Shown here one piece after another: positions 1 through 37,027 of a stretch of DNA of 37,027 bases (its first letter is position 1; every line of letters begins with the position of its first letter). Position numbers and translations under genes: made by a program. Location: assembly GCA_019115425.1 (NCBI GenBank), contig DXDO01000099.1, forward strand, positions 1 to 37,027, given 5' to 3'. The notes under the pieces are model-generated. The model made no database searches and was not told the origin of the DNA. It saw nothing but the letters and a program-made list of their open reading frames with translations. This DNA comes from Candidatus Agathobaculum merdigallinarum (GTDB taxonomy: Bacteria; Bacillota; Clostridia; Oscillospirales; Butyricicoccaceae).

Positions 1-123
1 CATGTGATTGCCATGTCGGTCCTGCTGCTGAATCTCCGCAAGATTCAGAGCGCCCTTTTGCGGATTTTGGTGGTGCTGCTCGCCGTCTGGCTCCCTCTCA
101 GGAAATCGTCGTTTGTTCAGTAG
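1..123 (+). CDS. C-terminal end of a membrane protein (partial)
   Basis: Frame 1 is open from the first base of the window to a TAG at 121-123. It encodes about 40 residues containing two short hydrophobic stretches (AMSVLLLNL and LLRILVVLLAVWLPL) and ends in a basic tail. This looks like the last membrane segment of an integral membrane protein whose body lies outside the window, which is why the ORF track misses it. No family can be named from so little sequence. It converges on the DUF1540 pseudogene, and the two do not overlap if that gene is read in its ancestral frame. Confidence 0.4.
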   Translation, partial: HVIAMSVLLLNLRKIQSALLRILVVLLAVWLPLRKSSFVQ

Positions 124-149
124 ACATTATATACAATTTCGCGCAATTT

Positions 150-298
150 CTAACAATGGGTACACTGGGCAACCGTCGGATTGCTTCATGCGTGCCGACC
201 GTAATGCTGTCAAGCGCGCAATACTCCGCGCCGGCGCTGTGGCTTGCACACTGATTGACTGTGCAGCGTATTGCCTTATTGCAATGGGATTTATCCAT
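150..298 (-). pseudogene. DUF1540 small cysteine-rich protein, frameshifted
   Basis: The start is the ATG at 298, with GAGG eight bases upstream. The product begins MDKSHCNKAIRCTVNQC and continues SAGAEYCALDSITVGTHEA, a clear DUF1540 signature (small clostridial proteins, often duplicated, that probably bind metal through cysteines). At codon 39/40 (about 179-184) the frame slips. Read as is, it continues IRRLPSVPIV and stops at 98. Adding one base after GCA restores NPTVAQCTHC and a stop at 150, which recovers the family's usual NPTV.QCT.C ending. The restored product is 49 residues and no longer runs into the opposing gene at 123. A true one-base deletion or a sequencing error would both explain this. 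A sigma-G-like promoter lies just upstream. Confidence 0.75.
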
Positions 299-328
299 GA
301 GAAGGACCTCTTTTTTTGATTTCGGCAT

Positions 329-357
329 TAGTATGGTACGTTCGCAGAAGATTATAC
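329..357 (-). promoter_or_regulatory. Possible forespore (sigma-G/F-type) promoter for the DUF1540 gene
   Basis: On the minus strand GTATA (353-357) is followed after 17 bases by CATACTA (329-335), about 30 bases before the DUF1540 start. This resembles the sigma-G consensus (GNATA, then CATACTA). A TATAAT-like string in the same place could instead be a vegetative -10, but no good -35 accompanies it. Confidence 0.4.
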
Positions 358-410
358 GGCAAAATTCTTTTTGCATTTTTTCACAAGCATGTTTATGATC
401 GTTTTATCAA

Positions 411-439
411 AAGAAAAAGGAGACGCCCAAGGCATCTCC
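411..439 (-). terminator. Rho-independent terminator after the EFR1 gene
   Basis: Inverted repeat 419-427/431-439 with a three-base loop. Read on the minus strand it forms a 9-bp stem with one G-U wobble and is followed by TTTTTCTTTT. On the plus strand the same position would be a C-A mismatch, so it points to minus-strand termination. Confidence 0.7.
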
Positions 440-490
440 TTCACAAAGCACTTTATAAAAGCAATTTACAAACAGTTTTATCTCGAGCCC

Positions 491-1252
491 TCATTGCGAT
501 TGCCGATATTCCGGACATTGATAGCGCAGCTTTTTCCGGCTGGAACTGCCGTATTCAATGGCATGTACCGGACAGCCGCAGATACAGGCCATACAGTGCG
601 TGCAGTTCTTTCCCCAAACCGGCTTTCCGTCCACAAGCTGAATATTATGCAGCACACAGTCCGCCGCACACTTACCGCACCCAATACAAGAGTCTGTCGC
701 GTAAAACGGTTTTGCTTTAATGAAAAAACGGTAAAGCATAGTATTAACTGGACCAGATTTAAATTTATCCAACAAGCCTGTTTTATGCGGCGGGAAATCC
801 TCTCCCCTACAGATATATTGGATACCGGATTCGATGCACAGACGGGCCTCTGCAATCATCTTCTGTGCCTGCGCCGGCTCAGGCGCGTGAAACAGCACAA
901 TATAATTTTCCGGCATGACGACTTGCAGCACGCCTTTCCAATTAAATCCTTTTTGGCGGCACAGCCGCATGATCCCCGTCTGCGCACACCCGATTTCACT
1001 GCCGCAGGTCATGACAAAGTATGCGGCGCGGCTGCCGGTAAAACTGCTCTTTCGCAAAAAATCCACAAAAACATGCGGCAGCTGCCAGCCGTATGTGGGG
1101 GCGACAAAAACCCACGGCTTATCAGAATGCAGCTGCGCCGTGCGGCGTTCGCGGATATAGGGAACCGCATCCGTCAAGCTGTCTCCCAGCTTATCCGCAA
1201 TCATCTGTGCGCAGTATCGGCTGTTGCCCGTACCAGAAAAATAAATAACCAT
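491..1252 (-). CDS. EFR1-family flavodoxin/ferredoxin protein
   Basis: The 253-residue protein joins a flavodoxin-like N-terminal half (FMN phosphate loop FSGTGNS at residues 5-11, then WVFVAPTYGWQLP) to a C-terminal module with two 4Fe-4S motifs (CIGCGKCAADC and CTHCMACICGCP, about residues 188-225). This architecture is the EFR1 ferredoxin family of anaerobes, soluble electron carriers whose partners are mostly unknown. The start ATG at 1252 has GAGGAG six bases upstream. It lies 48 bases after the peptide-deformylase-like gene on the same strand and is followed by a terminator, so the two may form an operon. Confidence 0.9.
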   Translation of the reverse strand: MVIYFSGTGNSRYCAQMIADKLGDSLTDAVPYIRERRTAQLHSDKPWVFVAPTYGWQLPHVFVDFLRKSSFTGSRAAYFVMTCGSEIGCAQTGIMRLCRQKGFNWKGVLQVVMPENYIVLFHAPEPAQAQKMIAEARLCIESGIQYICRGEDFPPHKTGLLDKFKSGPVNTMLYRFFIKAKPFYATDSCIGCGKCAADCVLHNIQLVDGKPVWGKNCTHCMACICGCPVHAIEYGSSSRKKLRYQCPEYRQSQ

Positions 1253-1300
1253 GGTTTTCTCCTCAAATCAATAATTTTTCAGCATGTAAATCACACAAAA

Positions 1301-1711
1301 TCAGATGATGATACCATTGCAGTGGTCGATCTCATGCTGGATGATCTGTGCGGTCCAGCCGGTAAATGTTTTCAAGCGCTCCTGAAACTTTTCATTCTGC
1401 CAGCGCACCTTGATCGACTTCCAGCGTTTGGTTTTCCGCGTTCCCGTTAAGGAAAGGCAGCCCTCCTCCGCCTCGTATGGTTCGGATTTTTTGACAATCT
1501 CGGCGTTGAATATCACCATATATTCTCCCTCGTTGTCAAACACGATAATCCGCTTGTTCACGCCGATCATATTCGCCGCCATTCCGACGCAGCCCGCCCG
1601 ATGCGCCCGCAGTGTCTCCAGCAGATCCGCTGCAACCGGCAGATCTGCCGGCGCAGCCGGTTCAGCCTTTTGCGACAGGAAGGCAATATCTTTCATAATT
1701 TCCTTTACCAC
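1301..1711 (-). CDS. Peptide deformylase-like protein with altered motif 1
   Basis: The 136-residue protein has peptide deformylase motif 2 (EEGCLSL, metal-binding Cys) and motif 3 (QHEIDH, two metal-binding His and the catalytic Glu). It is therefore expected to bind a metal and remove the formyl group from nascent peptides. Motif 1, normally GxGLAAxQ, reads VGMAANM here, so the oxyanion-hole Gln is replaced by Met. Short clostridial homologues share this form, which I recall as a second paralogue beside the housekeeping Def. It is shorter than typical Def (about 150-170 residues) and ends soon after motif 3. The start is GTG 1711 with AAAAGGAG about eight bases upstream. Activity is uncertain. 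Confidence 0.8.
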   Translation of the reverse strand: MVKEIMKDIAFLSQKAEPAAPADLPVAADLLETLRAHRAGCVGMAANMIGVNKRIIVFDNEGEYMVIFNAEIVKKSEPYEAEEGCLSLTGTRKTKRWKSIKVRWQNEKFQERLKTFTGWTAQIIQHEIDHCNGIII

Positions 1712-1744
1712 CGGTTATGCTCCTTTTGAAACAGTCTCAAGTAT

Positions 1745-1776
1745 AGTATAGCATACAGCCGTGCAAATTGCACGGC
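1745..1776 (-). promoter_or_regulatory. Extended -10 promoter with a 19-bp palindrome, for the deformylase-like gene
   Basis: On the minus strand TGC-TATACT forms an extended -10 (1745-1753). The region where a -35 would lie is occupied by a perfect palindrome, GCCGTGCAA-A-TTGCACGGC (1758-1776). No good -35 is seen. The palindrome could be a repressor or activator site, and it also lies upstream of the divergent DUF1905 gene. Confidence 0.45.
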
Positions 1777-1799
1777 CTTTGCTGCATTGGGAAGATCTG

Positions 1800-1829
1800 C
1801 TGTCAAAATGCTCTGATTTCTGTTATACT
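1800..1829 (+). promoter_or_regulatory. Promoter of the DUF1905/Imm5-like operon
   Basis: CTGTCA (1800-1805), an 18-base spacer and TATACT (1824-1829) match a sigma-A promoter. It sits about 28 bases before the DUF1905 start codon. Confidence 0.5.
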
Positions 1830-1857
1830 GGTCTTAGAACCAAATCAGGAGGACTCC

Positions 1858-2130
1858 ATGGACAAACAGTATGCGTTTGATGCACAACTGAAAAAAGTGC
1901 CCGATATAGACGGCGCCTATGTAGAAATCCCTTTCGATGTCAAAAAGGAATTCGGTAAATGCCGCGTTCCGGTGCATGCAACCTTTGACGGCGAGCCATA
2001 CGATGGGCAGCTGGTCCGGATGGGCACCCCCTGTCATATTATCGGCGTACGCAAGGATATCCGTGCAAAAATCGGGAAGCAGCCCGGAGATTTCATCCAT
2101 GTGACACTGCGCAAACGGAATACCACATAA
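1858..2130 (+). CDS. DUF1905 domain protein
   Basis: The start was moved from the track's 1768 to ATG 1858, because AGGAGG lies at 1847-1852 and a promoter sits between the two starts. The 90-residue product is almost entirely a DUF1905 domain, a small predicted beta-barrel, with the typical pattern [13 protein letters not shown], then VPVHATFDG, then [15 protein letters not shown]. The biochemical role of the family is unknown. It is followed after 17 bases by an Imm5-like gene and is probably co-transcribed with it. Confidence 0.85.
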
Positions 2131-2147
2131 CAGGGAGAGAGAATGCC

Positions 2148-2672
2148 ATGGCAAAACTGAGGAAAATGCTGGGTCAGGCTGATGACCCGCAAATTATTAC
2201 GCTGATGCGGCTGATCGAGACGCAAAGCAAGGACACGCTTGCCGCATGGGCTGCGGCCTGCGCAAAGGAAAGGTATCTCGAAATATATGAAAAGGCATAT
2301 CCGGATGATCGCCGTCTGCGCGAGCTGATCGACGCCGTCACAGCCTACCGGCATGGCAGCCTGACGCTGGCTCAGCTGAAGCCCTTACTTCGGCAGGCGC
2401 GCACCATTGCACAAGCGGCGGCTGCACCCGCTGCACAAGCTGCCGCGCGGGCAGTTTCCACCGCCTGTGCGGTTGTGCAAACGCCGACCAATGCGCTGGG
2501 CTTTGTATTCTATGGCGCGGCTGCCGTGGCTTATGACAAGGCGGGGCTGAACGCTTCCGAAGAGGAATATCATTCCCTCGCCGCAGCGGAATTTAATACA
2601 CTTGCCGCATCTCTGCGGGCCGCCTCGGTGCCGGAGGAAGCACACCCTGTCAAGATCAACTGGAACTGCTGA
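2148..2672 (+). CDS. Imm5-like putative immunity protein
   Basis: The 174-residue, alanine-rich, mostly helical protein resembles the Imm-5-like putative immunity family: WAAACAKERYLEIYEKAYPDDRR, then several Ala-rich helices, and the ending KINWNC. Members were named from toxin-immunity loci, but solitary copies are common and their role is untested. No toxin gene is nearby. The ATG at 2148 is preceded by AGGGAGAGA. It is second in a two-gene unit with the DUF1905 gene and is followed by a long terminator hairpin. The family assignment is from memory of sequence patterns. Confidence 0.65.
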   Translation: MAKLRKMLGQADDPQIITLMRLIETQSKDTLAAWAAACAKERYLEIYEKAYPDDRRLRELIDAVTAYRHGSLTLAQLKPLLRQARTIAQAAAAPAAQAAARAVSTACAVVQTPTNALGFVFYGAAAVAYDKAGLNASEEEYHSLAAAEFNTLAASLRAASVPEEAHPVKINWNC

Positions 2673-2720
2673 AAAAAGGAACCGGTGTGATATGCCGACC
2701 GCATATCACACCGGTTTCCT
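2671..2720. terminator. Bidirectional terminator between the Imm5-like and rrf2 genes
   Basis: A perfect 16-bp inverted repeat (2680-2695 and 2701-2716, loop CGACC). The minus-strand side is followed by a T-rich tail (TTCCTTTTTT), ideal for ending the rrf2 transcript. The plus-strand tail (TTTCCTTG) is weaker. Confidence 0.85.
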
Positions 2721-2769
2721 TGAATAGGACACTCTCATGAATATACTCCAACTTTTTGGACATTTTCAG

Positions 2770-3198
2770 TCAAATGGAGTAATTCAAAGTCTTATCTTGA
2801 TTTACCAATTCTTCCAATGTTACAGAGTCTACATACTGGTTTACCACATCGTACAGCCCTCGCCAAAAGCCCAGCGTAATACAGTCTGCCGCACGCGCGC
2901 ATTCGACCGGATCATGCTCCAGACAGGCCACCGGCGCAAGAGAGCCTTCGGTGATGCGCAGAATCTCGCCCACCGTATATTGCGCTGGGTGGCGGGCAAG
3001 CTGATAACCGCCCTGCGCACCGCGCGTGGAGGTCACAAGCCCTGCGCGCGATAGCTGCACGACAATTTGTTCCAGATATTTGGCGGAAACCTCCTGCCGC
3101 TTGGAAATGTCGCGCAGCGGGATGTAGCCGGCGGCGTCATGCTGCGCAAGATCGATCATCAGACGAAGTGCATATCTTCCCTTAGTCGAAATCTTCAT
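2770..3198 (-). CDS. Rrf2/IscR-family transcriptional regulator
   Basis: The protein has the Rrf2 winged-helix signature: MKISTKGRYALRLMIDLA, the recognition region VSAKYLEQIVVQLSRAGLV, and the wing STRGAQGGYQLAR. Three cysteines (CLEHDPVEC, then ADC) sit in the loop where IscR-type members hold an Fe-S cluster, with spacings of 7 and 5 residues. It may therefore sense iron-sulfur status, redox state or NO, which is inference. I chose ATG 3198 over the track's 3204, because AAAGGGG is seven bases upstream of 3198 and too close to 3204. It lies downstream of the GTPase-NYN gene on the same strand but has its own promoter with a candidate self-operator. Confidence 0.9.
   Translation of the reverse strand: MKISTKGRYALRLMIDLAQHDAAGYIPLRDISKRQEVSAKYLEQIVVQLSRAGLVTSTRGAQGGYQLARHPAQYTVGEILRITEGSLAPVACLEHDPVECARAADCITLGFWRGLYDVVNQYVDSVTLEELVNQDKTLNYSI
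2772..2784 (+). repeat. Second, inverted copy of the rrf2 13-bp repeat
   Basis: AAATGGAGTAATT on the plus strand is the exact reverse complement of the plus-strand sequence at 3230-3242 in the rrf2 promoter. Here it encodes the last residues (NYSI) and part of the stop codon of Rrf2. It may be a second operator or a coincidence under coding constraint. Confidence 0.5.
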
Positions 3199-3217
3199 AA
3201 GCATACCCCTTTACATC

Positions 3218-3246
3218 ATTATGCCACAAAATTACTCCATTTTCAA
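3218..3246 (-). promoter_or_regulatory. rrf2 promoter with operator-like repeat between -35 and -10
   Basis: On the minus strand TTGAAA (3241-3246), a 17-base spacer and CATAAT (3218-3223). The 13-mer AAATGGAGTAATT (3230-3242) starts at the edge of the -35 and fills much of the spacer. The same 13-mer recurs inverted at the end of the gene. This fits autorepression. Confidence 0.6.
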
Positions 3247-3262
3247 GCACAAATAAACCAAT

Positions 3263-5833
3263 TTAATCGCTTTGCAGGCTGCGGATCACATCCTCAATAT
3301 GTTGATTGGCCTGTTCAACCTCCCATTTCAGTTCTGTTGCGGACAGGCGCTCGGCGCCGTGTCCTAAAATAATCATCTGCTCCATGCCGTCCGACGTCGC
3401 CACGCGCACACGATGCTTGCGGGACAGATCATAGGATGCCTGCTCGATATACATATCCGCGGTTTCGGCTTCCCTGGTGTATACGATATGCAGCCCGTGC
3501 CGCTTTTCGATCGAGCCGACGCCGCCTTTGACCTTATACGCGTCAAACACGACGATCAAATGGCATTTCCGCACACTCTGGTAGTTGCTCAAAACGTTAA
3601 TCAGCGCTTCACGCGCCGCATTGATATCCTCGCCCGCGATATCGTGCAGCTCGTCCCATGCGAAAATGATGTTATATCCGTCCACAAGCAGATAATCATC
3701 CGCACGAATGCGGGTAACATATAACTGTTCCAGCGTTGCGGCCTTTTTGCGGCTTTGCTGAAAGGCCTCAAAGCTGCGGTTCTTGATCGGCCCGTAGGTG
3801 CGCTCAAACAGGGCGCGCAGCTCCTTGTCATCGTCCATCTCCGTGGAGGCCGCAGCGGACGAACGGCGTACTGATACCGGCTCGGACTCTTCCTCGGGCG
3901 TCAGCCGTATACCGGAATCCACATGCGCATGCGCGGCAACTTCATCCCATTTGACGACGTGGCCCGCACCATGCGAGCAGAAAACCGAATCCGCAAGATT
4001 GTCGGTGTCACGCTCGGCCTCATACCCAATCGCCTGAATCACCTGCGCCGCATTGTGGCAGGGTGCGTAGCCGTTTGCTGTACAGGACAGGCGGCCGCGT
4101 CCCCTGGTGTACGCCGCAACCTCAGTCCAGTAGTTGCGCATCGCAGCAACCGGCGCAGTGCCGGTCAGCACCGTGCTGTCTTTCTGCTGCTGGGGCGGGT
4201 CAAAGGTGCCGTCCATGCGTTGGATATCATTCATCGCGCGCCCGACATATTCATCCGGCAGTTCCAGCCGGAAAGCATAGTATGGTTCAAGCAAAATGCT
4301 TTCCGCCTGCATCAAGCCGTTGCGCACCGCACGGTAGGTCGCTTCACGGAAGTCGCCGCCTTCGGTATGCTTGACATGCGCACGCCCCGCCAACAGGGTG
4401 ATCTTCATATCCGTAACCGGAGCACCCGTCAGCACGCCGAGATGCGCTTTTTCCGCCAGATGGGTCAGCACCAGACGCTGCCAATTCAAATCCAGCGCAT
4501 CTGTCGGGCAGGACGAAGCGAACTGCATGCCGCTGCCCCGCTCTGCCGGCTCCAGCAGAAGATGCACCTCCGCATAGTGCCGCAGCGGCTCAAAATGCCC
4601 GATACCGATCACCGGCGCGGCAATCGTCTCCTTGTATACGATGCTGCCTTCGTCGAAAGTAACACTTACGCCAAAGCGCTCTGCAATCAGCCGGGTAAGC
4701 ACCTCAAGCTGCACCTCGCCCATGAGCCGCAGGTGGATTTCACCCAGCCGTTCGTTCCATACAACGCGAAGCTGCGGGTCCTCCTCTTCCAGCTGGCGCA
4801 GGTTTTGCAGCATGGCATGCACATCGCAGCCCTCCGGCAGATTCACCCGATAATTCAGCACCGGTTCGAGTATGGGCGGTATAACACCCGCTTCACTCCC
4901 CAATCCCGTGCCCGGACGGGTATGCGTCAGGCCGGTAACGGCGCACACCATACCCTGCTCGGCTTTTTCCACCGTCTGATACTTTTCGCCTGAATAGATA
5001 CGAATTTGATTAACTTTTTCCTGCCAGCCGCCGTCCTCCCCGCCGGTTAATTGCGTGCGCACTTCCAGCGTCCCTGCGGTGATCTTCAGATAAGACAGAC
5101 GGCTGCCCTGCGCATCCCGCGCAATCTTAAACACCCGCGCGCCGAAAGTATCCCCGCGCTGCGGCGGCCTGCCATATCGGTCGATCCCGTCAAGCAGCTC
5201 CCCCACACCATCCAATTTGAGCGCGGAGCCAAAATAACAGGGGAATATTTTTCGTGCGGCCGCCAGAGCCGCTATCTCGTTTTCTGCAACGGCTCCGGAT
5301 GCCAGATAGCGCTCCAGCAGCTCTTCATCGCACATGGCAACCTCTTCCGCCATACTGTCCGGCGCGCTGAAATCCACACAGTTCCCGCTCAGCCTGGATC
5401 TCAATTCTGCAAGAAGCGCGGCGCGATCCGTGCTCTGGATATCCATTTTATTGATGAAAATGAAAACAGGGATCCGATGCCGCTCCAACAGGCGCCACAG
5501 GGTTTCGGTATGGGCCTGCACGCCGTCTGTACCGCTGACTACTAAGACCGCATAGTCCAGCACCTGGAGCGTCCGCTCCATTTCCGCGGAAAAATCCACA
5601 TGTCCGGGGGTGTCCAGCAGTGTAACGGCTGTACCGGAAAGCGTCAGCTGCGCCTGCTTGGAGAAAATGGTGATGCCGCGTTCACGCTCCAGTGCAAACG
5701 TATCCAAAAAAGCATCCCGATGATCCACGCGCCCGAGTTTTTTCAAAGCGCCGGACTGAAACAGCATCGCTTCGGATAAAGTGGTTTTGCCGGCGTCTAC
5801 ATGGGCAAGAATACCGATTACTAGTCGTTTCAT
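3263..5833 (-). CDS. Tet(M)/EF-G-like ribosomal GTPase fused to a Rae1/YacP-type NYN nuclease
   Basis: This 856-residue protein has two parts. Residues 1 to about 638 match the length and order of Tet(M)-type ribosomal protection GTPases: P-loop GILAHVDAGKTT (7-18), switch I RGIT (52-55), DTPGH with the catalytic His (74-78), NKMD (128-131), then EF-G domains II-V. The domain IV tip, YSPVSTPADF in Tet(M)/Tet(O), reads KHTEGGDFREATYRAVR (about 488 on), so drug displacement cannot be assumed. After a polar linker of about 70 residues (639-711), residues 712-856 form an NYN domain like B. subtilis Rae1 (YacP), an endonuclease that cuts mRNA in the ribosomal A site: LLVDGYNII, VVFDAYKVKG, YTREAETADMYIE, VATSDGMEQ. 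The predicted acidic residues are kept. The likely role is a GTP-driven ribosome factor that cleaves mRNA, which is inference. SD GGGAAGG lies five bases before ATG 5833, and a clear promoter lies upstream. Confidence 0.9.
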   Translation of the reverse strand: MKRLVIGILAHVDAGKTTLSEAMLFQSGALKKLGRVDHRDAFLDTFALERERGITIFSKQAQLTLSGTAVTLLDTPGHVDFSAEMERTLQVLDYAVLVVSGTDGVQAHTETLWRLLERHRIPVFIFINKMDIQSTDRAALLAELRSRLSGNCVDFSAPDSMAEEVAMCDEELLERYLASGAVAENEIAALAAARKIFPCYFGSALKLDGVGELLDGIDRYGRPPQRGDTFGARVFKIARDAQGSRLSYLKITAGTLEVRTQLTGGEDGGWQEKVNQIRIYSGEKYQTVEKAEQGMVCAVTGLTHTRPGTGLGSEAGVIPPILEPVLNYRVNLPEGCDVHAMLQNLRQLEEEDPQLRVVWNERLGEIHLRLMGEVQLEVLTRLIAERFGVSVTFDEGSIVYKETIAAPVIGIGHFEPLRHYAEVHLLLEPAERGSGMQFASSCPTDALDLNWQRLVLTHLAEKAHLGVLTGAPVTDMKITLLAGRAHVKHTEGGDFREATYRAVRNGLMQAESILLEPYYAFRLELPDEYVGRAMNDIQRMDGTFDPPQQQKDSTVLTGTAPVAAMRNYWTEVAAYTRGRGRLSCTANGYAPCHNAAQVIQAIGYEAERDTDNLADSVFCSHGAGHVVKWDEVAAHAHVDSGIRLTPEEESEPVSVRRSSAAASTEMDDDKELRALFERTYGPIKNRSFEAFQQSRKKAATLEQLYVTRIRADDYLLVDGYNIIFAWDELHDIAGEDINAAREALINVLSNYQSVRKCHLIVVFDAYKVKGGVGSIEKRHGLHIVYTREAETADMYIEQASYDLSRKHRVRVATSDGMEQMIILGHGAERLSATELKWEVEQANQHIEDVIRSLQSD

Positions 5834-5862
5834 AGCTGCCTTCCCGTTGAGTATTTTGTTTT

Positions 5863-5891
5863 ATTATAGCAAAAAAGCTGCTTCGGTACAA
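5863..5891 (-). promoter_or_regulatory. Sigma-A promoter of the GTPase-NYN gene
   Basis: On the minus strand TTGTAC (5886-5891), a 17-base spacer and TATAAT (5863-5868), 29 bases before the start codon. The -10 is perfect. No leader peptide or attenuator of the Tet(M) kind fits in this short 5' region. Confidence 0.75.
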
Positions 5892-6045
5892 GACGCCCCT
5901 GATAGATATCGAAAAGTATATTTATCCCAAACTTCCATGCAAAAAGAACATTTTTCGCCTGGTTTTTCTATATTTCAAACGAAATACACAGCATTTGCCA
6001 TGAAGAACAGCAATTTCATCTTATATCGAACGATTTTGCGCACAT

Positions 6046-6052
6046 CATACTA
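6046..6052 (+). promoter_or_regulatory. Sigma-G-type -10 upstream of the SASP gene
   Basis: CATACTA, a perfect match to the forespore sigma-G -10, lies 40 bases before the SASP start codon. The expected -35 region (TTATATC, 6021-6027) fits the consensus poorly. The rest of 5892-6045 shows no feature. Confidence 0.45.
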
Positions 6053-6092
6053 TCAGCAAAACCCCAAAACGAAAACAAAGGAGAGAAAAATC

Positions 6093-6308
6093 ATGACGAA
6101 CACGAAAAATGGCTCCAATCAGGGTATGGTTCCGGAAGCTCGCGCTGCAATGGATCGCTTCAAGATGGAGGCGGCAGCCGAGGTTGGCGTGAACCTGAAG
6201 CAGGGCTATAACGGCGATCTGACCTCCCGTCAGGCCGGCTCGATCGGCGGCCAGATGGTCAAGAAGATGATCGAATCCTACGAGCAGAACCTCGCAAGCC
6301 AGGGCTAA
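6093..6308 (+). CDS. Alpha/beta-type small acid-soluble spore protein (SASP)
   Basis: The start was moved to ATG 6093 (track 5781), with AAAGGAGAG upstream. The 71-residue product has both SASP signatures: MEAAAEVGV, at the place where the germination protease GPR cuts the family, and the DNA-binding region QGYNGDLTSRQAGSIGGQMV followed by KKMI. Such proteins coat and protect DNA in dormant spores and supply amino acids on germination. The gene stands alone between a sigma-G-like -10 and a strong terminator, as usual for ssp genes. It is direct evidence that the organism makes endospores. Confidence 0.95.
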   Translation: MTNTKNGSNQGMVPEARAAMDRFKMEAAAEVGVNLKQGYNGDLTSRQAGSIGGQMVKKMIESYEQNLASQG

Positions 6309-6322
6309 GCTGCCAAAACAGC

Positions 6323-6362
6323 AAGGGCGCGGTTTCCAAGAAATATTGGAAACCGCGCCCTT
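6323..6362. terminator. Bidirectional terminator between the SASP gene and ptsI
   Basis: A perfect 16-bp inverted repeat (6323-6338 and 6347-6362) with an 8-base loop and GC-rich arms. It lies between two convergent genes, 14 bases after the SASP stop and 27 bases beyond the ptsI stop. Confidence 0.9.
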
Positions 6363-6389
6363 ATTTAATACCATATGCACAGAGTTCAA

Positions 6390-8102
6390 TCAGGCCCGCC
6401 ACTCGGCGAAAATCTGCTCTGCTTCGGTCGCACTGGACACTGCAACCAGCTTATCCGCCAGCTCCTTGCACTCGGCATACGAATGCGCCGCCAGATCTGC
6501 CTTTGCCGCGAGCATCGCCGAAGCCGACATGGAGAGGTTGGTCACACCCAGGCCGCACAGCACAGGCGCCATGCCCGGCGTACCGGCCATTTCACCGCAT
6601 ACGCCGACCTCGATGCCGTTTTCATTCGCTGCCTTGGCAGTCATACCGATCAGGCGCAGCACGCCCGGATGCAGCGGACGATACAGGTAAGAGATCTTTT
6701 CGTTGATGCGGTCAACCGCACAGGAATACTGGATCAGATCGTTTGTACCGATCGAGAAGAAGTCTACCTCCTTGGCCAGCACATCCGCACAGACCGCTGC
6801 CACCGGAATTTCGATCATGATACCGACCTTAACGTCCGGATTGAACGGTACGCCCTCGGCCGTCAGCAGATCCTTCGCCTGCTGCAAAATCTGCTTAGCA
6901 TTGCGGATCTCCTCAATGGACGAAATCATCGGGAACATGATGCGCAGATCGCCAAACTTGGCCGCACGCAGCAGCGCACGCAGCTGAGTCAGGAACAGGT
7001 CGGTTTTGTTCAGGCAGATACGGATTGCACGGTAGCCCAGGAAGGGGTTCTGCTCCTTCTCGAGCTCAAGCGCCGGCACTTCCTTATCGCCGCCGATATC
7101 CAGTGTACGGATAATGACCGGCTTGCCCGCCATCGCCTCGCAGGCCTTCTTGTAAGCGTCGAACTGTTCTTCCTCGCTCGGCAGATCGTCACGATCCATA
7201 AACAGGAACTCTGAACGGAACAAGCCGACGCCTTCGCCGCCCAGCTCCGCGACGCGCACCGCGTCGTCCGGCTTGCCGATGTTGCCTTCGATCACGATCC
7301 GGCGGCCATCGCTCGTCGCACCCGCACGGTCCTTAAACTGCGCGAGCATCGCCTTGCGCTCGTCCTCCGCCTTTTTCTTCTCCTCAAACTGCGCAAGCGT
7401 CTCTGCATCCGGATCTGCAATGACTTCGCCGGCCACGCCGTCCAGCAAAAGATCGGTGCCGTCCTCAATGCCATCCACCTTATCTCCCGCGCCGGCAACC
7501 GCCGGAATGCCCATGGAACGCGCCATAATTGCCGAATGGCTGGTGCGTCCGCCAATGCGCGTGATAAAGCCGACGACCGGCTTGGTGCCGATCTTCGCCG
7601 TATCGGACGGGGTCAGGTCGTTTGCAATAATGATGCAGGGCTCGGTGATCAGATCGATCGCGTTGTCCGCAATGCCTTTGAGGTTTTTCAGCACGCGCTG
7701 CGAAATATCGCCAATATCGGCGGCGCGCGCCTGCATGTATTCGTCATCCATAGCGCGGAACATCGCTTGGAAATTTTCACAGTTGACAAAGCACGCGTAT
7801 TCCGCACAAACCATTTCGTCCGCAACCAGATTGGTCATGCCCTCTACAAAGTCCGGATCGTCCAGCATGAGCAGATGCGCGTCAAAAATTTCCGCTTCCG
7901 ATGCACCGATGTTTTTTTCCGCCTCGTCGCGCAGCGCCTGGATCTGATTCTTGGCTTTTTCCACCGCGTCCAGCACACGCTGCTGTTCTGCTGCGACGTC
8001 GGTAATTGTATTTTTCACAACCGTCAGGTCGGCTTCTTTAATTACCAGCGCTTTCGCATGCGCAAGGCCCTCGGAAACACCAATTGCTTTAAATTTAACC
8101 AT
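6390..8102 (-). CDS. ptsI: PTS enzyme I (phosphoenolpyruvate-protein phosphotransferase)
   Basis: The 570-residue protein is a complete enzyme I, the cytosolic enzyme that takes phosphate from phosphoenolpyruvate and passes it to HPr for sugar uptake. It has the N-terminal HPr-binding helical domain, the swivelling phospho-His domain with GGRTSHSAIMARSMG (His189, the same number as in E. coli), and the PEP-binding TIM barrel with LFRSEFLFMDRD, GTNDLIQY and GVCGEMAG. The start ATG 8102 has GAGGGAGA five bases upstream. Unlike many Bacillota, ptsH is not adjacent, so the gene stands as a single unit with its own promoter. A strong SD-like AAGGAGG with a short overlapping ORF lies in its 5' leader (see findings). 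Confidence 0.97.
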   Translation of the reverse strand: MVKFKAIGVSEGLAHAKALVIKEADLTVVKNTITDVAAEQQRVLDAVEKAKNQIQALRDEAEKNIGASEAEIFDAHLLMLDDPDFVEGMTNLVADEMVCAEYACFVNCENFQAMFRAMDDEYMQARAADIGDISQRVLKNLKGIADNAIDLITEPCIIIANDLTPSDTAKIGTKPVVGFITRIGGRTSHSAIMARSMGIPAVAGAGDKVDGIEDGTDLLLDGVAGEVIADPDAETLAQFEEKKKAEDERKAMLAQFKDRAGATSDGRRIVIEGNIGKPDDAVRVAELGGEGVGLFRSEFLFMDRDDLPSEEEQFDAYKKACEAMAGKPVIIRTLDIGGDKEVPALELEKEQNPFLGYRAIRICLNKTDLFLTQLRALLRAAKFGDLRIMFPMISSIEEIRNAKQILQQAKDLLTAEGVPFNPDVKVGIMIEIPVAAVCADVLAKEVDFFSIGTNDLIQYSCAVDRINEKISYLYRPLHPGVLRLIGMTAKAANENGIEVGVCGEMAGTPGMAPVLCGLGVTNLSMSASAMLAAKADLAAHSYAECKELADKLVAVSSATEAEQIFAEWRA

Positions 8103-8164
8103 TTGTATCTCCCTCTCACTTCTTGTATTTCTTCTACAAAATCCAAGCTGTTTTCCTCCTTAAT

Positions 8165-8193
8165 ATCGTACAATATTTCTCGGCTTGCGTCAA
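8165..8193 (-). promoter_or_regulatory. ptsI promoter
   Basis: On the minus strand TTGACG (8188-8193), a 17-base spacer and TACGAT (8165-8170). The leader would be about 55 bases long. No CRE-like operator was recognised. Confidence 0.6.
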
Positions 8194-8263
8194 GTGCAAG
8201 AAGCAATTTTCAAAAAAGTTGAGGATTTTGAAAAATTCCATGACTTGTCCCGACATTTTCTGC

Positions 8264-8269
8264 TATACT
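8264..8269 (+). promoter_or_regulatory. Extended -10 of the DUF1015 gene
   Basis: TGC-TATACT (8261-8269), 40 bases before the DUF1015 start. The -35 is poor. It diverges from the ptsI promoter about 70 bases away. Confidence 0.5.
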
Positions 8270-8309
8270 GAAAGAAATCCAGTCACTCATTGAAGGAGGA
8301 ACGACAAAC

Positions 8310-9620
8310 ATGGCAAATCGCTGCACACACATCCCTGAAATCATGCTGCCCCGCGAGAGCACGGATCTTTCCAAGTGGGCGGTCATTGCATGTGACCAAT
8401 ACACTTCCCAGCCCGAATACTGGGCGGAGACCGACCGCATCGTCGGCGGCGCGCCGTCCACGCTGCGCCTGACGCTGCCCGAAGTCTATCTGGAGGACGC
8501 CGACGTGCAAGCGCGTACGGAAAAAATCCACGAGACCATGCGCCAGTACATAGCCGACGATACCTTGCGCACACTCCCTGCCGGCGTCGTGCTGACTGAA
8601 CGCTGGTCGGGCGGCACTTGCCCGCGCCGCGGCATTGTGCTTGCGGTCGATCTGGAGGCCTACGAATACACCCCCGGTTCCGCATCCCTTATTCGGCCCA
8701 CGGAAAAAACCGTTGTCGAACGCATCCCTCCACGCCTGAAGGTGCGCGAGGGCGCGTGCCTGGAACTGCCGCACATTATGATCCTGATCGACGATCCGGA
8801 CCGCAGCATCATCGAACCGCTGTTTGAGAAAACGGATTCGCTTGAAAAGCTGTATGACACCGACCTGATGCAGAACGGCGGCCATATCACCGGCTGGTTC
8901 ATCCCCAAGGGTGCGGAAACCGACGCGATCGAAGCCGGCTTGGAAGCCCTGTGCGACCGTGAGACCTTCAACAAAAAGTACGGCTGCACGGATGCGCAGG
9001 CGCTTCTCCCCTACGCTGTCGGCGACGGCAACCATTCCATGGCGACCGCCAAGGCTTATTGGGAGGAGGTTAAGCAGGGACTATCCGCAGAGGAGCAGGC
9101 AAACCATCCCGCTCGATTTGTATTGGTTGAAGTGGTCAATATTCACGATGAAAGCCTGATCATCGAGCCGATCCACCGCGTGCTGTTCGACGTGGAAACG
9201 GACGATCTGCTGAGCGGCTTGACCGCCTTTTATGAAGCGCAGGGCTGCAAGGCATATGTGGCGGATCAAGCGCCGAACCGCGCAGGCGCACACTGCTATC
9301 CGTTCTATTCGGCTGAAAAATCCGGTGTTTTTGTTGTCGAGAACCCGAAATGGTCTATTCCGGTCGCCACCATGCAGACCGGTCTGGATGCTTATTTAGA
9401 CCAGCACAGTACAGCCAGGATCGACTATATCCATGGTGTGGATGTTGCGCAATCCTTGGGGAAAAAGCCGGGTAATATCGGCTTTATCCTGCCCGACATT
9501 GCCAAGAACGACCTGTTCCGCGGTGTGGTCTTTGACGGTGTGCTGCCCCGCAAAACCTTCTCCATGGGCGAAGCGCACGAAAAGCGCTACTATATGGAAG
9601 CCAAAATGATCGTAAAATAA
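8310..9620 (+). CDS. DUF1015 family protein
   Basis: The 436-residue protein matches DUF1015 over its whole length: an N-terminal WAVIACDQYTSQPEYW segment, LPHIMILIDDPD in the middle, and the conserved AVGDGNHSMATAK motif (about residues 234-246) whose Asp, Asn and His suggest a nucleotide- or metal-binding site. The family is widespread in Bacteroidota and Bacillota and often lies near serine or phosphoserine metabolism genes, but no reaction is established. The start ATG 8310 is supported by GAAGGAGG nine bases upstream. The gene ends one base before the stop of the opposing gene. Its terminator hairpin lies inside that gene. Confidence 0.9.
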   Translation: MANRCTHIPEIMLPRESTDLSKWAVIACDQYTSQPEYWAETDRIVGGAPSTLRLTLPEVYLEDADVQARTEKIHETMRQYIADDTLRTLPAGVVLTERWSGGTCPRRGIVLAVDLEAYEYTPGSASLIRPTEKTVVERIPPRLKVREGACLELPHIMILIDDPDRSIIEPLFEKTDSLEKLYDTDLMQNGGHITGWFIPKGAETDAIEAGLEALCDRETFNKKYGCTDAQALLPYAVGDGNHSMATAKAYWEEVKQGLSAEEQANHPARFVLVEVVNIHDESLIIEPIHRVLFDVETDDLLSGLTAFYEAQGCKAYVADQAPNRAGAHCYPFYSAEKSGVFVVENPKWSIPVATMQTGLDAYLDQHSTARIDYIHGVDVAQSLGKKPGNIGFILPDIAKNDLFRGVVFDGVLPRKTFSMGEAHEKRYYMEAKMIVK

Positions 9621-9621
9621 G

Positions 9622-10203
9622 TTATCCTTCGGACGGGGACGCGGCTTTATCGGCCGTGTCCTTTTTCGTCCAACGCAGCACTGCGCTCCCCTTCTCCACC
9701 GTGCAGAGCACAAAGGCGGGGGCCAGCGCAAACGGCCGGGCGGGATCAAAGGGACAGCGCAGCACCAGTTCGGAACCGTCAATCTCTATTTGCACCGTAC
9801 CGCTGCTAAGCAGATTGTCGAGCACTTCGTCTCCCGTCCATATGGGAGGAGGCGCAGCATTTTTGATTGATTCCGGTCTTTCTTCTTCAGAATGCCTTAT
9901 GGGAGACGGCGGCCTGTCCTGCCGCGGGCTGTCCGACAGGTAAAACCGTTTTGGCGGCGTCTGCGCGCATCCCGCTGCCTTCAGCGTCTCCCGCGAAAGA
10001 TGCCGTTCCAGCCGCAGCCTGCCGTTTATGGGTTCAGGCAGGCCGACAAGCAGCGGTCCCCCACCGGTTTCCCCGTAACAGCGCAGCAGCGCGGGGCCGT
10101 CTGCCGGACAGGCGCAGTCCAATTTGACCTGCACACCATAGGCATCCGGCAGCCAGGAAATCTTCCCCACCGGTTGCTCCGAAAAGTACACCTCCGCCTG
10201 CAC
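9622..10203 (-). CDS. Unrecognised protein, probably two-domain
   Basis: I do not recognise this protein. The track start (10347) runs through a terminator and part of mazF, so the real start is near GTG 10203 (GGGAGGG seven bases before) or ATG 10209 (too close to that SD). The product of about 193 residues begins QAEVYFSEQPVGKISW. Its first 90 residues look like a compact beta domain that includes LLRCYGETGGGPLLVGLPEP and LERHLSRETL, a pattern I have seen in hypothetical proteins of Oscillospirales. A polar proline-rich linker follows (about 100-130), then a short C-terminal beta domain. It has no signal peptide or membrane segment. It lies directly after the mazF terminator. Confidence 0.65.
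   Translation of the reverse strand: MQAEVYFSEQPVGKISWLPDAYGVQVKLDCACPADGPALLRCYGETGGGPLLVGLPEPINGRLRLERHLSRETLKAAGCAQTPPKRFYLSDSPRQDRPPSPIRHSEEERPESIKNAAPPPIWTGDEVLDNLLSSGTVQIEIDGSELVLRCPFDPARPFALAPAFVLCTVEKGSAVLRWTKKDTADKAASPSEG
9637..9666 (+). terminator. Terminator of the DUF1015 gene, inside the opposing CDS
   Basis: GGACGCGGC (9637-9645), a 7-base loop, and GCCGTGTCC (9653-9661) with one G-U pair in the plus-strand RNA, followed by TTTTT. On the minus strand the same position is an A-C mismatch. It overlaps the last codons of the unknown gene on the minus strand. Confidence 0.75.
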
Positions 10204-10217
10204 AGCCATCCCTCCCC

Positions 10218-10254
10218 AAAAACGAAGCGCGTATCCAATAAAGGATACGCGCTT
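10218..10254 (-). terminator. Terminator of the nnrD-alr-mazF operon
   Basis: A perfect 12-bp inverted repeat (10225-10236 and 10243-10254, loop AATAAA). On the minus strand it is followed by CGTTTTTGGGG. It ends only about 15 bases before the start of the next gene on the same strand. Confidence 0.8.
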
Positions 10255-10273
10255 TTTGATGACAATATGACGT

Positions 10274-10636
10274 TCAGCCCTGTACAGATCCCAAACCGAA
10301 GCTGACGGCCAGCGCCTCGTCCACATGACGCATCGCATTCTCGTCAAGCGAACCCATCTTCTCCCGCAGACGCCGTTTATCCAGCGTGCGGATCTGCTCG
10401 GTCAGGATGATAGAATCCTTGGTCAAACCGTAGTTCGGCGCGCCGAGCGTAATATGGGTCGGCATTTTTGCTTTATTGACCTGCGATGTAATGGCGGCGG
10501 CGATCACTGTCGGGCTGTAACGGTTACCGACGTTGTTCTGCACGATCAGCACGGGACGGATACCGCCCTGCTCACTGCCAACCACTGGGCTGAGATCGGC
10601 GTAGTAAATATCTCCCCGTTTGATGCTGGTATCCAC
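10274..10636 (-). CDS. mazF: MazF/PemK-family mRNA endoribonuclease toxin (EndoA/NdoA-like)
   Basis: The 120-residue protein is a full-length MazF of the EndoA/NdoA type: [32 protein letters not shown], and AAITSQ with the catalytic Arg/Thr pair of the family. EndoA cuts mRNA at specific short motifs to arrest growth. The start is GTG 10636 (GTG GAT ACC AGC), with GGAG eleven bases upstream. The position after alr matches B. subtilis alr-ndoAI-ndoA, but the 155 bases between alr and this gene hold no CopG-like antitoxin ORF. The cognate antitoxin is therefore absent from its usual place. A 7-bp hairpin (10663-10681) lies just upstream. Confidence 0.93.
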
Positions 10637-10791
10637 TTTGGTTCACACTCCGATGAAATAGATTTGCGGTTTGTCCGCAAACCTATTTTCCCCACGCCGC
10701 CAGAAAATATAACAGCGGTATAAAAAATATGCCGGCGCGGGAATGCGAGGATTTCTCCCCGCTTCATCCTATGCCGGCAGAGAAACGATTG

Positions 10792-11913
10792 TCATTCAAT
10801 GTAAAAACGGGGCACGCGGCGGCTCACAGCACATATCACCTCATAGGAGATCGTATCCGCCGCTGCGGCCACATCCTCGGCGGTCCAGATTTCCGGCCCG
10901 AATACCGTTACCTCGTCGCCGCGGCACAGTTGCACGTCATCCGGCACCCGTGCCATGCACATATCCATGCAGATGCGTCCGAGTACGGGCGTTTTTCTTC
11001 CGCCAAGCACCACATGGGCCCTTCCCGATCCGGCTCGAAGATAACCGTCCGCATAGCCCATGGAGATCACTGCCACACGAGTCGGCTCGTCCGTCTCGAA
11101 GGTGCGGCCGTAGCTGACCGTGGTATGCGCCGGAATATCACGCACCTGCACCACGCGTGCCTTGACGGTCATCGCGGGCCTCAAATCGAGCGCAGGCGGA
11201 ACAGACGCATCCGGGCGGCAGCCGTACAGAATGATGCCTGCGCGAGTCATGGTGCAGTGCATGTTCTCATAATGCTGGATGCCGCCGCTGTTAGCACAGT
11301 GGCGCAGCGGCAAATCAAGTCCGGCCTTCCGCAGGCCTTCACATATGTCCGCAAAGCGCTGATACTGCAGCTCGGTATACGCTTTGCCGACCGGCACGTC
11401 AGACACTGCAAAATGCGTGAAAATCCCCTCGGAGCGCAGTCCCGGCAGCGCCGCGCAGTCCAGAATATCCCGCACAGTCTGCGCATATGCCCACGACGGG
11501 AATCCCAGCCGCGTCATGCCGGTATCCAGCTTATAATGTACCGTGATCGCTTCGCCGGTACGAACCGCGGCCTCGCTCAGAAGCCGCGCGGTCTCGCTAT
11601 CATAAACCGGCGCGGTGATGCGATAGCGGGCAATATCGTCCATATCCGCCGCGTCCACATAGCCAAGGATCAGGATCGGCTTTGTGATCCCATTCTCGCG
11701 CAATTCGACCGCTTCCGGAACGGTTGCGGCTGCAAAATACGGCGCGCCGATTGCCTGCAGGCGCGCCGCCACCGGCACGGCTCCATGCCCGTATGCGTCC
11801 GCCTTGACCACGCACAGCACGGGCGCTTTGGCATGCGCGCAGATTGCGCGGTAGTTGTGTTCGATCGCACCCAGATCGATTTCCGCCCAGGTGCGGTGTT
11901 TGCTCGGTTGCAT
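10792..11913 (-). CDS. alr: Alanine racemase
   Basis: This PLP enzyme interconverts L- and D-alanine to supply D-Ala for peptidoglycan and, in spore formers, to control germination. The 373-residue protein has the PLP lysine in VVKADAYGHG (Lys37), the N-terminal TIM barrel, the second catalytic base Tyr268 in VSYGRTF, and GRICMDMCM in the C-terminal barrel. Length and motifs are normal for the family. The start ATG 11913 lies 19 bases after the lipoprotein gene. It belongs to an operon with nnrD and the lipoprotein, the same order of functions as in B. subtilis acpS-ydcC-alr-ndoA. Confidence 0.97.
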   Translation of the reverse strand: MQPSKHRTWAEIDLGAIEHNYRAICAHAKAPVLCVVKADAYGHGAVPVAARLQAIGAPYFAAATVPEAVELRENGITKPILILGYVDAADMDDIARYRITAPVYDSETARLLSEAAVRTGEAITVHYKLDTGMTRLGFPSWAYAQTVRDILDCAALPGLRSEGIFTHFAVSDVPVGKAYTELQYQRFADICEGLRKAGLDLPLRHCANSGGIQHYENMHCTMTRAGIILYGCRPDASVPPALDLRPAMTVKARVVQVRDIPAHTTVSYGRTFETDEPTRVAVISMGYADGYLRAGSGRAHVVLGGRKTPVLGRICMDMCMARVPDDVQLCRGDEVTVFGPEIWTAEDVAAAADTISYEVICAVSRRVPRFYIE

Positions 11914-11932
11914 GTTTCATTCATCCCCAAAT

Positions 11933-12511
11933 TTATATTTCCTGATATGCTGTCACCTGAATGGTCAGCACGCGTTCACCATCCGCATACAGCTCGGCGC
12001 AAACCGGCTGCAGGCCCTGCTCGGTCAGCCATACCTGTTTTTCGATTCGTCCGTCCTCGCTGTCCTGCTCATATTTCAGCACGGTCAGATCCGTACCCGA
12101 CACATTCTCGCTCCAGATCTGCGCCGGCTCGCCCGTTCGCAGATCGTCCAGCAGGCAGAACATCGCGTCCGCTGGGGTCAGGCCAGTGCGCTGCGGCATT
12201 GCATCATCCAGCGAAAGACCGTCGTACTGCAGGGTAAACGATGCACTGTCCCCTCCTGCAATCGTGCCGCCGATGCCTGCAAGCGATTCCGGCGCGGTGA
12301 TCGCGAAGGAATCGACATCCTCTTTATGATATTCATAATCGATTTCATATTCCAAAACCGATTCATCCAGATCGGTCGAAATTTTCAAGTGCGCATCAAA
12401 GCCGGCGAGCGCATCAAAATGCGCGCGTACGCTTTCGGCATCCGCGCCCGCACCGCCGCAGCCCGAGAGCACAGCCGCGAGCAGCAGTATCAACCACCAA
12501 ATTCGCTTCAG
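11933..12511 (-). CDS. YdcC-position lipoprotein, probable CTG start
   Basis: The track begins at TTG 12493 and gives a clipped signal. Extending in frame to CTG 12511 gives MKRIWWLILLLAAVLSGC, a textbook lipoprotein signal with lipobox LSGC (Cys18). The CTG is seven bases after GGGAG and one base after the nnrD stop, which suggests translational coupling. The mature protein of about 175 residues is acidic and beta-rich (YEIDYEYH, then LKYEQDSEDGRIEKQVWLTE, then LQPVCAELYADGERVL), resembling the LolA/YdcC outer-leaflet lipoproteins found beside alr in Bacillota. The homology is inferred from position and pattern. Its function is unknown. Confidence 0.8.
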   Translation of the reverse strand: MKRIWWLILLLAAVLSGCGGAGADAESVRAHFDALAGFDAHLKISTDLDESVLEYEIDYEYHKEDVDSFAITAPESLAGIGGTIAGGDSASFTLQYDGLSLDDAMPQRTGLTPADAMFCLLDDLRTGEPAQIWSENVSGTDLTVLKYEQDSEDGRIEKQVWLTEQGLQPVCAELYADGERVLTIQVTAYQEI

Positions 12512-12512
12512 A

Positions 12513-13379
12513 TCACCACTCCCTTGTGTTGTATCGCTTGAGCAGCGCGGGCAGCAGCCGCAGCATATCGCTTGGCGTCATACCGTATTCGCTCAAGGCA
12601 TTCGCCGCAAGGTCACCCGCTCTTCCATGCAGCCATGCGGCAGCACAGGCTGCCTGCACCGCTGGGATGCCCTGCCCGCAAAGCGATACCAGCATGCCTG
12701 CCAGCACGTCTCCGCTGCCGCCCTTGGCCATACCAGGGTTTCCCGAGTGGTTGCGGTACAGCGCTCCGTCCGGCGAGGCGATCAATGTACGGTGTCCCTT
12801 ATAGAACACAATGCAGTGATGCCTGCGTGCAAACAATGTCAGTTCAGCCGGACTTGCGTTTTCAATACCGGACAGCCGCGCAAACTCCCCTGCATGCGGC
12901 GTCAGGATCACCGGCATTGCCGCCTGCTGCAATATATCTTTATGCGCGGAAAGCGCGTTTATGCCATCTGCATCCAGTACGATCTGGCATTTCGCCTGTC
13001 GGATCAGCGTGAGTACGATCTCAGCGACCGCGTAGGAACGGCCCAATCCGCAGCCGATCAGCAGCGCGTCCGCGCGTTCCGCAAGCGCGAGCAGCGCGGG
13101 CAGTGCCTCTTGTGAAAACATCCCGTCCGCACCGCACGGCAGCGGACGCACCACCGGCTCGCTCAGCTTGACCGCTAAAACCGGCCACGCCTTCTCCGGC
13201 GTCGCAAGCGTCACCACTCCGCTGCCCATGCACACCGCTCCTTGTGCTGCGAAGTACGCCGCGCCCGTATATCCCGCTGAACCGCATACACACAGCACAC
13301 GGCCGAATGCATTTTTGTTCGCATCCGGATCGCGCGGCGGCAAAATCCCGTCTACAAAATCCTGATCGATTTCTGTCAT
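12513..13379 (-). CDS. nnrD: ADP-dependent NAD(P)H-hydrate dehydratase
   Basis: This enzyme repairs hydrated NADH/NADPH using ADP (or ATP). The ribokinase-like YjeF C-terminal domain is complete: NAFGRVLCVCGSAGYTGAA near the start, VLDADGINAL, TPHAGEFARL, FYKGHRTLI, and the nucleotide-binding NPGMAKGGSGDVLAGM. The epimerase half (YjeF_N, NnrE) is missing, so this is a stand-alone dehydratase of 288 residues. I chose ATG 13379 over the track's 13400, because AAAGGA lies seven bases upstream of it. It is the first gene of the operon with the lipoprotein, alr and mazF. acpS, which often lies here, is not present in the window. Confidence 0.95.
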   Translation of the reverse strand: MTEIDQDFVDGILPPRDPDANKNAFGRVLCVCGSAGYTGAAYFAAQGAVCMGSGVVTLATPEKAWPVLAVKLSEPVVRPLPCGADGMFSQEALPALLALAERADALLIGCGLGRSYAVAEIVLTLIRQAKCQIVLDADGINALSAHKDILQQAAMPVILTPHAGEFARLSGIENASPAELTLFARRHHCIVFYKGHRTLIASPDGALYRNHSGNPGMAKGGSGDVLAGMLVSLCGQGIPAVQAACAAAWLHGRAGDLAANALSEYGMTPSDMLRLLPALLKRYNTREW

Positions 13380-13432
13380 GGCATGATCCTTTCCCTGCAT
13401 CCTGCGCCAGCGGCTGTTTTTTTGCTAGGTAC

Positions 13433-13461
13433 AGCATAGCATTTCCATCCGCTGCCGTCAA
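13433..13461 (-). promoter_or_regulatory. Promoter of the nnrD-lipoprotein-alr-mazF operon
   Basis: On the minus strand TTGACG (13456-13461), a 17-base spacer and TATGCT (13433-13438), about 54 bases before the nnrD start. Confidence 0.65.
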
Positions 13462-13516
13462 GCAGCCGTGTCCGTCGGTCCCGCGCATGAATAAACTGAA
13501 CCGAGGAGGTGATGAT

Positions 13517-14089
13517 TTGGCGATCCGAATTTTCATCGACCAGGGGCATAATCCTACTGGCCCCAACACTGGCGCAGAGGGCAATGGTCTGCGCGAGCAG
13601 GACGTTAACTATATTGTCGGCGTGTATTTGGCGGATATGCTGCGCGCCGATCCTCGGTTCGAGGTGCGGCTGAGCCGCAACTCCCCTACGGAAATACTCG
13701 GCACAAGCAATGCCACGAGCCTTGCCGCGCGCGTCCGCATGGCGAACAGCTGGCCCGCGGACTACTTTATCAGTATCCACTGCAACTCAAACGTCAACCC
13801 CGCCATCAACGGCAGCGAGGTTTATGTATATCAGCAGAATACGCAGTCTTACTGGCTCGCCCAGCATGTGCTCAACGGCATTGTCGCCCGAATGGGCACC
13901 AAGGATAACGGCGTCCGGCTCAATCCAAGCCTGTATGTGCTGCGTCGCACCAGCATGCCTGCCATTCTGGTCGAGCTGGCGTATTTGAGCAACGCGGCCG
14001 ACGCACAAAAACTACGCGACGATCCATACGGCTTTGCACAGGGTATTTATAATGGGCTGCTCAGCTATTTCGGCTTTTCCATGGTATAG
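13517..14089 (+). CDS. N-acetylmuramoyl-L-alanine amidase (Amidase_3), no signal peptide
   Basis: This zinc amidase cuts the bond between N-acetylmuramic acid and L-alanine in peptidoglycan. The 190-residue protein is a bare Amidase_3 domain: IDQGHNP (zinc His), GLREQDVN (zinc Glu), FISIHCNSN (zinc His) and ILVELAYLSN (catalytic Glu). The start is TTG 13517, seven bases after AGGAGG. The track's earlier start lies in the nnrD promoter region. There is no signal peptide or cell-wall-binding domain. In this it resembles the sporulation amidase CwlC, which is made in the mother cell and acts at lysis; that role is inference. Confidence 0.92.
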   Translation: MAIRIFIDQGHNPTGPNTGAEGNGLREQDVNYIVGVYLADMLRADPRFEVRLSRNSPTEILGTSNATSLAARVRMANSWPADYFISIHCNSNVNPAINGSEVYVYQQNTQSYWLAQHVLNGIVARMGTKDNGVRLNPSLYVLRRTSMPAILVELAYLSNAADAQKLRDDPYGFAQGIYNGLLSYFGFSMV

Positions 14090-14188
14090 TCCGATTGTTC
14101 CCGCTCTTTGATAAACCAGACTGCTTCTGCGGCCTTATTTTCTATCATTCTGCGCAGCGGCCGCACAGCAGCCGCTATGGGCAGCATA

Positions 14189-14216
14189 AAAGGTCTTGCC
14201 AGATGGCAAGACCTTT
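14189..14216. terminator. Bidirectional terminator between the amidase and SDR genes
   Basis: A 13-bp inverted repeat, AAAGGTCTTGCCA/TGGCAAGACCTTT, separated by two bases, with T-rich tails on both strands (TTTCTG and TTTTATG). It serves two convergent genes. The 100 bases before it hold nothing recognisable. Confidence 0.85.
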
Positions 14217-14227
14217 CTGTTGCGCGC

Positions 14228-14941
14228 TTAAAATCCGCCGTTTACGCCGAGCACCTGCCCTGTAATGAACGACGCACGCTCTGAGCATAGATAAAGGATG
14301 CTGTCCGCCACCTCGGTCGCAGTGCCGATGCGGCCGAGCGGAGTCTCATCCGCCAGCTCACGCATGGTTTCCTCGCTGTGCATCGCGTTCATTTCGGTAT
14401 CAATCACGCCCGGTGCAACACAATTCACCCGAATGCCGGACGGCCCCAGCTCAAGCGCCAGCGATTTGCTAAGCCCGATCAGCGCCGCCTTGCTTGCCGC
14501 GTAATGGCTTTCGCAGGATGCGCCGGACTGCCCCCAGATCGAGGACACGGTTACAATGCTCCCCCGCTTGCGGCGCAGCAAATCGGGCAGACATGCGCGT
14601 ATCGTGCGCACGGCGCCCATCAGGTTCACGTCTAGCATGCGCTGCCAAGCCTCGTCAGTGATGTCCTGAAACAGCTTCTGCTCCGCGATGCCCGCATTAC
14701 AGACAACCGCATCCACCGCGCCGAAATGTCCTCTCGCCTCGCCTATGGCACGACTGACCGCCTTGTCATCATACAGGTCGGCACAGAGCGCCAGCGCGCC
14801 GGTTTGTTCCGCGAGCGAACCGGCCAGCACACGATTTTCGCGGTAAGTGAAGGCCACGCTCCAGCCCGCAGCTGCAAACGCGCGCACACAGGCTGCGCCG
14901 ATGCCGCGCGAGCCGCCGGTGATGAAAACCGTCTGCCGCAT
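14228..14941 (-). CDS. SDR-family oxidoreductase, FabG-like
   Basis: A 237-residue classical short-chain dehydrogenase: cofactor loop TGGSRGIG, VCNAGIAEQ, catalytic Ser in VTVSSIWG, YAASK, and the C-terminal GQVLGVNGGF typical of 3-oxoacyl-ACP reductase (FabG). It probably reduces a keto group with NAD(P)H. FabG is the best guess, but no other fatty-acid gene is near, so another substrate is possible. The start was moved from the track's 14977 to ATG 14941, which shares its A with the pfkA stop (TGATG), so the two are translationally coupled. It is the last gene of the murB-to-SDR cluster and is followed by a terminator. Confidence 0.9.
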   Translation of the reverse strand: MRQTVFITGGSRGIGAACVRAFAAAGWSVAFTYRENRVLAGSLAEQTGALALCADLYDDKAVSRAIGEARGHFGAVDAVVCNAGIAEQKLFQDITDEAWQRMLDVNLMGAVRTIRACLPDLLRRKRGSIVTVSSIWGQSGASCESHYAASKAALIGLSKSLALELGPSGIRVNCVAPGVIDTEMNAMHSEETMRELADETPLGRIGTATEVADSILYLCSERASFITGQVLGVNGGF

Positions 14942-15915
14942 CAGATCGCAACCGTTTGCTGCGCCTCGAACAGGCACTGGTTGAGATCCTTCTGGCGGGA
15001 CAGGCCCTCCTCAATATCGATATCGATCACCTGGTTATCGTCGGAGACGACAACGCGGTTTGTCTTGCCCTCCATCAGCGCCTTGACGGCCGCATAACCC
15101 ATACGGGTCGCCATCACGCGGTCCTGCGCCGTGGGCGATCCGCCGCGCTGGATATGGCCGAGGATGGTTACGCGAGTATCAATGCCTGTCGCCTCGTGAA
15201 TGTGGTCGGCGACCTCCTGCGCAGAGCCGTAGCCCTCCGCCACGATAATAATATGGTGGTTGCGGCCTTTGATGCGGCCAATGCGCATTTTCTCGACGAT
15301 ATCCGTATCAAAGTCCAGCTCACGCTCGGGCAGGCAGATCGCGGTCGCCCCGACCGCGCAGCCAACGTGCAGCGCCAAATGCCCCGCGCGCCGCCCCATG
15401 ACTTCAACAACCGAGCAGCGCTCGTGCGACTGCATGGTGTCACGCAGCTTGTCGATACACTCGATCGCGGTATTGCAGGCGGTGTCAAAACCGATCGTAT
15501 AATCCGTGCAGACGATGTCGTTATCAATCGTACCCGGCACGCCGATACACGGCACCCCCTTGCGGGAAAGCGCCTGCGCACCGCGGAAGGTGCCGTCGCC
15601 GCCGCAGCAGATCAAACCGTCGATGCCGAGGTACTTGCAGGTGTCGGCTGCCTTCTGCAAGCCTTCCTCGGTCATCATCTCCTTGCATCGCGCGGTGTAC
15701 AGCATGGTTCCTCCTCGGCGGATGATGCCGTCCACGCTGCGCGCACCCATTTCAATGATATCGCCGTTGATCAAGCCGCTGTATCCGCGGCGGATGCCGA
15801 GCACGGAAATATCGAATGCGGACGCGGTACGGACGACCGCGCGAATAAGCGCGTTCATGCCCGGCGCGTCGCCGCCGCTTGTGAGTATGCCGATTCTTCG
15901 AATTTGTTTATCCAT
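14941..15915 (-). CDS. pfkA: ATP-dependent 6-phosphofructokinase
   Basis: This glycolytic enzyme phosphorylates fructose 6-phosphate to the 1,6-bisphosphate. Motifs are LTSGGDAPGMNA, the ATP site CGGDGTFRGA, the catalytic GVPGTIDNDI, the substrate loop VEVMGRRAGHLA, and GHIQRGGSP. Gly in the PGTIDND motif, where PPi-dependent enzymes have Lys, marks it as ATP-dependent. The 324-residue length is normal. The start ATG 15915 (track 15951) has GGGAGG seven bases upstream. It lies 52 bases after dnaE, and this dnaE-pfkA order is common in Bacillota. Confidence 0.97.
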   Translation of the reverse strand: MDKQIRRIGILTSGGDAPGMNALIRAVVRTASAFDISVLGIRRGYSGLINGDIIEMGARSVDGIIRRGGTMLYTARCKEMMTEEGLQKAADTCKYLGIDGLICCGGDGTFRGAQALSRKGVPCIGVPGTIDNDIVCTDYTIGFDTACNTAIECIDKLRDTMQSHERCSVVEVMGRRAGHLALHVGCAVGATAICLPERELDFDTDIVEKMRIGRIKGRNHHIIIVAEGYGSAQEVADHIHEATGIDTRVTILGHIQRGGSPTAQDRVMATRMGYAAVKALMEGKTNRVVVSDDNQVIDIDIEEGLSRQKDLNQCLFEAQQTVAI

Positions 15916-15967
15916 TTTGAGCCTCCCAGTTCGGTTGACAAGTTCTTCCACGAATTTCAGTATCCTC

Positions 15968-18900
15968 TTATTGCATTATAACATCTTCTTCTCCCAAGAG
16001 GAAGCGCAATTTTTCCAAAAACGGTACATCCGGCTGACACCAATATCGGCGCGCGGCAAGCGTTTTCTTCTTGGTGTCCGTCGGGTACAGATAGACCGGC
16101 GTATCGCCCGGCTGGGTGAGCAATATCGCCTTGATCTGCGGCCACTCATCCCCCTGCATACTGGCGATGCGCAGAAACAGCTTTTGCGGCGCAAGTTTTG
16201 CTGCCTGCTGATCGGTATAGACCGACTGCTGCGGGTTTTCCTTTGCCAGCGTGCTGCTCACCGCGCTCTCCGTCAGCGGCTGGGCTTCATTCAGCAGCAC
16301 CTTCGGGGCTTCATCTTCCCGCGCGTCGATCCGGCCGGTGAGCAGCACCGCGCTGTCCTCGGTCAGATAGGCGCCGCACTGCTGGAGCGAGCGTGGGAAT
16401 ACCACCAGCTCGATCGACGCGGACTCGTCCTCCACGGTCACATAGGCCATCATCGAGCCGTTTTTGGTGGATTTGAGCCGCACCGCCGTGATCACACATG
16501 CCAGCCGAACGGTCATGCCGTCCTTATACACGGGCTGCTCACTCTCTCCGGATAGATCGTCGATGATCCTGCGGATGGAAGCCGCGCTCGCCTGTTTTGC
16601 CAGGTCGCGGTATTCGTCCATCGGGTGTCCGGACAGGTACAGCCCCGTCGTTTCCTTTTCCATGGAGAGTAGCTCGCGCTTGGACACCTCTGAGATATCC
16701 GGCAGGGCAATCTGGGTATCCCGCACCTCGTCGTTTCCCATGCCGAACAGGTCCATTTGCCCTTCGATATTTTTCTTTCGGCTCTGCGCGATCGCGTCCA
16801 CAACTGCGTTCACGATCTTCAGCAGCTGGCTGCGCCGGTAGCCCATGGTGTCGAATGCCCCTGCCTTGATCATGCTCTCAACCGCGCGCCGGTTCAGTTC
16901 ACGGTCATACATCCGCTCGCAGAAATCCTGAAAGGAGGAAAACAGCCCGCCGGCTTCGCGTTCCTCCACCAGCTGCTTCATAAACGAACGCCCAACGCCT
17001 TTGACCGCCGCCAGCCCAAAGCGGATATCCCGACCGGACACCGAAAAGCTGTCAAAAGACTCGTTGACGTCCGGCGGGAGGACCGCGATCCCCATCTCGC
17101 GCGCCGCCTGAATATACTCGGAGATCTTATCCGACGAGTCCAGAACGCTCGTCAGCAGCGCCGCCATATACTCGCGCGGATAATGACACTTGAGATAAGC
17201 TGTGCGGAAAGACACGACCGCGTAGCACACCGCGTGCGCCTTGTTGAAGGCGTAGTTTGCGAAATCCATGATCTCGTCGAACAGGCTCGCCGCCACATTC
17301 TCCGGCACGCCGCGCTTGACCGCGCCGTCGATCCCCAGTTCCTCGTTGCCGTAGATGAAGTTGATGCGCTCCTTTTCCAGCTCCTTCATCTTCTTTTTGC
17401 TCATTGCGCGGCGCACCATATCCGCCTTGCCGAGCGAGTAGCCCGCAAGCGACTGGAACACCTGCATAACCTGTTCCTGATAGATCATACAGCCGTAGGT
17501 GACCTTCAGGATCGGCTCGAGCAGCGGATGCTTGTAGGTCACCTTTTCCGGATGGTGGCGGCACTCGATGTAGCGCGGGATAGACTGCATCGGCCCCGGC
17601 CGGTAGAGCGCCACAACCGCAGTGATATCCTCGATCGACTGCGGCCGCAGTCCGGTGACGACGTTCGTAATGCCCGCGGATTCCAGCTGGAACACGCCCA
17701 TCGTCGAGCCGCGGCCCAGCATCTCATAGGTGGCCTTGTCATTCATATCCACCTTTTCGATATTGAAATCCGGCGTGTGGCGGCGGATCATCTTTTCCGC
17801 GTCCGCAATGACCGTCAGGTTGCGCAGGCCGAGGAAGTCCATCTTCAAAAGCCCCAGCTCCTCGAGCGTGGTCATCGGGAACTGGGTGACCATCTGCTCG
17901 TCGTTGCGGGCGAGCGGCACATAGGTATCGACTGGGTCTTTTGTGATAACAACGCCCGCCGCGTGCGTGGACGCATGGCGCGGCATACCCTCGAGGGCGC
18001 GCGCGGTGTCGATCAGCTCGCGCACCTGCGGGTTCTCGTCGTACATCTTTTTCAGTTCCGGATTGATGGAGAGCGCCTTGTCGATCGTAATATGCAGTTC
18101 ATTCGGCACCTGCTTGGCGACTGCGTCAACCTCATTATACGGGATACTGAGCGCCCTGCCGACATCACGGATGGAGTTGCGCGCGGCCATGGTACCAAAG
18201 GTGACAATCTGCGCCACGCGATCCTTGCCGTATTTCTCGGTGACATACTCGATGACCTCGGGACGGCGCACATAGCAGAAATCCACGTCAATATCCGGCA
18301 TGGATACGCGTTCCGGATTGAGGAAGCGTTCAAAATACAGCGAATAATGGATGGGATCGAGGTCGGTGATGCCCAAACAGTAGGAGACGATCGATCCCGC
18401 CGCCGAGCCGCGCCCCGGCCCCACCGGAATGCCGTTTCGCTTCGCATAGCCGATAAAATCGGATACGATCAGGAAGTAATCGACAAAGCCCATCTTGGCG
18501 ATCATGTCGATCTCGTATTGCAGGCGCGCGCGCACCGTTCCATCATCGTCCGGATAGCGGGCGGCAAAGCCTTCGCCGCACAGCTTTTGCAGATACTCGA
18601 GCGCGGTGTAGCCCTCCGGCACATCAAATTCCGGCAGGTGATACTTGCCGAACTCAAATTCCACCTGGCAGCGCTCCGCGATCCTGACCGTATTCTCAAG
18701 CGCCTCCGGATGGTCGGGAAACAGGGCGGCCATTTCATCTGCGTCCTTGATGTAAAACTCCTGCGTTTCAAACTTCATGCGCGTGGGATCGTCCACGGTC
18801 TTGCCCATCTGGATGCACATCAGGACGTCCTGTATCCTGGCATCCTTTCTGGTCAGGTAGTGGGCGTCGTTCGTCGCAACAAGGCCGATATTCAGCTCCT

Positions 18901-19483
18901 CCGCGAGCTTGTACAGCCCGTCGTTGACCTTTTTCTGTACCTCTATGCCATGATCCTGCACCTCAAGATAAAAATGATCGCGGTCAAAAATCTCGAGAAA
19001 CTGCTCGCATAGCTCGTATGCGCCGTCCATGTCCCCTTCCGCAAGCGCACGAGGAATGACGCCTGCAAGGCATGCGGACAGGCAGATCAAGCCCTCGCTG
19101 TGCTGCCGGAGCAGATCCATATCGATACGCGGCTTCATATAGAAGCCCTCGGAAAAGCCGAGCGACACCATATGGATCAGGTTGCGGTAGCCAGTCATAT
19201 TCTCGCACAGCAAAATCAGGTGGCTGTGCCACTCGCCGTTCAGATAGCTGCGGTCAAAGCGCGAATGCGGCGCCAGATACACCTCGCACCCGATGACCGG
19301 ATGAATACCCTTAGCCTTGCAGGCGCGGTAAAAATCGATCACGCCGTACATCACACCGTGATCGGTCAGCGCACAGGCGGTCTGACCCAGCTCTGCCACG
19401 CGGTCCACCAGCCCCTCAATGCGGCACGCACCGTCCAGCAGGCTGTATTCGCTATGCACATGCAGGTGTGCAAATGGTACCAT
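15968..19483 (-). CDS. dnaE: DNA polymerase III subunit alpha (DnaE)
   Basis: The 1171-residue replicative polymerase has an N-terminal PHP domain (FAHLHVHSEYSLLDGA, LTDHGVMYG), a C-family palm with GPGRGSAAGSIVSY and the catalytic aspartates in PDIDVDF, thumb and fingers with HASTHAAGVV and YQEQVM, a helix-hairpin-helix region, and a C-terminal OB fold (VRLACVITAVRLKSTKNG). The length matches bacterial DnaE1/DnaE3. It has no 3'-5' exonuclease insert, so it is not PolC. The start ATG 19483 follows the whiA stop directly (TAAATG), with AAAGGAGG inside the end of whiA, so it is translationally coupled. Confidence 0.97.
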   Translation of the reverse strand: MVPFAHLHVHSEYSLLDGACRIEGLVDRVAELGQTACALTDHGVMYGVIDFYRACKAKGIHPVIGCEVYLAPHSRFDRSYLNGEWHSHLILLCENMTGYRNLIHMVSLGFSEGFYMKPRIDMDLLRQHSEGLICLSACLAGVIPRALAEGDMDGAYELCEQFLEIFDRDHFYLEVQDHGIEVQKKVNDGLYKLAEELNIGLVATNDAHYLTRKDARIQDVLMCIQMGKTVDDPTRMKFETQEFYIKDADEMAALFPDHPEALENTVRIAERCQVEFEFGKYHLPEFDVPEGYTALEYLQKLCGEGFAARYPDDDGTVRARLQYEIDMIAKMGFVDYFLIVSDFIGYAKRNGIPVGPGRGSAAGSIVSYCLGITDLDPIHYSLYFERFLNPERVSMPDIDVDFCYVRRPEVIEYVTEKYGKDRVAQIVTFGTMAARNSIRDVGRALSIPYNEVDAVAKQVPNELHITIDKALSINPELKKMYDENPQVRELIDTARALEGMPRHASTHAAGVVITKDPVDTYVPLARNDEQMVTQFPMTTLEELGLLKMDFLGLRNLTVIADAEKMIRRHTPDFNIEKVDMNDKATYEMLGRGSTMGVFQLESAGITNVVTGLRPQSIEDITAVVALYRPGPMQSIPRYIECRHHPEKVTYKHPLLEPILKVTYGCMIYQEQVMQVFQSLAGYSLGKADMVRRAMSKKKMKELEKERINFIYGNEELGIDGAVKRGVPENVAASLFDEIMDFANYAFNKAHAVCYAVVSFRTAYLKCHYPREYMAALLTSVLDSSDKISEYIQAAREMGIAVLPPDVNESFDSFSVSGRDIRFGLAAVKGVGRSFMKQLVEEREAGGLFSSFQDFCERMYDRELNRRAVESMIKAGAFDTMGYRRSQLLKIVNAVVDAIAQSRKKNIEGQMDLFGMGNDEVRDTQIALPDISEVSKRELLSMEKETTGLYLSGHPMDEYRDLAKQASAASIRRIIDDLSGESEQPVYKDGMTVRLACVITAVRLKSTKNGSMMAYVTVEDESASIELVVFPRSLQQCGAYLTEDSAVLLTGRIDAREDEAPKVLLNEAQPLTESAVSSTLAKENPQQSVYTDQQAAKLAPQKLFLRIASMQGDEWPQIKAILLTQPGDTPVYLYPTDTKKKTLAARRYWCQPDVPFLEKLRFLLGEEDVIMQ

Positions 19484-20377
19484 TTAGTCCTCCTTTGACG
19501 CAAGTTCAACAATTTTTTTCAGCCGGTGACTCAGGCCCGGCTTGGAGATCGGCGGGTCGAATCGCTGTGCCAGTTCCGCCAGAGTATCCGTCGGATAATT
19601 CAGCCGAAGATACACGGTTTCACGCAGGTTCTCCGGAATCCCTTCTTCGCCGTGTGCGTCCAGCACCGCGCGGATGGCGGCAACCTGCCGCATGGAAGCA
19701 TCCGCCGCTTTCGCCAGATTGGCGGTTTCGCAGTTGACCTGCCGGTTGATCGTGTTGCGGAGATTTTTTTCCACCTTGGCTTCCATCAGCTCCATCGCCG
19801 CGTGAGGCGCACCGATATGGGTCAAAAAATCCTCCACACTCGTGCCATCTTTAAAATAGAGGATATATGCGCTGCCGCGGCGCATTTGTTTGGGCGAAAG
19901 CCCAAGATCGAGCAGCAGGCTGGTTTCCTCGCCGGACAGGCTCTGATGAGTGGTTTTCAGTTCCAGATGGCTTTTCTTGCCCGGTCCCGCCACCGTCCCC
20001 GCCATCAGGAATACGCCGCGCAGAAAGGCTGCGATGCAGCAATCCTCCTCGAGCACATTCCGGTTGAGATGATAGGTGACATGGCTTTTCCTGTCATAGC
20101 CGAGCGCATCGAAAATACGGCCGATCTGTGCAGGTTCCGAGAGCGTAAGCTGTGTCTTGCACCCGATACGCTGCGGCTCGCACACAACAAAAAACGCGCG
20201 CTGCAGCAGCGCCTGCAGGCGGCGCGCAACGACTTCGTTTTCAGTGGAAAATCGGATCTCCTTATGGGAAAACACCGAGGCGTGCAGCAGGGCGCCGTAT
20301 GCTTCCGCACGCGTGCAGCACGTCCGCTGCATGGAAACGCGGCATAGCTCATTTTTTACCTCGGCTGAAAAGGACAT
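19484..20377 (-). CDS. whiA: WhiA, DNA-binding regulator with homing-endonuclease-like fold
   Basis: The 297-residue protein has the WhiA N-terminal SFSAEVKNELCR, the degenerate LAGLIDADG region (AAFLRGVFLMAGTVAGPGKK), and a C-terminal helix-turn-helix (TLAELAQRFDPPISKPGLSHRLKKI). In actinomycetes WhiA is a sporulation regulator. In Bacillota it influences division and chromosome segregation. The start ATG 20377 has GGGGA seven bases before. It follows rapZ by 21 bases. In most Bacillota yvcK (glmR) sits between rapZ and whiA, and here it is missing. Confidence 0.96.
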   Translation of the reverse strand: MSFSAEVKNELCRVSMQRTCCTRAEAYGALLHASVFSHKEIRFSTENEVVARRLQALLQRAFFVVCEPQRIGCKTQLTLSEPAQIGRIFDALGYDRKSHVTYHLNRNVLEEDCCIAAFLRGVFLMAGTVAGPGKKSHLELKTTHQSLSGEETSLLLDLGLSPKQMRRGSAYILYFKDGTSVEDFLTHIGAPHAAMELMEAKVEKNLRNTINRQVNCETANLAKAADASMRQVAAIRAVLDAHGEEGIPENLRETVYLRLNYPTDTLAELAQRFDPPISKPGLSHRLKKIVELASKED

Positions 20378-20398
20378 ATTGGGTTCCCCGTTCTCTTT

Positions 20399-21256
20399 TT
20401 ATCTCTGATAATCGCGATGTACCGTAACAACGCCATAGTCACGCCCGCGCAGATGGCCGCCGAGCGCCTCAGCGATTGCGACGGAACGATGTTTGCCGCC
20501 CGTGCAGCCGATGCTGATAATCAGGTTGGATTTGCCCTCCGCGATATAACGCGGCAGCAAAAAGTCGATCATAGTTGTCAAATGGCCCATCAGCACATCT
20601 GCCGTGCCGCCCTGAAACACGTAGTCGCGCACATCCGGATCGGTGCCGTTCTTCTCACGCAGGCTCATTTCGTAATACGGATTGGGCAGGAAGCGCACGT
20701 CAAACACCAGATCGGACTCCGGCGGGATGCCGTATTTGAAGCCGAACGACTGCACAATCACCTCGAACGCGCCGCCGTTATCCGCACCCGAAAACAGCGC
20801 GAGCAGACGCTCGCGCAGACCGGCGGCGGAAAGGCCGGTTGAATCGACCACAAAATCCGCACGGTTGCGCAGAGCAGACAGCATATTGCGTTCCTTTTCA
20901 ATCGCTGCCGTCATGGAGACGCCCTTGTCCATCAGCGGATGCTTGCGCCGTGTCTCCTTGAAGCGGCGGATCAGCGTCGGCGTATCGGTATCCAAAAACA
21001 GAATACGGTAATCGCAGCCCATACTCTTGATGGAATCGAGCGAATCAAAAAGCTGCTGAAAATCGCCGCCCGCGCGCACGTCCGTCACGAGCGCGACGCG
21101 CTCATACCGCTCGGTCGCGGCCAGACAGATCTCCGCAAAGCGCGGGATCAGCGCAATGGGTAGGTTGTCCACACAATAATAGCCCAGATCCTCAAATGTG
21201 GCGACCGCCCGGCTTTTCCCCGCGCCGGACATGCCCGAAACAATCAGAAAATACAC
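20399..21256 (-). CDS. rapZ: RapZ/YvcJ nucleotide-binding RNase adapter
   Basis: This P-loop protein has Walker A GMSGAGKS near the N-terminus, VTDVRAGG, the second nucleotide-related motif LDTDTPTLIRRF, and the C-terminal RapZ domain with DVRFLPNPYY and GCTGGKHRSV. In E. coli RapZ steers RNase E to the small RNA GlmZ to control glucosamine-6-phosphate synthesis. In B. subtilis YvcJ binds and hydrolyses GTP and its role is less clear. The start was moved to GTG 21256 (track 21334), eight bases after AGGGGG. The earlier start would overlap murB. It yields 285 residues, the normal size. Confidence 0.95.
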   Translation of the reverse strand: MYFLIVSGMSGAGKSRAVATFEDLGYYCVDNLPIALIPRFAEICLAATERYERVALVTDVRAGGDFQQLFDSLDSIKSMGCDYRILFLDTDTPTLIRRFKETRRKHPLMDKGVSMTAAIEKERNMLSALRNRADFVVDSTGLSAAGLRERLLALFSGADNGGAFEVIVQSFGFKYGIPPESDLVFDVRFLPNPYYEMSLREKNGTDPDVRDYVFQGGTADVLMGHLTTMIDFLLPRYIAEGKSNLIISIGCTGGKHRSVAIAEALGGHLRGRDYGVVTVHRDYQR

Positions 21257-21284
21257 AATCCAATCCCCCTGACCGGAAAACCGT

Positions 21285-22199
21285 TTATCGAATGATGCGG
21301 ACCTCACATTCCAGCTGTACGCCGAACTGCTCACGCACCCGCTGCTGCACCAGCTCGATCAAACGCAGCATATCGTCACAGGTCGCGCCGCCCCGGTTGA
21401 TCAGGAAGCCCGCGTGCTTTTCCGAAACCTGCGCTGCGCCCACCGAAGCGCCTTTCAGCCCCGCGTCCTCGATCAGCCGTCCGGCGAAATACCCCTCAGG
21501 CCTTTTAAACGTTGACCCTGCGGACGGGAAATTAAGCGGCTGCTTATCCCGCCTGCGCTGTGCGAAATCGTTCATCTTATCCAGGATCGCGGCGGGATCA
21601 CCTTGCCGCAGGCGAATGGTCGAACGGACGACCGTCCACTCCGGATGCGCGCGGAACACGCTGCGGCGGTAGGCAAAGCCGTGCTCTTCCCCCTGCAAAG
21701 TATGCAGTTCGCCGTTTTCATCCAAATATTCCGTGCTCTCCACGATCCCCGCCATTTGGCCGTCGTATGCGCCCGCATTCATAAACACCGCGCCGCCCAC
21801 GCTGCCCGGAATCCCGCCGGCAAACTCCGCGCCCGACAGGCCCGCGCGCTGCGCGCGGCGCGCCACGCGGCCCAGAAGCGCGCCGGCCTCGGCGGTCATC
21901 ATGCCGTCATTTCCAACGCGCACCTCATCCAGCTCGGTCGTACATACGACCGCGCCGCGGATACCGGCATCCGACACCAGCATGTTCGATCCGTTCCCCA
22001 GCAGCAGAAACGGGATACCGCGCGCGCGGAATACACCGAGCGTTCCTGCCAGCTCCTTTCTGGTTTTGGGCTGCACAAAAAGGTCGGCCGGCCCGCCGAT
22101 GGCGAATGTCGTGTGGCGGCTCATGGGCTCCTGTTGGATGATATCTATATCAGGCGCAGCTTCGCGCAGCGCCGCAATGCATTCATTGATCTGCTCCAT
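21285..22199 (-). CDS. murB: UDP-N-acetylenolpyruvoylglucosamine reductase
   Basis: MurB uses FAD and NADPH to make UDP-N-acetylmuramate for peptidoglycan. The 304-residue protein has the FAD-binding segment LLLGNGSNMLVSD, EFAGGIPGSVGGAVFMNAGAY, the catalytic Ser in SAGSTFKRPEGYFAG, and the terminal catalytic Glu region VQLECEVRII. The form without the extra Tyr loop is type II, as in Bacillota. The start ATG 22199 has GGAGGAG upstream. It heads a minus-strand cluster murB-rapZ-whiA-dnaE-pfkA-SDR of about 8 kb. Confidence 0.97.
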   Translation of the reverse strand: MEQINECIAALREAAPDIDIIQQEPMSRHTTFAIGGPADLFVQPKTRKELAGTLGVFRARGIPFLLLGNGSNMLVSDAGIRGAVVCTTELDEVRVGNDGMMTAEAGALLGRVARRAQRAGLSGAEFAGGIPGSVGGAVFMNAGAYDGQMAGIVESTEYLDENGELHTLQGEEHGFAYRRSVFRAHPEWTVVRSTIRLRQGDPAAILDKMNDFAQRRRDKQPLNFPSAGSTFKRPEGYFAGRLIEDAGLKGASVGAAQVSEKHAGFLINRGGATCDDMLRLIELVQQRVREQFGVQLECEVRIIR

Positions 22200-22234
22200 A
22201 TTCTCCTCCGAATATTACTGCAACAGCTAAATAC

Positions 22235-22336
22235 AGTATAACACAGCGGCGGGTGGATGAAAATCCACAGCATGCCGCATAATGGCAGTATAATAATCTT
22301 TTCTATGATTATACCAAATCAGTCGGGAAAGTGCAA
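22235..22336 (-). promoter_or_regulatory. Two candidate murB-operon promoters
   Basis: Distal: TTGCAC (22331-22336), a 17-base spacer and TATAAT (22308-22313), nearly ideal. Proximal: TTTTCA (22258-22263), a 17-base spacer and TATACT (22235-22240), 35 bases before the start. Either or both could drive the cluster. The distal one adjoins the hairpin array. Confidence 0.7.
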
Positions 22337-22342
22337 ACCAAA

Positions 22343-22597
22343 GGCACCCCGAAGGGTGCCTCAGCTTGTCGAAAAAGTCCTTCGCGCCGCAGCGCGCATA
22401 AAATAGAAAATTGCAACACGTTGCAATTTTCATAAAAACCCGCGACATGTGCGTGGGTTTTTATACAAACCGCTGGTAAGTGGGCCTGAAAGGCGCGCGC
22501 AGCCAGCGGAATTTTCGATCGGAAGCGTGGTTCCGATCGAGAGGCTGTTCGAAAAACTATGTTTTTCGACAGCCTCAGTCACCCCGAAGGGTGCCTC
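22343..22597. repeat. Tandem hairpin array 1 bounded by 18-bp direct repeats
   Basis: The gap between the lipoprotein gene and the murB promoter (about 410 bases with no gene) holds a chain of inverted repeats: 22343-22360 (GGCACCC-CGAA-GGGTGCC), 22406-22431 (12-bp arms), 22432-22464, 22470-22509, 22516-22539 (CGATCGGAA arms), 22541-22576 (about 15 bp) and 22580-22593. The outer hairpins share an 18-bp perfect direct repeat (22345-22362 and 22580-22597). The third hairpin recurs at 27683-27715. The ORF 22449-22637 in this region is not credible. Confidence 0.8.
22432..22464. repeat. Shared hairpin element, copy 1
   Basis: ATAAAAACCC...GGGTTTTTAT hairpin with inner GCG/CGT pairs and loop ACATGTG. 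It matches copy 2 at 27683-27715 at 30 of 33 positions. Two of the three differences form one compensatory base-pair change. Confidence 0.85.
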
Positions 22598-22611
22598 TTT
22601 TTGCTTCAAAG

Positions 22612-23100
22612 TTACTCGCTTGCGCTTTCCAGCATAGCCGCGCCTTCCGCCATATCGGCAAGCGCCGTGCTCATTTGCTCCTGCATCTGCGTGGACAGCT
22701 CCGCCAGCTTCGTCTGGTCGGTTTCACCGGACATTGCAACAGCCGTGTCAATGAAATCAATCAAAGCCTGGCAGCCGGACTGCAGCTTCTCATGCGCATC
22801 CGCATAGGCTTCCGGCGGCGTAATCGCGATAAAGTCGTTCATCGAACTCTTCATTGCGTCCAGCACTTCCTGTCCCGCTTCCGGGTCCGACATCGCAGTG
22901 CTGGCGTTGGTCTGGATCTCGGTCATCTCCGTGCTGAGGTTCTGCACCGCCTCGAGATATTCTTCCTCAGTCAGCGCCGGGGCGCTTTCTTCGCCCTGAT
23001 CCGCCGGCTGATTTCCGCCCGATCCGCAGGCTGCGAGCGACAAAACCATTACTACCCCCAGCAGAAGCGCGAATAAACGTTTCTTCATGTTCTCTTTCAT
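22612..23100 (-). CDS. Small lipoprotein of unknown function
   Basis: The 162-residue product starts MKENMKKRLFALLLG and has a hydrophobic core and lipobox LAAC (Cys25), followed by a Gly/Asp/Glu-rich tether. It is therefore an exported, membrane-anchored lipoprotein. The mature part is helical and acidic, with PPEAYADAHEKLQSGCQALIDFID in the middle, a pattern seen in other clostridial lipoproteins of unknown role. The start ATG 23100 has AAGGAG eight bases upstream. An inner start at residue 5 is also possible. It has its own promoter, and hairpin array 1 follows its stop. Confidence 0.85.
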   Translation of the reverse strand: MKENMKKRLFALLLGVVMVLSLAACGSGGNQPADQGEESAPALTEEEYLEAVQNLSTEMTEIQTNASTAMSDPEAGQEVLDAMKSSMNDFIAITPPEAYADAHEKLQSGCQALIDFIDTAVAMSGETDQTKLAELSTQMQEQMSTALADMAEGAAMLESASE

Positions 23101-23147
23101 GGCAAAAACTCCTTCTCACTTTTATTCAAGCATGACTGCTTTGGCTT

Positions 23148-23175
23148 ATTATACCAAAATAGTGGGAAAAAACAA
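23148..23175 (-). promoter_or_regulatory. Promoter of the small lipoprotein gene
   Basis: On the minus strand TTGTTT (23170-23175), a 16-base spacer and TATAAT (23148-23153), about 48 bases before the start. The rest of the 143-base gap to gpsA is AT-rich and shows nothing else. Confidence 0.6.
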
Positions 23176-23243
23176 ATACCTTTGCAGTATAATCTGTTAC
23201 AATTATTGGTTTCCATTTTCGTAACATATTACCTATTAATTTT

Positions 23244-24257
23244 CTAGTGAAACCACACCTCTTCATGCTCACCACGGCGCGGGCGGCCGAGCAGCAATCG
23301 GATTCCCTCGGTCGCCGGAAGGCCGTTGTACAGCACCTCGTACATCGCCTCGGTGATCGGCATGGAAACCCCCTGCTGTTTGGCAAGGTGGTAACCCGCT
23401 TCGGTAGCGTAATAGCCTTCTACCGTTGCGCCAACCTCCTTCATAGCCTGCTCTGCGGTCTTGCCCTGCCCGATCAGGATGCCCGCACGGCGGTTGCGGG
23501 AGTGCATGGAGCAGCAGGTAACGATCAGATCGCCCACGCCGGACAGGCCTGCAAAGGTCTCCTGCTTGGCGCCCAGCTTGATCCCAAGGCGGGCAATCTC
23601 GGTCAGGCCGCGGGTCATAAACGCTGCTTTGGAGTTATCGCCCAGTCCGAGACCGTCCGAAATGCCTGCGCCGAGCGCAATGATATTCTTAAACGCACCG
23701 CCCAGCTCGCAGCCGATGATGTCGGACGAAGTATAGACACGGAAAAACGTATCGTTCATAAACGCCGCTTGGGTCAGCTCGGCCGCCGCACGGCTCTCGG
23801 AAGCCGCGACGATCGCGGTCGGCACGCCGCGCGCAACCTCCTCCGCATGGGTGGGACCGGTCAATGCAACGACCGGATTTTTTCCGCCCATAGCGCGGTC
23901 GATCGTCTCGGAAAAGCGGCAGTAGCCATGTTCGGAATCCAGGCCCTTGCTGACGTTGACGATGACGGTGCCCGCCGGCACGATCGCGGAAAGCTGCTTC
24001 GCCGTTGATGCCACAGCAAACGACGGCACCGCCATGACGATCAGATCAGCCTTCGATGCGCCCGACAGATCGGTGGTAATTGCAATACCCTCAGGAATTT
24101 TAACACCCGGCAGCAGCTTTTCATTGGCGCGCTCACGGTGCAGCAGATCGCATTCCTCCTGAAAGAAGGTCCACGAGGTCACTTCATGGCCGTTTTGATG
24201 CAGCAGCATGGCAAGCGCAATGCCCCAACCGCCGGTACCCAATACAAAAACCTTCAT
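23244..24257 (-). CDS. gpsA: NAD(P)-dependent glycerol-3-phosphate dehydrogenase
   Basis: This enzyme reduces dihydroxyacetone phosphate to sn-glycerol 3-phosphate, the backbone of phospholipids. The 337-residue protein has the Rossmann loop GTGGWGIAL, VNVSKGLD (catalytic Lys region), TGPTHAEEVARG, and CELGGAFKNIIALGAGISDG with GDNSKAA. The start ATG 24257 overlaps the plsY stop by four bases (ATGA), so the two enzymes, which act in sequence, are translationally coupled. Confidence 0.97.
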   Translation of the reverse strand: MKVFVLGTGGWGIALAMLLHQNGHEVTSWTFFQEECDLLHRERANEKLLPGVKIPEGIAITTDLSGASKADLIVMAVPSFAVASTAKQLSAIVPAGTVIVNVSKGLDSEHGYCRFSETIDRAMGGKNPVVALTGPTHAEEVARGVPTAIVAASESRAAAELTQAAFMNDTFFRVYTSSDIIGCELGGAFKNIIALGAGISDGLGLGDNSKAAFMTRGLTEIARLGIKLGAKQETFAGLSGVGDLIVTCCSMHSRNRRAGILIGQGKTAEQAMKEVGATVEGYYATEAGYHLAKQQGVSMPITEAMYEVLYNGLPATEGIRLLLGRPRRGEHEEVWFH

Positions 24258-24898
24258 TTTGCGCGCTCCTCCCCGTCGGACGATGATTGTTCAATCGTTT
24301 TTTTGCTTTTAAATGAAAATTTATTTTCTTCCCCATGCAGCATTCGCATGATGTTGGAGCGATGCATGAAAATAACCGCAACCGCCATGCCGAACGCCAT
24401 CGCGGTCAAAACCGGATCCCGATAAAAAATCAAGGTGGTGATCGGAAAGCTGATCGCACCTAAAATAGAACCCAGCGAGATCCAGCGCGTGGCAAACACC
24501 GCACCGAAAAACAGCACACATGCGATGAGGAAAATCCGCCAGTCAAACAGCAACAGCATAACCGCGCCCACCAGCACACCTTTGCCGCCGCGGAAACCGA
24601 AATACAAGGGAAACATATGCCCGAGTATCACGAAAATGCCTGCGACCAGTTTGCCGACCGGCCCCGCCAGAAAAGCGCCGATGGAAATCGCCACCGCACC
24701 TTTGGCAATATCCCCAAGCAGCACGAACAGCGTTTTCCCCGCACCCATCGTCCGGTAGGCATTGGTCAGCCCCGCATTACCGCTGCCGTAGTTGCGGATA
24801 TCCTTGCCAAGTGTTGCTTTGCTGACAATAATCGCAAAGCTCAATGAGCCAAGCAGGTATGCGCATACTGCAATGATCGCAAAACGCGTGATTGTCAT
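24254..24898 (-). CDS. plsY: Glycerol-3-phosphate acyltransferase PlsY
   Basis: PlsY is an integral membrane enzyme that moves an acyl group from acyl-phosphate to glycerol 3-phosphate, the first step of phospholipid synthesis in most Bacillota. The 214-residue protein has several membrane segments and the three family motifs: SGNAGLTNAYR, the loop GHMFPLYFGFRGGKGVLVG, and a short third motif (LGAISFPITT). A charged cytoplasmic tail of about 25 residues (NKFSFKSKKTIEQ) extends beyond the usual end. It lies 41 bases after der and overlaps gpsA, the supplier of its substrate. Confidence 0.96.
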   Translation of the reverse strand: MTITRFAIIAVCAYLLGSLSFAIIVSKATLGKDIRNYGSGNAGLTNAYRTMGAGKTLFVLLGDIAKGAVAISIGAFLAGPVGKLVAGIFVILGHMFPLYFGFRGGKGVLVGAVMLLLFDWRIFLIACVLFFGAVFATRWISLGSILGAISFPITTLIFYRDPVLTAMAFGMAVAVIFMHRSNIMRMLHGEENKFSFKSKKTIEQSSSDGEERAK

Positions 24899-24939
24899 CT
24901 TTCAGTCCCCCTGTTATGTTTTCCCTGCACCGCACGGGA

Positions 24940-26265
24940 TCATTTTTTATCGCCGCGCTCGCGGATCACCATGCGCACCGGCGTGCCTGTCAGCCCGAAC
25001 ACCTCGCGGATCTGGTTTTCCAGATACCGCTGATAGGAGAAGTGGAACAGGCGCGCGTCATTGCAGAAGCAGACAAAGGTCGGCGGGCAGGTGGATGCCT
25101 GCGTCATATAGAAGATGCGCAGACGGCGGCCCTTGTCGGTCGGCGGCTGCACGCGCGCGGTCGCCTCTGCAAGGATGGAGTTCAAGCGTCCGGTCGGGAT
25201 GCGCATGTGGTTCTGTTCGTACACTTCTTTAATCAGTGCAAACAGCTTATCCACGCGCTGGCCGGTCTGCGCCGAAATGAACAGCACGGGTGCATACGGC
25301 ATATACGCCAGCCCCTCGCGCACGCGCAGCGTGTATTCCTTCATGGTGGAGCCGTCCTTCTCGACAAGATCCCACTTGTTGACCACGATGATGCACGCCT
25401 TGCCCGCGTTGTGCGCCTCACCGGCGACCTTAGTGTCCTGCTCGGTCACGCCTTCGGTCGCGTCGATCATGATGACGCACACATCCGCGCGCTCGACCGC
25501 GAGCAGCGAACGCATGACCGAGTATTTCTCGATCTTCTCGTCCACCTTGCTCTTCTTGCGGATGCCCGCGGTATCGATAAAGGTGAATTTGCCGTGCGCG
25601 TTGTCCAGATCGGCATCCACGCTGTCGCGCGTCGTACCCGCGACATTGGAGACGATCACGCGCTCCTCGCCCAGCACGCGGTTGAGCAGGCTGGACTTGC
25701 CCACATTCGGCTTGCCGATCAGGGCGACGCGGATGCGCTCCTCTTTTTCCTCGTCCGCGTCCGCAGGCGGGAAATGCTCGTAGGCCGCATCCAGCAGCTC
25801 ACCCATGCCGTAGCCGTGCAGGGCGGAAATGCCGTACGGCTCACCCAGACCAAGGTTATAGAACTCGTAAAACTCCGGCTCGGGCGCGCCCGGCTTGTCG
25901 CATTTGTTGACCGCAAGCACGATCGGCTTGCCCGAGCGCAGCAGCATCGCGGCAACGTCCTGATCGGCCGCAGTGATGCCCGTACGCAGGTCGGTGATAA
26001 AAACAATCACATCCGCATGGGAGATCGCGGTCTCCGCCTGAAAGCGCATGAACTGCAGGATCTCATTGTCGTTGTTCGGCTCGATGCCGCCGGTATCAAT
26101 AATCGTAAAATCGCGGCCGCGCCAATCGCTCTCTGCATACAGCCGGTCGCGCGTCACGCCCGGCGTGTCCTCCACAATAGACAGGCGCTTGCCTGCCAGC
26201 CGGTTGAACAGCTGGCTTTTGCCGACGTTCGGCCGCCCTACAATGGCCACAATCGGTTTCGGCAT
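24940..26265 (-). CDS. der: Ribosome assembly GTPase Der (EngA)
   Basis: Der is the double GTPase needed for 50S subunit assembly. The protein has two G domains (GRPNVGKSQLFNRL at about 9 and GKPNVGKSSLLNRV at about 180, each with its DTGG/DTAG and NKCD/NKWD motifs) and a C-terminal KH-like domain. The start was moved from the track's 26394 to ATG 26265, seven bases after GAGGAGGG, giving 441 residues, the family norm. It follows the DUF512 gene by 28 bases and precedes plsY, a conserved clostridial order. Confidence 0.97.
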   Translation of the reverse strand: MPKPIVAIVGRPNVGKSQLFNRLAGKRLSIVEDTPGVTRDRLYAESDWRGRDFTIIDTGGIEPNNDNEILQFMRFQAETAISHADVIVFITDLRTGITAADQDVAAMLLRSGKPIVLAVNKCDKPGAPEPEFYEFYNLGLGEPYGISALHGYGMGELLDAAYEHFPPADADEEKEERIRVALIGKPNVGKSSLLNRVLGEERVIVSNVAGTTRDSVDADLDNAHGKFTFIDTAGIRKKSKVDEKIEKYSVMRSLLAVERADVCVIMIDATEGVTEQDTKVAGEAHNAGKACIIVVNKWDLVEKDGSTMKEYTLRVREGLAYMPYAPVLFISAQTGQRVDKLFALIKEVYEQNHMRIPTGRLNSILAEATARVQPPTDKGRRLRIFYMTQASTCPPTFVCFCNDARLFHFSYQRYLENQIREVFGLTGTPVRMVIRERGDKK

Positions 26266-26293
26266 ATTTGTTCCCTCCTCTTCAAAACGGGGG

Positions 26294-27598
26294 TTAATCT
26301 TCAAAAATCTTCGCCAGCAGGTCGGCCCCGTCGATCTCGACCGGCACAATCGGCACGCCGAGCGCGTCCGACACCTGCTGCGGGGTATAGTCATCCAGAA
26401 ATACGTCGCCGCCGTCGCGCAGCATGTTGGCGGAGATGAGCACGCGCTCGCCCAGATCGCGTCCTTTCAGCTGCGCGATCAGATCCTGTCCGGTGATCAG
26501 GCCGGCGACCGAAACGCGGTGTCCGAAAAAGTCGTTTCGGATTTCCACCACTTTGCCATTTAGATTATCGCACCTTGCAGCGGCTTCGTCAAGCAGAAGC
26601 TCCATGGACGGCGCGGCGGCCGCGCCGGTCGCAATGGTAAACGAACGCGCGCTGCGGCCCTCATAATCGGGCAGCGCCAGCCGGAACTCCTCCATAAACA
26701 GCGGCAGCATGCCGATGCCGTTTTCAAACTGGGTGAAGTCCTCATAATACGCCGTGTCCGGCAGCGGGCGCTCCGCCTTGAGGTACAGCTCGTCCCCGCA
26801 CCAGACCAGACGGGTGCCCAGCTCGCGCAGGCACTCCTCTGCAAACGGCTCGACGATGTCGAGGATGGCCTCAGCCGCAGGCTTGTCCGTTGGCTCAAGC
26901 GGATACAGCCCTTCACGGTGATCGGTCATACCGAAGGGTACGACGGAAATGGTATTCACCGCCGGATACAGCTTTTTTAGGTCGTGCAGCGAACGTCTGA
27001 GCTCGTCGCCGTCATTGAGGCCCTTGCACACGACCAGCTGACAGTTCATCGTGATGCCGCCCTCAGCAAAGCGATCCATAATTTTAAGCGCCTCGCCTGC
27101 TCGCTTGTTTTGCAGCATTTTGACACGCAGTTCTGGGTTGGTCGTCTGCACCGAGATATTGACCGGCGAGATGTGCATGCGCAGGATACGGTCCACGTCC
27201 GCCTCTGACAGGTTGGTCATGGAAATATAATTGCCCATCAGGAAGGACATGCGCGCGTCGTCGTCCTTGACATACAGTGTTTTGCGCATTCCGCGGGGCA
27301 GCTGATCGATAAAGCAGAACACGCATTTGTTCGAGCACTGCTTCATGCCATCCATCAGATAGTGCTCAAAATTCAGGCCGAGCGGTTCCCCCTCGCGCTT
27401 GCGCACACACACCTCGCGGACAGTCTCCCCATCCTGCTCCAGAACTTTGAGCGTCAGGCGCGCATCATAGCTGTAAAATTTATAATCCAGCACATCGCGG
27501 ATCGCGATGCCGTCGATCTGGAGCAGGGTCTCCCCTGCTGCAAGGCCGGCACGCGCAGCCGGACTGCCTTCATCCACACTGATGATTTTCGATGCCAT
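26294..27598 (-). CDS. DUF512 radical-SAM-like Fe-S protein with PDZ domain
   Basis: The 434-residue protein starts with a PDZ-like domain (MASKIISVDEGSPAARAGLAAGETLLQID), then a radical-SAM-like core with the cluster motif CSNKCVFCFIDQLP (about residues 77-90), and a C-terminal DUF512 domain. The family (COG1625-type) is widespread in anaerobic Bacillota beside der, but no substrate is known. Linkage to der and plsY hints at ribosome or membrane functions, which is inference. The start was moved from the track's 27664 to ATG 27598, with AAGGAGG eight bases upstream. The upstream gap of 285 bases holds hairpin array 2 and the rpmF terminator. Confidence 0.93.
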   Translation of the reverse strand: MASKIISVDEGSPAARAGLAAGETLLQIDGIAIRDVLDYKFYSYDARLTLKVLEQDGETVREVCVRKREGEPLGLNFEHYLMDGMKQCSNKCVFCFIDQLPRGMRKTLYVKDDDARMSFLMGNYISMTNLSEADVDRILRMHISPVNISVQTTNPELRVKMLQNKRAGEALKIMDRFAEGGITMNCQLVVCKGLNDGDELRRSLHDLKKLYPAVNTISVVPFGMTDHREGLYPLEPTDKPAAEAILDIVEPFAEECLRELGTRLVWCGDELYLKAERPLPDTAYYEDFTQFENGIGMLPLFMEEFRLALPDYEGRSARSFTIATGAAAAPSMELLLDEAAARCDNLNGKVVEIRNDFFGHRVSVAGLITGQDLIAQLKGRDLGERVLISANMLRDGGDVFLDDYTPQQVSDALGVPIVPVEIDGADLLAKIFED

Positions 27599-27645
27599 TT
27601 CACGCCCTCCTTCTAACCCATTCCGCACCTCGCGCAGTTTTAACA

Positions 27646-27818
27646 GCAAAACCGGCCGGCGCAAAGCGAAGGCCGGTTTTGCATAAAAATCCGCGACATG
27701 CGCGTGGATTTTTATACCAGTCCGCAGAAAAGTTTCTCCGGAACTTTTCTGCGCTCCAGATGCGTCCGCGCCCCTGCGCGGCGCATCCTCTTCGTTTGGG
27801 CCGCTCGCGGTCCAAACG
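27646..27818. repeat. Tandem hairpin array 2
   Basis: Chain of inverted repeats between DUF512 and the rpmF terminator: 27646-27682 (GCAAAACCGGCC arms, 12 bp), 27683-27715 (shared hairpin), 27723-27753 (12-bp perfect arms, loop TCTCCGG), 27759-27787 (GATGCG plus CCGCG arms) and 27793-27818 (CGTTTGG arms). It has the same general layout as array 1, with a hairpin ending in TTTT directly before the shared hairpin, but only the shared hairpin and its right edge are similar in sequence. Confidence 0.8.
27683..27715. repeat. Shared hairpin element, copy 2
   Basis: ATAAAAATCC...GGATTTTTAT with inner GCG/CGT pairs and loop ACATGCG. It differs from copy 1 by a C-G to T-A pair exchange in the stem and one loop base. 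The right flank (TATACCAGTCCGC versus TATACAAACCGC) is also alike. Confidence 0.85.
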
Positions 27819-27827
27819 AGGCGAAGC

Positions 27828-27868
27828 CAAAAAAAATGGAGAAGCCGATGCCGCCTTCTCCATTTTTT
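27828..27868 (-). terminator. rpmF terminator
   Basis: A 14-bp inverted repeat (27831-27844 and 27855-27868) with a 10-base loop. The minus strand continues the run of T (CCATTTTTTTTGG) directly after the stem. It lies 15 bases beyond the rpmF stop. Confidence 0.88.
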
Positions 27869-27883
27869 GTTCTGTTTTCAGCC

Positions 27884-28066
27884 TTACGCTTCCTTGGCGA
27901 CAACCTCACGGCCATTGTAGTAACCGCAGGCCTTGCACATTCTGTGAGCCAGCTTCATCTCGCCGCACTTCGGGCATTTGCTCATGCCGGGCAGAGAGAG
28001 CTTCCAGTGGGAGTTGCGGCGCTTGTCGCGGCGGGCTTTGGATACCTTTCTCTTCGGTACTGCCAT
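27884..28066 (-). CDS. rpmF: Ribosomal protein bL32
   Basis: The 60-residue protein starts [17 protein letters not shown] and carries the zinc-ribbon [20 protein letters not shown] (four cysteines, so the zinc-binding C+ form). It is a structural protein of the 50S subunit near the peptidyl transferase centre. The start ATG 28066 has AGGAGG upstream. It follows the DUF177 gene by 45 bases, the classic yceD-rpmF pair, and is followed by a strong terminator. Confidence 0.98.
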
Positions 28067-28111
28067 AGTGGATACACCTCCTACTCTTTCTTCTATATTT
28101 TTATTTCTTCA

Positions 28112-28624
28112 TTATTGATCGCCCTCATCCGAGTTAAGCAGGGCGCGCAGCGCGGCAAATCGCGGGTCGATCTGCTTTTTCTCACAATCGCAGTCAACCT
28201 CATTGCGGTCGGCGCCGCAGTGCGGACAGAGGCCTTTGCAGTCCTCTCTGCACAGATAGGTCATCTGTACCTGCAGGATCAATGCCGGCACCAATACGTC
28301 CGCAGGATCCACGCTGTCACTGGTCAGCACGAAAAGATCGTCCTCTTCCTCCGCCTCGGGGTCATCCGACAGAACGGTGTCAACCTCGGCGGTCAGCAGG
28401 ATATCGAGCGGCTTCAGGCATCGGGCACAGAAAGTGGAGTAGATCGCCTTGATCGTTCCCCTGAGCCGCAGAATACCGCTTTCATTCGAGACCTCGCCAC
28501 TAAGCTGGACAGGGTTTTGGAACGGCTTCGCGCCATAAAGCGTTTCCTCACGCAAATCGATCGTTTCGCTGAACGGGAAGGACGCATGCTGCGAAGCAGT
28601 CAGTTTTTTCAAATCAATCTTCAT
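28112..28624 (-). CDS. DUF177 (YceD-like) protein
   Basis: The 170-residue acidic protein matches DUF177/YceD: N-terminal beta region, TFCARCLKPLDILLTAEVD, an acidic loop (EAEEEDDLFVL), and the cysteine-rich LCREDCKGLCPHCGADRN. The cysteines probably bind zinc. YceD is almost always encoded just before rpmF. Its bacterial role is unclear, though plant homologues affect 23S rRNA maturation. The start ATG 28624 has GAGG five bases upstream and a strong sigma-A promoter before it. Confidence 0.95.
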   Translation of the reverse strand: MKIDLKKLTASQHASFPFSETIDLREETLYGAKPFQNPVQLSGEVSNESGILRLRGTIKAIYSTFCARCLKPLDILLTAEVDTVLSDDPEAEEEDDLFVLTSDSVDPADVLVPALILQVQMTYLCREDCKGLCPHCGADRNEVDCDCEKKQIDPRFAALRALLNSDEGDQ

Positions 28625-28648
28625 GTCAACCTCACATGGTACTAAGAT

Positions 28649-28678
28649 AGTATACTACAAGTAATCAGGCTTTGTCAA
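28649..28678 (-). promoter_or_regulatory. Promoter of the DUF177-rpmF operon
   Basis: On the minus strand a perfect TTGACA (28673-28678), an 18-base spacer and TATACT (28649-28654), 24 bases before the start codon. This suits a highly expressed ribosomal protein operon. Confidence 0.8.
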
Positions 28679-28770
28679 CCAAAAAATCCGACCAAAAACG
28701 GCATTTTGCAATCCGGGCGGGCTGGGCATAAGCTCTTATTGCAGCGCTTTCCTTTTTGGCAAAAATGCGG

Positions 28771-28776
28771 TATACT
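28771..28776 (+). promoter_or_regulatory. Possible -10 of the pseudouridine synthase gene
   Basis: TATACT lies 41 bases before the TTG start. No good -35 is visible at 17-18 bases. Confidence 0.35.
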
Positions 28777-28817
28777 GAATACACCCATCATTTTGTTTGA
28801 GAAAAGGATCTTTGCCC

Positions 28818-29786
28818 TTGAAAGAATATTATATCACAAAAAACGACAGCGGACAACGGCTGAACAAATTCCTCGAAAAAGCCGTTCCCCGCTTATCCGG
28901 CGGCATGATGCACAAGTATCTCCGCCTTAAGCGAATCAAAGTCAACGGTAAGCGAACGGAAGCCGCCTATCGTCTTTGCGAAGGCGACGCAATCCAGCTT
29001 TATCTGAACGACGAGTATTTCGACGCGCCGCGCGAGGAGGATGCCTTTCGCCGTATCATCCGGCCGCAGCTGCATATCGTATACGAGGATGAAAACATTC
29101 TGCTGGCGGATAAAGTCCCCGGCATGGTTGTCCACGCAGACGAGCGCGGCGACACGAATACCCTGATCGCCCACATACAGGCTCATCTATACCAATCCGG
29201 CGCATGGGACCCTGATGACGCAGCATCGTTTGCGCCCGCGCTGTGCAACCGTATCGACCGCAACACCGGCGGCATTGTGATCGCTGCCAAGACCGCCGAG
29301 GCTCTGCGCATCCTCAACGACAAGATCAAGAGCCGCGAGCTGGAAAAAAGATACCTGTGCATCGTCCACGGCCGTCCCAGCCCTGCTGAAGGGCTGATCG
29401 AAAATTATCTGCGGCGCGACGAAAAGCGCAAGCAGGTTACGCTGCACACGACCTGTGTCCCTGGTGCAAAAACAGCCCGCACACGCTACCGCACGCTGGC
29501 CACGGCGAAAAAACTGTCGCTTGTCGAGTGCGAACTGCTCACCGGACGCACACACCAGATCCGCGCGCACATGGCGTCCATCGGCTGCCCGCTTCTTGGC
29601 GATGGGAAATACGGCACCAACGAACTGAATCGCCCCTACGGCGAGACAGGTCAGGCGCTATATGCCTACAAGCTCACCTTCCACTTTACGCAGGATGCGG
29701 GCGTTCTTGCGTATCTTAGCGGCAAGACTTTTACGGTGCGCAATGTCCCATTTGTCAAAAAATATTTTCCGTCCTATCAGCGATGA
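28818..29786 (+). CDS. RluA-family 23S rRNA/tRNA pseudouridine synthase
   Basis: The enzyme isomerises uridine to pseudouridine in RNA. An N-terminal S4 domain (NKFLEKAVPRLSGGMMHKYLR, then RIKVNGKR) is followed by the RluA catalytic domain with CNRIDRNTGGIVIAAK (catalytic Asp), LEKRYLCIVHG, and TGRTHQIRAHMASIGCPLLGD. The specific target (RluC- or RluD-like) cannot be fixed. I prefer the start TTG 28818 (MKEYYI), nine bases after AAGGA. The track's TTG 28797 would add eight residues and put the SD inside the gene. The length is 322 residues. A strong terminator follows. Confidence 0.93.
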   Translation: MKEYYITKNDSGQRLNKFLEKAVPRLSGGMMHKYLRLKRIKVNGKRTEAAYRLCEGDAIQLYLNDEYFDAPREEDAFRRIIRPQLHIVYEDENILLADKVPGMVVHADERGDTNTLIAHIQAHLYQSGAWDPDDAASFAPALCNRIDRNTGGIVIAAKTAEALRILNDKIKSRELEKRYLCIVHGRPSPAEGLIENYLRRDEKRKQVTLHTTCVPGAKTARTRYRTLATAKKLSLVECELLTGRTHQIRAHMASIGCPLLGDGKYGTNELNRPYGETGQALYAYKLTFHFTQDAGVLAYLSGKTFTVRNVPFVKKYFPSYQR

Positions 29787-29792
29787 TGAAGC

Positions 29793-29825
29793 AACCGCCC
29801 TCCGGCTAAGCCGGAGGGCGGTTTT
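29793..29825. terminator. Bidirectional terminator between the RluA and deacetylase genes
   Basis: A perfect 14-bp GC-rich inverted repeat (29793-29806 and 29810-29823, loop TAA), with TTTT on the plus side. It starts seven bases after one stop and ends six bases before the other. Confidence 0.9.
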
Positions 29826-29828
29826 GAT

Positions 29829-31634
29829 TCAGCTTACTTCCCCGCTGGTGCTTTTGTCCATGCCTTCCTTGATATTGGTGTAAACCTGGCCCGGTTCCAG
29901 CGCAATGCCTTTAACCGCCGCCAGTTCGGACACCGTTACAAACGCGTAGGTTTTATCCGTTCTGCTTTGCAGCTCGTCGATCGCTGCGAGCACCCCTTCG
30001 ACTGTACCACTGTACATATCGTGCATCAGGATGATCGAGCCGTCCTCCGCCTGCTCAATAATATTGTTCTTGACGCTTACCGGATCGGTTTTGGTCTCCC
30101 AATCGTGTGTGTCAACATCCCAGTTGATGATCGGCAGGCCAAGTTCCTTCATCACGGACTTGACCGTATCGTCATATGATCCTCCCACCGGACGCATCAC
30201 GGTCGGGCGTGCGCCGCAGTACTGCTCGATGAGCTGGCTGTTGGACTCCACCTCGTCCCGAATCCCGTCTGCGCCCAGCGCGGGCAGCATGCTCATCGGA
30301 TGGCTCATGGTATGATTGCCCAGCTCATGCCCCTCGGCCAGGTAGCGGTCACAGTGCGAATGAAAATCCTTCAGACGGTATCCGCACATAAAGAAGGTCG
30401 CATGTGCGCCGCGCTCCTTCAAACCGTCCAGCAGCGTCGCCGTCAGCCCATCCGGATAGTCGCTTGTCGCGCCGGTCGGGCCGTCGTCAAACGTCAGCGC
30501 AATATACACATCCGCGTCGGGAACATTGCTGCCGACCGTCTGTGTCAGGCCGTCCTTCATGGTGTTCAGATAAGCCTTCTGGCTGTCAAAACCGTCCAGC
30601 GGCATATTGGTAAACGAATATGCGCCGTCGCCGAGATCGGAATAGCTTTTACCGGTCAGCGCGGCAAACAGCTGCGCGGACACATAAAACGTTCCGCTCT
30701 CTTCCTCTTTATATACCTTGATGTCATCGCCCTTTACGCGGTCGCCATTCACTTCGGTCTTGCCGTCATCCCGCACAATGGACTGAATGCCGTTGTACTC
30801 GACCGTCCACTCGCTTTTGCCGTCGAATGCCGCCGTGCCGCCCAGCGTCGTCACCGCCGCCTTGAGCGGGATATATCTGGCGCCATCCACCTCGATCGCA
30901 GCCGTGCCGCGCTTGCCTTGCTCTTCCGTCATCTGCCGGCTTTCGCCGTTCATTACCAGCTTGTCAGAGTCTGTGCGCATAATCACACTGCCCTCTGTCA
31001 CCTGCTGTTTGGACGGCCCAAGCACATCCAGCGCATCCTGAGCGATCCGGCTGAGCTTTTTGTCATCCAGCTCCTTCTTGGACTGAGAGATGACCACAAG
31101 ATCTCCCTGTTCTGCGCCCAGCTCGCTCACCTGCCAGGAAAACGCCTGACAGACATCGCGCACCGGCACAAACGTTGTGCCGTCCTTCACCTCCGGCGCT
31201 GCGGACATCGTTTTGCTCTCTTCATTGAAGCGCAGGGTAGTACTCCCTACCTGCATACTCGCCGTATCTTTTTTATATTGGATCGACGCGGTTTGCCCCG
31301 CTTGATCCCAGGACAGCTGCAGTCCCAAATTATCGCAAAGCGAATTGACAGGGACAAATACCGCTCCCCCGCTGCCTCGATAAGCCGCTGAGGTTCCTAA
31401 ATCGACCGACTTTCCGTCATGATAGGCTCGGGTATTATCCACCTGATACACCAGCTCGTTCTGATCCCCACCAAAGATCGCGCCGGAGATTCCTTTAACA
31501 ATTCGAAACGCAACCGGAACCGCAATAATGATCACCAGAATCAGGGCAATCAACACCCCATAGTGACTATTGCGGCGGCGGCGACGGCATCGGTAAGGCC
31601 GATACGCAGACCGGTACGCCGACTGATATGCCAT
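29829..31634 (-). CDS. Membrane-anchored polysaccharide deacetylase with stalk domains
   Basis: The 601-residue protein has a short Arg-rich cytoplasmic head (CRRRRRNSHYG), one membrane helix (about 26-45), an extracellular stalk, and a C-terminal NodB domain. The stalk has about three repeats of the copper-amine-oxidase-N type (FVPVNSLCDNLGLQLSWD, FVPVRDVCQAFSWQVSE, YIPLKAAVTTLGGTAAFD). The NodB motifs are complete: TFDDGP (about 381-386), NHTMSH (440-445), RPVGGSYD, INWDVDTHDW and ILMHD. It probably removes acetyl groups from peptidoglycan GlcNAc or MurNAc outside the cell. RPVGG replaces the usual RPPxG, and the three NodB metal ligands are present. It stands alone between two terminator/promoter regions. 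Confidence 0.93.
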   Translation of the reverse strand: MAYQSAYRSAYRPYRCRRRRRNSHYGVLIALILVIIIAVPVAFRIVKGISGAIFGGDQNELVYQVDNTRAYHDGKSVDLGTSAAYRGSGGAVFVPVNSLCDNLGLQLSWDQAGQTASIQYKKDTASMQVGSTTLRFNEESKTMSAAPEVKDGTTFVPVRDVCQAFSWQVSELGAEQGDLVVISQSKKELDDKKLSRIAQDALDVLGPSKQQVTEGSVIMRTDSDKLVMNGESRQMTEEQGKRGTAAIEVDGARYIPLKAAVTTLGGTAAFDGKSEWTVEYNGIQSIVRDDGKTEVNGDRVKGDDIKVYKEEESGTFYVSAQLFAALTGKSYSDLGDGAYSFTNMPLDGFDSQKAYLNTMKDGLTQTVGSNVPDADVYIALTFDDGPTGATSDYPDGLTATLLDGLKERGAHATFFMCGYRLKDFHSHCDRYLAEGHELGNHTMSHPMSMLPALGADGIRDEVESNSQLIEQYCGARPTVMRPVGGSYDDTVKSVMKELGLPIINWDVDTHDWETKTDPVSVKNNIIEQAEDGSIILMHDMYSGTVEGVLAAIDELQSRTDKTYAFVTVSELAAVKGIALEPGQVYTNIKEGMDKSTSGEVS

Positions 31635-31685
31635 TTTCCGTTCAATCCTTCCTACTTTTATTGTTTATCGTGTTTCTGTTAATAT

Positions 31686-31694
31686 ATTATAGCA
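31686..31694 (-). promoter_or_regulatory. Extended -10 of the deacetylase gene
   Basis: On the minus strand TGC-TATAAT (31686-31694), about 50 bases before the start. The -35 (CTTTAT) is weak. The 97-base gap is AT-rich and holds nothing else. Confidence 0.55.
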
Positions 31695-31731
31695 TTATCG
31701 TTGATAAAATAAAGTTACAGTACTGTTAATT

Positions 31732-32613
31732 TTATCTTCCTGCGGCAGCAACTGCATCGTCCAGCATCTGAACGCCAACGCCAAGCAGATGCGGGCCTAC
31801 ATAGGCACCCAGCGTACAGTCGATCTCGCCCTCCATAAAATTTATGAACTCCGGCAGACTTTTCTGCGCCATTTCGCGAATTTCTATGAGTTCCGCGAGC
31901 GAATCTCCATGCGCTACCGCTAAGTTGAACCGCGCGCCGCGCGGCACAAGCTCCGCCGTCATCTGCACCATTCTCTGGATCGCGGCTTTCCGCCCCCGCA
32001 TTTTGGCGACGTTGACGAGCTGCCCATCCGCCGCAAAGGAAATGATCGGCTTAATCTGCAAAAGCGTCCCCGCCACTGCCGAAATCTTGCCGATGCGGCC
32101 GCCCTTTTGCAGATATTCCAATGTATCGACACAGAAAAACACATGCGTATCGCGTATCAGCAGCGGAATGGCACGCAGCAGCTCCTCCCACGACCATCCC
32201 TCCTCAATCCAGCGCGCAGCCTGCAGCACGGCCGCCCCAATGCCCAGCGAACCGCTCAGCGAGTCGAACACCGCCACTTCCAGATCATCCGTCTGTTCTG
32301 CCATCACACGCACAAGGTTACAGGTTCCGCTCAAGCCGCTCGAAAGGTGAATCGCAATCACTTTCTCGTACCCTGCTTGGCGGATGCGCGCAAACACCTG
32401 TTCCACCGCTTCACCGCTGGGCAGTGTGGTCTTTGGAATTTCGGCCGGCAGCCGGCGGTATACCTCGCTTGGTGTGATATCCACGCCGTCAGCGTATTCC
32501 CCATCCGAAAAAATCAGTTTGAGCGGCACCACATATATATCATAGCGGCGCAGCAGTGTCGGCATGATATCCGCGCAAGAATCCGTGATCAATGCGATTT
32601 TCTGCTTATTCAT
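31732..32613 (-). CDS. DegV-family (FakB-like) fatty-acid-binding protein
   Basis: DegV/FakB proteins hold a fatty acid while the FakA kinase phosphorylates it, feeding exogenous or recycled fatty acids into phospholipids. The 293-residue protein shows the family pattern: ALITDSCADI, TTLPSGEAVEQVF, the lipid-head-group loop HLSSGLSGTCN, FDSLSGSLGIG, and the second domain LQKGGRIGKISAVAGTLLQIKPI. The start was moved from the track's 32700 to ATG 32613, with AAAGGAAG upstream. It lies 13 bases after a small zinc-ribbon gene and is probably co-transcribed with it. FakA is not in the window. Confidence 0.93.
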   Translation of the reverse strand: MNKQKIALITDSCADIMPTLLRRYDIYVVPLKLIFSDGEYADGVDITPSEVYRRLPAEIPKTTLPSGEAVEQVFARIRQAGYEKVIAIHLSSGLSGTCNLVRVMAEQTDDLEVAVFDSLSGSLGIGAAVLQAARWIEEGWSWEELLRAIPLLIRDTHVFFCVDTLEYLQKGGRIGKISAVAGTLLQIKPIISFAADGQLVNVAKMRGRKAAIQRMVQMTAELVPRGARFNLAVAHGDSLAELIEIREMAQKSLPEFINFMEGEIDCTLGAYVGPHLLGVGVQMLDDAVAAAGR

Positions 32614-32626
32614 ATCATTTCTTCCT

Positions 32627-32815
32627 TTATAAATCTTCTCCAGCACTCCAGTTGATGAGATGCGGCGATATCCTTGGCTCATTTTGTTCAGACGGCGCAA
32701 CTTTTACTCCGAAAAAATCATACCACTGTCCGCAGGCGTCGCACTGCCACGCAGTCGCCTCGGTTTCATCCATAATGTAGATCTCGTTTCCGCATTCACA
32801 GGTCAGAATCGTCAT
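32627..32815 (-). CDS. Small zinc-ribbon protein
   Basis: The 62-residue product (start moved from 32884 to ATG 32815, after AGAGGAA) has CECGN near the start and CDACGQWYDFFG in the middle, a CxC...CxxC arrangement expected to bind one zinc. The rest is polar without other motifs. I do not recognise a family with a known role. It is the first gene of a pair with the DegV/FakB gene, behind an extended -10. Confidence 0.75.
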   Translation of the reverse strand: MTILTCECGNEIYIMDETEATAWQCDACGQWYDFFGVKVAPSEQNEPRISPHLINWSAGEDL

Positions 32816-32874
32816 GAGTTCCTCTTTCCTCCACGCATTTCGGTAAATCTGCAAATCAGTTTCATAACGCATAC

Positions 32875-32883
32875 AGTATAGCA
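32875..32883 (-). promoter_or_regulatory. Extended -10 of the zinc-ribbon/DegV operon
   Basis: On the minus strand TGC-TATACT (32875-32883), about 60 bases before the start. The -35 is weak. Confidence 0.5.
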
Positions 32884-32944
32884 CATTTCATATAGGAAGT
32901 CGATGCTGCCGCACTTAAATTTGCTTTGTACCCGCCGCAGCGCA

Positions 32945-32977
32945 GCAGCGCCGCCCATAACAACTGGGCGGCGCTGC
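32945..32977. terminator. Hairpin after the collagen-like gene
   Basis: A perfect 13-bp GC-rich inverted repeat (32945-32957 and 32965-32977, loop TAACAAC). It lies 17 bases beyond the collagen stop. The only T-rich tail (CGTTTTA) is on the plus strand, so for the minus-strand gene it would be a stem without a U-tract, perhaps a 3' stabiliser. Confidence 0.5.
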
Positions 32978-32994
32978 CGTTTTATCCGATGGAA

Positions 32995-34128
32995 TCAGGT
33001 TGGGATATCTCCGTTTCGGAAAAGACTTACCTGAATGTTGCTGTATAGAAAAGCGGCACCTGTGCTGACAATGCGCAGGGTCGCGGGAACGGTTGGAACC
33101 GCAATCGGAACGCTGAAGGACTGATTGTCGATATCACTCGATGTGTGGAAACTCTGCTGTGCCGCCGCACCCGGTATCGAAACCCCGTCGAGCTGTGCAA
33201 CAGTCAGTACATTGAGCGGGAACTTCACTTTGCTGCCCGGTGCAAAGCCACCGTGAAACGACAGCGTGTACACGCCAGCCCGATTAATTGTAATATTCGA
33301 GCTGTTGTTGGCATGGCTGACCGCATTGCCATACACCAACGCATTGCGGTCAAAGATCAGCGCAGTCTGTCCGGAGCCGCTTTGGGGCGGGTTGGAATAT
33401 GCCGACAGCAGCTGGATCGGAGCGTTGCATCCGGTCGCGCCGCGCGGAATGATGAAATTAAATACCGCATCCTTCTCCGTACCGCTGTTCGTTACTGCAG
33501 CTTCTGTGTTCGGCTCCCCTGTTGTCACTGTGCCGACACGGACTGTCGCAGTATCTCCCTCCGGTCCGGTTGGGCCGGTCGGGCCAGTTGGACCGGTCGG
33601 GCCGCTTGGGCCTGTCGAGCCACTCGGACCGCTCGGGCCAGTCGGACCTGTCGGACCAGTCGGACCAGTCGGACCACTCGGACCAGTCGGGCCTGTCGGA
33701 CCAGTCGGACCAGTCGGACCAGTCGGGCCAGTCGGACCGCTCGGACCTGTTGGACCCGTTGGGCCGCTTGGGCCGGTCGGGCCTGTCGGACCACTCGGGC
33801 CGGTTGGGCCACTCGGACCAGTCGGGCCAGTCGGACCGGTTGGACCAGTTGGGCCAGTTGGACCGCTCGGACCCATTGGACCGCTCGGACCCGTTGGTCC
33901 AATTGGGCCAGTCGGACCAGTCGGGCCGGTTGGACCAGTCACGCCGCGCGGTCCCATCGGGCCCCGCTCGCCACGCAAGCCGCGCGGCCCTGCCGGACCG
34001 GTCGCGCCTCTGGGGCCGGTCGGACCGCGCATACAGCAGCCGCCCGACTCCCCGCAGATTCTATCCATCCAATCGCCGGACGAACAATCCCTTCCGTCGC
34101 GTCCACCGAATTGAGAGCGATTGTACAT
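32995..34128 (-). CDS. Collagen-like (BclA-type) spore or surface protein
   Basis: The 377-residue protein has three parts: an N-terminal leader with four cysteines ([18 protein letters not shown]), about 53 collagen triplets (residues 35-193, mostly GPT with some GPS and one GST), and a C-terminal domain of about 180 residues. That C-terminal domain resembles the trimeric TNF-like BclA head ([23 protein letters not shown]). Such proteins form hair-like filaments on the exosporium of Bacillus and Clostridioides. There is no signal peptide, as expected for mother-cell spore-coat assembly. The Thr-rich triplets are candidate O-glycosylation sites, and a glycosyltransferase gene lies 53 bases upstream on the same strand. 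The start ATG has AAAGGAAG upstream. Confidence 0.92.
33550..34026. repeat. 9-bp tandem repeat encoding Gly-Pro-Thr triplets
   Basis: About 53 units of 9 bases (GGNCCNACN read on the minus strand) with varied third positions, so the array is old or under selection rather than freshly expanded. The opposite strand reads GTNGGNCCN and so also stays open, producing spurious Val-Gly-Pro ORFs. Confidence 0.95.
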
Positions 34129-34181
34129 ATCGTTCTTCCTTTCAGGAAATTTGCCGGAACCCTGTTATCCGGCACTTCATT

Positions 34182-35279
34182 CTATGAATTCAAACCGCTC
34201 TCTGCTACCGTACCGCTCCGACACACAAAATACCGGCGATTATATGCTACCGCAGGGGATTCCGGCTGGAACATGGCTGCCCGCTCGTTCCAGATGGCAG
34301 CCTCCTCATGCCGTCCCTGCCGGTCACAACAAATGCACATCCCCAAACAGGGAATATATCCATAGTACGGCTGATGCACAAATCCGCCTCCCTCTGTATT
34401 ACAGGGTACCTCCAGCGCGGTCTTATACCAGAACTCCGCCTGCGGCAGGCGGCCATCCTCCAGCTCGAGTGCTGCCAGCGCGCAACAGGTTTCGCCCCGC
34501 GGGATATCCATGGCAAACGACCGCACAAGCGCCTGCTTGGCATCCTCCCGCCGTTTCAGCGCAGACAGGCAGTCCGCTAAATTACGGCAGGCTTCAATTT
34601 TGTTTTCCACCCAGCCGTCCGGCATGGCGAGAAAGGCATGGAACGCCTGCACCGCCTGTTCATACCGCCGGTGTGCCATCAACTCCCGTGCATAGTAAAA
34701 CGCCCCACGCGCGTCCAGTATTTCCCCTTTTTCCATCAGATGCTCATAGATCCGCAGGTTTCGTCCACTGTCTTCCTGCTTTTCTTTCCGATGCTGGACG
34801 GCAGCATCCTCATATACGATTTTACCCGCCGGTGCAATACACTCATGTACCGCGCCCTGCCATCGGAACCCTGCGCCGCGGCGCAGCAGACGCTCCCTGT
34901 AGTAGGTGAAGGTGGGCCGTCCCTGCTCATCGAACGCGGTGTGATACGGCAGCATCACAACATCCTCCGTACCATCCATCCGTTCCTTCAGCGCAAGGAA
35001 TCGCTCTCTGTCCTCCGGCGCGATCACGTCATCCGCATCCAGCCACAATATATATTCTTTTTCTGCCTGCTCAAAAGAAAAGTTGCGCGCTGCCGAAAAA
35101 TCATCACACCAGGCGAAATCGAACACTCTGCCGTATTCCGCTGCAATCTGTCTGGTGCGGTCGGCAGAGCCGGTGTCCACAACCACAATTTCATCCGTAA
35201 TCTCCCGCACGCTGTCCAGACAGCGCGCAAGCACGGCTTCTTCGTCTTTTACAATCATGCAAAGGCTGATCGTTACCAT
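34182..35279 (-). CDS. Family 2 glycosyltransferase with TPR-like C-terminus
   Basis: The 365-residue protein has a GT-A domain of family 2: TISLCMIVKDEEAVLARCLD, VVDTGSADRT, AWCDDFSAARNFS, and the metal-binding DxD in LWLDADDV. The C-terminal half is helical and TPR-like (YYARELMAHRRYEQAVQAFHAFLA, then ALAALELEDGRLPQAEFWYKTALE), as in enzymes that glycosylate repetitive proteins. The start was moved from the track's 35345 to ATG 35279, behind GGGAGGGAG. It is the first gene of a pair with the collagen-like gene. C. difficile has a comparable sgtA-bclA3 pair in which SgtA glycosylates BclA. Glycosylation of the collagen threonines is therefore the likely role, by inference. Confidence 0.88.
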   Translation of the reverse strand: MVTISLCMIVKDEEAVLARCLDSVREITDEIVVVDTGSADRTRQIAAEYGRVFDFAWCDDFSAARNFSFEQAEKEYILWLDADDVIAPEDRERFLALKERMDGTEDVVMLPYHTAFDEQGRPTFTYYRERLLRRGAGFRWQGAVHECIAPAGKIVYEDAAVQHRKEKQEDSGRNLRIYEHLMEKGEILDARGAFYYARELMAHRRYEQAVQAFHAFLAMPDGWVENKIEACRNLADCLSALKRREDAKQALVRSFAMDIPRGETCCALAALELEDGRLPQAEFWYKTALEVPCNTEGGGFVHQPYYGYIPCLGMCICCDRQGRHEEAAIWNERAAMFQPESPAVAYNRRYFVCRSGTVAESGLNS

Positions 35280-35408
35280 AAAACTCCCTCCCGCACAGAC
35301 TATGCGGGAACAGGGATGCGTGTCAGTCCCGCTGCAAAGGCGCAAGAACAGGGACGGTTATTTTTCCCAAATTCTTTCCCTATTCTCTGTTTTTTTGCGC
35401 GGCTTTGC

Positions 35409-35437
35409 AGTATAATACCAATAGACTTATTTGTCAA
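35409..35437 (-). promoter_or_regulatory. Strong promoter of the glycosyltransferase-collagen pair
   Basis: On the minus strand a perfect TTGACA (35432-35437), a 17-base spacer and TATACT (35409-35414). The leader would be about 120 bases and contains a hairpin (35290-35308, CCCGCA/TGCGGG) that abuts the SD of the glycosyltransferase. A vegetative-type promoter for a spore-surface operon is unexpected. Confidence 0.75.
35411..35416 (+). promoter_or_regulatory. -10 of the acyltransferase gene
   Basis: A perfect TATAAT, 36 bases before ATG 35453, with only a weak -35 (TGTTTT, 35388-35393). It overlaps the -10 of the divergent promoter by four bases. Confidence 0.5.
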
Positions 35438-35452
35438 TCGGAGGTGTCTGAC

Positions 35453-36772
35453 ATGTATGAAGCATATCGGGACGCATTGCTGAACGTGGACAGTTACGGC
35501 GCCATTTTCATGTATGCGACCCATAAAGACCTGACGACCGCACCGCGTCACATTGTCCGTATGACAGAGCCGGTCGATCCGCGCGTGCTGCTGGCCGCCG
35601 TGCGCACCGCACTTGACCGCTATCCCCAGTTTGCGCTCGGCCTTGTGCGCGGGGAAACCCAGTACCGCTACCGCATCATCACCAAGCCGCCCATCGTTTT
35701 GGAGATGGACGACCTTTCCCCCTACTACATCGGCTCGGACGATACCAACGGCTATCTGTTCCTCTGCGGCTATAAAGGCAGCACGATCTATTTGGAGTAC
35801 CAGCATTGCATCTCGGACGGGCGCGGCTTTGACCAATTCATCCGCACCATCCTGTATTATTACCTCAAAGGCATGGGCCATGATGTCGAGCCCGGCCGCA
35901 TCCGCACGAACGAGACCCAGTTCACACCTGAGGACTGTGAGGACGGCTATTTGCGCCTGCGCGGCATGCCGCAGTCGGACGCAGACCATCATCCTGACGT
36001 CCCTTCCTTCCATATGCCTGAGTACGACAGCCGGAACGACGACAATGAGCTGACAACCGAGCTGACGCTCTCCCTGCCCCAGCTGCTTGCCTACACCAAG
36101 GGAAACGGCGTTACGCCCATGACTTTTTTGATGACCGCGATCTCCATGGGGATGTACCGCACATATTATGAGGGGACAAGCCGCACCGAACCCATCATCG
36201 CAGAAGTGCCGATGGATCTGCGCGCCTATGTCAAAACCACGACCACGCGCTTTTTCGTTTCCCTGCTCGACCTGCCCTTCTTCTATGAGTACTTTTCCAT
36301 GCCCTTCCTTGAGGCATGTCAGGCGTGCAAGGCCTATTTCGACACGCAGAAAAACCTTCCGCATGCAGTGTACTGGGCGCTCAAAAACGCCAACCGCGTG
36401 GCAAAGTCTCACAAGCTGGACATGCCGATCGATGAAAAGGAGCAAATGATGCGGCAGCAGGCACGCGATTATATCCGCCGGGACAGTTTTATCCTCACCA
36501 ATATCGGCGAATTCAAGCTGCCGCCCAGCATGGAGCCATTTGTTAAGGACTATTCCGCCATCCTGCCGTGTGCGTTCCAACCGTTCGGTATCCTGGTCAG
36601 CTCATACAGGGATACGCTCAAGGTATCCATCTCCCAACGAGACTTTAATTATCACCTGGTGGAAAATATCCGCGCTGTATTGCGCGAAATCGGTTTTGAT
36701 ACGACCGCCCTGCCCTACACTTTTCATGTGACGCGCTACGACGGTCTGCGGCTGGCCCAAGAAGATGTATAA
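35453..36772 (+). CDS. Stand-alone HxxxDG acyltransferase (condensation/alcohol acetyltransferase superfamily)
   Basis: The 439-residue protein belongs to the CoA-dependent acyltransferase superfamily: catalytic motif HCISDG in EYQHCISDGRGFDQFI (His about 123), the N-terminal substrate lid TALDRYPQFALGLV, and the C-terminal LTNIGEF region where such enzymes have their second conserved segment. Relatives include PapA-type acyltransferases, alcohol acetyltransferases and NRPS condensation domains. No carrier protein or synthetase is near, so it probably esterifies a free lipid, sugar or alcohol. The substrate is unknown. The start was moved from the track's 35405 to ATG 35453, behind GGAGG. It has no membrane segment. 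Confidence 0.85.
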   Translation: MYEAYRDALLNVDSYGAIFMYATHKDLTTAPRHIVRMTEPVDPRVLLAAVRTALDRYPQFALGLVRGETQYRYRIITKPPIVLEMDDLSPYYIGSDDTNGYLFLCGYKGSTIYLEYQHCISDGRGFDQFIRTILYYYLKGMGHDVEPGRIRTNETQFTPEDCEDGYLRLRGMPQSDADHHPDVPSFHMPEYDSRNDDNELTTELTLSLPQLLAYTKGNGVTPMTFLMTAISMGMYRTYYEGTSRTEPIIAEVPMDLRAYVKTTTTRFFVSLLDLPFFYEYFSMPFLEACQACKAYFDTQKNLPHAVYWALKNANRVAKSHKLDMPIDEKEQMMRQQARDYIRRDSFILTNIGEFKLPPSMEPFVKDYSAILPCAFQPFGILVSSYRDTLKVSISQRDFNYHLVENIRAVLREIGFDTTALPYTFHVTRYDGLRLAQEDV

Positions 36773-36819
36773 TCCCCCAGCTTCATTTTCATCACACATC
36801 CAAGCGCACAGCCTGTTCA

Positions 36820-37026
36820 TTAACTGCTTTTAGGTGCGTACGATATGCACACATCGCCGATTCCCCGCTGATTTGTTCCACGCGTAACCACCACCCATTT
36901 CATGTCATGACTTTCAGCGAAAATGTGATGGCCCAAAGATTTGCGTAAGGCAAACAACCCGAAGAATATGCGCTGCCACGCGGCATACAACGGCAATGGA
37001 TTCTTTCGGAATGGATTCTTTCGAAT
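36820..37026 (-). CDS. Possible C-terminal part of a gene running off the window
   Basis: On the minus strand a frame is open from the window edge to TAA at 36820-36822 (about 68 codons: RKNPFRKNPLPLYAAW near the edge, then HDMKWVVVTRGTNQRGIGD). It has no recognisable domain, and its length is within chance expectation for this GC content. If it is not coding, the 255 bases after the acyltransferase gene hold nothing but the tandem repeat at the edge. Confidence 0.2.
   Translation of the reverse strand: MRKNPFRKNPLPLYAAWQRIFFGLFALRKSLGHHIFAESHDMKWVVVTRGTNQRGIGDVCISYAPKSS
36995..37024. repeat. 15-bp tandem repeat at the window edge
   Basis: AATGGATTCTTTCGG followed by AATGGATTCTTTCGA, two units with 14 of 15 identical bases. 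The next bases (ATG) may begin a third unit outside the window. Confidence 0.75.
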
Positions 37027-37027
37027 G

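Follow-up and report, generated by a model that had tools for sequence, protein, structure and literature searches.

A covarying hairpin in Agathobaculum belongs to a family of structured elements found at intrinsic terminators

We describe here a family of multi-hairpin elements whose best-conserved helix, P2, occurs twice in the window, by which we mean the whole 37,027-nucleotide stretch of Candidatus Agathobaculum merdigallinarum DNA that was analysed. On balance we favour the reading that this is a structured mobile family settling at terminators, that its type B form is a MITE moved by a likely IS1182 transposase, that its fold is under selection and that P2 most likely acts as transcriptional punctuation. 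The members would accordingly be small, non-coding mobile elements that lodge at the 3' ends of genes. No Rfam match above the gathering score was obtained on the elements, so a known Rfam RNA was rejected as their identity, and no description of the family was found in the literature searched. They are best read as a new terminator-targeting, MITE-like structured element, MITEs as such being already known.

The P2 hairpin and its modular surroundings

The first-pass annotation had reported that positions 22432-22464 and 27683-27715 are alike at 30 of 33 bases, with two stem differences that are partners of one base pair and a third in the loop. Re-alignment gave the same picture: offset 7 (C/T) pairs with offset 25 (G/A), and the remaining difference lies in the loop at offset 18 (T/C). 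A repeat search extended the similarity between the two loci to 40 nt at 90%. The stem, too, goes beyond what is apparent at first, with 13 pairs, one of them G.U, out to ATA|TAT. The 16-nt core CGCGACATGYGCGTGG has ten exact matches in the same Agathobaculum (Butyricicoccaceae) genome (G000; 2.0 Mb, 203 contigs), which carries about 45 copies of P2: a covariance model built from 47 distinct copies returned 45 matches there at E<1e-3, of which 32 exceed 40 bits, and the similarity of the two hairpins is thus not a matter of chance. The model also brought out a second P2 subfamily in this genome, with inner stem CAGG/CCTG replacing CGCG/CGTG. Among the recovered copies the loop is conserved as ACATGYG, partly as a result of how the search was constructed, and its ends are swapped from A..G to G..A at four loci. 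One copy from Ca. Agathobaculum stercoravium (L117) is identical to an own-genome copy (L014) across the compared stretch.

The element to which P2 contributes one helix is modular, about 150-240 bp long and built from hairpins set one after another, which in the Butyricicoccaceae follow a fixed order: P0 (GC), P1 (hypervariable), P2, P3, P4 (in type A only) and P5. At the first of the two window loci a type B mobile element of 217 bp (22363-22579, + strand) is delimited by terminal repeats, a target duplication and empty sites. End comparison places its left terminal repeat, AGCTTGTCGAAAAAG, at 22363-22377, and copy comparison the GC-rich P0 at 22383-22396; P1 (22406-22431) is supported by stem statistics, and P2 (22432-22464) by its alignment with the 27683 copy and by a covariance-model match. 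P3, CCGCTGG..CCAGCGG with an inner hairpin (22470-22509), and P5 (22515-22540) were defined with the rpmJ-rpsM orthologues, and the right-end hairpin P6 (22541-22576) by end comparison, its 3' arm GTTTTTCGACAGCCTC being the right terminal repeat. All lie on the + strand.

The other copy, also on the + strand, is of type A. Directly 5' of P2 lies its P1 (27646-27682; rpmF-locus comparison and fold), followed by P2 itself with a 13-bp stem and the loop ACATGCG (27683-27715; covariation and covariance-model match) and by P3, GAAAAGTTTC..GGAACTTTTC, with a U.G pair (27723-27753; copy comparison and fold). P4, the covarying hairpin with a bulged T that is particular to type A (27759-27787), and P5 at the gene-facing end (27792-27819) both come from the rpmF-locus comparison. 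The element adjoins the rpmF terminator (27830-27868), which was recognised from its sequence and is conserved in empty loci, and P5 faces the 3' end of rpmF (ribosomal protein L32; 27884-28066, - strand, from its ORF translation). The two window copies are therefore different subtypes of one family, with different P3 hairpins and with terminal repeats in one only; they do not form an ancestor-descendant pair separated by a single compensated change, and the evidence for compensation has to come from the family as a whole.

P1, P2 and P5 are common to type A and to the other forms without terminal repeats, and P3 occurs in several unrelated types that are exchanged between copies. Across 133 copies P1 has 98 distinct 5' arms and P5 has 106, with mean stems of 8.4 bp and 10.2 bp, where shuffled sequences give 4.7 and 5.4. 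Three loci (L132, L005, L257) had suggested that P0 and P4 might be a target duplication flanking a smaller type A unit; this was rejected because their similarity within a copy was not above that across copies in 27 copies. Elsewhere in the window, a near-perfect 21-bp inverted repeat with a 5-nt loop (2675-2721) forms a strong hairpin unrelated to P2, and a collagen-like protein (PF01391; 32995-34128, - strand) contains an array of 9/18-bp repeats at about 33569-33940.

Relatives of P2 are found in other Clostridia and in some Saccharibacteria. Among 295 genomes of the order, strong matches (at least 45 bits) are found in the genus itself and in G013, G031, G217 and G280, with clear variants carried by G202/G270 and G207/G172; covariance-model matches scoring under about 31 bits in the rest of the order are for the most part ordinary terminators. 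The P2 core in Saccharibacteria MAGs lies next to RNase P RNA, in a spacer between convergent genes, and within leuS, in frame, where the hairpin is read as protein (L047, 5431-5457). Another Saccharibacteria locus (L172, about 1502-1580) holds two tandem P2-like hairpins, the second with the apex GGACATGTGCC of the second Agathobaculum subfamily, and at L059 the end of an OLE RNA (4096-4752, +) lies about 100 bp from an opposite-strand P2 element. An Arenicella match (L079), with an unpaired AG/CC and inside an ORF, was taken as chance. No match was found in IMG/VR viral contigs, phages or plasmids, and carriage by phage or plasmid was rejected on this ground.

Covariation and selection on the fold

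The paired stem difference had been proposed as a sign that the folded form, as RNA or extruded DNA, is under selection, with covariation in collected copies as the check and unpaired stem changes as frequent as paired ones as the refuting case. In the 47 distinct copies, 99.3% of 611 P2 pair cells are standard pairs. Double changes that keep pairing occupy 82 cells at 7 of the 13 pairs, as compared to 18.5 (sd 3.5) in shuffles, no shuffle reaching 82, and to at most 6 in slid controls; unpaired cells number about 4 of the 611. A search pattern in which two P2 pairs were left free, AAAANNCGCGACATGYGCGTGNNTTTT, returned at least 108 stretches, and among the matches listed the free pairs were CG/CG, TA/CG, GC/TA, GC/CG, CG/GC, AT/CG and others, nearly always paired. 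Since the P2 copies are related, these double changes are not independent events, and it is the tests at orthologous loci that address kinship.

In the spacer between rpmJ and rpsM, where at least seven species have the element, five type B orthologues from five species show seven double-changed pairs, in P1, P2, P3 and P5, with 99.6% of cells paired and at most one double-changed pair in slid controls. At the window's own rpmF locus, compared across 25 Agathobaculum genomes, there are 18 double-change cells in four species, against at most 4 in slid controls. The full element with changed yet paired helices is present there in three genomes (G357, G348, G353), drifted copies are present in two (G041, G054), and the others have P4-P5 remnants only or a compact spacer; the fold is maintained after insertion, yet it can be lost. 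The proposed compensation is real because double changes are also seen at these single orthologous loci, and selection on the fold is well supported: the covariation sought by the first-pass annotation stands above shuffled and slid controls in the collected copies and above slid controls at both orthologous loci, and unpaired changes are far from being as frequent as paired ones.

As regards the molecule that folds, the helices downstream of P2, read on the P2 strand, have G.U and A.C in a ratio of 172:73, compared with 55:74 in shuffles, while P1 has no G.U bias (40:56). This excess identifies the P2 strand as the better-folded one and points to a folded single strand, either RNA or single-stranded DNA, and not to a symmetric cruciform. 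The type A window element folds at -107.8 kcal/mol on this strand (shuffles -62.6; z -12.05) and at -94.6 kcal/mol on the complement.

The wobbles also bear on a mutational explanation. Template switching in quasi-palindromes is known in bacteria, and by copying one arm onto the other it would yield paired changes for free, in stems that are indeed long and near perfect. Simple correction of this kind would be expected to remove wobble pairs, yet in all five rpmJ orthologues they are left unrepaired (columns 59-71, 99-115 and 101-113), the G.U pair of P2 is kept in 46 of 47 copies (partly by search construction), the G.U excess is strand-specific, and elements that are no longer kept decay to unpaired remnants. 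We consider mutation alone a most improbable source of the complementarity.

Insertion into terminators and the mobilising enzyme

Direct repeats with a score of at least 18 flank the same copy in 30 of 152 cases, where mispaired flanks lead one to expect 0.6; 24 of the 30 remain when the tandem array L242 (four rows) and the tandem neighbours L116 and L130 are left out. In Agathobaculum and Butyricicoccus the duplications measure 18-41 bp and are nearly always a terminator hairpin, and the duplicated terminators enclose elements mostly of 210-237 bp (147-191 bp in some forms). Longer duplications occur in rumen Clostridia, of 46 bp at L107 and of 56 bp at L146, the latter of which appears from its sequence to include a gene's stop codon. 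Type B elements are short, non-coding and multi-copy, with no conserved ORF noticed, and they have the terminal inverted repeats CAGYYTGTCGAAAAAG / GTTTTTCGACAGYCTC, target duplications and an empty site, as expected of a MITE. For instance, the window element at 22363-22579 is inserted in an intrinsic terminator (hairpin 22343-22360) and flanked by two copies of it, each CACCCCGAAGGGTGCCTC, at 22345-22362 and 22580-22597, and seven relatives (L284, L285, L288, L294, L300, L302, L304) have one terminator and no element at this site. In two further genomes, G356 and G344, this terminator has received different insertions. In G356, a type B-like element upstream of the orthologue of window 22612-23100 (L293) has the P2 apex replaced by a longer unrelated insert inside the A/T stem.

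The elements are also oriented with respect to genes. For intergenic copies with both neighbours called, by a codon-biased ORF caller, the neighbour orientations are -- in 59, +- in 32, ++ in 21 and -+ in 2: the gene end that P5 faces is a 3' end (59:21, p 1.3e-5), and the elements avoid divergent spacers (the 2 copies). This location, together with the A-tract/GC/T-tract form of most P2 copies and the lack of target duplications in type A copies, might suggest plain terminators that evolved in place at the 3' ends of their own genes. Against it stand the target duplications, terminal repeats, empty sites and tandem arrays, and the recurrence of the same multi-hairpin architecture at unrelated genes; as a general account we find it very unlikely, and for type B it is already contradicted by the duplications, terminal repeats and empty sites.

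The type A window copy (27646-27819) has neither terminal inverted repeats nor a target duplication, and so falls outside the MITE definition; L012 is the sole type A copy with a target duplication. The forms without terminal repeats, type A among them, would be either older insertions or elements moved by another route. Tandem arrays include five head-to-tail copies that repeat every 160-180 bp (L242; G217:C1 22940-23654) and three copies with a 183-bp period and a duplicated queA 3' end per unit in G207/G172 (L243, L244). The same array sequence in these two genomes, which belong to two families, suggests that one of the two MAGs is contaminated.

Which enzyme moves type B is suggested by a contig end in G344 (L325; G344:C9, 1-380), where an open frame of 106 aa matches the IS1182 family (NF033551, E=4e-26; PF05598, E=9e-16). 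The frame is preceded by CAGTCTGTCGAAAAAG, which is identical to the left end of type B and directly adjoins a terminator-like hairpin; the right end lies beyond the contig. This truncated element is probably the autonomous relative. Two complete IS1182-type elements in the family, with ends GGGRCTGTCGCAC or GGGGCTGTTGCAAAAC, have the inverted flanks AAATAA|TTATTT and CAAAG|CTTTG, and thus sit in palindromes, as type B does in terminator hairpins. Type B is therefore likely, though not proven, to be mobilised by a palindrome-recognising IS1182-family transposase. PF13751 and PF05598 transposases are present in some members of the genus; A. desmolans (G041), a carrier of many fresh duplications, gave no match to either, and the only transposase match in G000 looks like a spurious frame. 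A complete insertion sequence with both ends matching was sought among the loci examined, which yielded only paired neighbouring small elements and the one truncated IS. Alternatively, high-copy imperfect palindromes at gene ends recall REP sequences that a REP-associated tyrosine transposase (RAYT) mobilises. Y1 transposase (PF01797) had no match in G000 and in 16 of the 19 genomes searched, most of them carriers, and neither the long target duplications nor the terminal inverted repeats suit such a mechanism; mobilisation of this kind was rejected, its probability being next to negligible.

What P2 may do, and relation to known systems

In the sequence of events that we propose, a type B MITE would insert into an intrinsic terminator and duplicate the whole terminator hairpin, and its own hairpins would afterwards be kept by selection on a folded single strand, that with P2 as written on +. 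P2 would most likely keep transcription punctuated both ways, with the consequence that insertion into a terminator is tolerated, and its loop may additionally be read by a protein. Most copies of P2 are A-tract/GC-stem/T-tract hairpins that could, judged from sequence, terminate transcription in both directions, and the T-tract follows the GC stem in 133 of 152 copies, the search patterns favouring it. Termination cannot be the whole role, since in G202/G270 the A and T tracts of P2 are reversed and there is no T-tract, and the location of the rpmJ-rpsM copy inside an operon also counts against punctuation as the whole answer.

These G202/G270 copies keep the apex, and this fits an alternative in which transcription is irrelevant and the mobilising enzyme, or some other DNA-binding protein, recognises P2 and the accompanying hairpins in the form of extruded or single-stranded DNA. 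Mobility and palindrome targeting, the loop conserved in most recovered copies, and the P2 strand at 27683, upstream of which no promoter was predicted, agree with such recognition, but the excess of G.U over A.C fits RNA at least as well, and structure is kept at the immobile-looking rpmJ-rpsM and rpmF copies, where a transposition signal could decay freely. We regard it as possible, if unlikely, as the main account. A trans-acting or guide-like structured RNA made from the P2 strand, mobility being a side issue, would suit the strong fold of that strand, its polar wobbles and an architecture that is modular yet conserved across several families. It is harder to reconcile with dozens of copies per genome, the lack of a predicted promoter at 27683, adjacent genes transcribed on the other strand in most copies, and a P3 swapped for unrelated hairpins among copies, and we think it quite unlikely. 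We further speculate, while holding it to be highly improbable, that the folded P2 strand is an RNA scaffold or guide in a terminator-homing DDE-transposase element that makes whole-palindrome duplications. As roles for P2, then, we give the largest share to punctuation, the next to DNA recognition and a small one to a trans-acting RNA.

The family is a clear example from nature of a mobile element that invades terminators, copying the terminator so that each side keeps one, and whose fold is then held by selection long enough for compensatory changes to appear at orthologous loci. Seemingly unrelated terminator-like hairpins in gut Clostridia can thus belong to one dispersed family. With its ends defined, and with a target rule, empty sites and a covariance model available, both the enzyme and what the fold does can be tested directly in cultured Agathobaculum.

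The BOX, ERIC and bcr1 repeats are likewise small, dispersed, intergenic and built in modular fashion of several hairpins; the present elements differ from them in sequence and hosts, and in inserting into terminators with duplication of the whole terminator. Most P2 copies resemble intrinsic terminators in being A-tract/GC-stem/T-tract hairpins at gene ends, but they are set apart by a conserved loop, strand-polar wobbles, the G202/G270 copies without T-tract, and further hairpins in a fixed order. REP sequences (GTAG and CGTC families) and rickettsial palindromic elements are short dispersed imperfect palindromes, mostly intergenic and sometimes in frame within genes, and the published REP list names no Clostridia (PMC3733652). 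The present family shares with them its dispersed imperfect palindromes, the leuS copy in L047 being comparable to the in-frame cases, whereas it has no GTAG/RAYT link and is larger and multi-hairpin, with terminal repeats and duplications.

No MITE of the present kind was found in the literature searched. Among the nearest known systems are the insertion sequences of the IS1182 family and their MITEs: IS1272, of this family, takes inverted repeats and stem-loops as targets (PMC5678879), palindromic stem-loops are the targets here as well, and the left end of type B is shared with a truncated IS1182-family element of the same genus. IS1272, however, replaces its target stem-loop and leaves no duplication (PMC5678879), whereas the present elements duplicate the whole terminator, and unlike IS1182-family insertion sequences they have no coding content and consist of hairpins under selection.
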